The position numbers and the translations under genes were made by a program. The notes beneath the pieces were generated by a model. The model made no database searches and was not told the DNA's origin. It saw only the letters and a list, made by a program, of their open reading frames with translations. From NCBI GenBank assembly GCA_903904005.1, contig CAIVAR010000113.1, positions 1 to 47,141 of the forward strand: 47,141 nucleotides of DNA, given 5' to 3'. Below, in pieces: positions 1 through 47,141 of this stretch. Every line of letters starts with the position of its first letter. Positions within the stretch are counted from its first letter, which is position 1. The DNA is from an uncultured Anaeromyxobacter sp. (lineage in GTDB: Bacteria > Myxococcota > Myxococcia > Myxococcales > Anaeromyxobacteraceae).

Positions 1-113
1 ATGGCACCACCTCGGCGCCGGATCTGCTCGCCGCCGGGGAGGTGGCCCGCCCCGTCTCCGCCGCCGAGGCCGTGTCGTGGGGCCGCCGCGCCGGGGAGGC
101 CGCCCGTGGGTAA
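1..113 (+). CDS. C-terminal fragment of an FAD/NAD(P)-dependent oxidoreductase subunit (5' cut by window edge)
   Basis: Read in the frame whose first full codon is at base 3, the window opens with 36 sense codons and a TAA at 111-113. The residues include GEVARPVSAAEAVSWG and then RRAGEAA. This resembles the last helix of two-dinucleotide-domain flavoproteins such as the alpha subunits of sarcosine oxidase or hydrogen-cyanide synthase, where a GD/GE-V-A segment contacts FAD and is followed by an Ala-rich helix. The next gene starts inside this one (8-bp overlap) and encodes the matching DAO-type subunit, which supports a two-subunit dehydrogenase. The ATG at base 1 is in another frame and gives low-complexity Pro/Arg sequence, so it is not a real start. 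The family call rests on a short tail only. Confidence 0.6.
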   Translation, partial: GTTSAPDLLAAGEVARPVSAAEAVSWGRRAGEAARG

Positions 114-1584
114 GACCATCCTCTGCGCCTGCGAGGACGTCCCCCTCTCCGAGGTGGGGCGCGCCTTCGCGCGCGGCCACCGCGACCTCGAGTCGGTGAA
201 GCGCTACACCGGCTTCGGCACCGGCCCGTGCCAGGGCAAGAGTTGCCTCAACGCGGTGGTGAAGGAGTTGCTCCGGCTGGGGGCCACGCCCGCCGAGATC
301 ACCCCGTTCACGGCCCGCCCGCCGGTGCAGCCGGTGACCTTCGGCACCCTCGCCGCGCTCGACCCGGAGACGCTTCCCCTCGACGAGGGGGTCCCCGAGC
401 CGGTGCGCCCGCCGCCGCCGCTGCCGGCCCCGTCGGGACCTCTGCCCGCGCGCGCCGACGTGGTCATCGTGGGCGGAGGCATCCTCGGCCTCTCCCTCGC
501 CTACCAGCTCACCCTGCGCGGCATGCGCGACGTCGTGGTGCTGGAGCGCAGCTACCTCAACTCGGGCGCGTCGGGGCGCAACGGCGGCGGAGTCCGCGCC
601 CAGTGGTCCACCCCGACCATGGTCCGGCTCGGGCTGAGGTCGCTCCAGCTCTTCCGGAGCTTCGCCGGCGAGACGGGCGTGAACGGCTGGTTCCGGCGGG
701 GCGGCTACCTCTTCCTCGCACCGGACGGGTCGCAGGTGAAGCGGCTGGAGCGAAACCTCACCGTCCAGCGGGAGCAGGGGATGGCCACCCGGATCCTCAC
801 GCCGGACCAGGCCTGCGAGGTGGTGCCGGAGCTCGACCGCAGCCGCTTCGTGGCCGCCTCCTGGAACCCGGACGACGGCGTGGTCTTCCCCTGGCCCTTC
901 CTCTGGGGCTACGCCGCCGCCGCGCAGGCCCGGGGTGCGACCGTCCGGACCTTCTCGCCGGTCACCGGATTCGAGATCTCGGGCGGCCTCGTCCGGGCGG
1001 TCGAGACCGCCGCCGGTCGCATTCGATGCGACACGGTGGTGAACGCCGGCGGGGCCTGGAGCCCCGAGGTGGCACGGCTCGCCGGGGTGTCGCTGCCGAA
1101 CCGCCCCACCCGCCACGAGATCCTGGTCTCCGGGCCGCTCAAGCCCTGGCTCGGGCCGCTCGTGTCGTCGCTCGGCACCGGCCTCTACTTCTCCCAGTCG
1201 CAGCGCGGCGAGATCGTGGGGGGCATGGGCGATCCCGCCGAGCCGCCCGGCGTGGCCCACGGATCGACGCTGCGCTTCCTGGCCCGCTTCTCCCGCGCGC
1301 TCACCGGGTACGTCCCGGCCACGGCCGGCCTCCCGGTGATGCGCCAGTGGGCCGGCAACTACGACGTCACGCCCGACAACAACCCCATCCTCGGCGCCGC
1401 CGGGCCGGCCAACTTCCTCCAGCTCTCCGGCTTCGTGGGGCACGGCTTCATGATGGCGCCGGCGGTGGGCGAGCTCATGGCCGAGTGGATGACGGGTCGG
1501 GAGAAGGACGAGATCTTCGACCGCTTCACCGTCGACCGATTCGATCGGGGGCCCGCCGTGGGCGAGGACTTCATCATCGGCTAG
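106..1584 (+). CDS. BFD-like [2Fe-2S] domain fused to a DAO-family FAD oxidoreductase
   Basis: This is a 492-aa flavoprotein. I chose GTG at 106 because GGGGAGG lies about 6 nt upstream and the protein then begins directly with an iron-sulfur domain. Residues 7-47 carry Cys-X-Cys and a later CQGKSC (C7, C9, C42, C47), the pattern of BFD-like [2Fe-2S] domains. After a Pro-rich linker (about 95-113) comes a dinucleotide-binding GGGILG at 123-128 and a D-amino-acid-oxidase/sarcosine-oxidase beta fold with an SGRNGGG segment for FAD. The C-terminal part has the usual NPILG and GHGFM segments. Family members oxidise secondary or N-methyl amines such as sarcosine, proline or opines. The preceding gene looks like the partner subunit and the following gene is proC. 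An amine or proline dehydrogenase is therefore plausible, but the substrate is not shown by the sequence. Confidence 0.85.
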   Translation: MGKTILCACEDVPLSEVGRAFARGHRDLESVKRYTGFGTGPCQGKSCLNAVVKELLRLGATPAEITPFTARPPVQPVTFGTLAALDPETLPLDEGVPEPVRPPPPLPAPSGPLPARADVVIVGGGILGLSLAYQLTLRGMRDVVVLERSYLNSGASGRNGGGVRAQWSTPTMVRLGLRSLQLFRSFAGETGVNGWFRRGGYLFLAPDGSQVKRLERNLTVQREQGMATRILTPDQACEVVPELDRSRFVAASWNPDDGVVFPWPFLWGYAAAAQARGATVRTFSPVTGFEISGGLVRAVETAAGRIRCDTVVNAGGAWSPEVARLAGVSLPNRPTRHEILVSGPLKPWLGPLVSSLGTGLYFSQSQRGEIVGGMGDPAEPPGVAHGSTLRFLARFSRALTGYVPATAGLPVMRQWAGNYDVTPDNNPILGAAGPANFLQLSGFVGHGFMMAPAVGELMAEWMTGREKDEIFDRFTVDRFDRGPAVGEDFIIG

Positions 1585-1594
1585 AGTGGCGTCC

Positions 1595-2437
1595 ATGCCA
1601 CTTGGAAAGACCATCGCCTTCCTCGGCGCCGGGAACATGGCCGAGGCCCTCGTGAAGGGACTGCTCCGCGCCGGCGTCGCCACGCCGGGGGAGATCCTGC
1701 TCACCGACCGACGCCAGGACCGGCTCGCGGATCTGGAGAAGCGCTTCGGGGTGAAGACCACCACCGACAACCTCGCCGCGGTCCGGCAGGCGGGGATCGT
1801 GGTGCTCTCGGTGAAGCCGCAGGTCATGAACAAGGTGCTCGCCGAGGTGGCCCCCGCCATCGACGGCACCAAGCTCGTCATCTCCATCGCCGCCGGCGTC
1901 CCGCTGGCGGCCATCGAGCGCAAGGTGGGGCACGGCGTGCGCATCGTCCGCACCATGCCCAACACCCCGGCGCTGGTGGGCTCCGGCGCCACCGCCATCT
2001 CGCCCGGGGAGCACGCCACGCCCGAGGACATGGAGCAGGCGAAGGCGCTCTTCGACGCGGTCGGCAAGACCGTGGTCGTGGACGAGGTGCTCCTCGACGC
2101 CGTCACCGGCCTCTCGGGGTCGGGCCCCGCCTACGTCTTCCTCATCATCGAGGCCCTCTCCGACGCCGGCGTGAAGATGGGGCTCGACCGGCGCAACGCC
2201 CAGGACCTGGCCGCCCAGACCGTGTTCGGATCGGCGCAGCTCTTGCTCGAGACCGGCGAGCACCCGGGACGGCTCAAGGATCAGGTGACGAGCCCGGGCG
2301 GCACCGCCATCGCGGGGCTCCACACCCTGGAGGCCGGAGGGCTCCGCACGACGCTCATGAACGCCGTCGAGGCCGCCACCCAGCGCTCCCACGAGCTCGG
2401 GCGCCGCTTCCTCGCCGCGAAGGAGGAGGAGGACTAG
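1595..2437 (+). CDS. proC: pyrroline-5-carboxylate reductase
   Basis: ProC reduces 1-pyrroline-5-carboxylate to L-proline with NAD(P)H, the last step of proline synthesis, in the cytosol. The 280-aa product has the N-terminal Rossmann motif FLGAGNMAEAL. It also has VLSVKPQ, the RTMPNTPALVGSGATA block and the C-terminal DQVTSPGGTAIAGL signature of the family. Its length is normal. A GTG at 1586 is also in frame, but ATG at 1595 puts the protein start at the usual distance from the Rossmann strand. The gene follows the DAO-type oxidoreductase by about 10 bp and precedes a lipoprotein gene by one base, so the three are probably co-transcribed. Confidence 0.95.
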   Translation: MPLGKTIAFLGAGNMAEALVKGLLRAGVATPGEILLTDRRQDRLADLEKRFGVKTTTDNLAAVRQAGIVVLSVKPQVMNKVLAEVAPAIDGTKLVISIAAGVPLAAIERKVGHGVRIVRTMPNTPALVGSGATAISPGEHATPEDMEQAKALFDAVGKTVVVDEVLLDAVTGLSGSGPAYVFLIIEALSDAGVKMGLDRRNAQDLAAQTVFGSAQLLLETGEHPGRLKDQVTSPGGTAIAGLHTLEAGGLRTTLMNAVEAATQRSHELGRRFLAAKEEED

Positions 2438-2438
2438 G

Positions 2439-3149
2439 ATGCGCCGCCTCGCCGCCGCCGTCCTCCTCACCCTCCTCGCCGCCTGCGTCCCCCCGTCGCA
2501 GCTGCCACTGGAGGGGCGCGAGACGGTCGTCCGGACCCTCTCCCGCCAGCCCCGCTACCTCCGGGTCGCGGTATACGTCGGACCGTTCTTCGGCGATGGC
2601 TCCCGGGTGCTCCTCACCGACCGCCCGGTCCCGGAGCTCCGCGTCCTCGAGTCCACCGACGGGAGCCCCCTCATCCCTCCCCCGGCCACGCGCGTGCTCC
2701 CCCCCGGCACGCCGGTGTTCGTCGACGGCGTGCAGTTCCCCACCGGGACCGTCGCCTGGAGCCGCCCCATCACCACGCCTCGCTACAACCCCTGGCTGCT
2801 CGCGACCGTGGAGGGCGTGGGGAAGCCGGCCGTCCTGGTGCTGGCCGCCGACTCGGCCCGCCCCGAGGACGTCATCGCCGAGGTCGGCCGTGTGCTCACC
2901 ACCGACGATCCGACCGCGATCTACGCCGCGCTCCCCGACCCGGTTCGGGACGCCATCCGGGAGAAGGCGCTGGTGGAGGGCATGACCCGGGAGGCCGTCG
3001 CCATGGCCTGGGGCTACCCGGACCGCATCGTGATGGACCGCCCCGCCCGGACCGAGGACTGGTACTGGAACAACAGCACCCGGAAGGCGTCGTTCCTCGA
3101 CGACCGGTTGATCCGCCAGGACGCCGGCAAGGGCGCGCGGGGCAAGTGA
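2439..3149 (+). CDS. predicted lipoprotein with a BamE-like C-terminal segment
   Basis: This is a 236-aa protein beginning with a short charged N-region, a hydrophobic stretch and a lipobox LAAC (C16), so it should be lipidated and kept on an envelope membrane. The middle is beta-rich and Pro-rich with no family I can name. Near the C-terminus, the segment VEGMTREAVAMAWGYPDRI resembles the SmpA/BamE motif (G-M-T-x-x-x-V-x-x-x-x-G-x-P), followed by a Trp/Tyr-rich strand. This likeness is seen by eye and does not prove a BAM role. The ATG starts one base after the proC stop, which suggests translational coupling. Its function is unknown. Confidence 0.8.
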   Translation: MRRLAAAVLLTLLAACVPPSQLPLEGRETVVRTLSRQPRYLRVAVYVGPFFGDGSRVLLTDRPVPELRVLESTDGSPLIPPPATRVLPPGTPVFVDGVQFPTGTVAWSRPITTPRYNPWLLATVEGVGKPAVLVLAADSARPEDVIAEVGRVLTTDDPTAIYAALPDPVRDAIREKALVEGMTREAVAMAWGYPDRIVMDRPARTEDWYWNNSTRKASFLDDRLIRQDAGKGARGK

Positions 3150-3167
3150 CGCGGCCCAGGTGGCCGG

Positions 3168-3893
3168 CTACCGGTCCCGGCGCGGGCCTCGCGGTCCGCG
3201 GTCGCGGCGGTCGCCACGGCGGTCGCCAGAGCCGCGGGAGTCGCGCGCCTCCGCAGGCCCCGGCGTGACGCCGATGGCCACGCTGAACACGGACCCGGAG
3301 CGAAGCTGGGCCACCAGGTCGGCCTCGTTCCGGACCGGATCCCGGAAGAGCGTGGCGGCCTTTCCGATCTCGGCGAGCGCCTCGCGGGCGCCGGAGCCTC
3401 CGACGCAGGGCAGCCCCATGTGGTCGGCCGCCTCGACGGCCAGGTCGTTCACGGCCGCCTTTCGGCGCGTCTCGAGCCCCTCGATGGCCGAAAGCCCCTC
3501 GAGCGAGAAGATCACGTCCCCCCCGGGGCGCTCGATCGACTTGTCGTAGGGGTGGGCGGCCACCACCGCGCCCCCCATCGCCGCGACCTTGGAGAGGACG
3601 TCCTGCACCGGCCACGGCGGCGTCCCGAAGATCTGCGGGAGGGCCGGCACGTTTCCGGGATCGGGGAAGAAGGCCAGGTAGTGCCCCCGATCGGTCGCGA
3701 TCTCGACCCCGCAGAGCGCCAGGAATCCCTCCGCCCTCCCCGCCTCCCGGATCTCGGCGAGCCCTTCCATGGTGTTCATGTCGGTGAACACGACGCCGTC
3801 GAGCCCCGCCTCCCGGGCCCGGCGCACGGCCTCGACGGGGGCGAACGGGCATCCGGGCGTGTACCGGCTGTGAACGTGGAGGTCGATGAGCAT
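3168..3893 (-). CDS. PHP-domain protein with altered metal-binding motifs
   Basis: This is a 241-aa protein of the PHP (polymerase and histidinol phosphatase) metallophosphoesterase fold. The first motif is intact (LIDLHVHS). The second, normally TDH, reads VFTDMNTMEG. The GVEI strand and GHYLAF are present, as is AHPYDK. The last motif, normally GSDAH, reads GGSGAREAL. At least two expected metal ligands (His of TDH, and Asp/His of SDAH) are therefore replaced, so the protein may bind fewer metals or have lost hydrolysis. The last ~30 residues are an Arg/Gly/Asp-rich tail (RRGDRRDRGPRG) that looks disordered. ATG at 3893 is the natural start because the first strand begins at residue 2. The gene is convergent with the lipoprotein gene. 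Confidence 0.85.
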   Translation of the reverse strand: MLIDLHVHSRYTPGCPFAPVEAVRRAREAGLDGVVFTDMNTMEGLAEIREAGRAEGFLALCGVEIATDRGHYLAFFPDPGNVPALPQIFGTPPWPVQDVLSKVAAMGGAVVAAHPYDKSIERPGGDVIFSLEGLSAIEGLETRRKAAVNDLAVEAADHMGLPCVGGSGAREALAEIGKAATLFRDPVRNEADLVAQLRSGSVFSVAIGVTPGPAEARDSRGSGDRRGDRRDRGPRGPRRDR

Positions 3894-4077
3894 GGGGCGG
3901 ATTTCCGTAGAGGTTTCGCGGGGAAGGGCACCTCGAATACCACGCGGCTCGCCGGCGATTCAACGTGGCGAATTCGGTCGCGATATCGGCGGGTTGGGCG
4001 ACGCCACGGTTTGACACCCGCCCGGACGTGAGGCAAAGATATCGGAGACTTGGACACGCGCTGGAGGCGGGTGCGGT
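3894..4077. other. divergent intergenic region upstream of the PHP gene and the 4078 gene
   Basis: This is 184 bp between divergently transcribed genes, visibly richer in A+T than its surroundings. It contains a good sigma-70-like promoter facing right (annotated separately) and several GATATC-type short palindromes (around 3981 and 4039). I see no small reading frame with a ribosome site here. Confidence 0.5.
4011..4040 (+). promoter_or_regulatory. probable sigma-70 promoter for the 4078 gene and truD
   Basis: A perfect TTGACA lies at 4011-4016, followed by an 18-bp spacer and AAAGAT at 4035-4040, which keeps the most conserved -10 bases (A2, A5, T6). Transcription would begin near 4047, about 30 nt before the GTG at 4078. 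The site sits in the only A+T-richer stretch nearby. No experimental support is available. Confidence 0.5.
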
Positions 4078-4284
4078 GTGATCGAGGTGCGCGCGATGCG
4101 TTTCACCGGTGTGAAGGTCTTCTCCGCGACCAAGGCCAGGGAGCGCGAGGATCTCGGCGACTCCATCAGCCGGTGGCTCCAGGCCAATTCCGACCTGGAG
4201 ATCGTCGATCGCGTGGTCGCACAGTCGAGCGACAACGAATTCCACTGCCTGACGATCGTCCTCTTCTACCGGCAGGCCGTCTGA
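4078..4284 (+). CDS. small conserved-looking hypothetical protein (68 aa)
   Basis: This 68-aa protein has an alternating strand/helix pattern: MRFTGVKVFSAT, then an amphipathic helix with DSISRWL, then EIVDRVVAQSSD and a hydrophobic final strand LTIVLFYRQ. The composition is balanced rather than Arg/Pro-rich, unlike chance frames in this genome. A promoter lies just upstream and GGAGG occurs at 4063-4067, so I regard it as a real gene. GTG at 4078 fits that site; ATG at 4096 is an alternative start. There is no membrane segment or signal. It precedes truD by 40 bp and may share its transcript. I do not recognise the family. Confidence 0.65.
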   Translation: MIEVRAMRFTGVKVFSATKAREREDLGDSISRWLQANSDLEIVDRVVAQSSDNEFHCLTIVLFYRQAV

Positions 4285-4324
4285 GAGCTCGTGGCCGGGC
4301 TCTGAGGCGCCTGACCGAGGCGCC

Positions 4325-5644
4325 ATGAAACTCAAGCAGCTTCCCGAGGACTTCTCCGTCTCCGAGTCGTGGCGGTTCGACCCCGACCCGCGCGGGCAGT
4401 GGTTCGTCTACCTGATGGACAAGCAGAAGCTCTCCACCTTCGAGGCGGTGGATCGGCTGCGGGCGGTGGCCCGGGTGCAGGCCGCCGACGTGAGCTACTG
4501 CGGCCTCAAGGACAAGCAGGGGCGGACCACCCAGCTCGTGGCGATCCGCGGCACGCAGGTCGAGCTGCAGGATCCGGATCTCCGGCTCAAGCCGCTGGGC
4601 CGGACCGCCGCTCCCCTCTCCGCCGCCAACACCACCTCGAACCGGTTCGCCGTCACCGTCCGCGACCTCTCCGAGGAGGACGTCGCCCGGGTGGCGGCCT
4701 CGGTGGCCGAGGTCCGACGCATCGGGGTCGTCGACTACTTCGACTCCCAGCGGTTCGGCTCGCTCAAGCACGGGCAGGGCTTCCTGGTGAAGGAGCTCAT
4801 GCGCGGCGAGCACGAGCTGGCGCTCAAGAACTTCCTGGCGCGCCCCAGCGAGCTCGACCGGACGACCGACGCGAAGGTGAAGCAGTTCTGGAAGGAGAAC
4901 TGGGGCAACTGGGAGCTGCGGAACCCCCACCCCGGCGCCGAGCGGTACGACCTCGTGGTGCGCTACCTCCGCAAGCACCCGCAGGACCACCTGGGCGCCT
5001 TCCTGCGCACCGAGCCCCGCTGGCGCGGGCTCCAGGTCTTCGCCTACCAGAGCTGGCTCTGGAACGAGGGGGTGAAGCAGTACCTGCGCGACGTGGTGGG
5101 GGTTGCCCGGCTCGTCTCCATCCGCTACCAGGCGGGGACGCTGCTCTTCCCGCGCGAACTCGACGGCGCGCTGGCCCGCGACCTGCGCGCCCGGACCTTC
5201 CCGCTGCTCGCCCCCGCCACGCGCTTCGCCGACCCGCGGGTGGAGAAGGCGGCGCTCTCGGTCCTCGGACGCGAGAACCAGACGCTCGCCGACCTGCGCG
5301 TCAAGGACGCCCCGCAGATCCACTTCGACGCCGAGGAGCGCCCCCTCCTGGTCGAGCCGGGAAAGCTGGTGGTGGGCGAGGCCCGCCAGGACGAGCTGAA
5401 CCGGGGACGCCTCCGGGTGAACCTGGCCTTCACGCTGCCCCCCGGTGCCTACGCCACGCTGGTGGTGAAGCGGCTCTTCTGGTGGACGCTGCAGCCCGGC
5501 GCCCGGCGCGAGCCGGAGCGGAAGGCCCCGCCCCCGCCCCCCCCCGAGCCGACCCGGGAGGAGCGGGTGGCCGAGCGACGGGCGACCGGCTTCCTGGCCG
5601 CAAAGCGGGCGCGCCGGGCGGCCCGGACGAAGAAGCCGAAGTAG
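4325..5644 (+). CDS. truD: tRNA pseudouridine(13) synthase TruD
   Basis: TruD isomerises U13 of certain tRNAs to pseudouridine. The 439-aa product shows the family hallmarks: an early FSVSE segment, the catalytic loop YCGLKDKQGRTTQ with the nucleophilic Asp at D63, NRFAVTVRDL, and DYFDSQRFG, which matches the TruD insertion-domain signature. The C-terminal ~35 residues form a Pro- then Lys/Arg-rich tail (PPPPPPEPTREER, KRARRAARTKK) beyond the catalytic fold, possibly aiding RNA binding. The gene ends two bases before the convergent hemD stop. The start ATG follows about 40 bp after the small gene and may be coupled to it. Confidence 0.95.
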   Translation: MKLKQLPEDFSVSESWRFDPDPRGQWFVYLMDKQKLSTFEAVDRLRAVARVQAADVSYCGLKDKQGRTTQLVAIRGTQVELQDPDLRLKPLGRTAAPLSAANTTSNRFAVTVRDLSEEDVARVAASVAEVRRIGVVDYFDSQRFGSLKHGQGFLVKELMRGEHELALKNFLARPSELDRTTDAKVKQFWKENWGNWELRNPHPGAERYDLVVRYLRKHPQDHLGAFLRTEPRWRGLQVFAYQSWLWNEGVKQYLRDVVGVARLVSIRYQAGTLLFPRELDGALARDLRARTFPLLAPATRFADPRVEKAALSVLGRENQTLADLRVKDAPQIHFDAEERPLLVEPGKLVVGEARQDELNRGRLRVNLAFTLPPGAYATLVVKRLFWWTLQPGARREPERKAPPPPPPEPTREERVAERRATGFLAAKRARRAARTKKPK

Positions 5645-5646
5645 CG

Positions 5647-6435
5647 CTACCCGGCCTTCGGGCCGAGGTGACGCGCCAGGGCCTCCGCCAGCTCGACCGC
5701 GCCCGCGACCTCGGGCATCACCGCCACGCGCAGCCCGGACTCGCGGATCGCCGCCGCCGTGGTGGGGCCGATGGCCGCCAGCGCGCAGCGGTCGAGCATG
5801 GCGGCGCGGGCGCCGAGGGCGGCGAGGACGCTCTTCACCGCCGACGGGGAGGCGAAGGTCACCGCGTCGATCCGTCCGTCGAGGAGGGCATTTCCGAGCG
5901 GCGCCACCGCCTCCGGCGACGAGGGCACGGTCCGGTAGCAGGGCACCGCCACGACGTCGGCGCCGGCCGCGACGAGCCCCTCCACGAGATCGGGACGTCC
6001 CTCCGCGGCGCGCGGGACGAGGACCCGCCGACCCCGCATGTGGGGCGCCATGGCCCCGGCCAGCGCCGCGCCGGTGGCCTGCTCCGGGATGAGGTCGGGC
6101 GCGCGGAGCCGCTCCTGGAGGTGCTGGGCGGTGGCCTTTCCGACCGCGGCGAGGCGCGTGCCCACCGGGGGCGGCTCCAGGCCCAGCGCCACGATGCGGG
6201 AGAGCGTGGCCTCGACCGCGGTGGCGCTCGCGAAGGCGATCCAGTCGTACTGCCAGAGATCGTGAACGGCCGCGTCGAACTCGTCCCAGGAAGCGGGCGG
6301 GGCGACCGCGATGGCCGGCACGTCGAGGACCCGGGCCCCCAGTTCGCGGAGCCGCCCGGAGAGGGGGTCCTCGCCCCCCTTGCCCCGGGTCACCGCCACG
6401 CGGCGCCCGTCCAGCCTGGGCGACGCGCCGGTCAC
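5647..6435 (-). CDS. hemD: uroporphyrinogen-III synthase
   Basis: HemD closes and inverts hydroxymethylbilane to uroporphyrinogen III. The 262-aa protein has the loose two-lobed HemD pattern: [19 protein letters not shown] at the start, [57 protein letters not shown] and [13 protein letters not shown]. The family is poorly conserved, so the position immediately after hemC adds weight. The start is GTG at 6435, whose bases overlap the hemC stop (GTGA), implying coupled translation. It is the last gene of the haem operon and converges with truD. Confidence 0.92.
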
Positions 6436-7370
6436 CGCCTGGGGGCGGAGAGCCCCGGCCCCTTCTCGATGGCGGAGAGGATCTCGCCGGCACCGCGGGC
6501 GAGCAGCTCGTTGGCGAGCTCCTCCCCGACCTGGGCCGCCTGGTCGGCCGGACCGGAACGCTCGCCCCGGATGATCACCGTGCCGTCGAGGTTGGCCACC
6601 AGTCCGCGCAGCCGGACCCCGTCGCCCTTCACCTCGGCGTGACCGGCGATGGGCACCTGGCAGCCGCCCTGCAGCTTCCGGAGGAACCCGCGCTCCGCCT
6701 CGATCTGGATCCGGGTGGTGCGGTCCTCGAGGGGGGCGAGACGCCGCATCGTCTCGGCGTCGTCCTGCCGGGCCTCGATGGCGAGCGCGCCCTGGGCGAC
6801 CGCCGGGAGCATCTCCTCGGTGGAGAAGACCTGCACCACCTTGTCGGCGAGCCCCAGCCGCTTGAGCCCGGCGTAGGCCAGCACCACGGCGTCGAAGCCC
6901 TCGTCGATCTTGCGAAGGCGCGTGGCCACGTTGCCCCGGATGGTCTCGATGCGGAGGTCGGGGCGGAGCGCCATCAGCTGGGCCGACCGGCGCAGGCTGG
7001 CCGTGCCGACCTTCGCCCCCCGGGGGAGCTCGGAGAGCTTCTTGCCGTGGGAGACGAGCGCGTCGCGGGGGTCCTCGCGCACCGGGACCGCGGCGATGAC
7101 GAGACCCGGGGGCTCGTTGGCGGGGAGGTCCTTCATGGAGTGCACGGCGATCTGTGCGTCGCCGCGCAGGAGCGCGTCCTCGATCTCCTTCACGAACAGC
7201 CCCTTCCCGCCGACCTCGGCGAGCGGGACGTCGAGGATGCGGTCGCCCCGGGTCATGAGCTCGAGGAGCTGGACCTCGAGCCCGGGCTCGCGCGCGGTGA
7301 GCAGGCCGGAGACGTGACGGGCCTGCCACATGGCGAGGGCGCTGCGGCGGGTGGCGATTCGGACGGTCAT
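6432..7370 (-). CDS. hemC: hydroxymethylbilane synthase (porphobilinogen deaminase)
   Basis: HemC polymerises four porphobilinogens into hydroxymethylbilane on a covalent dipyrromethane cofactor. The 312-aa sequence has normal length and all key blocks: [33 protein letters not shown] with the catalytic Asp (D81), [19 protein letters not shown] and the cofactor-attaching Cys in [12 protein letters not shown] (C237). The ATG at 7370 overlaps the hemA stop in an ATGA, and its own stop overlaps the hemD start. It acts in the cytosol between HemB and HemD; hemB is not in this window. Confidence 0.97.
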
Positions 7371-8692
7371 CGGTGGGGCTCCGTGTGGATGTCTGCGTCG
7401 GGCGCGTCGCGGGAGCGCCCGCGGGCGGGGGGGGCTTCTGCCTCCCCCACGCCGAAGAGCTCGGCGGCGGCGCCGGGAAGGTCGCTGTCGCCCGACGCGG
7501 CGGCCTCCTTGAGGCGCGCGGTGGGGCCGTGCAGCAGCTTGTTCACGATGGCCTGGGCCATCGCCTCGACGCTCCGGCGCCCCTTCTCGTCGAGCTTGGC
7601 GCCGACCTGGGCGAGGGTGCGCTCGGCCTCGGCGCGGGCGATCTGCTCCGCCTTCCGGCGCAGCTCGGCCAGCACCGGGAGGGCGGCGCGCGTCTCCCGC
7701 TCCAGGGCGAAGGCCATGACCTCGGCCTCGACGATGGCCTCGGCGCGGATGGCCTCCTCGGCCCGGGCCGCGTGGGTCTGGCTCACCACCTTCTGGAGAT
7801 CGTCGATGTCGTAGGCGTAGACGTTGTCCTGCTCCCCGCAGGCGGGGTCGACGTTGCGGGGCACGGCCAGGTCGATGAAGCAGACCGACCGGCCGCGGCG
7901 CGCCTTCATGGCCTGGGCGACCAGCTCCCGCGTGATGACGTAGCTGGGGGCGCCGGTGGAGACGATGACCACGTCGGCGAGGACGAGCAGGCTCGTGAGC
8001 CCCTCCCAGGGCTCGGCTACGGCCCCGATCTCGGCGGCGAGCGCGCGTGACCGCTCCGGCGAGCGATTGGTGACGAGGATGCGGTCGGCGCCGAGGTCGC
8101 GCAGCGCCTTGGCCGAGAGCGCGCCCATCTTGCCCACGCCCACGAGCAGGACCGCCCTCCCCTTCAGGTTGCCGAAGATCTTCTCGACGAGCTCGACCGC
8201 CACCTGCGAGATGCTCCCGGCGCCCCGGGCGATCTCGGTCTCGCTGCGGACCCGCTTGGCGGTCGCGAAGGCCCGGTTGCAGAGGCGCGACACGAAGGCA
8301 CCGGCGGTCTGGACCGAGGCGGCGAGGCCGTAGGCCTCCTTCACCTGCCCCAGGATCTGCGGCTCGCCGACCACCATGGAGTCGAGGCTGGCGGCGACCC
8401 GGAAGAGGTGGCGCACCGCCTCCCGTCCGCTGCGCTCGTAGAGGTGCTCCTCCGCCTCGCCGGTGCGCGCCAGGAAGAAGTGACGGGCCTCCTCGAGCGA
8501 CTCGCCGTAGACGTAGCACTCGACCCGGTTGCAGGTGGAGACCACCATGACCTCGCCCACCCCGGGCCGATCGGACAGCGCGGCGAGCGCACCCTTGAGG
8601 TCGTCGCCGGAGAGCGCGACCTTCTCGCGGACGGCCACCGGGGCGCTCTTGTGCGAGAGCCCGACCAGGTGGAGCTCGCGCCCTCCGTTCAC
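7367..8692 (-). CDS. hemA: glutamyl-tRNA reductase
   Basis: HemA reduces Glu-tRNA(Glu) to glutamate-1-semialdehyde with NADPH, the first committed step of haem synthesis by the C5 route. The 441-aa protein contains [14 protein letters not shown], the catalytic Cys in VVSTCNRVE (C54), [13 protein letters not shown], the NADPH fold LLVGVGKMG and [13 protein letters not shown] helical dimerisation domain follows. The last ~50 residues are a variable Ala/Pro/Asp-rich tail. It starts at GTG 8692, overlapping the stop of the upstream hemX-like gene (GTGA), and ends in an ATGA with hemC. The gene order hemX-hemA-hemC-hemD supports coordinated expression. Confidence 0.97.
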
Positions 8693-9534
8693 TTGCGCTC
8701 ACCCGAGAAGTCGCCACCGTGGCGGGTCATGCCCTCGGGCAGGACGTTCAGGGTGACCATCGAGCCCACCACCAGGCCGAAGGCCACGATGGTGAGCAGC
8801 GCGAAGCGGCGCCCGTGCCAGCCGGTGTGCCGGAGCTGGACCATGACCCCGTAGAGCATCCAGATGACGAGGGAGCTCACCTGCTGCGGATCCCACTGCC
8901 AGGCGCTCTTCCAGACCACCTTGGCCATGCCCGACCCGGTGAGCAGCGCCACCGTGTAGACCACGAAGCCGAAGCGGACCAGCCGCTGGTTCAGCTGGTC
9001 CAGGGCGGCGAGCGAGGGGAGGCGCGAGAAGAGGGCCCCGAAGCGCTTCCCCTTCACCTCCCGTTCCTGGAGCAGGTACATCACCGCGACCAGAGAGGCG
9101 ATGGCGAAGAGCGCCACCCCGAGCAGCGCGGTCACGATGTGGATGGTGAGCATGGGGCGCCGCACCGCCTCGGGCAGCACCTCGGGGAAGTCCGGCTTCA
9201 CCAGGAAGAGCGTGGGGAGCAGCACCACCAGGATGAGCGGCGTGACGAAGGCCCCGATGGCCGGGATGCGGTAGAGCCGCTGGACCACGAGCGACGCCCC
9301 GGCGGCGAGCCAGGTCATGAAGACCAGTCCGCCGCGCAGGCCGAAGAACTCGGCGCCGCCGTACTCCTTGCAGCCGAGCCCGATGGCGATCGCCTGGACC
9401 ACGAAGGCGAACCCGAGCAGCCATTGCCCCACCGTGGCGAGCGCCGCGTGGCGCGGGCGCGCGAAGTGGAGGACGTAAGCCGTGACCGCCCCGGCGTAGA
9501 AGAGGGCGGCGAAGCGAAGCACGAGGAGGCTCAT
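8689..9534 (-). CDS. HemX/CcsA-family membrane protein (cytochrome c biogenesis / haem)
   Basis: This is a 281-aa integral membrane protein with about eight hydrophobic segments. Near the C-terminus it carries [17 protein letters not shown], an eroded version of the haem-handling Trp-rich motif (WxWDPKE) of CcsA/ResC, with a nearby H in RHTGWHGRR. HemX-type relatives sit next to hemA in many bacteria and influence GluTR levels. CcsA proteins move haem for cytochrome c maturation. The motif differences and the hemA linkage favour HemX-like, but the two groups cannot be separated by eye. ATG 9534 starts the gene; its stop overlaps the hemA start. Confidence 0.88.
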
Positions 9535-9582
9535 CGGGGGTCTCGGTCGGGATTGCGGATTCGACGGTCCGTGATGCGGCCG

Positions 9583-10050
9583 TCAGGAGAGATTGTCAAG
9601 GAGGAACCTGGCGAGCGCCTCGGCCTCGTGGCGCCGATCCTCGAGGTCGCGGGGAAGTTCCCGGTGGACGTCTCCGGGGGGATGGGAAGGGGCGGCCGGC
9701 GCGGCGCGGGAGGCCGCCTCGACGGCGGAGGCCTCGGCGAGGAAACCCGGCTCGACCTCGTAGGCGACCTCCCCGAGCACGACCGAGTCGGCCATGGCCT
9801 CGCCGCCCAGTTCCCGGACCTGGGCGAGGCTCTTCACGCGGGCCACGAGCCCGGCCTCGTCCCCGTCGCCCCCGGCCACCCGCAGGAACCGGACCGCGGG
9901 TTCGAGGGCGTAGCGCCGCCCCCCCGCCGGACCGCCGAGGAGCGCGATGGAGCCGCCGTCGAGGTCGATGCGCCCCTGGCTCGCCCAGGCGTCGAGGAGC
10001 GCCTGGGAGACGAAGAGCAGTCCGCCTGAGCTGGAGAGATCGCGGGTCAT
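9583..10050 (-). CDS. hypothetical protein, first gene of the haem operon
   Basis: This 155-aa protein has no signal or membrane segment. The N-terminal half has a beta pattern (GGLLFVSQALLDAWASQG, GSIALLGG, RRYALEPAVRFLRV). The second half contains VKSLAQVRELGGEAMADSVVLGEVAYEVEPGFLAE, followed by a charged C-terminal helix (RRHEAEALARFLL). I do not recognise the family. It lies 48 bp upstream of the hemX-like gene on the same strand and is divergent from trxA, so it probably leads the haem operon. ATG at 10050 is the first start that gives plausible composition; the frame continues open upstream as a shadow of trxA. Confidence 0.7.
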   Translation of the reverse strand: MTRDLSSSGGLLFVSQALLDAWASQGRIDLDGGSIALLGGPAGGRRYALEPAVRFLRVAGGDGDEAGLVARVKSLAQVRELGGEAMADSVVLGEVAYEVEPGFLAEASAVEAASRAAPAAPSHPPGDVHRELPRDLEDRRHEAEALARFLLDNLS

Positions 10051-10134
10051 TCCGGGAACTTGCGTCGACCCCGGAACGTAGCACGCCCTCCGGTCCGCTT
10101 GCCAGCGATCGCCCGAGGAGTTAGGACAACGGCA

Positions 10135-10464
10135 ATGGCCTCCAACGACGTCGTGACCCTCGAGGACGGCACCTTCGACAACGAGGTGCTGAAGAGCGAA
10201 CTCCCTGTCCTGGTCGACTTCTGGGCCACCTGGTGCGGGCCCTGCAAGGCCATCGCACCCGTGGTGGAGCAGATCGCCGTGGACTTCAAGGGCAAGGTGA
10301 AGGTCGGGAAGATGGACATCGACAAGCACCAGGCCGTGGCCCAGAAGTACAACATCCGCTCCATCCCCACGCTGCTCGTCTTCAAGGGCGGGAAGGTCGT
10401 CGACACCGTGATCGGCGCCGACCGGACGCGGATCATCGAGAGCGTGAAGAAAGCAGCGACCTGA
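10135..10464 (+). CDS. trxA: thioredoxin
   Basis: This is a 109-aa thioredoxin, the general cytosolic dithiol reductant. The active site is FWATWCGPCK (C34, C37). The buried DKHQAVAQKYNIRSIPTLLVFKGGK carries the cis-Pro (IPT) and the final helix follows. The length is standard for Trx1. ATG at 10135 is preceded by GAGGAG and AGGA sequences 10-18 nt upstream. The gene stands alone, divergent from the haem-operon leader and convergent with rodA. Confidence 0.97.
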   Translation: MASNDVVTLEDGTFDNEVLKSELPVLVDFWATWCGPCKAIAPVVEQIAVDFKGKVKVGKMDIDKHQAVAQKYNIRSIPTLLVFKGGKVVDTVIGADRTRIIESVKKAAT

Positions 10465-10477
10465 CCGAGAGGTCAGG
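10460..10477 (+). terminator. short hairpin with GAGA tetraloop at the end of trxA
   Basis: CCTGACC (10460-10466), a GAGA loop and GGTCAGG (10471-10477) form a perfect 7-bp stem that includes the trxA stop codon. GAGA is a stable GNRA-type tetraloop. No U-tract follows, so it may be an RNA 3'-end structure rather than a full intrinsic terminator. Confidence 0.35.
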
Positions 10478-10530
10478 GCGCAAGAGCGGGACCGCGGCAC
10501 CGACGGAGCGACGGAACCTCGGGGTGGCTC

Positions 10531-10556
10531 TTGCGCGCGCTGAAGCGCGCGCCGCT
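10531..10556. repeat. REP-like palindrome, copy 1 (end of rodA)
   Basis: An 8-bp perfect GC stem (10533-10540 with 10545-10552) with the loop TGAA is flanked by TT on the left and CGCT on the right. Its right edge enters the rodA stop codon. Apart from two compensated base-pair changes in the stem, it is identical to the element at 33190-33215, which likewise abuts a stop codon on the minus strand. Confidence 0.55.
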
Positions 10557-11655
10557 AGTTCACAAACCTCCTCGTCCCCACGCTCGCCAGCATCGCCATC
10601 GCCGCGAAGACCACGAGCGTCGACGTCCCGCCGTAGCTCATGAGCGGCAGGGTCACGCCCACCACGGGCAGGACCCCCGTCACCATGCCCATGTTGACGA
10701 AGGCGTGCCAGAACACGAGCGACGTGGCCCCCACGGCCACGAACTGGCCGAAGCGATCCCGGGCGTTCATGGCGATGGTGATGCCCGAGCCCACCAGCGC
10801 GAAGTAGAGCCCGAGCAGGAGGAGTGCGCCGGCGAAGCCGTGCTCCTCGGCCCAGACCGAGAAGATGAAGTCGGTGTGCTGCTCGGGAAGGAACGAGAGC
10901 AGGGTCTGGGTGCCCTGCCCCCAGCCCTTCCCGAAGCCCTGCCCCGAGCCGACCGCGATCATCGACTGCGTGGCGTGGTACCCAGCGCCGAGGACGTCCC
11001 CCTCCGGGTTGAGGAAGGTCTCCACCCTCTTGCGCTGGTACGGCTTGAGGTGCGGCCAGGCCGCCACGGCCGCGAGCAGCACCGCGGTACCCAGGACGAC
11101 GAGCGTCTTCCAGCGGACCCCGGCGAAGAGGATCATGGTGGCGCCGACGGCCGCCACGATGAGGGCCGTGCCCAGGTCGGGCTGCTTCTGCACGAGGAGC
11201 GCCGGAACGAGCACCAGGACCGCAGGGATGGCGATGCCGGCGAGGCCGCGGGGACCGCGCCGGGGATCGCTCTCGCGGTCGGTGGAGAACCAGCGCGCCA
11301 GCACCAGGATGACCGCGATCTTGGCCAGCTCGGAGGGCTGGAAGTTCACCGGGCCGAAGCTGATCCAGCGCCGCGCCCCCATCACCACCCGCCCCTTCCA
11401 GAGCACGAGCACGAGCAGGACGAGCACCACGCCGTAGAAGACCCAGGCGCCCTGCCGGAAGATCTTGTAGTCGACGAGCACCACCGCGAGCGCGAGCACC
11501 GCGCCGGCGGCCATCCAGGTGGCCTGGGTGATCCAGATGTCCACGTGGGAGCTCCGGGACGCCGACGCGAGGTTCCACAGGCCCACCGCGCAGATGGCGA
11601 GGACGAGGAACGCCAGGTGCCAGGGGAAGCGCGCGATGGAGCGCTCCCGCGGCAT
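10555..11655 (-). CDS. rodA: rod-shape-determining peptidoglycan polymerase RodA
   Basis: RodA is the SEDS-family glycosyltransferase that polymerises lipid II into glycan strands during side-wall growth, working with PBP2. The protein has about ten hydrophobic segments and the SEDS signatures GARRWISFGPVNFQPSELAK and KQPDLGTAL. Further conserved parts are TQTLLSFLPEQHTDFIFSV, EEHGF, and GVTLPLMSYGGTS near the C-terminus. The ATG at 11655 gives 366 aa. A TTG at 11691, inside the end of mrdA, would add 12 residues (ALDLSGLASLG) and is equally possible because neither start has a clear ribosome site. The gene lies directly downstream of mrdA in the mre/mrd cluster. Confidence 0.95.
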   Translation of the reverse strand: MPRERSIARFPWHLAFLVLAICAVGLWNLASASRSSHVDIWITQATWMAAGAVLALAVVLVDYKIFRQGAWVFYGVVLVLLVLVLWKGRVVMGARRWISFGPVNFQPSELAKIAVILVLARWFSTDRESDPRRGPRGLAGIAIPAVLVLVPALLVQKQPDLGTALIVAAVGATMILFAGVRWKTLVVLGTAVLLAAVAAWPHLKPYQRKRVETFLNPEGDVLGAGYHATQSMIAVGSGQGFGKGWGQGTQTLLSFLPEQHTDFIFSVWAEEHGFAGALLLLGLYFALVGSGITIAMNARDRFGQFVAVGATSLVFWHAFVNMGMVTGVLPVVGVTLPLMSYGGTSTLVVFAAMAMLASVGTRRFVN

Positions 11656-11680
11656 GCCCAGGCTGGCCAGGCCGGAGAGA

Positions 11681-13711
11681 TCAAGCGCCAAGGCGAACCC
11701 CCGCGGGGAGATCGGCGGCGGCCCGCGCCGGCTTCTCGGGCTTGCCGGGCGTGGGGGGCGGCGCGGCGGGCGGCGGAGCCGGCGCCGGAGGGGCGGCGAC
11801 GGGGCGCTGGAGGCCCTCCCGGGCACGGGCGTCCTCCTCCTTCAGCGCCATCCACTTCCGCACCACGGCCGCCGCGGTGGGCGCCGCGTTGGAGGAGCCG
11901 AAGCCCGAGTGCTCGTTCAGCACCACCACCACGATCTCGGGGTCGTCGGCCGGAGCGAAGGCGGCGAACCAGGCGTGGTCCCGCTGGAAGTAGGTGACCT
12001 GCGACGCCTTGAGTCGCTTCGCGCCGAGCTTCACGACCTGTGCGGTGCCGGTCTTCCCGGCCATGACCATGTCCTTGAAGCGCACGCCGTAGGCGGTTCC
12101 GAAGGGCTCGTTCACCGCGGCGAGGAGCCCCTTCATCACCGCGTCCCGGGTCTCCGGCTTCACCGGGAGCACCCCGCGGACCTCCGGCGCGAACTCCTTC
12201 TTCACGTCGCCCTTCGGGTCCTCGATGCGCAGGATCACCTGCGGCCTCCAGACCTTGCCGGTGGCGAGCGCCGCGTAGAGCACCAGCTGCTGCAGCGGGG
12301 TGACGTTCACGTCGCCCTGGCCGATGGCGATGTTGAGGGACATGCCGTGCTGGTGGCCACCGGGCTGGTGGGCGTCGTGCCAGGCCTCGTCGGGCATGAC
12401 CCCGGGGATCTCCCCCAGGATGTCCAGGCCGGTGGGCTTGCCGAGCCCGAGGAGCGAGCCCCACCGGGCGATCTTGTCGGTGCCCATGCGGTCGCTCAGC
12501 GAGTAGAAGAAGACGTCGCAGCTGGCGCCCAGCGCGTGCTCGAGGTCCACCTGGCCGTGCCCGGTCTCCTTGTCGCAGCGCCAGGTGTGTCTACCCATGG
12601 TGTAGCGTCCAGGGCAGTAGACGGTGCCGCCGGGACGGAGCACGCCCTCCTCGAGCGCGGCCACGGCGGTCACGACCTTGAAGGTGCTGCCCGGGTGGTA
12701 GTGCTGCTGGATGGCCCGGAAGAGCTCGGGCTGGAGCGGGTCGGCGCGGATGGCGGCCAGCTCGGCGCGGGTGATGCGCCCGGACATCTTGTTCGGGTCG
12801 ACGGCCGGGCGGTCGACGAGGGCCAGGATGAACCCGGTCCGCGCGTCCATGGCGATCACCGCGCCGGCGGTGGCCGGGAAGGTCTTCTCGGCCAGCTCCT
12901 GCAGCCTCCAGTCGATGGAGAGGACGAGGTTGTTCCCCGGATAGGAGGGCTCGAAGCGCTGCCCCTCCGGGATGAGATCGCTGTCCCGCTTGGCGTTGCC
13001 CCGGGCGTCGACCACAACCCGCTGCGTCCCGTCGATGCCGCGCAGCTCCCGCTCGTACCGCTTCTCGAGTCCGCGCCGCCCCACGAAGTCGCGCGGCTGG
13101 TAGGGCTGGACATCGCCGCCGGCCTTCTCGATCTCGGCGTTCAGCTTCCCGATCTCCTCGGCGCCGACCTCGTTCATGTAACCGAGGAGGTGGCTCGCCC
13201 AGATGCCGTGGCGGTAGCTGCGGTGGGGCGTGGGGAGGACATCGACGGCCCCGGACAGCTCGATGCGGTTGGCCTCGATGACGTCGAGCTCGTCGCGGGA
13301 GATGTCGACCTTCACCGTGAAGGGGCGGAAGCGGACCAGGCCCCGGGCGGTGCGGAGGTGCTCCCGGACCCGCTGCTCCTCCTCGAAGGAGAAGGAGAGC
13401 AGCGTGGCGAGCCGGCCGACCACCTCGTCGCACACCTTCCCGCAGAAGTAGGGGATGAGCACCACGTCGTAGCTGGGGCGCGAGTCGACGAGGACCTTGC
13501 GGTTGCGGTCGAGCACGAGCCCCCGGTCGGCGGGGACCCGGAGCTCCTTCACGAAGTTCTCCTCGGCCTTGCCCCGGTACTCCTCCCCGCGGAGAACCTG
13601 CAGGTGGTAGAGGCGCGACAGGATCACGAGGAACGCGAACGTGACGAAGCCCGCCATCCAGAGGAGGCGGGTCGACCCGTCGCCGCGGGGCGTGGAGGAG
13701 CTCAGCGCCAC
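11681..13711 (-). CDS. mrdA: penicillin-binding protein 2 (elongasome transpeptidase)
   Basis: This is a 676-aa class B PBP that cross-links peptidoglycan during elongation. It has one N-terminal membrane anchor (about 16-34), a dimerisation domain with VPADRGLVLDRN, and the transpeptidase domain. The catalytic motifs are PGSTFK (S342, K345), SCD (397-399) and KTGT (K553). A His-rich loop (HDAHQPGGHQHG, about 445-456) precedes the conserved MSLNIAIGQG. The C-terminal ~45 residues are Pro/Ala-rich and low in complexity, beyond the enzyme fold. GTG at 13711 is the start, 10 bp after mreD. Together with RodA it forms the polymerase/cross-linker pair of the Rod system. Confidence 0.96.
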   Translation of the reverse strand: MALSSSTPRGDGSTRLLWMAGFVTFAFLVILSRLYHLQVLRGEEYRGKAEENFVKELRVPADRGLVLDRNRKVLVDSRPSYDVVLIPYFCGKVCDEVVGRLATLLSFSFEEEQRVREHLRTARGLVRFRPFTVKVDISRDELDVIEANRIELSGAVDVLPTPHRSYRHGIWASHLLGYMNEVGAEEIGKLNAEIEKAGGDVQPYQPRDFVGRRGLEKRYERELRGIDGTQRVVVDARGNAKRDSDLIPEGQRFEPSYPGNNLVLSIDWRLQELAEKTFPATAGAVIAMDARTGFILALVDRPAVDPNKMSGRITRAELAAIRADPLQPELFRAIQQHYHPGSTFKVVTAVAALEEGVLRPGGTVYCPGRYTMGRHTWRCDKETGHGQVDLEHALGASCDVFFYSLSDRMGTDKIARWGSLLGLGKPTGLDILGEIPGVMPDEAWHDAHQPGGHQHGMSLNIAIGQGDVNVTPLQQLVLYAALATGKVWRPQVILRIEDPKGDVKKEFAPEVRGVLPVKPETRDAVMKGLLAAVNEPFGTAYGVRFKDMVMAGKTGTAQVVKLGAKRLKASQVTYFQRDHAWFAAFAPADDPEIVVVVLNEHSGFGSSNAAPTAAAVVRKWMALKEEDARAREGLQRPVAAPPAPAPPPAAPPPTPGKPEKPARAAADLPAGVRLGA

Positions 13712-13721
13712 GGCCGCTCCC

Positions 13722-14243
13722 TCACAGGAGGATCCCGGGCTGATCGCGGTTGGCCGGGACGAGGACGCGGTCGAGGACGAAACGCACCGGCGGTGCGGCC
13801 AGCGCGGTGAGGACCGACTCGATCGCCACCCGCCCGAGCAGGCTCCAGCCCGGCTCGGCGGCCGGCGGGCTCACGTAGCGGAGCAGCACGATGGCCCCGA
13901 ACCCCATGGCGAGCGTCGCCGCGCCCGACAGGACCGCGAAGCCGAGGGTGCTGCGGGCGTCGAACGGACCCGCCCCGGCGCGGACGCCGACGAAGACGAG
14001 CACCGCGAGGAAGGTGAGCAGCCCTCCCGGGCCTCCCGCTGCGGCATCGAGCAGGACCCCCACGATCACCGCCCCGATGGCCCCCTCGATCACCGGGGTC
14101 TCGAGGCCGAGCCACACGATCACGGGGACGGCGAGCGCGATCGACACCGCGCCGCCGGAGAGCTGCCGGGTGGCCGAGGCGCCGATGGCCAGGAGGAGGA
14201 GCGCCGCGGCCGCGGCCAGCGGGACGCGCAACACGTTCCTCAT
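13722..14243 (-). CDS. mreD: rod shape-determining protein MreD
   Basis: This is a 173-aa, very hydrophobic protein with five or six membrane segments, including VIVWLGLETPVIEGAIGAVI and a GVLLDAAAGGPGG segment that resembles the MreD pattern G-x-x-x-D. The sequence is weakly conserved in the family, so the position between mreC and mrdA carries much of the identification. The ATG overlaps the mreC stop (ATGA). MreD is an inner-membrane component linking MreC to the peptidoglycan enzymes. Confidence 0.88.
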   Translation of the reverse strand: MRNVLRVPLAAAAALLLLAIGASATRQLSGGAVSIALAVPVIVWLGLETPVIEGAIGAVIVGVLLDAAAGGPGGLLTFLAVLVFVGVRAGAGPFDARSTLGFAVLSGAATLAMGFGAIVLLRYVSPPAAEPGWSLLGRVAIESVLTALAAPPVRFVLDRVLVPANRDQPGILL

Positions 14244-15106
14244 GGCGCCGGCGCCTGGGCTGCCGGGAGGGCGCCGGGGGGATCGATGGCCACGAGCACC
14301 CCGACCTCCTCCACGCGGTTCACGTCCACGGCCGGGAGCACCTCGGCCGCCTGGTAGAGGCCGTGCCCGCCCCGCTTCACCCCCGTCACCTGCCCGACGG
14401 GCAGGCCGCGCGGGAAGACCCCGTCGGTCCCGGAGGTGAGGAGCTCGTCCCCCTCGATGAGGTCGTCGGAACGGAGCGCGTACTCGAGCCGGCAGGGGCC
14501 AGGGGCACCCTGTCCCCGGACGTTGGCGCGGGCCCGGGAACGCTCCACCCGGACCGCGATGGAGCTGTTGCGGTCGGAGAGGAGCAGGACGTCGGCGCTG
14601 CGGGACCCGAGGGTGTGGATGCGCCCGAGGACCCCTCCGGGGGTGACCACCGGCATCATCCGGCGGATCCCGTCGTCGCTGCCCCGGTCGATGGTGACGA
14701 GCTGCAGCCCCTTGGGATCCATCCGCGTGCCGATGACCCGCGCGCCGACCACGCGAAGCTCGGGGCGGGACCGGGCGAAGGCGAGCAGCTTCGTGAGCCG
14801 TTCGTTCTCGGCTCGGAGCTGGATGAGATCGCCGTTCTCGGCGCGGAGTTCGTTGACGGTTCGTGACAGGGCACGGGCCTGCCGCTCCACGCCGCGCAGC
14901 CAGACGTAGCGGTTCCAGCCGCCGAGGACGCCCGTCACCACCCAGTCGACGCTCTTCTCGACCGGACTGGTGACGGTGAGGACGAACCTGTCCATGGCGG
15001 TCCGATCACCCGGGTGTCTCGCGTGGGCGAGGAAGACGCCCAGCGGGACCACGGCGAGGACCACCACGACGATCACTTCCCGATAGCGCCTGAGTAGTGC
15101 GAACAA
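14240..15106 (-). CDS. mreC: rod shape-determining protein MreC
   Basis: MreC is the periplasmic scaffold of the elongasome. The 288-aa protein has an N-terminal membrane segment (VIVVVVLAVVPLGVFLA). A coiled coil with RTVNELRAENGDLIQLRAE follows, then the beta-barrel domain with ARVIGTRMDPKGLQLVTIDR, MPVVTPGGVLGRI, VLLLSDRNSSIAVRV and LLTSGTDGVFPRGLPVG. The start appears to be TTG at 15106, supported by GGGAGAAG a few bases upstream. The gene heads mreC-mreD-mrdA-rodA; mreB, usually just upstream, is absent, because the upstream gene is the divergent foldase. Confidence 0.95.
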   Translation of the reverse strand: MFALLRRYREVIVVVVLAVVPLGVFLAHARHPGDRTAMDRFVLTVTSPVEKSVDWVVTGVLGGWNRYVWLRGVERQARALSRTVNELRAENGDLIQLRAENERLTKLLAFARSRPELRVVGARVIGTRMDPKGLQLVTIDRGSDDGIRRMMPVVTPGGVLGRIHTLGSRSADVLLLSDRNSSIAVRVERSRARANVRGQGAPGPCRLEYALRSDDLIEGDELLTSGTDGVFPRGLPVGQVTGVKRGGHGLYQAAEVLPAVDVNRVEEVGVLVAIDPPGALPAAQAPAP

Positions 15107-15243
15107 ATCTTCTCCCGCCCCGCCCTTGTCACCCGCCCATTCCTAAAAACCCTTGCATTTTAGCCCTTGTCGACCTACTTGTTCAACCCCGCCGCGGCCG
15201 GCCGCCGCGGACGGCAGCCCACCCCGCGGGAGCGTTCTACCTC
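15107..15243. promoter_or_regulatory. divergent promoter region, mreC and ppiD-like gene
   Basis: This 137-bp gap holds a local A+T-rich patch (TCCTAAAAACCCTTGCATTT, 15141-15160). A weak rightward pair TTGCAT...TACTTG with a 17-bp spacer can be drawn, but its -10 is poor. Promoters for both genes presumably lie here. Confidence 0.35.
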
Positions 15244-16818
15244 ATGCTGGACATCCTTCGCTCGAAGAGCCGCAGCGTCCTCACCTACGTGCTCTTCGGC
15301 ATCATCATCGTCGTCTTCGTGGTCAGCTTCGGCCCCGGCTCCCAGGGCTGTCAGGTGGAGGGTCTCTCCGCCCACTCCGCGGTCGAGATCGACGGCTACG
15401 TGGTCACCCCGGCCGACTACGAGGAGACCTACGGCAACCTCTTCCGCAACTACCAGGCGCGGATGGGGCAGACCTTCACCCGTGAGCTCGCCGACCAGCT
15501 CGGCCTGCGCAACGTGGCGATGAACCAGCTCGTCGACCGGGTCCTCGTCGTCCAGGAGGCGAAGAAGCGCGGCCTGCGCGTCAGCCCCGACGAGATCAAC
15601 CGGGCGGTCTGGGCCATCCAGGGCTTCCAGTCGTCCGACGGCAAGTTCGACATCGAGCTCTACCGGCGGGCCGTCCGGCAGGCCTACGGCTCCGAGTCCC
15701 GCTTCGAGGAGAAGCTCGTCGAGGACCTGCTCTTCCAGAAGATGATGGCGCTCGTCCGGGAGAACGCGCTCGTCTCCGAGGAGGAGATCCGGGCCGCCTG
15801 GACCACCGACTTCGACCGGGTCGACCTCGAGTGGGTCCGCTTCCCGCTGGCCGCCGCCCGCAAGGAGGTCAAGGTCACCGATGCCGAGGTGACGGCCCTC
15901 CTCAAGGCCGACGCCGCCCGCGTGCAGAAGGCTTACGAGGCCAATGCCGCCCGCTACGACGTGAAGAAGAAGGTGAAGGCCCGCCACATCCTGGTGCGCG
16001 TCCCCGAGGGGGCACCCGCGGCGCAGGACGACGAGGCGAAGGCCAAGGCCGCCGGCTACGCCGAGCGGGTGAAGAAGGAGCCCTTCGCCCAGGTGGCGAA
16101 GGAGGTCTCCGACGACACGGGCACCCGGGAGAAGGGGGGAGACCTGGGCTCGTTCGGCCCCGGCCTCATGGCCAAGCCCTTCGAGGACGCGGCCTTCGCG
16201 CTCAAGCCGGGCGAGGTCTCCGCGCCGGTCCGCACCCGCTTCGGCTGGCACGTCATCCTGGTGGAAGGCGTCGAGGACGGCCGCATCGTCCCGCTGAAGG
16301 AGGTCGAGCGCGACCTCGCCCGCGAGGTGCTCGAGATCGCGGGCGCCGAGAAGATCGCCGACCGCCGGGCCCGCGAGGCGCTGGCCCAGGCGAAGGGTGG
16401 CAGGAAGCTCGAGGTCCTCTTCCCCGCGGCCCAGTCCGGGGCGAAGAAGTCCGGCCCCACGCTGGGCGGTGAGCCGCTCGTGGCCAAGGACACCGGCCTC
16501 TTCAACCCGTCCGCGGGAACCGCGCCGGGCCTGGGCGACGCGCCGGCGGTCTGCACCGCCGCGGCCGCCGCCAGCACCGGACAGACCCTTCCCGCCGTCT
16601 ATCCCACGCCCGCCGGCCCCGTGGTGGCCCAGGTGAAGGAGCGGCAGCGCCCCGACCCCGCCCAGTACGCGCGCCAGCGCGACGAGGTGGCGGCACGGCT
16701 CGGTTCGCGCCGCCAGGCCGAGGTCGAGACCGCCTGGCTGAAGACGCTCCGCGACGCCTCGAAGGTCAAGATCAACGACGCTGTCCTGCGCGGCGCCGTG
16801 GCGGCGCAGGACCGGTAG
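15244..16818 (+). CDS. PpiD/SurA-like membrane-anchored peptidyl-prolyl isomerase
   Basis: This is a 524-aa periplasmic folding factor. An N-terminal anchor (VLTYVLFGIIIVVFVVSF, about residues 13-30) is followed by a SurA_N-type chaperone domain (VEIDGYVVTPADYEETY, NQLVDRVLVVQEAKKRGL, SPDEI). A parvulin domain at about 240-340 has KARHILVRV, DTGTREKGGDLGSFGPG, MAKPFEDAAFALKPGEVS and FGWHVILVEG. A C-terminal extension of ~180 residues matches the second SurA_N/C-terminal part of PpiD. ATG 15244 is chosen because it places the anchor at the N-terminus; longer in-frame starts add only Pro/Arg-rich sequence. It probably assists outer-membrane or secreted protein folding. Confidence 0.93.
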   Translation: MLDILRSKSRSVLTYVLFGIIIVVFVVSFGPGSQGCQVEGLSAHSAVEIDGYVVTPADYEETYGNLFRNYQARMGQTFTRELADQLGLRNVAMNQLVDRVLVVQEAKKRGLRVSPDEINRAVWAIQGFQSSDGKFDIELYRRAVRQAYGSESRFEEKLVEDLLFQKMMALVRENALVSEEEIRAAWTTDFDRVDLEWVRFPLAAARKEVKVTDAEVTALLKADAARVQKAYEANAARYDVKKKVKARHILVRVPEGAPAAQDDEAKAKAAGYAERVKKEPFAQVAKEVSDDTGTREKGGDLGSFGPGLMAKPFEDAAFALKPGEVSAPVRTRFGWHVILVEGVEDGRIVPLKEVERDLAREVLEIAGAEKIADRRAREALAQAKGGRKLEVLFPAAQSGAKKSGPTLGGEPLVAKDTGLFNPSAGTAPGLGDAPAVCTAAAAASTGQTLPAVYPTPAGPVVAQVKERQRPDPAQYARQRDEVAARLGSRRQAEVETAWLKTLRDASKVKINDAVLRGAVAAQDR

Positions 16819-16824
16819 CGGCGG

Positions 16825-17880
16825 TCAGGGTCCCTGGCTGCCGGCCTGCCGGACCGCGTTCCGCGTCGACGCCTTGACGCGGTACATGGCGGCGTCGGCA
16901 GCGTGGACCACCTTCTCGGCCGTGTCCCCGTCGTCCGGGCAGGTGGCGAGGCCGAAGCTCGCGGTCAGCGGCAGGGCGAGCCCGGCCGACCGGAGAAAGC
17001 GCGCCTCCTCCATGGCGGCCCGGATCCGCTCGGCGACCTGGAGGGCGTGGGCCTGGTCGGTCTCTGGCAGGAGCACCACGAACTCGTCCCCGCCGTAGCG
17101 GACCGGGACGTCGAGGGTCCGGATGCAGGCCCGCAGGAGCTCCCCGACCTCGAGGAGCACCGCGCTCCCGGCCTGGTGGCCGTGCGTGTCGTTCACCTGC
17201 TTGAAGTGGTCGAGGTCGACGAACACGAGCGAGAAGGGGCGCCCGGTCCGCGCGGTGCGCTCCACCTCCAGCTCGAGTTGCCGCCACAGGTGGCGGGAGT
17301 TGAAGAGCCCGGTGTGCTCGTCGCGGAGGGTGAGCTCCCGGATGCGCTCGTAGGCCCGGGCGTTGTCGATGGCGATGGCGGCGTAGTCGGCGAGCGCCTC
17401 GAGGGTCCGCCGGTCGGCCTCGTCGAACGGGTGGCCACCCCGGGGGTTCACGAGCTCGATCACCCCGAGCACCCTCCCCTTCGACCGGAGCGGCACGGCG
17501 AGCAGGCTGCCGGTCACCATGCCGGAGGCGTCGTCGAAGCGGGCCGCGAAGCGGGGGTCGGCCCGGACGTCGGAGACGAGCAGCGGCTCCCCGGTCGCGG
17601 CCACGCTCCCCGCCACGCCCTCGCCGATGGGCAGCCGCATGGACTTGAGCCGCTCGGCCCCCTCGCCGACCGCGATCTCGAAGACCAGGTCGTTCTTCAG
17701 CTCGTCGACGAGGAGCAGCGACCAGTGATCGGGGCGGAGCACCGAACTCATCTTCTGCATGATGAGGGCGAGCACCTCGTGGATGTCGAGGGTGCCGGCG
17801 AGGGTCCGCCCGATCTCGTTGAAGGCCTGGAGTTCGTGCACCTTCCGCTCCAGCTCGGTCAGCAGGTCGCGGGGCTCCAT
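16825..17880 (-). CDS. GAF-GGDEF diguanylate cyclase
   Basis: This 351-aa signalling protein has a short coiled-coil start ([21 protein letters not shown]), a GAF sensor domain (about 25-175; [43 protein letters not shown]) and a GGDEF domain (about 185-345). The active site YGGDEFVV (263-267) is intact and should make cyclic di-GMP from two GTP. RTLD at 254-257, five residues before it, is a complete allosteric I-site, so product inhibition is expected. There is no membrane segment, so it should be cytosolic. ATG 17880 is the start; upstream in-frame codons overlap maf. The GAF ligand is not predictable. Confidence 0.95.
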
Positions 17881-17920
17881 GGTCGAGGATCGTGGTAGCA
17901 ATACGACGGGTCGTTCGTCA

Positions 17921-18514
17921 ATGAGCCTCGTCCTCGCATCCCAGAGCCCCCGCCGTCGGGAACTGCTCGCCTCCGTCGGCCTGTCGCCGGTGGTGCGCGT
18001 TTCACCCACCGACGAGTCGGTCCGGCCGGGAGAGGGCGCCCTGCCCTACGTGCGTCGCCTGGCCCGGGAGAAGTCCGAGGCGGTGAGCGCACTTCCCGGC
18101 GAGATCGTCCTCGCCGCCGACACGGCCGTGGTGCTCGGGAGCGAGATCCTGGGCAAGCCGCGGGACGAGGAGGACGCCCGCCGGATGCTCCGGGCCCTGT
18201 CCGGGAGGACCCACGTCGTCGCCACCGGGGTCCACGCCCGGACCGTTCCGGACGGCGGTGGGGACCCCCGGACGGAGACCCTGGCGGTCTCCACGGCGGT
18301 GCGCTTCGCCACCCTCAGCGAGGAGCGCATCGCCTGGTACGTGGCCACCGGGGAGCCGCTCGACAAGGCCGGCGCCTACGCGCTGCAGGGGTCCGGGGGC
18401 TCGCTGGTCCGGGGCGTGGCCGGAAGCGTCTCCAACGTGGTCGGCCTCCCGCTCGCCGAGACCCTCGCGATGCTCGGCCGGCTCGGCCTCCCGCTCCCGT
18501 GGGGTCACCGGTGA
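17921..18514 (+). CDS. maf: Maf-family nucleotide pyrophosphatase
   Basis: Maf proteins hydrolyse non-canonical or pyrimidine nucleoside triphosphates to monophosphates, a house-cleaning role that can affect septation. The 197-aa product has [12 protein letters not shown] at the N-terminus, the [11 protein letters not shown] strand, [26 protein letters not shown] and [11 protein letters not shown] at the end, with normal length. I cannot decide by eye between the dTTP/UTP and the m7GTP subfamilies. Its stop overlaps the GTG of the next gene (GTGA), so the two are translationally coupled. It is divergent from the GGDEF gene with 40 bp between. Confidence 0.93.
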
Positions 18515-19158
18515 GCGAGAGCACCATCGCCACCCGGCTCGAGGGCGTCCGGCGCACGGTTCCGGCCGGCGTGACCCTGGTCGCGGTCTCCAAGTCGCAT
18601 CCCGCCGAGGCGATCCGGGAGGCCCACGCGGCGGGGCAGCGCGACTTCGGGGAGAACTACGTCCAGGAGTGGCGGGACAAGGCCGAGGGGCTCGCCGACC
18701 TGCCGGGGATCGTCTGGCACTTCATCGGCTCGCTCCAGACCAACAAGGTGAAGTACCTCGCCGGCAAGGTCGCCCTCGTCCACACGGTCGACCGGGAGGA
18801 GCTGGGCCGGGAGATCGCGAAGCGCTGGGAGAAGGCGGGCGCGCGCGCCCGCGTCCTCGTCGAGGTGAACCTGGGCGGCGAGGCCTCGAAGGGGGGATGC
18901 CGGCCCGGCGACGTTCCCGCCCTCGTCGATCGCCTCCGCGCGCTGCCGGCGCTCGACGTGGCCGGGCTCACCTGCATCCCGCCGCCGGAGGACGATCCGC
19001 GGCCGCACTTCCGGGCGCTGCGCGCGCTCCGGGATTCGCTCGGCCTCGTCGATCTCTCGATGGGGATGAGCGGGGACTACCCGGTGGCCATCGAGGAGGG
19101 CTCGACCCTCGTTCGGGTGGGGACCGCCATCTTCGGGGAGCGGGTTCGCCGCGAGTGA
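18511..19158 (+). CDS. YggS-family PLP homeostasis protein
   Basis: This is a 215-aa PLP-binding protein of the YggS/PROSC family, which buffers pyridoxal phosphate without a known catalytic reaction. The PLP lysine lies in LVAVSKSHP. Other family blocks are [52 protein letters not shown] and [29 protein letters not shown]. It is slightly shorter than average. GTG 18511 overlaps the maf stop; family members also often neighbour proC, which lies about 16 kb away here. Confidence 0.95.
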
Positions 19159-19171
19159 AGGCGGGGCGACC

Positions 19172-19393
19172 TCACGACTCCCGCAGCCGCAACCGCCCCT
19201 CGTCGTTCACGGCCACCCTGTACTCGGTGCCGCAGTAGTAGCAGAGCACCTCGTCCCCGTCGGAGAACCCGTCGTCATAGGGGTTGCTGGCGTCGCACGA
19301 CGGGCAGTCGAACTCCTTGAAGACCCTTCGCTTGCCGCCCTGGTCGCCGGCGTCGCCCGGTTCGTCGTCGATTCCATGCGGGTCGTACGGCAT
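19172..19393 (-). CDS. small zinc-ribbon protein (73 aa)
   Basis: This 73-aa acidic protein has two CxxC knuckles (CPSC and, 21 residues after its end, CYYC followed by GTEYRV), the spacing of a zinc ribbon. The N-terminal third is Asp/Gly-rich and probably disordered; the C-terminus forms a short strand with NDEGRLRLRE. It may bind nucleic acid or another protein, but nothing specific can be read. ATG 19393 is the start. It converges with yggS (13 bp between stops) and is divergent from the DUF3108-like gene. Confidence 0.8.
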   Translation of the reverse strand: MPYDPHGIDDEPGDAGDQGGKRRVFKEFDCPSCDASNPYDDGFSDGDEVLCYYCGTEYRVAVNDEGRLRLRES

Positions 19394-19511
19394 ACGGGAA
19401 GAGTAGCCATTCCCTTCCTGCTTTCCAACCCGGTGGACCCGGGTTCCCGTCTGGGCATCTGGCGCGCAACGGCGCCCCATCCCGGCTATCCTCCCCGGAG
19501 GAGGTCGCCCC

Positions 19512-20264
19512 CTGATCGCCCTCGCCGCGCTCGCCTCGCTCCTCGTCGCCGCCGAACCCTGCACCCTGCCCACGCTTAGGCCGGGGCCGGTCCCCTGGCG
19601 CGCCGGAGAGGTGCTCCAGTACGACCTCGAGGTCATGGGGATGGTGAAGGCCGGCACGATGTCGATGGAGGCGGGGCGCCCGATGTTCGGCGGGACGCAG
19701 ATCCCGCTCAAGGCCCACGTCAAGAACACCTCGGTCTTCGCCAAGATCCGGCGCATCGTCGGCACCGCCATGTCCTGGGTGGATGCGAAGACGCTGCTCC
19801 CCGAGCGGGCCCGGGACGACGTGCTCGAGGACGGCGTGAAGAAGGTGAGCGACTCCCGCATCCGCGGCGACCCCGCGGCGGTGGTCATCGAGACCGACTT
19901 CGGCGGCCAGAAGGGCTCCGCGCGATACGAGCGGCAGGGGGAGGTCCTCGACGCCCTCTCGGCGGCCTACTACCTGCGCGCGGCGGACCTGAAGCCGGGG
20001 CAGGAACTCTGCTTCGACGTGGTGGGGCTCCGTCGCTTCTGGCGGTTCCGCGGCAAGGTGGCCGTGAAGCCCGAGCGGGTCGACAGCGCGGGCGGCCTCT
20101 TCGACACCCTGCGCGTGGAGGGGACCATCGAGCGGGCCGACAAGCCCGGCACGAAGCGGCCACTCTACGTGTGGATCTCCACCGACCCGCGGCGGGTGCT
20201 GGTGGGCGCGGTGAGCGAGATCGACCTGGGTCCGGCGTCGGCCCTGCTGTCGCGGCCGCCCTGA
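19512..20264 (+). CDS. DUF3108-like secreted protein, probable CTG start
   Basis: The conserved part resembles DUF3108: EVLQYDLEVMGMVKAGTMSM, a TAMSWVDAKTLLPERAR block, DALSAAYYLRAADLKPG and a closing barrel strand RRVLVGAVSEIDLG. The first ordinary start in this frame is GTG 19611, but it cuts into the conserved WRAGEVLQYD segment. Upstream, without any in-frame ATG, GTG or TTG, lies CTG 19512. It has GGAGGAGG 7 nt before it and encodes a hydrophobic leader LIALAALASLLVAAEPC. I therefore place the start at CTG, giving 250 aa with a cleavable-type signal that lacks the usual positive N-region. Such proteins are mostly periplasmic and of unknown role. A sequencing indel upstream is the alternative explanation. 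Confidence 0.75.
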   Translation: MIALAALASLLVAAEPCTLPTLRPGPVPWRAGEVLQYDLEVMGMVKAGTMSMEAGRPMFGGTQIPLKAHVKNTSVFAKIRRIVGTAMSWVDAKTLLPERARDDVLEDGVKKVSDSRIRGDPAAVVIETDFGGQKGSARYERQGEVLDALSAAYYLRAADLKPGQELCFDVVGLRRFWRFRGKVAVKPERVDSAGGLFDTLRVEGTIERADKPGTKRPLYVWISTDPRRVLVGAVSEIDLGPASALLSRPP

Positions 20265-20266
20265 GC

Positions 20267-20785
20267 CTAGACCAGGCCGCGCGAGCGGCGCAGCAACTCG
20301 ACGGTCTTGCCGAACTCGACGTCCCAGGCGGTGGTGCCTTCCTGGAGGTGCTTCAGCCGGGCCCGGGCCTCGCGGTCGATCTCGTCGTCGACGTCGAGGT
20401 GGCGCTTGAAGATGCCGAAGATCTTCTTCCGGAGGCCGAGGTCGTCGGAGAAGACCTCCTCGACGTTCCGGGAGACGAGCAGCTGCTCCATCATCTGGCC
20501 GATGACGTACTCGATGCCCTCGTCACCCATCTTGAAGCCGCGGACGTCGGCCATCTCGCGCTTCACCTGGTTGAAGCGGGACTGGTCGTAGCCGCGCCGC
20601 TCCAGGGCCTCGCGGGTGGCGGAATTCACCCGCTCCTCCGCGGCCAGGTACTCCTTCATGACCGAGGCCATGTCCATCTCGGCGTCGTTGACCCGCATGG
20701 TCTCCACCTCGACGTCGCCGTCCTGCATCAGGGTCTGGACGACCTCGCGGGCGATGGTGGGGATGACCTTCGGATAAAGGCGCAT
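20267..20785 (-). CDS. DUF507 family protein
   Basis: This 172-aa protein fits DUF507. The sequence MRLYPKVIPTIAREVVQTL at the start and SVMKEYLAAEERVNSATREALERRGYD in the middle are characteristic. So are GQMMEQLLVSRNVEEVFSDD and the charged FKRHLDVDDEIDREARARLKHL. It is mostly helical, cytosolic and of unknown function. The two halves look like two related helical units. ATG 20785 is preceded by GAGGAAAGAG (minus strand), a good ribosome site. It ends two bases from the convergent DUF3108-like gene. Confidence 0.9.
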   Translation of the reverse strand: MRLYPKVIPTIAREVVQTLMQDGDVEVETMRVNDAEMDMASVMKEYLAAEERVNSATREALERRGYDQSRFNQVKREMADVRGFKMGDEGIEYVIGQMMEQLLVSRNVEEVFSDDLGLRKKIFGIFKRHLDVDDEIDREARARLKHLQEGTTAWDVEFGKTVELLRRSRGLV

Positions 20786-20855
20786 TTTTCTCTTTCCTCG
20801 CGACGCGGGTCTACCGCGCCCGAGCCACGTAACGGCGGTGATCTAAAGGACTTTC

Positions 20856-20885
20856 CGTATAGACTCCACCGCCGGTCGAGGGCAA
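20856..20885 (-). promoter_or_regulatory. possible promoter of the DUF507 gene
   Basis: On the minus strand TTGCCC (20885-20880) is followed by 18 bp and TATACG (20861-20856), about 70 nt before the ATG. The -35 end abuts the U-tract of the upstream aldolase terminator, a sensible layout, but both boxes are only partial matches. Confidence 0.35.
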
Positions 20886-20887
20886 GG

Positions 20888-20928
20888 AAAAAGGGGCTGC
20901 CGACCCGTATCGGGTGGCAACCCCTTTG
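20888..20928 (-). terminator. intrinsic terminator of fructose-bisphosphate aldolase
   Basis: Arms 20890-20907 and 20911-20927 pair over about 16-17 bp with one mismatch/bulge and a three-base loop (TAT). On the minus strand the stem is followed by a run of five T. It begins about 23 nt after the aldolase stop, so it is a strong rho-independent terminator. Confidence 0.85.
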
Positions 20929-20950
20929 CGCTCGACAGGCCGGAAAAAGG

Positions 20951-21871
20951 TCAGGAAGCGTAGATCTTCATGACCTCGTCGAGGAGCTTCAGCGCCTCCG
21001 CCTTGGGGCGCTGGAAGGCGTTGCGCCCCATGATGGACCCGAACGAACCGCCCTCCTTGAGGCCGCGGATCTCGCTCAGGACGTCCTCGGTGCCCTTGGC
21101 CTCGCCGCCGGAGAAGATGACGATGCGCTTGCCGTTGAAGGCGCTCTGGATCACGTGGCGGACACGGTCGGCCAGGGTCTTCGTGGGAATCGCGTACTTC
21201 TCGAAGACCTTCTTGGCCTCGGCCCCTTCGACCAGGTCCTTGGGCGGCTTCACCTTGATGACGTGGGCGCCGAGCTGGGCGGCGATCTGGGCAGCGTAGG
21301 CGGCGATGTCCACGGCCGTCTCACCGTCCTTGGAGACGCCCGCCCCGCGCGGGTAGCTCCACACCACCACGGCGAGCCCCTTGCGCTTGGCCTCCTCGGT
21401 GATGGCCCGGAGGTCCTCGTACTGGCGGTTTCGCGCGCCGGAGCCCGGGTAGATGGTGTATCCGACGGCCGAGCAGCCGAGGCGCAGGGCCTCGTCGACC
21501 GAGCCGGTGATGGCCGAGATGGGCTGGTCCACCTTGGCGAGGCTGTCGGAGTTGTTGAGCTTGAGGATGAGGGGGATCTGGCCGGCGAACTTGGCGGCGC
21601 CGGCCTCCAGGAACCCGAGCGGGGCGGCGTAGGCGTTGCAGCCCGCGTCGATGGCCAGCTGGAAGTGGTAGTCCGGGTCGTACCCGGCCGGGTTCGGGGC
21701 GAAGGAGCGGGCCGGGCCGTGCTCGAAGCCCTGGTCGACCGGGAGGATGACGAGCTTGCCGGTGCCGCCGAGCTTCCCGTGGCCGAGCAGGCGGGCCAGG
21801 TTGGTGAGCGTGCCCGGGCTGTCGGACGAGTACCAGGACAGGATTTCCTTCACGCGCGGTGTGATCTTCAT
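20951..21871 (-). CDS. fbaB: class I fructose-bisphosphate aldolase (archaeal/DhnA type)
   Basis: This 306-aa aldolase should interconvert fructose-1,6-bisphosphate with DHAP and glyceraldehyde-3-phosphate through a Schiff base. Family features are VILPVDQGFEHGP, the LKLNNSD strand, GSVDEALRLGCSAVGYTIYPGS, VVVWSYPRG, the lysine-bearing strand HVIKVKPP (K206/K208) and VIFSGGEAKG. GSIMGRNAFQRP near the C-terminus makes the phosphate site. It resembles the DhnA/FbaB group, not the zinc class II enzymes. GGAG lies 6 nt before the ATG. A strong terminator follows. It sits downstream of the AddAB-like genes with a 66-bp gap and may have its own promoter (TATAAC at 21937-21932). Confidence 0.95.
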   Translation of the reverse strand: MKITPRVKEILSWYSSDSPGTLTNLARLLGHGKLGGTGKLVILPVDQGFEHGPARSFAPNPAGYDPDYHFQLAIDAGCNAYAAPLGFLEAGAAKFAGQIPLILKLNNSDSLAKVDQPISAITGSVDEALRLGCSAVGYTIYPGSGARNRQYEDLRAITEEAKRKGLAVVVWSYPRGAGVSKDGETAVDIAAYAAQIAAQLGAHVIKVKPPKDLVEGAEAKKVFEKYAIPTKTLADRVRHVIQSAFNGKRIVIFSGGEAKGTEDVLSEIRGLKEGGSFGSIMGRNAFQRPKAEALKLLDEVMKIYAS

Positions 21872-21903
21872 CTTGGGCTCCGGGTCGAGAGGGGAATTGG
21901 CGC

Positions 21904-21921
21904 GGGCCCCGAACGGGGCTC
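21904..21921. promoter_or_regulatory. short GC hairpin between the AddA-like gene and the aldolase gene
   Basis: GCCCC (21906-21910), loop GAAC and GGGGC (21915-21919) pair, extendable by two outer pairs. There is no U-tract. It lies in the aldolase leader and could affect the end of the upstream message or aldolase translation; the role is a guess. Confidence 0.25.
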
Positions 21922-21937
21922 AGCGCGGGCCGTTATA

Positions 21938-24900
21938 TCACGCCGGGAGCGCCCCGGGCGGTCCGAAGCACCGCGCCACGAACCCGCATCCCTCGGCCCG
22001 GCAGCGGACGTCGTCGCGCCCCAGATCGGCCGGGGCGAGGTCGCGACCCTCCCCCCGGGCGGCGGCGAGGGCGAGGGCCGGGGCCTCCGCCGCCAGCCGT
22101 CCGAGCGCCTCCGGAGACGGCGTGACGTCGACCTCCAGGTGGGGGCGCAGGAAGTGGAGCGCGGCGCGCACCGGCCGCCCCGGGAAGGCGCGCGACACGG
22201 CCAGCGCGTAGGCGGCGAGTTGCACCCGGTAGCGCTCCTCGGCGCCGGGGTGGTGGCGGGCGTACTTGTAGTCGAGGATCTCGATCGCCTCGTCGTTCAC
22301 GATGAGTGCATCGAGGGCGCCGTCGAGGTAGCAGGCGGGCTCCCCGTCGAGCCGCAGCAGGAACGGCAGCTCCCGGCGCAGCCGCCCCGCGCGGGCGGCC
22401 CGCGAGAGCCGGTCGCCAGCCGGACCGGCCAGGAAGCGGTCGACCTCCTCGACGATTCGCCGGACCGCAGGCCGGGCGGGATCCTCCCCGCGGCGCGCCG
22501 CCGCGGCGGCGAGGAGCGCCCGCCGCTCCAGCGGGGGCGCGGCGGGATCGACCTCGGCGAGCAGCGCGTGGGCGAGCGTGCCGCGCTCGGTGGCCCGGTC
22601 GGGGGCATCGTCCCCTCCACCGTCGAGTCGTGGCTCGGGAAGGTGCATGGCGCTCACGAACCAGTGTCGCCGGGGGCAGCGGGCGTACTCGGCGAGGCCG
22701 GTCACCGCGACGCGCAGCGGCAGGGCGGGTGGCGCCGGGCGCAGGCGGGGGGGGCGCGGCGCTGCGGACCCGAAGCCTTCGCCGGGGAGGGACGGCGGAG
22801 GGGGCGCCCGCTCGGGAGCCGGCCTGCGCAGGAGCAGCTCCGGTGGGGCGCGCGCCACCACCTCGGCCCACGAGCCCGAGGTGGTTCGCCCGCCCGCGCC
22901 GGAGAGCACGACCCGATCGCAGGCGCGGGTGAGCGCGACGTAGAGGAGGCGGCGCGACTCGGCCGCCTCCGCCGCGCCGGCCGCTGCCCGCAGCCGGGCC
23001 GTCGTGGCCGTCTCCTCCGCGCCCTCGCCGCCGTCCGGGTGGTGCGGAGCCGCCACCCGCCCCTGCCCGTCGAGCACCGCCCGGCGCTGGGCCGCCGGAG
23101 GGCGTGCCGAGAGTTCCGGCACGAGGACCACCGGCCACTCGAGCCCCTTCGCCTGGTGCACGGTGAGGAGGGCCACGGCGTCGGCGGCGCCCCCCTCCGC
23201 CTCCGGCTCGCGTGGAGGACGGAGCGCCATGCGGCGGAGACGGGCGGCGAGGTCGCCCGGCGTCGCGCCGCGCGCCCCCTCCTTCCGCGCCAGCGAGAGG
23301 GCCTTCCGGAGGTTTCCGGCCCGCCGTTCCCCGTCGGGGCCGGCCAGCAACGCCGCCTCCAGATCGAGCCGGCGCACCGCAAGCTCCACGAGCTCCCCGA
23401 CATCGAGCCTGCGCCGCGCGTCGCGCAGCTCCCGAAGGGTGGCGAGGAGGCGGCCGAGCCGTTCCCCCTCCCCCGCCGGCGCGCCGTCGCCCCGGGCCCG
23501 GTCGAGCTCCGCCGACGCATCCCCGGGGTCGAGCGCGGCCAGCCGGGAGAGCCGGCCGCGGGAGAGCGCCACCAGCGAGCCATCGGTGATCCCGCAGAGC
23601 GGGGAGCGGAGGAGCGCCGCCCAGGCCACCTCGTCGCCGGGCTCGTCGACGACGGCGCAGAGCTCGCCGAGATCGCGGACCTCGGGCGCCTGGAAGAAGC
23701 CGCCCCCCCGGGCCACGCGGGTGGGCAGCCCCGCCTCGCGCAGCGCCCGCTCGAAGACGCGGACGTGGGTGAGGCGCCGGAAGAGGACCGCCAGCTCCCC
23801 GGGGCGCCTCCCCGCCGCCACCAGCTCGGCCGCGCGGGACGCGACGGCGTGCGCCTCCCGGGTGCGCCGCTCCTCGCCCGTTCCCGCGCCTCCGTCCTCG
23901 AGAAGCTCCGCTGCCGGGAGCTCGCCGCCCGCACGGGTCGACCGCAGCTGGTCCTCCGGACCGAACGGCACGCCGAGCGAGCCGGGGTCGGCCCCGAAGA
24001 TCGCGTTCACGAGCGCGACCACCCCGGCAGAGGAACGGTGGTTCTCCCGGAGGTGGACCACCTGCCCTTCCCCCGCCGCGAGCCGCTCGATGAGCGACGC
24101 GAAGACCGTCACGTCGGCGCCGCGAAACCGGTAGATGGACTGCTTGGCGTCGCCCACCGCAACGCGCAGCGGCGGCGGCGGCGGCGAACCCGCGCCTCCG
24201 TCCGCCGGCGCGAGCAGGTCGAAGAGTTCCGCCTGCAGTCCGTTCACGTCCTGGTACTCGTCGACGAGGAGCGCGCGCAGCCGCGACCGGACCTCGTCGC
24301 GAACCGCGGGCGCGTCCCGCAGGAGATCGCGCGCGCGCACGAGGAGATCGTCGAAGTCGAGCACGCCGGCCCTGCCCTTCGCCGCGCCATACCGGCGCTC
24401 CACCTCCTCCACGAGTGCGGCCAGCGCCGCCGCCCCGGGAGCAGCCGCGAGCTCGGCCGCCGCGAGCGGCAGCACCCGCGCCGCCTCCTCGAGCCGGGCC
24501 CGCGCGGCGGGGAGTTCCGGGGGATCGCGTTTCCCCAGGCGCCAGCCCCGCAGCGCGGCCGCGACCTCGGCAAGACGGACCGCGTCGCCCCATGGATCCG
24601 GATCGCGGGGCGCCTCCCGGTACGCGGCGAGGCGGGTCGCGACCCCGGCGAGCGCCTCCCGGCCGGTCGCGGTGGTGGCGGCGCCGGCCAGGGCGGCGAG
24701 GTCGCCGGCGGCGCCGAGCAGTTCCTCCCGCGCCCGCTCCACCGCGCCGGGATCGCCGGGGACCGCCCCGACGGGTCCGGAGAGCCCCCGGGTGGCCCGC
24801 TCCCGGACGAGGGACGCCGCGGCGTCGGCCAGGGCCCGGGCCCCTCCGAGCGCGGCGGCCAGCCGGCGGGACGGCCCGTCGCCCCGGTCGAGGGCCGCCA

Positions 24901-25369
24901 TGGCCCCCTGCAGCGCCACGGCGGAGAGCAACTCCCCGGCCCCCTCCTCGTCGAGCACCGCGAAGTCGGGGTCGACGCCGGCCTCGAGCGGGTGGAGGCG
25001 GAGCAACCCGGAGGCGTACCCGTGGATGGTCCCCACCGACATGGAGGGGAGCTCGCGCAGCGCGACGGAGAGCCGGGATGCGCGCTCCTCGTCACCTTCG
25101 GCACGAAGCGCGCGGACACCGTCGGCGAGCTCCCTGCCCAGCCGCTCCACGAGCTCCCGTCCCGCACGCTCGGTGAATGTGATGGCCACCACCTCGCGCG
25201 GCGACAGCGGCGCCCCGGGGCCGATCCCGGCCAGCCGGCGGCGCACCAGCTCGAGGAGCGCCGTGGTCTTGCCCGACCCGGCGCCGGCCGAGACGGCGGT
25301 GGCGCCAGCGGCGTCGAAGAGCGCGAGCGCGGCATCGCCCCAGCGGGCGCCGGCGGGCAGCGGGCTCAT
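21938..25369 (-). CDS. AddA-like UvrD helicase-nuclease subunit
   Basis: This is a 1143-aa superfamily-1 helicase with a C-terminal nuclease. Helicase motifs in order are GAGSGKTTALLE (residues 29-40), ITFTERAGREL, FDDLLVRARDLL, LLVDEYQDVN, GDAKQSIYRFRGAD, HLRENHRSS, LTVHQAKGLEWPVV and LYVALTRACDRV. The PD-(D/E)XK part has DGALDALIVNDEAIEILDYKYA and a Q in YRVQLAAYALA. A Cys in YARCPRRHW precedes the nuclease and C-x4-C-x5-C (CRAEGC, then ARC) ends the protein, an Fe-S-type arrangement. The ATG overlaps the stop of the AddB-like gene (ATGA). Together they should resect double-strand ends for RecA-dependent repair. Confidence 0.92.
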   Translation of the reverse strand: MSPLPAGARWGDAALALFDAAGATAVSAGAGSGKTTALLELVRRRLAGIGPGAPLSPREVVAITFTERAGRELVERLGRELADGVRALRAEGDEERASRLSVALRELPSMSVGTIHGYASGLLRLHPLEAGVDPDFAVLDEEGAGELLSAVALQGAMAALDRGDGPSRRLAAALGGARALADAAASLVRERATRGLSGPVGAVPGDPGAVERAREELLGAAGDLAALAGAATTATGREALAGVATRLAAYREAPRDPDPWGDAVRLAEVAAALRGWRLGKRDPPELPAARARLEEAARVLPLAAAELAAAPGAAALAALVEEVERRYGAAKGRAGVLDFDDLLVRARDLLRDAPAVRDEVRSRLRALLVDEYQDVNGLQAELFDLLAPADGGAGSPPPPPLRVAVGDAKQSIYRFRGADVTVFASLIERLAAGEGQVVHLRENHRSSAGVVALVNAIFGADPGSLGVPFGPEDQLRSTRAGGELPAAELLEDGGAGTGEERRTREAHAVASRAAELVAAGRRPGELAVLFRRLTHVRVFERALREAGLPTRVARGGGFFQAPEVRDLGELCAVVDEPGDEVAWAALLRSPLCGITDGSLVALSRGRLSRLAALDPGDASAELDRARGDGAPAGEGERLGRLLATLRELRDARRRLDVGELVELAVRRLDLEAALLAGPDGERRAGNLRKALSLARKEGARGATPGDLAARLRRMALRPPREPEAEGGAADAVALLTVHQAKGLEWPVVLVPELSARPPAAQRRAVLDGQGRVAAPHHPDGGEGAEETATTARLRAAAGAAEAAESRRLLYVALTRACDRVVLSGAGGRTTSGSWAEVVARAPPELLLRRPAPERAPPPPSLPGEGFGSAAPRPPRLRPAPPALPLRVAVTGLAEYARCPRRHWFVSAMHLPEPRLDGGGDDAPDRATERGTLAHALLAEVDPAAPPLERRALLAAAAARRGEDPARPAVRRIVEEVDRFLAGPAGDRLSRAARAGRLRRELPFLLRLDGEPACYLDGALDALIVNDEAIEILDYKYARHHPGAEERYRVQLAAYALAVSRAFPGRPVRAALHFLRPHLEVDVTPSPEALGRLAAEAPALALAAARGEGRDLAPADLGRDDVRCRAEGCGFVARCFGPPGALPA

Positions 25370-28353
25370 GCCTCCCCCGCACGCGGGAAGCGGCACACCG
25401 CGCCGAACGGGCAGCCGGTGCAGTCGGTGGGCAGCACCGGCAGCGATCCGGACCGGATGCTGGCCACCGCCGCGATCACCCCGTCGGCGAGCGTCCGTCC
25501 GCCCCCGGCGTGGATCTCGGCGCGCCGCGCCAGGTCGAGCGCCAGGAACGGATCGCCGGGCGAGGTTTTCCAGGGCGAGGCCCTCTCGCCGGAGCGGAGC
25601 AGGGAGAAGGTGGCGGAGAGTTCCTCCCGCCCTGGCAACTCCCGGGCCGCCGCGAGGAGGTAGACCGGGGCCTGGAAGCTCGTCGTCCCCAGCGCGTCGG
25701 CCGACAGCCGCTCCCGGGACGGCTGCATCGACCGGGAGTTCTTGTAATCGACGACGAGCACACGGCCGCCGTCGGCGTCGACGCGGTCGATGCGCCCCTG
25801 CAGCAGGACCTCGCCGCCGTCCTCGGTGGGGATGGCGAGGGGGGGGCGCCCGGTGTCCCGACCGAAGCCGAACTCGAGCAGCACGGGCCGGAGGCCCGGG
25901 TCGCCCCGGGACTCGGAGGTGACGAAGAGGTCGATGCGCCGCAGGACGGCCTCGCGGCGGGCCGCCCAGGTGGAAGGGTCTCCGACCGACCCGTCCCGCT
26001 CGAACCGTTCGAGCGTCGCGGAGGCGATGCGCCGGGCTTCCTCCCGATCGGCCGCGTCGTCCCGCGGCGGCCAGTTGCCCCGGTCGCGCCGCTCCCGGAC
26101 GAAGGCCTCCAGCGCGGCGTGGAGCAGCGCCCCCTCGTCCCGACGATCCATGTCGAGGTCGCCCGTTCCCCCTTCCCGCAGGCCGGATGCGTGGAGCAGG
26201 TAGCGGAACGGGCAGGTGGCGTGCCGTTCCAGGTCGGTGGGGCTCCACTCTCCCGGGAGGGCCTCGCGCCAGGCCGCGAGCCTGGCCGGGATCTCCCCCG
26301 CGGACGGCGAGGCGGTCCCGGCGAGCCAGGACTCCCGGCGCTCCCGCTCCTGTCGCCCCCGCTCCCCGGCGTCGGCCACCCGCCGGGCCAGGTCGGGGCA
26401 GGCGGCGAATGCGGCGTCCACCTGTGCCGCTCCACCGCGCGCGACGAGGCGTGCCGCGCCCCGGAGCGCCTCCACCTCTCCCCGCGCGTCCTCGAGGGCG
26501 GGGTCGTCCGCCAGGGGAAGCTCCGGTGCGCCGGCGAGATCGAGGACCTGGGCGGCGAGCGGCGCCGGTCCCTCCCCGTCCTCGGCGCGCGTCCAGCCCA
26601 CAGCGAGCACCTCGCTCGCCGACGCGAGGGCGCAGGCGCCGCGGAAATCGGCCTCCGCCTGCTGGTGAAAGGCGGTGGGCAGCGCGCGGCGGGCGAGGTG
26701 GGCCTGGAGCGCCTCGCGCGCGCCGTTCCCGAGGATGGGGTCGAGCCGGGTCGCGCCGGGCCAGGAGCCGCGCTCGGCCCCGAGGACGATGGTGGCCCGC
26801 GCCGTGAGCCCGGGGGACTCGTCGACGGGCCAGGCCTCCACCGCCCCCTCCGCCGGCCCGGCGCCGGCCGGCAGCTCGGCCCGGTCGATCGCCAGGTCGA
26901 GCAGGTTGGCCCAATCCTCGAGGGGCAGCCGCTCGTCGCCGCGGCCCGCCATGGCGAGCGACGACGCCAGGTCGTCCTGAACCTCCTCGAACCGGGCCAC
27001 TGCGGCGAGGTCGCGACGGGCGATGCCCGCCTCGGCCCGCGCGGCGCGACGGCGAACGCCGACCTGCTCCAGGAAAGCGCGCGTGCGGGCCACCCAGGCG
27101 GCCGCGGTGGCCGGTCCGCGCAGGGGCGAGAGCTCGCGGCGAAGGGCCGCCGCCGCTCCCGCGATGCGAAGCAACCTCCCGCGCTCGCCACCGGTCCGGT
27201 CCGAATCGACGATCGCCGCGGCGCGTGCCCGCAGCCGCTCCTCGGGATCGCCTCGGCCGTCGAGGACACCGGCGCGGTCGAGGTGGAGCCGGAGTTCGGG
27301 GATGGGCTCGGCGGGGCCGAGGTACGGGGAGCCGAGCAGCAGGAGCAGCGCCGTCCGGTCGAGCGCACCGGCCGCGCGGAGCGCCGCACGCAGGTCGCGG
27401 ATCGCCGGGATGGCGGCAAGGGGACGGGAGAGCGGTGAGGCCAGGGGAACGCCCAGGCGGGCGAAGGAGGCGGGGAGGAGTTCGAGCAGCCGGCGCGGGG
27501 CGATCACCGCGACGTCGGAGGGGGTGAACCCGTCCTCGAGGAGGGAGACGGCGAACCGGGCGCCGGCGTCGCACTGCGCGTGGTCGGACGCGGCGGGGAG
27601 CCGCACCACCCTGCCCCGGGCCGGGGCACCGGTGGCCGGGAAGCGAACCTCGATGTCGCGCCCGACCGAGAGCTCATGGAGCCCCTCGATCCGGCGAAGC
27701 CAGGCCTCGGCGGGGGTGGAGCGGGTCGGGTCCTCGGGCAGGAAGGGGATGCGGGCCAGGACGCGGCGCGCGCGGGAGGCGATCGCGACCCCGAGGTCGA
27801 GCGCGGCCCGCGACGCTGGGAGGTACCCCTCGAGGACGAGGAGGCCGAGGTCGCCGACCTCCTCGGAGCGGGCGCCGCGGTGGGCGGCGGTCGCGGCGGC
27901 CCGGAGCGCGCCTGCGGAGTCGAGGGCGTCGCGCGCGGCGAGACGGTCCAGGTAGTCCTCGAGCGCGGAGGCGGCTGCGAGGAGCCGGGCGCCGACCCGG
28001 GCCGGCGCGCCGGAGGCGGCACCGCGGAGGTTCTCCGGCGTGACCTCGGCGGACCGGAGTTCGGAGATGAGGCGTGCCGCGGCCCGTCCCGCACCGCCAC
28101 CCACGCCGGGTGCGGCGGCGACGGGCGTGGCGCCGAGGAGGCCGGCGGAGCGGGCCGCGTCGAGCGCGAGGAGTCGCTCCGCCAGCGGCGTGAGGAGGAT
28201 GCGCCGATCCCCGGCCGCGGCGAGGAGTCCCGGGACCAGGCGGGGGAGCGTCGCCACGCGCGGACCGAGCAGGAGGCCGCCCTGCGCGTCGCAGAGGCGG
28301 CGCTCGGCCCTGGATTTCCGGAGCGGGGTGGGGACGACGACGAGATCGGACAC
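25366..28353 (-). CDS. AddB-like PD-(D/E)XK nuclease subunit with Fe-S cysteines
   Basis: This 995-aa protein resembles AddB, the inactivated-helicase/nuclease partner of AddA. The N-terminus VVVPTPLRKSRAERRL has no Walker A GKT, so ATP binding is unlikely here. The C-terminal third has TDLERHATCPFRYLLHASG, then GALLHAALEAF and GRIDRVDADGGRVLVVDYKNSR (nuclease core D...DYK). SFQAPVYLLA follows, and CTGCPFGAVC (C-x2-C-x5-C) ends it. With the Cys of TCPFRY these four residues match the [4Fe-4S] staple known in AddB and Cas4. The gene starts at GTG 28353. It is the first gene of the pair and would recognise and cut the strand opposite to that cut by AddA. Confidence 0.9.
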   Translation of the reverse strand: MSDLVVVPTPLRKSRAERRLCDAQGGLLLGPRVATLPRLVPGLLAAAGDRRILLTPLAERLLALDAARSAGLLGATPVAAAPGVGGGAGRAAARLISELRSAEVTPENLRGAASGAPARVGARLLAAASALEDYLDRLAARDALDSAGALRAAATAAHRGARSEEVGDLGLLVLEGYLPASRAALDLGVAIASRARRVLARIPFLPEDPTRSTPAEAWLRRIEGLHELSVGRDIEVRFPATGAPARGRVVRLPAASDHAQCDAGARFAVSLLEDGFTPSDVAVIAPRRLLELLPASFARLGVPLASPLSRPLAAIPAIRDLRAALRAAGALDRTALLLLLGSPYLGPAEPIPELRLHLDRAGVLDGRGDPEERLRARAAAIVDSDRTGGERGRLLRIAGAAAALRRELSPLRGPATAAAWVARTRAFLEQVGVRRRAARAEAGIARRDLAAVARFEEVQDDLASSLAMAGRGDERLPLEDWANLLDLAIDRAELPAGAGPAEGAVEAWPVDESPGLTARATIVLGAERGSWPGATRLDPILGNGAREALQAHLARRALPTAFHQQAEADFRGACALASASEVLAVGWTRAEDGEGPAPLAAQVLDLAGAPELPLADDPALEDARGEVEALRGAARLVARGGAAQVDAAFAACPDLARRVADAGERGRQERERRESWLAGTASPSAGEIPARLAAWREALPGEWSPTDLERHATCPFRYLLHASGLREGGTGDLDMDRRDEGALLHAALEAFVRERRDRGNWPPRDDAADREEARRIASATLERFERDGSVGDPSTWAARREAVLRRIDLFVTSESRGDPGLRPVLLEFGFGRDTGRPPLAIPTEDGGEVLLQGRIDRVDADGGRVLVVDYKNSRSMQPSRERLSADALGTTSFQAPVYLLAAARELPGREELSATFSLLRSGERASPWKTSPGDPFLALDLARRAEIHAGGGRTLADGVIAAVASIRSGSLPVLPTDCTGCPFGAVCRFPRAGEA

Positions 28354-28645
28354 CGTGGGGAGGATACGCGCTGGGGCTGACTACGCGGCGCGGGCGCGGG
28401 GATCGGTCCGCGGCGCGGACCGTCGGGAAAGTGGGGCGTAAGGAAACGCTGTCTTGACTGAGGATTCGTGAGAATTGCGTCCCGTGTCGAGGCAGCGCCG
28501 GGAGGGCGTGCCTGGCCCCCGCATTTCGCGCAGGAGCGACGAGCGGCGATTCGGGCGAGGTCCGACGTCCCCTCTCACGGGAATGCTGGAAAGCGCATTC
28601 CCGTGCGTTTGGCGAGACACGAAATTCGCGTGAGAGAGTGGATTC
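28354..28645. other. intergenic region between the AddB-like and HNH genes
   Basis: This 292-bp divergent gap has lower GC than its flanks. It holds an 11-bp perfect inverted repeat (listed separately). A TTGACT at 28454-28459 has no convincing -10 partner. I see no small gene with a ribosome site. Confidence 0.5.
28576..28605. repeat. 11-bp perfect inverted repeat upstream of the HNH gene
   Basis: CACGGGAATGC (28576-28586) and its exact complement (28595-28605) are separated by 8 bp and end 40 bp before the HNH start. It could be an operator for a dimeric regulator, or an RNA hairpin in the leader. No U-tract follows directly. Confidence 0.5.
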
Positions 28646-29974
28646 ATGAACGACACGAATCTCTCCGAGGCCCGTGAATCCTCCCTCCAGCTCGCCAGCC
28701 TGCTCCGCCGTGAGCAGGGCTCGCAGGCCGACTTTCTGGTTGCCCTGGCCGCCTTCGACGAGGCAGGGGCGTATCGACGGCTCGGGTACGCGAACCTGTT
28801 CGAATACCTGCACCGGGAGCTCCTGCTCCCCCGGTCGTCCGCCCACTACCGCAAGGTCGCGGCGAGGCTCCTGCGGCGATTCCCGGAGATCGTGCCGCCG
28901 CTCCGGAACGGCAAGTTGTGTCTGTCCACCGTGGTCGAGGTGGAGAAGGTGCTCACCGAGGCGAACCGGGCAGAGGTGCTCCCCCGGTTCTTCGGTCTCT
29001 CCCGGCAGGAGGCGAAGGAGGTCGTCGCGGAACTCCTTCCGGCGCCGGTGGTGCCCCGGAGGACGATCGTCACCGAGCTTCCGGTGGTGGCGCTGCCGGT
29101 GACGCTACCTCTGGAAACCCAAGCCAGGACCTGTTCGCCGGGCGAACTGGATCGGACCCGCCCCGAATGGGTTCCTTCGGCGATCGAACCGATGACCGCC
29201 ACCGCGAGCCGGATGCACCTCACCGTCTCGCGGGAGTTCGTGGCGTTGCTGAAGAAGGCCAAGGCGGGGCAGTCGCACGTGCAACCGAACGCGACCGACG
29301 AGCAGGTGCTGACGGCGGCGCTGGAACTGCTCGTCGAGAAGCAGGAGAAGCGCAAGGCCTCCGTGCCGGCGAAGGTGAAGCGGGAGGTGCGGGCCCGCGA
29401 TGGCGGAAAGTGCCAGTGGAAGCTTGCCTCGGGTGGAATCTGTGGGTCGGAGGCGAGGCTGGAGATCGACCACGTCCATCCGCGCGCGAAGGGCGGCCCT
29501 TCCACAGTGGAGAACTGCAGGGTCCTCTGCCGCGCCCATAATCTGGAAGCCGCGCGGGAAGCGTACGGCGACCCGCACATGGACCTCTTCACCCGGAGTG
29601 TCCCGGTGGCGCGGGAGCCGGTCGCGGAATGGGTCGACGCCAAGCCCACGACATCGCTACCCGTTTCGGGATCCGGTCACATCTTCCTGGGCGACGCCTC
29701 CAATCCTGCGAACGGATTCCAACCCCCGACGCGGAACGGAGAACGCCATGACGACCCAGACCCGGCAGAGCCTGCACTTCAACGTCTCGGGGTCCCACGG
29801 CTGGAAGGACGCCTTCGTGGTCAGCTTCCTCGCCATCGTCCTCGGCGCGTTCGTGACCCAGATCTCCTCCGCGCCGACCCGCTCCTCCGGTTCGCAGCCC
29901 GTGGCTTCGGCCTGCGTGACGGTCTCGACCATCGGGTGACGGGCACCGGAGGGCAGCCCCAAGTGGGGCGATGA
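28646..29974 (+). CDS. HNH endonuclease-domain protein
   Basis: The frame encodes 442 aa. The N-terminal ~120 residues are helical (DEAGAYRRLGYANLFEYLHREL, AHYRKVAARLLRRFPEI, KLCLSTVVEVEKVL) and resemble the DUF222-like region often attached to HNH domains. A variable linker leads to VPAKVKREVRARDGGKCQ and a zinc-bound HNH fold with C-Q-W, ICG, EIDHVHPRAKGGPSTVENCRVLC and RAHNLEAA (about residues 235-305). The last ~75 residues, after about base 29745, are Arg/Pro-rich and run out of frame over a likely small membrane-protein gene. The original stop may therefore have been lost. Such proteins are numerous in some bacterial genomes, with unproven roles in DNA cleavage or mobility. Confidence 0.85.
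   Translation: MNDTNLSEARESSLQLASLLRREQGSQADFLVALAAFDEAGAYRRLGYANLFEYLHRELLLPRSSAHYRKVAARLLRRFPEIVPPLRNGKLCLSTVVEVEKVLTEANRAEVLPRFFGLSRQEAKEVVAELLPAPVVPRRTIVTELPVVALPVTLPLETQARTCSPGELDRTRPEWVPSAIEPMTATASRMHLTVSREFVALLKKAKAGQSHVQPNATDEQVLTAALELLVEKQEKRKASVPAKVKREVRARDGGKCQWKLASGGICGSEARLEIDHVHPRAKGGPSTVENCRVLCRAHNLEAAREAYGDPHMDLFTRSVPVAREPVAEWVDAKPTTSLPVSGSGHIFLGDASNPANGFQPPTRNGERHDDPDPAEPALQRLGVPRLEGRLRGQLPRHRPRRVRDPDLLRADPLLRFAARGFGLRDGLDHRVTGTGGQPQVGR
29748..29939 (+). CDS. small single-pass membrane protein (63 aa)
   Basis: ATG at 29748 follows GGAGA with a spacing of about 6 nt. The 63-aa product has a polar N-terminus (TTQTRQSLHFNVSG), a clear hydrophobic segment (AFVVSFLAIVLGAFV) and a Ser/Thr-rich C-terminus ending with VTVSTIG. 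Composition is natural, whereas the overlapping HNH frame in the same bases is Arg/Pro-rich, so this frame is the more likely coding one. An intrinsic terminator follows 35 bp later. I do not recognise the family. Confidence 0.55.
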   Translation: MTTQTRQSLHFNVSGSHGWKDAFVVSFLAIVLGAFVTQISSAPTRSSGSQPVASACVTVSTIG

Positions 29975-30006
29975 GGCCACCTCGGCGACGCCGGGGTGGC
30001 CGTTTT
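29975..30006 (+). terminator. rho-independent terminator after the HNH/small-protein genes
   Basis: GGCCACCTCGG (29975-29985), loop CGACG and CCGGGGTGGCC (29991-30001) form an 11-bp stem with one G-U pair, followed by GTTTT. It starts right after the last HNH-frame stop and isolates these genes from the kinase gene. Confidence 0.75.
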
Positions 30007-30067
30007 CGTGGAGGGTTGAGAACCGAGGTGCCGCTCACGTAGCATCGGTCTTTCCAGGGGGACCGCC

Positions 30068-31999
30068 GTGGCCGACTCCGCACGCGACGGGGCGCAGGGC
30101 GCCGAGCCAGGGGCGATCTCCCGCCTCCTGCTCGAGATCGCCCAGGTCCCCGAGGACGACCTGTCGGCGTCCTGGCGAGAGCCGCTCCAGCCCGGCGACG
30201 TCGTCGGCCGCTACGAGATCCGGCGCGAGATCGGCCGCGGTGGCTTCGGCGCGGTCTACGAGGCCTTCGACCCGCAACTCGGCCGGACCGTGGCGCTCAA
30301 GGCCCTGAAGCCGGGGCGGTCGAGGCACCTCGCTTCCGAGGAGTGGATCCAGAACGAGGCCGAGGCGGTCGCGAAGCTCGACCACCCGGCCATCGTGACC
30401 ATCCACGACGTGGGTCGCTGTCCGGCCGGCGCGTACCTGGTCATGGAACTGCTGCGGGGCGAGACGCTCTCCGCGCGGATCGGGAAGGGGCCCCTCCCCG
30501 TCGACGAGGCGCTGCGCGTCGCCGAGCAGATGGCGGAGGGGCTCGCCCACGCCCATTCACGGGGAGTGCTGCACCGGGATCTCAAGCCGTCCAACGTCTT
30601 CGTCTGCGAGGACGGACGGGTGAAGCTGCTCGACTTCGGCCTGGCTCACCTGCTGGGGACACCGGGGTCGAGCGGCGCGGGAACGCCGGCGTACATGGCG
30701 CCGGAGCAGGCGGCCGGTGCGGTGGTCGACGAGCGAGCGGACGTCTGGGCGGCCGGGATGGTGCTGGGGGAGATGCTCACCGGGAAGAGACCGGTGGAGA
30801 GGACGCCGTCCCCCGAGCCGGGGGCGGCGCCTGCGGAGCCGAAGACCGAGTTGATGTGGGAGGGGTCAGAAGCGCCGGAACCTGCAACGGTTGGATCGCC
30901 GAAGCTCGCCGGTGTTCCCCGGCCGGTGGCGAAGGTGCTGGGGGCTGCGCTCTCGGAGAATCCGGCGGCGAGGCCGAGGGACGGACGTTCCTGGCTCTCG
31001 GAGCTTCGCTCCGCTCGCCAGCGGGTGGACCGCCCACGCCGCATGCGCAGGCTGGCACTTGTCGGAACTGCGTTCCTCCTGCTGGGCCTGGCCGTCGCCG
31101 GCCTCGCAACCTGGCGGATCTGGGAACGGCAGATCCCGGGAGGCCGCCCCACCGTCGCCGTCGCCGACTTCGTGAACGAGACCGGGGAGAAGGAGCTCGA
31201 CTCCATCTCCGGCCTGCTCATCACCTCCCTCGAGCAGGGTACCCAGCTTCGCGTCCTCACCCGAGGCCGGATGGTCGACGTGCTGAAGCAGTTGGGAAAG
31301 GACCACGTCGAGCGCATCGACGAGCTGCTGGCGCGCGAGGTCGGGAGGGAGACACGGGCGAACGCGCTCCTGCTCGCGTCCATTCGCAAGCTCGGGGACG
31401 CCTACGTGGTCGAGATGCGCGCCCTCGACCCGCTTCACGACGAGTACATCTTCACGGTGAGCGATCGTGCCACCGGCAAGGGGGCCATCTTCGACCTCGT
31501 CGACCGGCTCGGCGCGGCGACGAGGAAGCGGCTGGGCACTCCGGACGCCGCGGCGCCCCCAACGCCGAAGGTGTCCTCGATCACCACCGACAACCCGAAG
31601 GCCTGGTCGCTCCTTTTCCAGTCGCGACAGGCCATGGACCGGATGCACTACGGGGAGGCGCGCCGGCTGGCGCAGGAGGCGGCGGCGGCGGACCCCGACT
31701 TCGCCCTCGCGTACCATCAGCTCGCCTGGGCGGCCTTCTTGCACGAATGGAAGCCCGACAGCACCGGGGCGCCCGGCCTCAAGGAGGTGGAGGCCGCCGA
31801 GGCGAGGGCCAGCCGGCTGCCGGAAAAGGAGCGACTCACCCTCCGGTTGTTCCGGGCGCTCGTCGACAGGCGGCTGGACGACGCCACACGGCTTTCCGAG
31901 GAGGCCGTCGCCACCTACCCCCTCGACAAGGACGTCCTCTTCCAGGTCGGCGACGTGTTCTATCACTGGTGGGTGAACCTGGGAGCCTCGGTCCAGTAA
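30068..31999 (+). CDS. Ser/Thr protein kinase, transmembrane, cut short in its TPR region
   Basis: The 643-aa reading begins at GTG 30068 (AGGGGGA upstream). The kinase domain (about 48-310) is complete: glycine loop [15 protein letters not shown] (K78), LHRDLKPSN (D171), LLDFGLA (189-191 DFG) and [11 protein letters not shown] membrane helix (about 328-348, [21 protein letters not shown]) links it to an extracytoplasmic part. That part has a FlgO/TolB-like domain ([38 protein letters not shown]) and TPR-like helices ([29 protein letters not shown]). TAA at 31997 interrupts one TPR, and the homologous sequence continues in the same frame afterwards. The kinase itself could still be active. 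Such kinases are typical of myxobacterial signalling. Confidence 0.88.
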
Positions 32000-33148
32000 T
32001 TCGAGCGCGCCCTCCAGCTCGACCCAACGAACTTCGCGATCGCCGATCACCTGCTCGATGTCATCTGGTGGACCGGCCAGACCGAGCGGTTCCTCCCGTT
32101 CATCGAGCAGCGCGCAGCGGCCGCCGTCCAGTACGACGAGGCCCAGGTGATCGACACCCCTGCCGCCGCGAGGAAGGCCAACGAACTCGAGACCGTCGCG
32201 GTCGCGCTCCTGGCTGCCGGCAAGGAACCCGAGGGCATCGCGCTCCTCGATCGGGTTGCACGGCTTCGCGGCACTCCCGGCTTCAGGGGCCTCCTCTGGT
32301 GCGCGTACCTCAACTTCCAGGGGCGCATGGCCGAGGCCGAGGCCGAGACCCGCGCCGCGTTCACCCTCTTCGAGCACCCCGAGGAGAATCCACGGCTGAA
32401 GGGGAAGAGTCCCCCGTATCACGCGCTCCATTTCGCGCTCCTCTCGGGCGGGAGGGTGCGGGAGGACACCGCGCTGTGGAAAGGGCGCGTTGGGAAGCCG
32501 GTCCTGCCATCATGGGTAGCCGTCCAGTTCGCGCGTGCGAAGGGGTCGGCGGACGAACTCGAGCCCGCGCTCCTTCTCTATGCAAGAGAGGCCAAGGAGC
32601 CAGCCTGGCAGGTCGACTTGGATGGAGCCCGCTACTTCGCGTTCGCTGGAGACAAGGTCCGGTCGAGGGCACGGGTCCTTGGCGTGAAGTCGAGTCCGGA
32701 CTGGAACACGTCCCTGGTTGAGCTGGAACGTCGTGCCGGGGAGGCCATCCTGGCGTGGAGCGAGGGAAGGCTGGAGGATGCGGACCGGCTACTCGCCGGG
32801 AACCTGGGGGACGCTTCCGTCATGGACCGCTATTTCGGCCGGCAGCTCGCCGGCACGTTCCACTTCACCTCGGGTGATTGCCCGGGAGCGGTGAAGTCCC
32901 TGGAGGAGGCCCGCGCCGTGCCGTGGCCATCGCAGCCCTGGTATCGGTCCTACTTCCTGCCGCTCATCCTCCACCGGCTCGCCACCTGCTACGAGAAGGC
33001 GGGCGACCTCCCGAAGGCGCGCGAGCGGAACGCCGAGATGCTGAAACGGTGGGAGCGGGCCGACCCGGACCTCCCGCTCCTCATCGAGGCCAAGGCGATG
33101 CGGGAGAGGCTGGCCGGGGCGACGGACAGCGCCAGTTCATCCAGGTGA
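32000..33148 (+). pseudogene. detached C-terminal TPR part of the preceding kinase gene
   Basis: Directly after the TAA, in the same frame, the codons read FERALQLDPTNFAIADHLLD, a classic TPR helix that continues the repeat broken at GASVQ. Further repeats follow (PEGIALLDRVARLRGTPG, MAEAEAETRAAFTLFEHPEE, CPGAVKSLEEARAVPWPSQPW, RLATCYEKAGDLPKARERNAEML). The stop is at 33146-33148. The first usable restart is GTG 32147, without a good ribosome site. One base change from a Tyr codon (TAC/TAT) would create the TAA. I read the whole 30068-33148 region as one gene with a nonsense change, a read-through stop or a base-calling error. Confidence 0.8.
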
Positions 33149-33189
33149 ACCGGGGAACGTGAGGCGGGGAGACCGGCCGTACGAGGCCA

Positions 33190-33215
33190 TTGCGCGGCCT
33201 GAAGGCCGCGCCGCT
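33190..33215. repeat. REP-like palindrome, copy 2 (end of queD)
   Basis: GCGCGGCC (33192-33199), loop TGAA and GGCCGCGC (33204-33211) form a perfect 8-bp stem, flanked by TT and CGCT. The right edge enters the queD stop codon. It matches the element at 10531-10556 in 22 of 26 bases, and the four differences are two swapped base pairs in the stem. Confidence 0.55.
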
Positions 33216-33607
33216 CATTCCTCCCTGTACACCGCCAGCGACCCCTCGTTCTCCCAGACCTCGACCTTCGACACCCGGACCCGCTCTCCCTCGATCTCGG
33301 CGATCTTTCGATTGGCCTCGTCGTAGAAGAACTTCGCGATGTTCTCCGCGGTGGTGTTCACCTCGTCGAACGGGGGGATCTCGTTCACGTTCCGGTGATC
33401 GAACCGCGCCCCGATGTCCGCCACGATCCGCTGCAGGTCGGCGAAGTCGACCACCATCGACAGGTGGTTCAGCTTCGAGGCCCGGGCGTGGAGCCGGATC
33501 CGCCAGTTGTGGCCGTGCAGCCGCTCGCACTTCCCCGGGTGGAACCGGATCTGGTGCGCGGCGCTGAACAGGAAGTCCTTCGAGATCTCGTAGACGGGTA
33601 CGCCCAT
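33215..33607 (-). CDS. queD: 6-carboxy-5,6,7,8-tetrahydropterin synthase / 6-pyruvoyl-tetrahydropterin synthase family
   Basis: This 130-aa T-fold enzyme is of the QueD/PTPS type. Zinc ligands are visible as AAHQI (H18) and LHGHNW (H31, H33). The catalytic Cys is in HPGKCERL (C27). Further family blocks are MVVDFADLQRIV, FDHRNVNEIPPF and PTPS-like NTTAENIAKFFYDEA. The likely reaction is dihydroneopterin triphosphate to 6-carboxytetrahydropterin for queuosine synthesis, but family members differ in product. ATG 33607 is chosen because the usual first strand (YEISKDFLFSAAH) follows at once. A minus-strand TATATT at 33623-33618 could be part of its promoter. There are no queuosine partners nearby. 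Confidence 0.9.
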   Translation of the reverse strand: MGVPVYEISKDFLFSAAHQIRFHPGKCERLHGHNWRIRLHARASKLNHLSMVVDFADLQRIVADIGARFDHRNVNEIPPFDEVNTTAENIAKFFYDEANRKIAEIEGERVRVSKVEVWENEGSLAVYREE

Positions 33608-33744
33608 GGCGGCGCGCAATATAGCCGCACCCGGCGGGGCGTGCACCCCGTCCGGCACCCGCCGGGATACCCGTCCGGATGCCCGGGCCCGGGGCGGGAA
33701 TCGACGCCCCCGCCGCGCCGTTCCCGGGTTAGCATCCCGTGCCG

Positions 33745-34296
33745 ATGAACACCTTCGCCCAGATGGCCCTGATCGCCGTGGCCGGAAGCGCCATGGGGCT
33801 CGCCGCCAACGCGCTGTCGCCCCACCCTGCGGCCCTCCAGCAGCCCGTCATCTCGGCCGCGGAGGCCGGCGGCGGCTCCTGCGCCATGCCCGCCACGGAG
33901 ACCCCCGCCGTCTCGGCTCCCGCCCCCTGGCGGGCCACCCGGATCGGGGTCGAGGACGCGAAGGGGCTCTGCACCGCCTGCCTGGCCGGCTTCGTCGACG
34001 CCCGCGGCGCCCACGAGTACGCCCACGGCCACATCGCCAACGCCATCCACCTCCCCCCGGCCGGGCACCCCGACGAGCCCGCTGCCATCGGCCAGCTCCG
34101 GACCTATGCGCTCGTGGTGGTCTACGACGGGGAGTACAGCTGCGCGGTGGCCGACGACGTCGCCGGACGCCTGCGCCGGGCCGGGCTCCCGGACGTGCGC
34201 GTCCTGCAGGGCGCCTGGCCCGCCTGGGTGGCCAGCAAGGGCCCCTCCGAGGCGGGCATGTGCGGGGTCTGCGGCCTGGAGGCCGTTCCCAGGTGA
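33745..34296 (+). CDS. rhodanese-like protein with extra CxxC motifs and N-terminal membrane segment
   Basis: This 183-aa protein has a hydrophobic N-terminus (FAQMALIAVAGSAMGLAANA), an anchor or signal that would put the rest outside the cytosol. The rhodanese domain (about 68-165) has GFVDARGAHEYAHGHIANAIHLP, the active loop VVYDGEYSCAVADDVA with Cys C133, and LQGAWPAWVASKG. Unusually, CTAC (C76, C79) opens the domain and CGVC (C173, C176) closes the protein, so it has at least two vicinal dithiols. Its stop overlaps the GTG of a MauE-like gene. The pair looks like a membrane thiol/sulfur relay. GTG 33739 is an alternative start. Confidence 0.85.
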   Translation: MNTFAQMALIAVAGSAMGLAANALSPHPAALQQPVISAAEAGGGSCAMPATETPAVSAPAPWRATRIGVEDAKGLCTACLAGFVDARGAHEYAHGHIANAIHLPPAGHPDEPAAIGQLRTYALVVVYDGEYSCAVADDVAGRLRRAGLPDVRVLQGAWPAWVASKGPSEAGMCGVCGLEAVPR

Positions 34297-34739
34297 ACCG
34301 CGTCGCCACCGCCGCCCGCCTCCTCCTCGGCGCCCTCTTCCTCTGGGCCTCGGCCACCAAGGTGCCCGACATGGGCGCCTTCGCCGAGAGCGTCGCCAAC
34401 TACCGCATCGTGCCCGCCGCGCTGGTCTCGGCCACGGCGGCGATGGTGGTGGGGGTCGAGATCGCGGCCTCGGTCGCGCTGCTCGCGAACCTCTGGTCGC
34501 GGGCCGCGGCCCTGGTCCTCGCCGCCCTGCTCGCGGTCTTCACCGTGGGGCTTGCGAGCGCGCTGGCCCGCGGGATCGACCTCGCCTGCGGCTGCTTCGG
34601 CGGGAACGACCCGGCTACCTGGTGGACCGTGCTGCGCGACCTCGTGCTCCTCGCGCTCGCCCTCGGGGTGGCGGCCTCCTCGCGCCCCTCCCCTTCCCGA
34701 CCGGTCTCCCGGACGCCCGACCCGGCTTCGATCCCCTGA
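34293..34739 (+). CDS. MauE/DoxX-like membrane protein
   Basis: This 148-aa protein has four hydrophobic segments: LLLGALFLWASATKV, LVSATAAMVVGVEIAASVALL, AAALVLAALLAVFTVGLASAL and LRDLVLLALALGVAA. The motif DLACGCFGG between helices 3 and 4 is typical of MauE-type proteins. These resemble DoxX and are thought to pass reducing power across the membrane, as in methylamine dehydrogenase maturation. No mau genes are present, so methylamine use is not implied. GTG 34293 overlaps the rhodanese stop (GTGA). Its last 125 bp overlap the convergent methyltransferase frame. Confidence 0.85.
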   Translation: MNRVATAARLLLGALFLWASATKVPDMGAFAESVANYRIVPAALVSATAAMVVGVEIAASVALLANLWSRAAALVLAALLAVFTVGLASALARGIDLACGCFGGNDPATWWTVLRDLVLLALALGVAASSRPSPSRPVSRTPDPASIP

Positions 34740-35343
34740 TCACCGCCAGCTCGAGGAAGTACTGGTAGGGGAGGAACCTCCGCTCCCGTGCCACCTCGAG
34801 CCCCGCCCGGCGCGCCGCGGCGGCGACGTCCGCCCGGGAGACCTTGTGGTCCGGCGGCGGCCCGACCGGCAGCTTCCGCCGGTGGAAGTCGACGACGACG
34901 ATGCGCCCACCGGCGGAGAGCCTCCCGGCGAGCTTCTTCAGATAGGCGGCTCCGTCGGGGAAGTGGTGGAACGCATTCACCACGAGAATCACCTGGCAGC
35001 GCCGCGGGGGAAGCGCGCCCTTCCGGGCGTCGGAGAGGATCGGGTGGAGGTTCCGGATCCCGGCCTCCTCGCTGCGCCGGGAGACGGCCTCGATCATCCG
35101 GGGGTCGACGTCGATCGCGTAGACCGCGCCGGCCGGTCCGACGGCCCGCGCCATCCGCAAGGCCAGGTAGCCCGGCCCTGCCCCGACGTCGCAGGCGACG
35201 TCGCCGGCCTCGAGGCCGAGCAGCTCGACCACCCGGTCGGGCTTCTGCCAGGCCGCGCGCTCCGGGTTCTCGAGCTTCCCCAGGTACCGGGCGAAGTCCT
35301 CCGGGTTCCGGTGCCGGTCGTAAGGTCCGTGTCCGTGTCCCAT
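34615..35343 (-). CDS. class I SAM-dependent methyltransferase
   Basis: This is a 242-aa protein with a His/Gly-rich N-terminus (MGHGHGPYDRHR) and a class I Rossmann methyltransferase fold: motif I VACDVGAGPGYLAL, YAIDVDP, LSDARKGALP, VILVVNAFHHFPD and GGRIVVVDFH. The substrate is unknown. The fold should end near LPYQYFLELAVI (about residue 201). The remaining ~40 residues are Arg/Gly/Pro-rich and lie antisense to the mauE 3' end, so the stop may have moved. ATG 35343 is the likely start; GTG 35352, overlapping the thiE stop, adds three residues. It appears co-transcribed with thiE. Confidence 0.85.
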   Translation of the reverse strand: MGHGHGPYDRHRNPEDFARYLGKLENPERAAWQKPDRVVELLGLEAGDVACDVGAGPGYLALRMARAVGPAGAVYAIDVDPRMIEAVSRRSEEAGIRNLHPILSDARKGALPPRRCQVILVVNAFHHFPDGAAYLKKLAGRLSAGGRIVVVDFHRRKLPVGPPPDHKVSRADVAAAARRAGLEVARERRFLPYQYFLELAVIRGSKPGRASGRPVGKGRGARRPPPRGRARGARGRAARSTR

Positions 35344-35348
35344 TTCTC

Positions 35349-35984
35349 TCACCCCGTTCTCGTCTTCGCCGCCGCCAGGAACGCCCGGACGACGACGCCG
35401 GGATCCTCGGCCTCGAGCCAGGCCCGGATGGCGGCTACCCCGTACGCGCCGGCGTCCAGGACCGAGCAGGCGTTGCCCAGGTCGATGCCCCCCAGACCGA
35501 CGAGCGGCAGCCCCAGGGCGGATGCCTCCCGCAGCCTGTCGAGCCCCACGGGCGCGCCGTAGCCCCTCTTCGACGGCGTGTCGAAGATCGGTCCGAAGGT
35601 CGCGAAGTCGGCGCCGCCGTCCCGGGCGCGAAGCACGTCCGCCGCGGAATGGCAGGAAACGGCGACGACCCCGGTCCCCAGGAGGCGCCGGGCCTCGCCG
35701 GGAGGGATCCCCGCCGCGGGCAGGTGCACGCCGTCGGCCCCGGCCGCGAGCGCGACGTCGACCCGGTCGTTCACGAGGAGGAGTTGCCCCGCCTCACCGA
35801 CCACCTCCCGCAGCGCGCGCGCGGTGGCCAGGAGTTCCCGACCGGGGGTTCCCCTCGACCGGAACTGGACCGCCACGATGCGGGGCGGCAAGCCCCGGAG
35901 GGCCGCCGCGACCTTCGCGACGAGGTCGCACCCCGCAGAAGGGTCAGTGACGAGGTGGACACGCGGGAGGGTCGAGGGCATCAT
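35349..35984 (-). CDS. thiE: thiamine-phosphate synthase (ThiE/TenI family)
   Basis: ThiE joins the pyrimidine pyrophosphate and thiazole phosphate into thiamine phosphate. This 211-aa TIM barrel has the family blocks LLLVNDRVDVALAAGADGVHLP, VAVSCHSAADVLRA, FATFGPIFDTPSKRGYG and LPLVGLGGID. The pyrophosphate-binding strand usually reads VQLREK but here is AVQFRSRG, so an active-site Lys is replaced by Arg. Activity is still likely, but a TenI-like role cannot be excluded. Starts at 35984 and 35981 (ATGATG) are equivalent. thiG and thiS lie about 1 kb away, supporting a thiamine role. Confidence 0.88.
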   Translation of the reverse strand: MMPSTLPRVHLVTDPSAGCDLVAKVAAALRGLPPRIVAVQFRSRGTPGRELLATARALREVVGEAGQLLLVNDRVDVALAAGADGVHLPAAGIPPGEARRLLGTGVVAVSCHSAADVLRARDGGADFATFGPIFDTPSKRGYGAPVGLDRLREASALGLPLVGLGGIDLGNACSVLDAGAYGVAAIRAWLEAEDPGVVVRAFLAAAKTRTG

Positions 35985-36025
35985 TCGGCGGTTTCCGGGG
36001 CGAGCATGCCCGAGAGGTCACCTTC

Positions 36026-36835
36026 TTGAACAGCGACGTGAACATCCTCCTCGAATTCCTGGACGCCCAGCGGGCGAAGCAGGCGCCCCACTTCCCCACC
36101 GTGAAGTTCGACAAGGTCCTGACCTTCATGGGGACGACGAGCCTCCCCGGGACCCACGCCTCGGTGGCCATCCTGCCCGTGAAGCGGCTGCAGGCGGGGA
36201 GCGCACCGTCGGAGATGCGCGTCCACCTGGGCGGCCGGCTGCCCCGCGCGCTGGCCCGCAACGAGTGCATCACCGTCCACGTCGACAAGGTGGAGCAGTA
36301 CCAGGGCTACCAGATCAAGTCCCGGCCGCTCGCCGGGGCCGGATCGGAGGGGCAGGTCTTCCAGCCCGAGGGCGACGGCATCGTCGTCGAGGGGCGGCAG
36401 ATCTACACGGTCCACCACAGCCCCTACACGATGAAGTTCTTCGAGCAGATCCCCTTCGCGGAGGTCGAGCAGACCGTGGGGAGCGTGAAGTACGCCCTCG
36501 TCGGCATGGGGGAGACCGCCAACATCTCGCCGCGGTTCGTCTTCCACCACGAGATGAAATCCGACCGGCTCCACCTCTTCCACGGCGACGGGCTGGCGCT
36601 CAAGACCTACATGAACCTCAAGGTGAACCGGCAGGAGACCCGCATCGTGGTCGACCTGGACACCTTCGAGGGCTGGGCCCTGCAGGGGACGGTCGAGGAG
36701 TTCGCCCCGCACCAGCACCCGACCGCCTACGAGCGGATCTGCCAGGGGTTCGCGGCCGGCAACTGGGGGCGCCCGTCGCGCGTCTTCCGGTTCGTCCCCG
36801 ACCGGTTCGAGCCGCTCGCCCCCTTCGCCGGGTAG
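36026..36835 (+). CDS. unrecognised 269-aa protein, possibly two split-barrel (flavin-nucleotide-binding-like) units
   Basis: This is a cytosolic 269-aa protein between the divergent thiE and convergent thiG genes. Each half has a similar order of strands: a ...HLGGRLPRALARNECITVHVDK VEQYQGYQIKSRPL stretch in the first half, and LHLFHGDGLALKTYMNLKV, IVVDLDTFEGWALQGTVEEF in the second. This resembles the pyridoxamine-phosphate-oxidase split barrel, where a strand of substrate residues is followed by V-D...GxxxxG. The similarity is by eye, and ligand residues cannot be assigned. TTG 36026 is the start because GAGAGG lies 8 nt upstream; GTG 36038 is an alternative. Its location hints at, but does not prove, a link to thiamine or B6 cofactors. 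Confidence 0.7.
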   Translation: MNSDVNILLEFLDAQRAKQAPHFPTVKFDKVLTFMGTTSLPGTHASVAILPVKRLQAGSAPSEMRVHLGGRLPRALARNECITVHVDKVEQYQGYQIKSRPLAGAGSEGQVFQPEGDGIVVEGRQIYTVHHSPYTMKFFEQIPFAEVEQTVGSVKYALVGMGETANISPRFVFHHEMKSDRLHLFHGDGLALKTYMNLKVNRQETRIVVDLDTFEGWALQGTVEEFAPHQHPTAYERICQGFAAGNWGRPSRVFRFVPDRFEPLAPFAG

Positions 36836-36840
36836 CCGCC

Positions 36841-37638
36841 CTACCGGGGGGAACCCACGAGCCCGGTCATGGGGCTCGAGGCCGCCGCGTGGAGGCGCAT
36901 CGGCATCCGCCCCGCCAGGAACGCCTTGCGGCCGGCAGCGACCCCGTCCCGCATGGCCTCGGCCATGAGCACCGGATCGCCCGCGTCGGCGATGGCCGTG
37001 TTCATGAGGACCGCGACGGCGCCGAGTTCCATGGCGATCGCGGCGTCGCTGGCGGTTCCGACACCCGCGTCGACGAGCACCGGAACCTTCACCGTCTCCA
37101 TGACGATGCGGAGGTTGTAGGGGTTGCGGATCCCGAGCCCGGAGCCGATGGGCGCGCCGAGCGGCATCACCGCCGCGCAGCCGACATCCTCGAGCCGCTT
37201 CGCGGTGACCGGGTCGTCGTTCGTGTACGGGAGGACCGTGAACCCCTCCTTCACCAGGATGCGCGCCGCCTCGACGAGCCCCACCACGTCCGGGAAGAGG
37301 GTCCGCCGGTCGCCGATGACCTCGAGCTTCACGAGGTCGCCCATGTCGAGTTCCCGCCCCAGCCTCGCCGTGCGGACCGCCTCGTCGGCGGTGAAGCAGG
37401 CCGCGGTGTTGGGGAGCAGCTTCATCCCCTTCGGGATCCAGGAGAGCAACGACGCCTCCCCCTGCTTCGAGAGGTCGAGCCGGCGAACCGCCACCGTGAC
37501 CACCTCGGCCCCGGAGGCGACGAGCGCCCGCTGCATGGTGGGGAAGTCCGCGTACTTGCCGGTGCCGACGAGCAGCCGGCTCCCGAACTCGTGCTTGCCG
37601 ATCGACCAGCCGTCCGCCGCGCGCGCCTCCACCATCAT
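36841..37638 (-). CDS. thiG: thiazole synthase
   Basis: ThiG builds the thiazole phosphate of thiamine from 1-deoxyxylulose-5-phosphate, dehydroglycine or iminoglycine, and ThiS-thiocarboxylate. The 265-aa barrel shows [49 protein letters not shown], the Lys-bearing [61 protein letters not shown] and [10 protein letters not shown]. The length is normal. The start ATG overlaps the thiS stop (ATGA). The partner enzyme for the glycine part (thiO or thiH) is not in the window. Confidence 0.97.
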
Positions 37639-37835
37639 CCTCCTCCCACGAACGCCACGATCTCCACCGCATCGCCGCCGCGGAGGACGTGCTCCTCGTG
37701 CCGGTCGCGCGTGACCACGGTCTCGTTCACCTCGACCGCGACCCGGGGGGCCTTCACGCCGAGCAGCGCGAGCAGGCCCGACACGGTGGTCCCATCGGCC
37801 ACCTCGCGAATCTCGCCGTTGATGGAGATCTGCAT
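37635..37835 (-). CDS. thiS: sulfur carrier protein ThiS
   Basis: This is a 66-aa ubiquitin-like sulfur carrier. It begins [12 protein letters not shown], has a GLLALLG helix and VEVNETVV strand, and ends with [12 protein letters not shown], the Gly-Gly tail that is adenylated and thiocarboxylated. ATG 37835 gives the standard length; upstream in-frame sequence is Arg/Pro-rich and overlaps the helicase leader. It delivers sulfur to ThiG, whose gene it overlaps by four bases. Confidence 0.95.
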
Positions 37836-37876
37836 CGAGGGCGATCTACAGCGGAGGCGCGGGGAAGGCAATCGGC

Positions 37877-40702
37877 GTGGTAGATTCGAGGCGGGTCGCG
37901 AGGTCGAGGCGGGTCGTGCGGGCGGCGCGGGAGGTACGGGTGGGTCGGGTGGCGGCGGGTGTCCGCGTCGAGGATCGCGTCCGCGCGACGGAGGGGCGAC
38001 CGCCCCGCCGTGCCGGTGCGCTCACCCCGTTCCACGAGCTCGTCGCCGCCGAGACGCTCACCGCACGGGGAGGCAGTGGAGCCGCCCGGCTCGCTCCGGC
38101 GCTGGCCCACGCCTCGCTCGACCTGAACCCCCACCAGGTGGAGGCGGCCGCCTTCGCGCTCGCCGCCCTGCCCACGGGCGGCGCGGTGCTGGCCGACGAG
38201 GTGGGGCTCGGCAAGACCATCGAGGCCGGGCTGGTGCTCGCCCAGCTCGCCTCGGAGGGGCGCGACCGGGCGGTGATCCTCGTCCCCGCGTCCCTGCGCA
38301 ACCAGTGGCGCGACGAGCTGCGCTCCCGGTTCGGCCTGACCGCCGAGGTGCTCGACGGCGAGCGGGCCCGGGCGCTGCCCGGCAACCCGTTCGACCGCCC
38401 GGGGATCGTCATCGCCTCCACCGCCTTCGCCGCGCTCCGTGCCGACGAGCTCGCACGGGTGCCCTGGGACGTGGCGGTGATCGACGAGGCCCACCGGATG
38501 CGGAACGCCTGGCGGCGCGACCACCGGACCGGCCAGGCGCTCCGGCGCGCCCTCAAGCGGACGCCCAAGCTCCTGCTCACCGCGACCCCCCTGCAGAACG
38601 ACCTGATGGAGCTCCTCGGGCTCGCCTCCTTCCTCGACGAGAACCTCCTCGGCGACGAGGACGCCTTCCGGCTCCGCTACGCCACCGGCGACCTCACCGA
38701 GGAGCGGGCCCGGGACCTCCAGGCCCGCCTGGCCCCGGTGGTCTTCCGCACCCTGCGCCGCCAGGTGAAGGAGTACGTCCGCTTCACGGCCCGGCGCTCG
38801 ATGGTGGAGGACTTCGCGCCATCGGCGGAGGAGCAGGCCCTGTACGACGGGGTGAGCGACTACCTCCGACGCGAGGACGCGCTCGCCATCCCCCCGGCGC
38901 GCCGCGCGCTCCTCGTCCTCGTCTACCGGAAGATCCTCGCCTCCTCCTCGTTCGCGCTGGCGAGCACGCTCGACCGGCTGGCCGGGTCGCTCGAGCACAC
39001 CCTGGCCGGGATCGGCGCGGTGCCGGCCGACTGCCCGGAGCTGGAGGGCTTCGCCGAGGAGGCCGAGGAATGGGAGGAGCCGCCGGGGGGAGCGCCGCGG
39101 CCGACCCCGACGCTCCGCCGCCGGATGGAGGCCGAGCTCCAGGAGCTGCGCGGCTTCGCCCGGGCCGCCCGGGCCATCCGCGTGAACGCCAAGGGAGAGG
39201 CCCTCTCCCGCGGGCTCGATCGGGCCTTCACGGTGGCGCGGGCCTGCGGGTGGCCGGAGAAGGCGGTGATCTTCACCGAGTTCCGCCGGACGCAGGACTA
39301 CCTCCGGGAGCTCCTCGAGGGGCGCGGCTGGTCGGTCACCTGCCTCTCCGGCGACGCCGGTTCCGCCGACCGGAGGCAGGCGCTCGTCGAGGAGTTCCGC
39401 GACCGGACCCAGGTGCTGCTCATGACCGAGGCCGGCGCGGAGGGGTTGAATCTCCAGTTCTGCAACCTGGTGGTGAACTACGACCTGCCCTGGAACCCCC
39501 AGCGGATCGAGCAGCGCATCGGCCGCTGCCACCGGTACGGACAGTCCCGCGACGTCCTCGTGGTGAACTTCCTCAACCGCAGGAACGCGGCAGACGCGAG
39601 GCTCTACGCCCTACTCGGCGAGAAGCTGGCCCTCTTCGACGGGGTCTTCGGATCCTCCGACGAGGTGCTCGGCGCGCTGGGCAGCGGCATCGACTTCGAG
39701 CGGAGGATCCTCGACATCTACCAGTCGTGCCGCACCGGCGAGGAGGTCGACAGGGCCTTCGAGGCGCTGCGCGGCGACCTCGACGGCCGGATCGAGGCGC
39801 GCCTCGCGGCGGCGCGATCCCTCCTCTTCGAGCGGTTCGACGGCGACGTCCGGGCGCGGATGCGCCTCACCGAGCGTGAGGCCGGGGAGGCGATGGGCAC
39901 GCGGGCGGCCGCCGAGGAGGCCCTCGTCCGGTCGGTGATGGACGGCGGAGCGGACCTCGGCCAGGCCGGCCTGGGAGCCGCCCTCCCCCCCGCGGAGCGT
40001 CGGGGGCGCCTGGCACGGGCGGCGGCCGAAGCGGTGAAGGCCCGGCCGGCGGAGGCGGTCCACCGGATCGAGGTGGAGGCCGCGGCGCTCCCGGTGCGGC
40101 TCGGCGGGCTGGCGGGGCGCGAGGGCTGGTGGTTCGCCTGGCGCCTCGGGCTCGAGGGGCTCGTCCCCGAGGAGCGGGTCGTCCACCTCGTCCTGTGGCG
40201 GGACGGTGCGGGCTGGCAGGTGCTCGACCCCGCCGACGCGGCGGTATTCGCGGCGCTGCCGGCCCGCCCGGGCCAGGGGGCCCCGGGAGGGTCGACACCG
40301 CTCGGCTCCCTCCCCGACGAGGCCGTGACCCGCCTCGCCGGTGCCGCGCGCACGGAGGTGGAGGCCCGCTCCGCCGCCGCCATCGACCTGGCCCGGGAGC
40401 GCTGGGACCGCTCCATCGAGGACGCGCTCGAGGGGCCGCGACGGACGGCCGACGAGGCGCGCGAGGCCTGGCGGCGCGCCCGCGCGAGCCTCCAGGAGTC
40501 CGGCGGGTCGCTCTCGCTCCCGGAGCGGCGGACCCTCGTCGAGCGGGCCGAGCGGGAGTACCGCCGGCGGCTCGACGACCTGCGCTCCGCGGAGGCCCTC
40601 CGGCTCGCCGACAAGGACCGGGCGATCGAGGAACTGCGGCGACGGGCCGAGGTTCGGGTTCGGCGGAAGCTGGTCGCCACCGCCTGGTGGCGCTGCTGCT
40701 GA
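37877..40702 (+). CDS. SNF2/RapA-type DEAD-box helicase-like ATPase
   Basis: This 941-aa SWI2/SNF2 translocase has the SNF2 N-terminal ATPase with ADEVGLGKTIEAGL (GLGKT 110-114), VPASLRNQW, VIDEAHRMRN and LLTATPLQND. The helicase C-terminal lobe has VIFTEFRRTQDYL, LLMTEAGAEGLNLQFC, VVNYDLPWNPQRIEQRIGRCHRYGQ. The GLGKTIEAGL and RIGRxxRxGQ forms match the RapA/HepA group that recycles RNA polymerase, but the RapA polymerase-binding domain is not obvious. The C-terminal ~350 residues are helical and charged. The first ~45 residues are Arg/Val-rich and lie over a G-rich repetitive stretch (37890-37960), so GTG 37949 may be the real start; GTG 37877 has a better ribosome site (GGGGAAGG). Confidence 0.9.
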   Translation: MVDSRRVARSRRVVRAAREVRVGRVAAGVRVEDRVRATEGRPPRRAGALTPFHELVAAETLTARGGSGAARLAPALAHASLDLNPHQVEAAAFALAALPTGGAVLADEVGLGKTIEAGLVLAQLASEGRDRAVILVPASLRNQWRDELRSRFGLTAEVLDGERARALPGNPFDRPGIVIASTAFAALRADELARVPWDVAVIDEAHRMRNAWRRDHRTGQALRRALKRTPKLLLTATPLQNDLMELLGLASFLDENLLGDEDAFRLRYATGDLTEERARDLQARLAPVVFRTLRRQVKEYVRFTARRSMVEDFAPSAEEQALYDGVSDYLRREDALAIPPARRALLVLVYRKILASSSFALASTLDRLAGSLEHTLAGIGAVPADCPELEGFAEEAEEWEEPPGGAPRPTPTLRRRMEAELQELRGFARAARAIRVNAKGEALSRGLDRAFTVARACGWPEKAVIFTEFRRTQDYLRELLEGRGWSVTCLSGDAGSADRRQALVEEFRDRTQVLLMTEAGAEGLNLQFCNLVVNYDLPWNPQRIEQRIGRCHRYGQSRDVLVVNFLNRRNAADARLYALLGEKLALFDGVFGSSDEVLGALGSGIDFERRILDIYQSCRTGEEVDRAFEALRGDLDGRIEARLAAARSLLFERFDGDVRARMRLTEREAGEAMGTRAAAEEALVRSVMDGGADLGQAGLGAALPPAERRGRLARAAAEAVKARPAEAVHRIEVEAAALPVRLGGLAGREGWWFAWRLGLEGLVPEERVVHLVLWRDGAGWQVLDPADAAVFAALPARPGQGAPGGSTPLGSLPDEAVTRLAGAARTEVEARSAAAIDLARERWDRSIEDALEGPRRTADEAREAWRRARASLQESGGSLSLPERRTLVERAEREYRRRLDDLRSAEALRLADKDRAIEELRRRAEVRVRRKLVATAWWRCC

Positions 40703-40723
40703 TAGCATCCGGGGGAGCGAGCC

Positions 40724-41689
40724 ATGACCCCCGTTCCCGACCTCCTCGACCGGCCGACCTCCGAGGGAGCGCGCGTCGTCGTGCTCGCGCTCCTCGCCGA
40801 GGCACGCGAGCGCGCCGGGCGGCTCGGAGTGCCGGGCGACGACGAGGCGCTCCACGACTTCCGGGTATCGGTCCGGCGGCTCCGCTCGGCGCTGCGCGCC
40901 TGGCGGGGCGTCCTCCCCCGGGCGGTGCGCGACAAGGACCTGCGACGCCTCCGGCGCGTGGCCCGGTCGACGGGCGAGGCCAGGGACGCCGAGGTGCTCC
41001 TCGCCTGGCTCGGGCAGGTGGCCCCGGAACGTCCGGCTGCGCAGCGCCCCGCGGCCGCCTGGCTGGCGCGGCGGCTCGCCCCGCGGGAGGGCGTGACCGG
41101 GCTCCAGAGAACGGGTGGAAGGCTCGTCGCGACCGCCGACAGGCTCTCCCGTTGCCTGGGTACGGAATCGAGCGCCCGGCGGAACGCCCCGCCAGGGGAG
41201 ACCTTCGGCGCCGCCGTCGCCTCCCGGATCCGGGAGCAGGCCCGGGCCGTGGCCGGCTTCCTCGCCCGGGTGGAGTCGCTCGACGACGCACCGCTGGCCC
41301 ACCGTGCCCGCATCCGGGGCAAGCGGCTGCGCTACCTCCTCGAGCCGCTCCGGAACGGGACCGGGGCCTCGCCGGGGCGGGCGCTCAAATCCCTGAAGCG
41401 GCTCCAGGACATTCTCGGCGAGTTGAACGACGCGCGGGTCGCCGCGGAGGTCCTGCGGACCGCCCGGCGCGAGGCGGAGGGCGACCCGGCGACGGGGCCG
41501 GGACTCCGCCGCGGGCTCCGCGCCCTCGAGGTCCAGGCATCGCTCCGCGCAGAGGCGGCCTTCGATCGGCTCCGCACGGAGGTGCTCACCCGCCGCGGGA
41601 AGGGGGCGCTCGGGCCCGCGCTGGAGGTGGCGGCGGCCCTGGAGTCGCGCGGCGCGCCGCCGGTCACGGACGGACGAGCGGGACCCTGA
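40724..41689 (+). CDS. CHAD-domain protein
   Basis: This 321-aa, strongly basic, helical protein is of the CHAD family, whose members bind inorganic polyphosphate through conserved His, Lys and Arg residues. Motifs are EALHDFRVSVRRLRSALRAW near residue 42, then DLRRLRRVARSTGEARDAEVLL and APLAHRARIRGKRLRYLLEPL, with KSLKRLQDILGELNDA. There is no CYTH domain in the protein and no polyphosphate kinase beside it, so its partner is unknown. It follows the SNF2 gene by 21 bp on the same strand. Its last 26 bp overlap the convergent lipid-kinase gene. Confidence 0.92.
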   Translation: MTPVPDLLDRPTSEGARVVVLALLAEARERAGRLGVPGDDEALHDFRVSVRRLRSALRAWRGVLPRAVRDKDLRRLRRVARSTGEARDAEVLLAWLGQVAPERPAAQRPAAAWLARRLAPREGVTGLQRTGGRLVATADRLSRCLGTESSARRNAPPGETFGAAVASRIREQARAVAGFLARVESLDDAPLAHRARIRGKRLRYLLEPLRNGTGASPGRALKSLKRLQDILGELNDARVAAEVLRTARREAEGDPATGPGLRRGLRALEVQASLRAEAAFDRLRTEVLTRRGKGALGPALEVAAALESRGAPPVTDGRAGP

Positions 41690-42602
41690 CCCGCAGCGCC
41701 CCGGGAAGAAGCGACCAGCGAGCCGGGAGCCTCCCCGGCTGCTCCCCGTCCACGTCGAGCAGCACCTCGGCACCCTCGAGCGGCTCGGCCTCGACGACCC
41801 GCGCGCGGAGGCAACGGGTGTTGGGCAGCTTCACGTGGGTCCCGTCGTAGAGCATGCGCCGCTTGGTGAGGAAGTCGGAGAAGCCGAGCCCCTTCCAGGC
41901 GGTGACGTCGAGCCAGCCGTCGTCCATCCGGGCCGAGGGGGACACCATCATCCCGGCACCGAAGTAGCGCCCGTTGCACACGGCGATGGCCGTGACCCGG
42001 TCCTCGACCCAGTCGCCGCCGTCGATCCGCCAGCGGACCGGCTGGTCCCGGTAGCCGAGGAGCGCCTTCGCGCTCGCGAGCGTGTAGGTGAGCTTTCCGC
42101 CGCCGAGCCGCCCCCCCTTCGCCAGTTCCCGGACCACCCGCCCCGAGACCCCGAAGCTGGAGACGTTGACGAAGTGGCGCTTCCGCGCCGTCCCATCGGT
42201 CGCGGTGTACTCCACCATCCCGATGTCGCAGGTCACGGTCACCCCGACGGCGAGGGCGCGTGCCGCCTCCTCGGGGGTGCCCGGCCAGCCGAGCGACCGG
42301 CGCAGGTCCCCGCCGGTGCCGTGCGGGATGCAGCCGAAGAGCACCTCCGGCTCGACCACGGGGCCAGCCCCCGCGAGCCCGTCCACCACCTCGCTCGCGG
42401 TCCCGTCTCCCCCCACCGCGACCACCATGCGCTCGCCGCCCCGGGCGGCATCCCGCGCGATGTCTACAGCCTCGCCCCGGCGGGTCGTGAAGACCGCCTC
42501 GAACTGGCCGTGGGTCTCCTTCACGGCCGCGGCGATGCGGTCGAAGTGGCGTCCGGTCCGGCCGCCCCCGCTGGCGGGGTTCACGATGAGAAAAGGTCGC
42601 AC
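41664..42602 (-). CDS. diacylglycerol kinase-family lipid kinase
   Basis: This is a 312-aa protein of the DAGK catalytic family (YegS/DgkB-like). It has FLIVNPASGGGRTGRHF, the nucleotide loop VVAVGGDGTASEVV, a phosphate-binding IPHGTGGDLRRSLG (usual form GTGND), NVSSFGVSG and YFGAGMMVSPSARMDDGWLDV, with a closing LLDVDGEQPG. It should phosphorylate a lipid such as diacylglycerol or a sphingoid base, with unknown preference. GTG 42602 has GGGAGG 5-6 nt upstream. It lies 19 bp after glpC-like on the same strand. Grouping with glycerol-3-phosphate dehydrogenase genes suggests glycerophospholipid turnover. Confidence 0.92.
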   Translation of the reverse strand: MRPFLIVNPASGGGRTGRHFDRIAAAVKETHGQFEAVFTTRRGEAVDIARDAARGGERMVVAVGGDGTASEVVDGLAGAGPVVEPEVLFGCIPHGTGGDLRRSLGWPGTPEEAARALAVGVTVTCDIGMVEYTATDGTARKRHFVNVSSFGVSGRVVRELAKGGRLGGGKLTYTLASAKALLGYRDQPVRWRIDGGDWVEDRVTAIAVCNGRYFGAGMMVSPSARMDDGWLDVTAWKGLGFSDFLTKRRMLYDGTHVKLPNTRCLRARVVEAEPLEGAEVLLDVDGEQPGRLPARWSLLPGALRVRVPLVRP

Positions 42603-42621
42603 GTCGCCTCCCGGGGGGAGT

Positions 42622-43071
42622 CTAGCGCTCCCGGGGCGGCAATTCCCGACGCGCCGCGTCCAGGACCGCGGCCCGGGCCGCCAGGGCCCTCACCAGCCGG
42701 GTGATGGGCACCCCGGTGGGACAGAGCGGTTCGCAGCCGGTGCAGGCGGCGCAGGCGGACAGCTCCGCCGACGCGTGGGCCAGCATCTCGTCGCTCTTTC
42801 CGCAGAGCCGGAAGGCGGCGTGGAGCCCCAGGCTGCGGATGGCGGGGATGGCGGCGCGCAGGGAGCAGGCCGACTCGCAGAGGCCGCAGGAGATGCAGGC
42901 GCTCGAGGCGTCGGCGTCGGCCCGGGCCTCGAGCCCGGTGGGGGCGAGCCCCTCCGTGGCGTACGCGGCGAGGAACCGCTCCTCCCCCGTGCCGCGGCGG
43001 CGGAGCGCGCGAAGCGGGTGGGGAACGACGGCGCGCCAGGCGAGCCAGGCGTAGCTCCGGACCTTGCTCAA
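42622..43071 (-). CDS. GlpC-like iron-sulfur subunit of glycerol-3-phosphate dehydrogenase
   Basis: This 149-aa protein has two ferredoxin-type sets: CISCGLCESAC (C59, C62, C65, C69) and CAACTGCEPLCP (C107, C110, C113, C117). It should hold two [4Fe-4S] clusters and pass electrons from the GlpA/GlpB flavin subunits to the membrane quinone pool. It is much shorter than E. coli GlpC (about 400 aa) and lacks the CCG domains, so it is better seen as a minimal HdrC/GlpC-like subunit. The start is TTG 43071, overlapping the glpB stop (TTGA). Confidence 0.85.
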   Translation of the reverse strand: MSKVRSYAWLAWRAVVPHPLRALRRRGTGEERFLAAYATEGLAPTGLEARADADASSACISCGLCESACSLRAAIPAIRSLGLHAAFRLCGKSDEMLAHASAELSACAACTGCEPLCPTGVPITRLVRALAARAAVLDAARRELPPRER

Positions 43072-44381
43072 GCGCCCCTCCCCGCGGCGGCGCGCCCGGC
43101 CAGCCAGCCGGTGAAGATGGCCACCCCCATGCCGGTACCGTCCGAAGCGGGGTCATGGCCCCCCACCACGGCGCCGGCGGCGAAGACGCGCGGATGGACC
43201 ACGCGCCCCTCGGCATCGAGCGGGTGGAGCTCCCCGTCCACCCGCAAGCCGGCGGCGAGCAGCGCCTGCGGTGCGCGGCTGTCCGCCTGGGTGAGCGTGG
43301 CTGCGGCACGCGCGGCGAAGCGGATCGACGGGTCGGCGAAGGGGCCCTCCGACGCCTGCACGGGGAGCCCCAGGACCGACTCGCGCAGCTCGCCCCGCCG
43401 CTCGATCCCACCGCCGACGAACCGGCCGCTGGCGAGGACCCAGGAGCGCGCCACCACCTCGCGCCCTCCCACCGCTGCGGGAAGGTCGGGGCCGGCACCG
43501 GACCGGACCTCGCCCCCGAGGACCTCCACACCGGCCGCAGCCAGGCGGGCCTCGATGGCCCGGTGCATCCGGAGACCGGGGACGCTGGGGAGGTCGGAGA
43601 GGAACTCGGCCACCGGGATCCCGGCCTCGGCGGACATGCGCTCCGGGACCCGGGCCGCCGGATCGATTCCCAGCACGGGGGGCAGCACGGCCGCCGCGTC
43701 CCCCCGCGCGAGGATGCGCTTCAGGATCTTCCCCGCCTCCTCTGCCGCGCCCGGGGCCTCGAGGAGCCGGGCCAGGTCGAAGGGCGTGCCGACGGCACCC
43801 TCCTCCCATCGGAACAGGTCGAGGAGCACGGCGCGTGGCCGGGGACCGCCGAGCGGCTCGACCCGCACGGCCCCGGAGGCGACGAGCCCCGGATCCCATC
43901 CCAGGTGCCCCTCGAAGCCGCAGACCACGAGCGTCCCCCGCACCTCGGCGAGGTCGCCGGCGGCCATCGTGCGCTGGCAGGCGGCGGCCGGGTGGGCGTG
44001 GCCGAAGGGGGTGAGAAGCCACCGGTTGCGCCCGGTGGGCGGGGCGAGGACCGAGGAGAGCTGCCCGGTGGCGAACTCGACGGCGTTCCAGAGCCGGTCG
44101 AGCCGGTCCCGGAGCAGCCCGTACGGGTGGCCGGGGCGCGTGGCCGCGATGCGCCGCGCCGACTCGACCACGCCGGAGCGTGCGGCGAACGGTGCGTCGG
44201 GCATGCACGCCGGATCCTGTGCCACCGACACCGCGCCGCCGGAGAGACCGGTGCTACCGGGGGACTTCCGGGCCATCACCACGCGTGCGCCGGCCTCCCG
44301 CGCCGCGAGTGCCGCGGTCGCGCCGGCCATGCCGCCGCCCACCACGAGCACGTCGCACTCGATGCGGGGGGCAGGCGCCAT
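43068..44381 (-). CDS. glpB: anaerobic glycerol-3-phosphate dehydrogenase subunit B-like flavoprotein
   Basis: This is a 437-aa FAD-binding protein with DVLVVGGGMAGATAALAARE at the N-terminus and GSTGLSGGAVSVA shortly after, as in GlpB. WLLTPFGHAHPAAACQRTM, VVCGFEGHLGWDP and SWVLASGRFVGGG are present, and VFAAGAVVGGHDPASDGTGMGVAIFTG near the end is the C-terminal FAD contact. The ATG shares one base with the glpA stop (TGATG). In E. coli GlpABC oxidises glycerol-3-phosphate anaerobically. The same composition of FAD subunit, GlpB-like and Fe-S protein is preserved here. Confidence 0.88.
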   Translation of the reverse strand: MAPAPRIECDVLVVGGGMAGATAALAAREAGARVVMARKSPGSTGLSGGAVSVAQDPACMPDAPFAARSGVVESARRIAATRPGHPYGLLRDRLDRLWNAVEFATGQLSSVLAPPTGRNRWLLTPFGHAHPAAACQRTMAAGDLAEVRGTLVVCGFEGHLGWDPGLVASGAVRVEPLGGPRPRAVLLDLFRWEEGAVGTPFDLARLLEAPGAAEEAGKILKRILARGDAAAVLPPVLGIDPAARVPERMSAEAGIPVAEFLSDLPSVPGLRMHRAIEARLAAAGVEVLGGEVRSGAGPDLPAAVGGREVVARSWVLASGRFVGGGIERRGELRESVLGLPVQASEGPFADPSIRFAARAAATLTQADSRAPQALLAAGLRVDGELHPLDAEGRVVHPRVFAAGAVVGGHDPASDGTGMGVAIFTGWLAGRAAAGRGA

Positions 44382-46036
44382 CACAGCCCCCCCAGTCCAC
44401 GGTGGACGGCGCGGAGGAGTTCCTCCTCGGCGAGCTGCCAGCCGTCGAGGACGGCGCGCCGCTCGCGCCAGCCGGCCTCCAGCAGGTCGGAGAGCTCGGC
44501 GCGGAGCCGGTCGGCGTCCCAGTCGAGCTCGCGCGCCACGATCTGGGCCGCCGGGCGAGCGCAGTCGAGACCGCCGCACCCCCCCAGCGCCAGCCGGCAG
44601 CGGCGGCGCAGATCCTGGAGCCGGCGAACCCGCTCGTGCCGGGCGATCCAGGCCACCTCGGCGGCCAGGATCCCCTCGTCCCGGCAGAGGACGAGCTTCA
44701 GCCGCGGGTCCTCGTCGACGAGCCGGAGGACCTCGCGCGCCAGCGATCCGTGCCGGAAGACGATCCGGGCCGCGACGGGCTCGGCGATGCCGTGCCGTGC
44801 CGCGAGTTCCCGGGGCGACGGGACCTCGTCCCCACCGGGAAGCGGCACCTCGTGGGTCCGGCAGGGCAGCGTCGCCTTGCCGAGCATGGCCGCCACCCGG
44901 TCGGTGAGCTCCTCCGACTGGGCCCGGTAGCTCGCGAGCTTGCCCCCCACGAACGAGAGGAGCCCCGCCGAGCCCTCGCCGGCGTGGTCGTAGATCCGGT
45001 GGTCGCGGGAGAGATCGTCCTCCTCGACGCCGTACTCGAAGAGCGTGGTCCGGACTCCCCACCACGCCCGGGTGATGCGCGCCTCGCGGACGGAAGGCAC
45101 GAGCGAGGCCGCGCCGTCCACCAGGTACGCCACCTCGTCGGCGGTGGCGTCGAGGTCGTCGGGGTCGCCGAAGAAGTCGTCGTCGGTGGTCCCGATGATC
45201 GACTCCATCTCGTGCGGCATGAGGAACATCTGGCGGCCGTCGACGGCCGTGCAGATGATCCCGTAGTTCCCGTGGCGCCGGTCGAGCGAGAGGTGGACCC
45301 CCTTGCCCGGGCGCATGGGCACCTGGAAGCCGTTCGACCGGCCGAACTGGGGCGACCATCCGCCGGTGGCGTTCACCACCACCCCGGCGCGGGCCTCGCC
45401 GTGCTCCCCGGTGACGGCGTCCCGGAAGCGGACCGCAACCACCCTGCCCTGCTCGCGGACCAGGCTCGTGGCCTCGGTCCAGGTCCGCACGTCGGCGCCG
45501 TGGTCGGCCGCCGAGAGGGCGTTCAGCAGGCAGAGGCGCTGGCCGTCGATGCCCCACTCGTCGAGCGTCACCGCGCCGTGGAGCCCCGGGCGCAGCCCCG
45601 GCTCGACCCGGTAGAGCTCGTCCGCCGACAGGCGCACCGAGGGCTTGCCCCCCTTGAGCGGCTGGAAGAGGTCGTAGGTGCCGACGTAGACCTCGGTGGC
45701 GTACCAGGTGACCCGGTCGAGGAGGCGCGAGCCCTCGGCCTGGGAGGCGAAGGGCAGCAGGAAGGGGATCCGGAAGGTGAGGTGCGGGGCGATGTGCCGG
45801 ATGTAGCCGGCGTCGCGGGAGGCGAGCGCCGTGACGTTCCGGTCGCTCGTCATGTAGCGGATGCCGCCGTGGATCATCCCCGAGCTGGCGCCCGAGGCCC
45901 CGCAGGCGAGGTCCCGCTTCTCGAGCAGCAGCACCGACAGGCCGCGCATGGCGCAGTCGCGGGCCACGCCCGCGCCGTTCACGCCGCCGCCGAGGACGAC
46001 GACGTCGTAGCCTCCCTGGTGCGCCGGACCCGCCAT
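44381..46036 (-). CDS. glpA: anaerobic glycerol-3-phosphate dehydrogenase subunit A (FAD)
   Basis: This is a 551-aa flavoenzyme that oxidises sn-glycerol-3-phosphate to DHAP. It has VVVLGGGVNGAGVARD for FAD, LACGASGASSGMIHGGIRYM, VNATGGWSPQFG, KGVHLSL, LMPHEMESIIGTTDDDFFGD and RAWWGVRTTLFEYG. SFVGGKLASYRAQSEELTD follows. The C-terminal region keeps a BFD-like Cys set (RRRCRLALGGCGGLDCARPA), as in GlpA but not aerobic GlpD. ATG 46036 is the start, 12 bp after aspS. It heads glpA-glpB-glpC. Confidence 0.93.
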   Translation of the reverse strand: MAGPAHQGGYDVVVLGGGVNGAGVARDCAMRGLSVLLLEKRDLACGASGASSGMIHGGIRYMTSDRNVTALASRDAGYIRHIAPHLTFRIPFLLPFASQAEGSRLLDRVTWYATEVYVGTYDLFQPLKGGKPSVRLSADELYRVEPGLRPGLHGAVTLDEWGIDGQRLCLLNALSAADHGADVRTWTEATSLVREQGRVVAVRFRDAVTGEHGEARAGVVVNATGGWSPQFGRSNGFQVPMRPGKGVHLSLDRRHGNYGIICTAVDGRQMFLMPHEMESIIGTTDDDFFGDPDDLDATADEVAYLVDGAASLVPSVREARITRAWWGVRTTLFEYGVEEDDLSRDHRIYDHAGEGSAGLLSFVGGKLASYRAQSEELTDRVAAMLGKATLPCRTHEVPLPGGDEVPSPRELAARHGIAEPVAARIVFRHGSLAREVLRLVDEDPRLKLVLCRDEGILAAEVAWIARHERVRRLQDLRRRCRLALGGCGGLDCARPAAQIVARELDWDADRLRAELSDLLEAGWRERRAVLDGWQLAEEELLRAVHRGLGGL

Positions 46037-46048
46037 GAGGGGCGTTCG

Positions 46049-47141
46049 CTACTTCCCCGGCTCGACGGTGCTCTTCACGGAGAGTTCACGGAGCTGCTTG
46101 GCATCGGCGTCGCCCGGAGCCCCGGTCATCAGATCGGTGCCCTTCTGCGTCTTGGGCCAGGCCACCACGTCGCGCAGCGACTCGGCGCCGGTGAGGAGCA
46201 TGACCAGGCGGTCCATGCCGAGGGCGATGCCGCCGTGCGGGGGCGCGCCCATCTTCAGGGCGTCGAGGAGGAAGCCGAACTTGGATCGGGCGTCCTCGTC
46301 CGAGATCCCCATGGCGCGGAAGACGCGGGCCTGGACCTCGGGGTCGTGGAGACGGATGGAGCCGCCGCCGATCTCGAAGCCGTTCAGCACCAGATCGTAG
46401 CGCCAGCAGTACACCTTGCCGGGGTCGGTCTCGAGGAAGGGCAGATCCTGGTCGCGGGGGCGCGTGAAGGCGTGGTGCGCCGCGGCCCAGGTTCCGGCCT
46501 CCTCGTCGAACTCGAAGAGCGGCGGGTCGACCACCCAGAGGAAGTTCCAGTTGCCGCCCGAACCGTACTCCGGGATGAGCCCCATCTTCTTGGCCAGGTG
46601 CACGCGCAGGTTGGCCATGACGGTGTGCACCGTGGAGGGCTTGCCGAACTGGAAGAGGACCAGGTCGCCGGGCTGGGCGCCGACGGCGGCGTTCATCGCC
46701 AGGCGCAGCTCGGGGGTGATGGTCTTGGCGAAGGGGGACTGGGTCCACTCCCCGCCCTCGCCCACCTTGGCCCGGGCCAGCCCCTTCGAGCCCATGCCCT
46801 TCACGTACTCCTCGAGCTTGTCGATCTCGGTCCGGGAGAAGCTGGCCGAGGCGGGCACCTTCATGCCCTTCACGATGCCGCCCGATTCGACCGCGTCCTT
46901 CAGCAGGGGAACCCCGCCGCCGCCGTGCTGACGCACCAGTTCCGTGAGGACCACGTGCTCCATGCCGAAACGCAGGTCGGGCTTGTCGTTGCCGTACTTG
47001 GCCATCGACTCGTCGAAGGGCATGCGCCGGAACGGGCGCGGGATCTCGATCCCCAGCACCTCCTTCCAGAGCCGGACCACGAGCCCCTCGATGACGTCGA
47101 AGATGTCGTTCTGCTCGACGAAGCTCATCTCCACGTCGATC
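46049..47141 (-). CDS. aspS: aspartyl-tRNA synthetase, C-terminal part (5' cut by window edge)
   Basis: 364 residues of a class II aaRS are present. The visible N-terminal edge is IDVEMSFVEQNDIFDVIE, part of motif 2 surroundings in bacterial AspRS, followed by the GAD-type insertion domain and then FGKPSTVHTVMANLRV. The catalytic core resumes with NFLWVVDPPLFEF, HHAFTRPRDQDL, YDLVLNGFEIGGGSIRLHD, and motif 3 GAPPHGGIALGMDRLVMLL. The start lies beyond 47141. The TAG stop is 12 bp before glpA on the same strand, so aspS may lead a transcript into glpABC and the lipid kinase. I cannot tell by eye whether it is discriminating or also charges tRNA(Asn). Confidence 0.95.
   Translation of the reverse strand, partial: IDVEMSFVEQNDIFDVIEGLVVRLWKEVLGIEIPRPFRRMPFDESMAKYGNDKPDLRFGMEHVVLTELVRQHGGGGVPLLKDAVESGGIVKGMKVPASASFSRTEIDKLEEYVKGMGSKGLARAKVGEGGEWTQSPFAKTITPELRLAMNAAVGAQPGDLVLFQFGKPSTVHTVMANLRVHLAKKMGLIPEYGSGGNWNFLWVVDPPLFEFDEEAGTWAAAHHAFTRPRDQDLPFLETDPGKVYCWRYDLVLNGFEIGGGSIRLHDPEVQARVFRAMGISDEDARSKFGFLLDALKMGAPPHGGIALGMDRLVMLLTGAESLRDVVAWPKTQKGTDLMTGAPGDADAKQLRELSVKSTVEPGK

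Follow-up and report, generated by a model that had tools for sequence, protein, structure and literature searches.

The stretch of DNA analyzed here (the window, 47,141 nucleotides) is contig C113 of a draft genome of an uncultured Anaeromyxobacter species (G000, 4.56 Mb in 186 contigs). It carries a gene whose product a sequence-only reading had described as DUF3108-like, and a profile search agrees, with a PF11306 match at E 5.7e-24 and 85.5 bits against a curated cut-off of 26, in which residues 36-246 cover profile positions 1-208 of 209. Set against the DUF3108 family, the gene matches the full-length profile and the start codon alone is unusual. The frame (19407-20264) is unbroken over 250 codons, and the protein is 84-88% identical to orthologues of three congeners (G001, G002, and G003); a search of the PDB with this protein sequence turned up no credible relative (best E 0.39). 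At E 0.001 there is one DUF3108 match each in G000 and G003 and two each in G001 and G002, the second being a paralogue directly upstream of the DUF3108 gene, which was not found at this threshold in G000 or G003; the window probably keeps a remnant of it (Table 1). Because a promoter scan upstream of the gene found no sigma-70-like consensus site, the TATCCT in Table 1 is given as a suggestion of a -10 element. No Pfam match was found for the divergent reading frame on the other side (19172-19405).

Table 1. Features of the DUF3108 locus in the window, and the trpE start region in the same genome
Feature	Position	Strand	Remark
Divergent small protein, two CxxC motifs, zinc-ribbon-like	19172-19393	-	likely start ATG 19393
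Probable remnant, 3' end of DUF3108 paralogue	19453-19470	+	17/18 bases identical to G002 (alignment)
Possible -10 element TATCCT	19487-19492	+	in 4/4 genus members (alignment)
Shine-Dalgarno GGAGGAGG	19497-19504	+	7 nt before CTG; AGGAGGT 19499-19505 complementary to 16S tail
DUF3108 gene	19512-20264	+	250 codons from CTG 19512; stop TGA 20262-20264
CTG, very probable start codon	19512-19514	+	aligned with TTG / GTG / GTG starts of G002 / G001 / G003
Hydrophobic leader, probable signal peptide	19515-19562	+	ends at Cys found in 23/23 family loci
GTG, first canonical in-frame codon, rejected as start	19611-19613	+	GTC in G003
trpE start region, L108	G000:C25, about 34378-34420	minus	other loci L105, L106, L109-L127

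The body of the DUF3108 gene is under purifying selection: when the window is compared with G002, G001, and G003, its omega (Nei-Gojobori) is 0.179, 0.228, and 0.185, respectively, i.e., about 0.2. Upstream of base 19611 the corresponding values are 0.578, 0.170, and 0.512; please note that these are rough, resting on about 30 synonymous sites, with the start codon counted in the stretch of "codons 2..33" and with three extra residues of G002 placed at the front of the leader in the protein alignment and inside it in the DNA alignment. The leader may be evolving faster than the body.

The DUF3108 frame opens after TAG 19404-19406. As the sequence-only reading had stated, no in-frame ATG, GTG, or TTG is met between this stop and GTG 19611, which lies 99 nt past the CTG, and direct reading places the CTG seven bases after GGAGGAGG. 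That reading had therefore proposed a CTG start with a strong ribosome site, and the congeners argue for it: the canonical starts of all three align on the window CTG and none lies elsewhere. In the genus the start block reads NTGATCG, where N is C in the window, T in G002, and G in G001 and G003, and it is preceded by GGAGGAGG in the window and G002 and by GGAGG in G001 and G003. Above the ribosome site (19440-19496) the genus loci are strongly divergent in the alignment, and G003 in addition shows a 2-nt gap between Shine-Dalgarno and start in the DNA alignment; this gap, together with the differing sequence further upstream, indicates that coding most likely begins at the start column and that the upstream sequence is noncoding. 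The rival that had been raised earlier, an indel hiding a canonical start in another frame, found no footing, since there is no indel from the Shine-Dalgarno to the codon between the window and G001 or G002.

The family search covered 24 genomes, 23 of which gave a match of at least 43% identity; G017 was dropped, its sole match being 26% identical. Near the same place, the 22 other family loci have GTG (10), ATG (10), or TTG (2) as start, in a tally made by a nearest-codon rule limited to ATG, GTG, and TTG, with the TTG of G002 and the window CTG set by hand and with L013 counted as GTG, where an ATG 21 nt upstream is equally plausible. CTG is the start in none of the three congeners, and all 19 further loci have ATG, GTG, or TTG near the start, these being the codons that the rule sought. 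The placement of the CTG is beyond chance: AGGAGGT with 4-8 nt of spacing precedes just 36 of 30,421 CTG trinucleotides (both strands, 1.05 Mb of G000), and the CTG matches the start columns of 3/3 congeners. Judged by these alignments, the window DUF3108 gene very probably starts with CTG and its congeners with GTG or TTG.

The ribosome site is strong by its predicted pairing. Computed across the 20 nt that precede the start, the Shine-Dalgarno duplex energy is -13.0 kcal/mol in the window and G002, i.e., the CTG and TTG members, and -10.5 and -10.7 kcal/mol in the GTG members G001 and G003; the median of G000 is -5.8 kcal/mol and at least the window strength is reached by 12 of the 831 scored genes (spacing is unweighted in these energies and the 16S tail is the textbook sequence). 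The Shine-Dalgarno is thus longer in the CTG and TTG members of the genus than in its GTG members. Belinky et al. report that a long Shine-Dalgarno compensates for a weak start codon (PMC5622118), and the genus pattern agrees with the compensation described in that work, four members being too few for a test. Speaking against the CTG start, a predicted 91-nt fold has the Shine-Dalgarno paired with a CCUCC just upstream, provided that CCUCC is transcribed. We claim no leader RNA structure because shuffled sequences fold more stably (z +1.5 and +2.1).

Two other codons could be considered as starts. GTG 19611 is the start called when ATG, GTG, and TTG alone are permitted, and initiation there would give a leaderless cytoplasmic DUF3108 protein. 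The sequence-only reading had set it aside as lying inside a conserved block; the block is indeed kept across the family, but the Pfam domain begins two codons later, at residue 36 of the CTG-started protein (base 19617), so that a product from GTG 19611 would keep the whole domain and the objection that it cuts a conserved domain is not strictly right. We nevertheless reject this codon and regard its use as very improbable: it is GTC in G003, its column encodes a residue other than Val in 16/23 family loci, an upstream GGAG is separated from it by just 2 nt, and the leader, a family feature, would be lost. ATC 19515, the codon next to the CTG, could in principle be used like the start of infC, which the genus seems to begin with ATC, and its TGATCG block is invariant in 4/4 genus members. 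However, the congeners have their canonical codon one codon earlier and with better spacing, and initiation at the ATC is the least probable of the readings considered here.

Read from the CTG, the protein begins with the hydrophobic leader LIALAALASLLVAAEPC, just as had been stated. All 23 family loci encode a hydrophobic leader, 15-29 residues long, that ends at the shared Cys, that of G001 being broken by a stop: its orthologue (L003, G001:C127) has TAG at leader codon 9 where the window has TCG, which, judging from the assembled sequence, may be real or an assembly error. Lys or Arg before the Cys is absent in 21/23 family loci, with one such residue in L011 and one in L015. The missing N-terminal charge is therefore a family trait, and the earlier suggestion that it makes export poor, as a peculiarity of this gene, is not supported, since the uncharged leaders include those of ATG-started loci. 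The window has AEPC at this Cys, which we take to be no clear lipobox, and we do not call the protein a lipoprotein for this reason.

The main rival of the CTG start is a consensus error in the draft at 19512, the true codon being GTG or TTG as in the congeners. The genome is a 186-contig draft, the congeners carry GTG or TTG at this very base, switches to CUG are rare as reported in PMC5622118, and the TAG in the same leader of G001 may be an error of this kind. On the other hand, no frame break is seen across the 250 codons, and the switch rate from GUG or UUG to CUG, 2-4 in 10,000 starts by the figures given there, exceeds the rate of consensus errors, which we assume to be about 1 per 100,000 bases; we consider such an error unlikely. 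Another rival is that the gene is a young pseudogene whose start was recently lost: a weak codon stands in place of a canonical one, expression may be dispensable in the genus given the leader stop in G001, and the upstream paralogue seems to be lost in G000. However, the body is intact with omega of 0.18-0.23 (a very recent loss would leave omega unchanged) and the Shine-Dalgarno is retained at full strength, and this alternative seems improbable to us.

We consider it likely that the DUF3108 gene is intact and that the first base of its start codon has changed from the GUG or UUG of the genus to CUG, which would be weakly translated through the strong Shine-Dalgarno; most likely, the change was tolerated because of that site. 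In this model, the well-spaced Shine-Dalgarno (GGAGGAGG, 7-nt spacer) would place the initiator tRNA on CUG despite the C-U mismatch, Met would be inserted, and the short hydrophobic leader would then direct export, with DUF3108 expression being low and sensitive to IF3. The position of the codon, the ribosome site, the start column of the orthologues, and the selection on the body are observed; from these we infer ribosome use of the CTG, the low level, the IF3 sensitivity, and the export. Pairing with initiator tRNA is described as weaker when the first position of the codon forms a C-U mismatch, and CUG is reported at 0.86% of AUG expression (PMC11497404, the latter quoting its ref. 22). 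GUG-to-CUG switches are given as 1/5,080 and UUG-to-CUG switches as 1/2,468 ancestral starts, i.e., very rare (PMC5622118). This rarity and the low reported expression count against the CTG start, as does its presence in a single draft genome.

The expected role of IF3 comes from infC. In 5/6 genomes, i.e., four of the genus and G005, infC has ATC with no canonical codon near the start, behind a purine-rich site (L135, L136, L137, L139, and L140), and that of G019 (L138) has ATG. In the genus, IF3 would thus appear to regulate its own synthesis by way of an AUC start, an indication that discrimination by IF3 is at work there and our reason to expect weak, IF3-sensitive translation from CUG. 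Going further, the genus may trade start-codon strength against Shine-Dalgarno strength (GGAGGAGG with CTG or TTG, GGAGG with GTG), and the CUG would then be a selected, IF3-regulated setting for low expression and no tolerated accident; we regard this extension as unlikely.

CUG is an already known kind of weak start, and the window case is seen in one draft genome. The closest likeness is the rep gene of the FIB replicon of F-like plasmids, which, as described in PMC11983097, has a CTG start with a good ribosome site as the window gene does, and in which a GTG 14 codons downstream is often wrongly annotated as the start; the window gene has a downstream in-frame GTG too. The rep CTG is backed there by N-terminal analysis and a CTG-to-CTC mutation, and its authors argue for CTG use in related replicons also, whereas the window CTG is placed by comparison in one genome. 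According to PMC5472188, sigR of Streptomyces has a GTC start repressed by IF3 and infC starts with ATT or ATC; the window gene would resemble both in having a noncanonical start under expected IF3 control, but sigR and infC have a reported regulatory role there and the regulation of the window gene is a prediction. The window gene is a clean example of how start rules limited to ATG, GTG, and TTG miss the true N-terminus and a probable export signal, and the start column within a genus can expose CTG starts that gene finders overlook.

We surveyed CTG in 1.05 Mb of G000 (37 contigs, 23% of the genome), with 860 genes called by codon score and the starts picked among canonical codons (ATG 512, GTG 292, TTG 39). 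Near coding boundaries, 4/729 CTG are preceded by a Shine-Dalgarno compared with 115/8,560 inside genes; for ATG the figure is 52/634. Frequent CTG starts are thus unsupported, a Shine-Dalgarno-CTG being no commoner near gene starts than inside genes, and CTG is no general start in the 23% of G000 examined. In 15 ORFs, the coding signal reaches upstream past the first canonical start by 30 nt or more; of these, judged by eye, just the DUF3108 gene and an epimerase-like gene look CTG-started; the scan is not exhaustive, as the ATC-started infC is absent from its list. A CTG behind a Shine-Dalgarno at C15:1228 was rejected and read as an internal frameshift, since the preceding sequence seems, by eye, to be coding in another frame.

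The second gene (C33:3635, L099:3635) is NAD-dependent epimerase-like (PF01370, E 1e-25), with CTG at the likely start; in G000, its Rossmann motif is not preceded by any canonical start. The same CTG recurs in G002 (L104), where the GACGGGGGA ahead of it is identical and a one-base indel lies farther up; the G002 gene has a GTG where the Rossmann motif begins and a second one 219 nt upstream of the stretch that matched. No match was found at E 1e-60 in G001, G003, G005, or G019. Judged from the two aligned loci, the epimerase-like gene is a strong candidate for a further CTG start, shared by two species of the genus.

A different departure from standard initiation was met at trpE. A trpE match was found in 23/24 family genomes (none in G018), and 22 loci are readable at the 5' end, that of G001 being cut at a contig end. 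In 22/22 readable Anaeromyxobacteraceae loci, the preceding (-1) frame runs from a start to CTT TGG and meets a stop 9-30 nt past CTT; relative to this mini-frame, trpE is in the +1 frame. The mini-frame reads ATG ACG GTG NNN CTT TGG in 20/22 loci, with variants in G007 and G012. CTT is used 2.0 times per 1,000 codons in G000, and in-frame CTT-TGG occurs once in 302,362 codons. In the trpE frame itself, no ATG lies within the listed stretch in any of the 22 loci, and 15/22 lack a canonical codon in it. Speaking against a frameshift, the third codon of this stretch is canonical in 7/22 loci (GTG 5, TTG 2), and 8 more have CTG in that column; but the other 7 have CTC, CCC, CGC, or GTC, because of which the third codon cannot be the common trpE start. 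Of the trpE loci from one other family of the order, obtained for seven genomes, 7/7 carry an ATG in frame and lack CTTTGG in the vicinity.

We suggest that trpE probably depends on programmed +1 frameshifting at CUU_UGG, where the Trp codon would sense the tryptophan supply. With tryptophan present, the ribosome would read Trp and then stop; with tryptophan short, UGG would be slow, and a ribosome with Leu-tRNA on CUU could slip +1 to UUU and go on to make TrpE. If the slip is restricted to tryptophan shortage, then, we propose, TrpE would be made solely under that condition. CUU followed by a slowly read codon belongs to the known kinds of +1 site, as in prfB. CUU_AGG of Ty1 and hungry codons are described as +1 frameshift sites (PMC5009743). 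Among the literature matches listed, none describes such a mechanism for trpE. The trpE frameshift, if correct, and the epimerase-like CTG kept in two species matter more than the DUF3108 CTG.

Two further loci stood out. On the forward strand of the window, a gene at 30068-33148, which we take from its motifs to be kinase-like, has a weakly TPR-like C-terminal part and is interrupted by an in-frame TAA at 31997-31999, past which the coding signal carries on in the same frame to 33148. In another contig (L047, G000:C7), an ORF on the minus strand near 14452 begins directly behind a TGA, the surrounding sequence being HGAG-TGA-ACK; presumably this is a selD-like gene, with the context as in selenocysteine-containing SelD.
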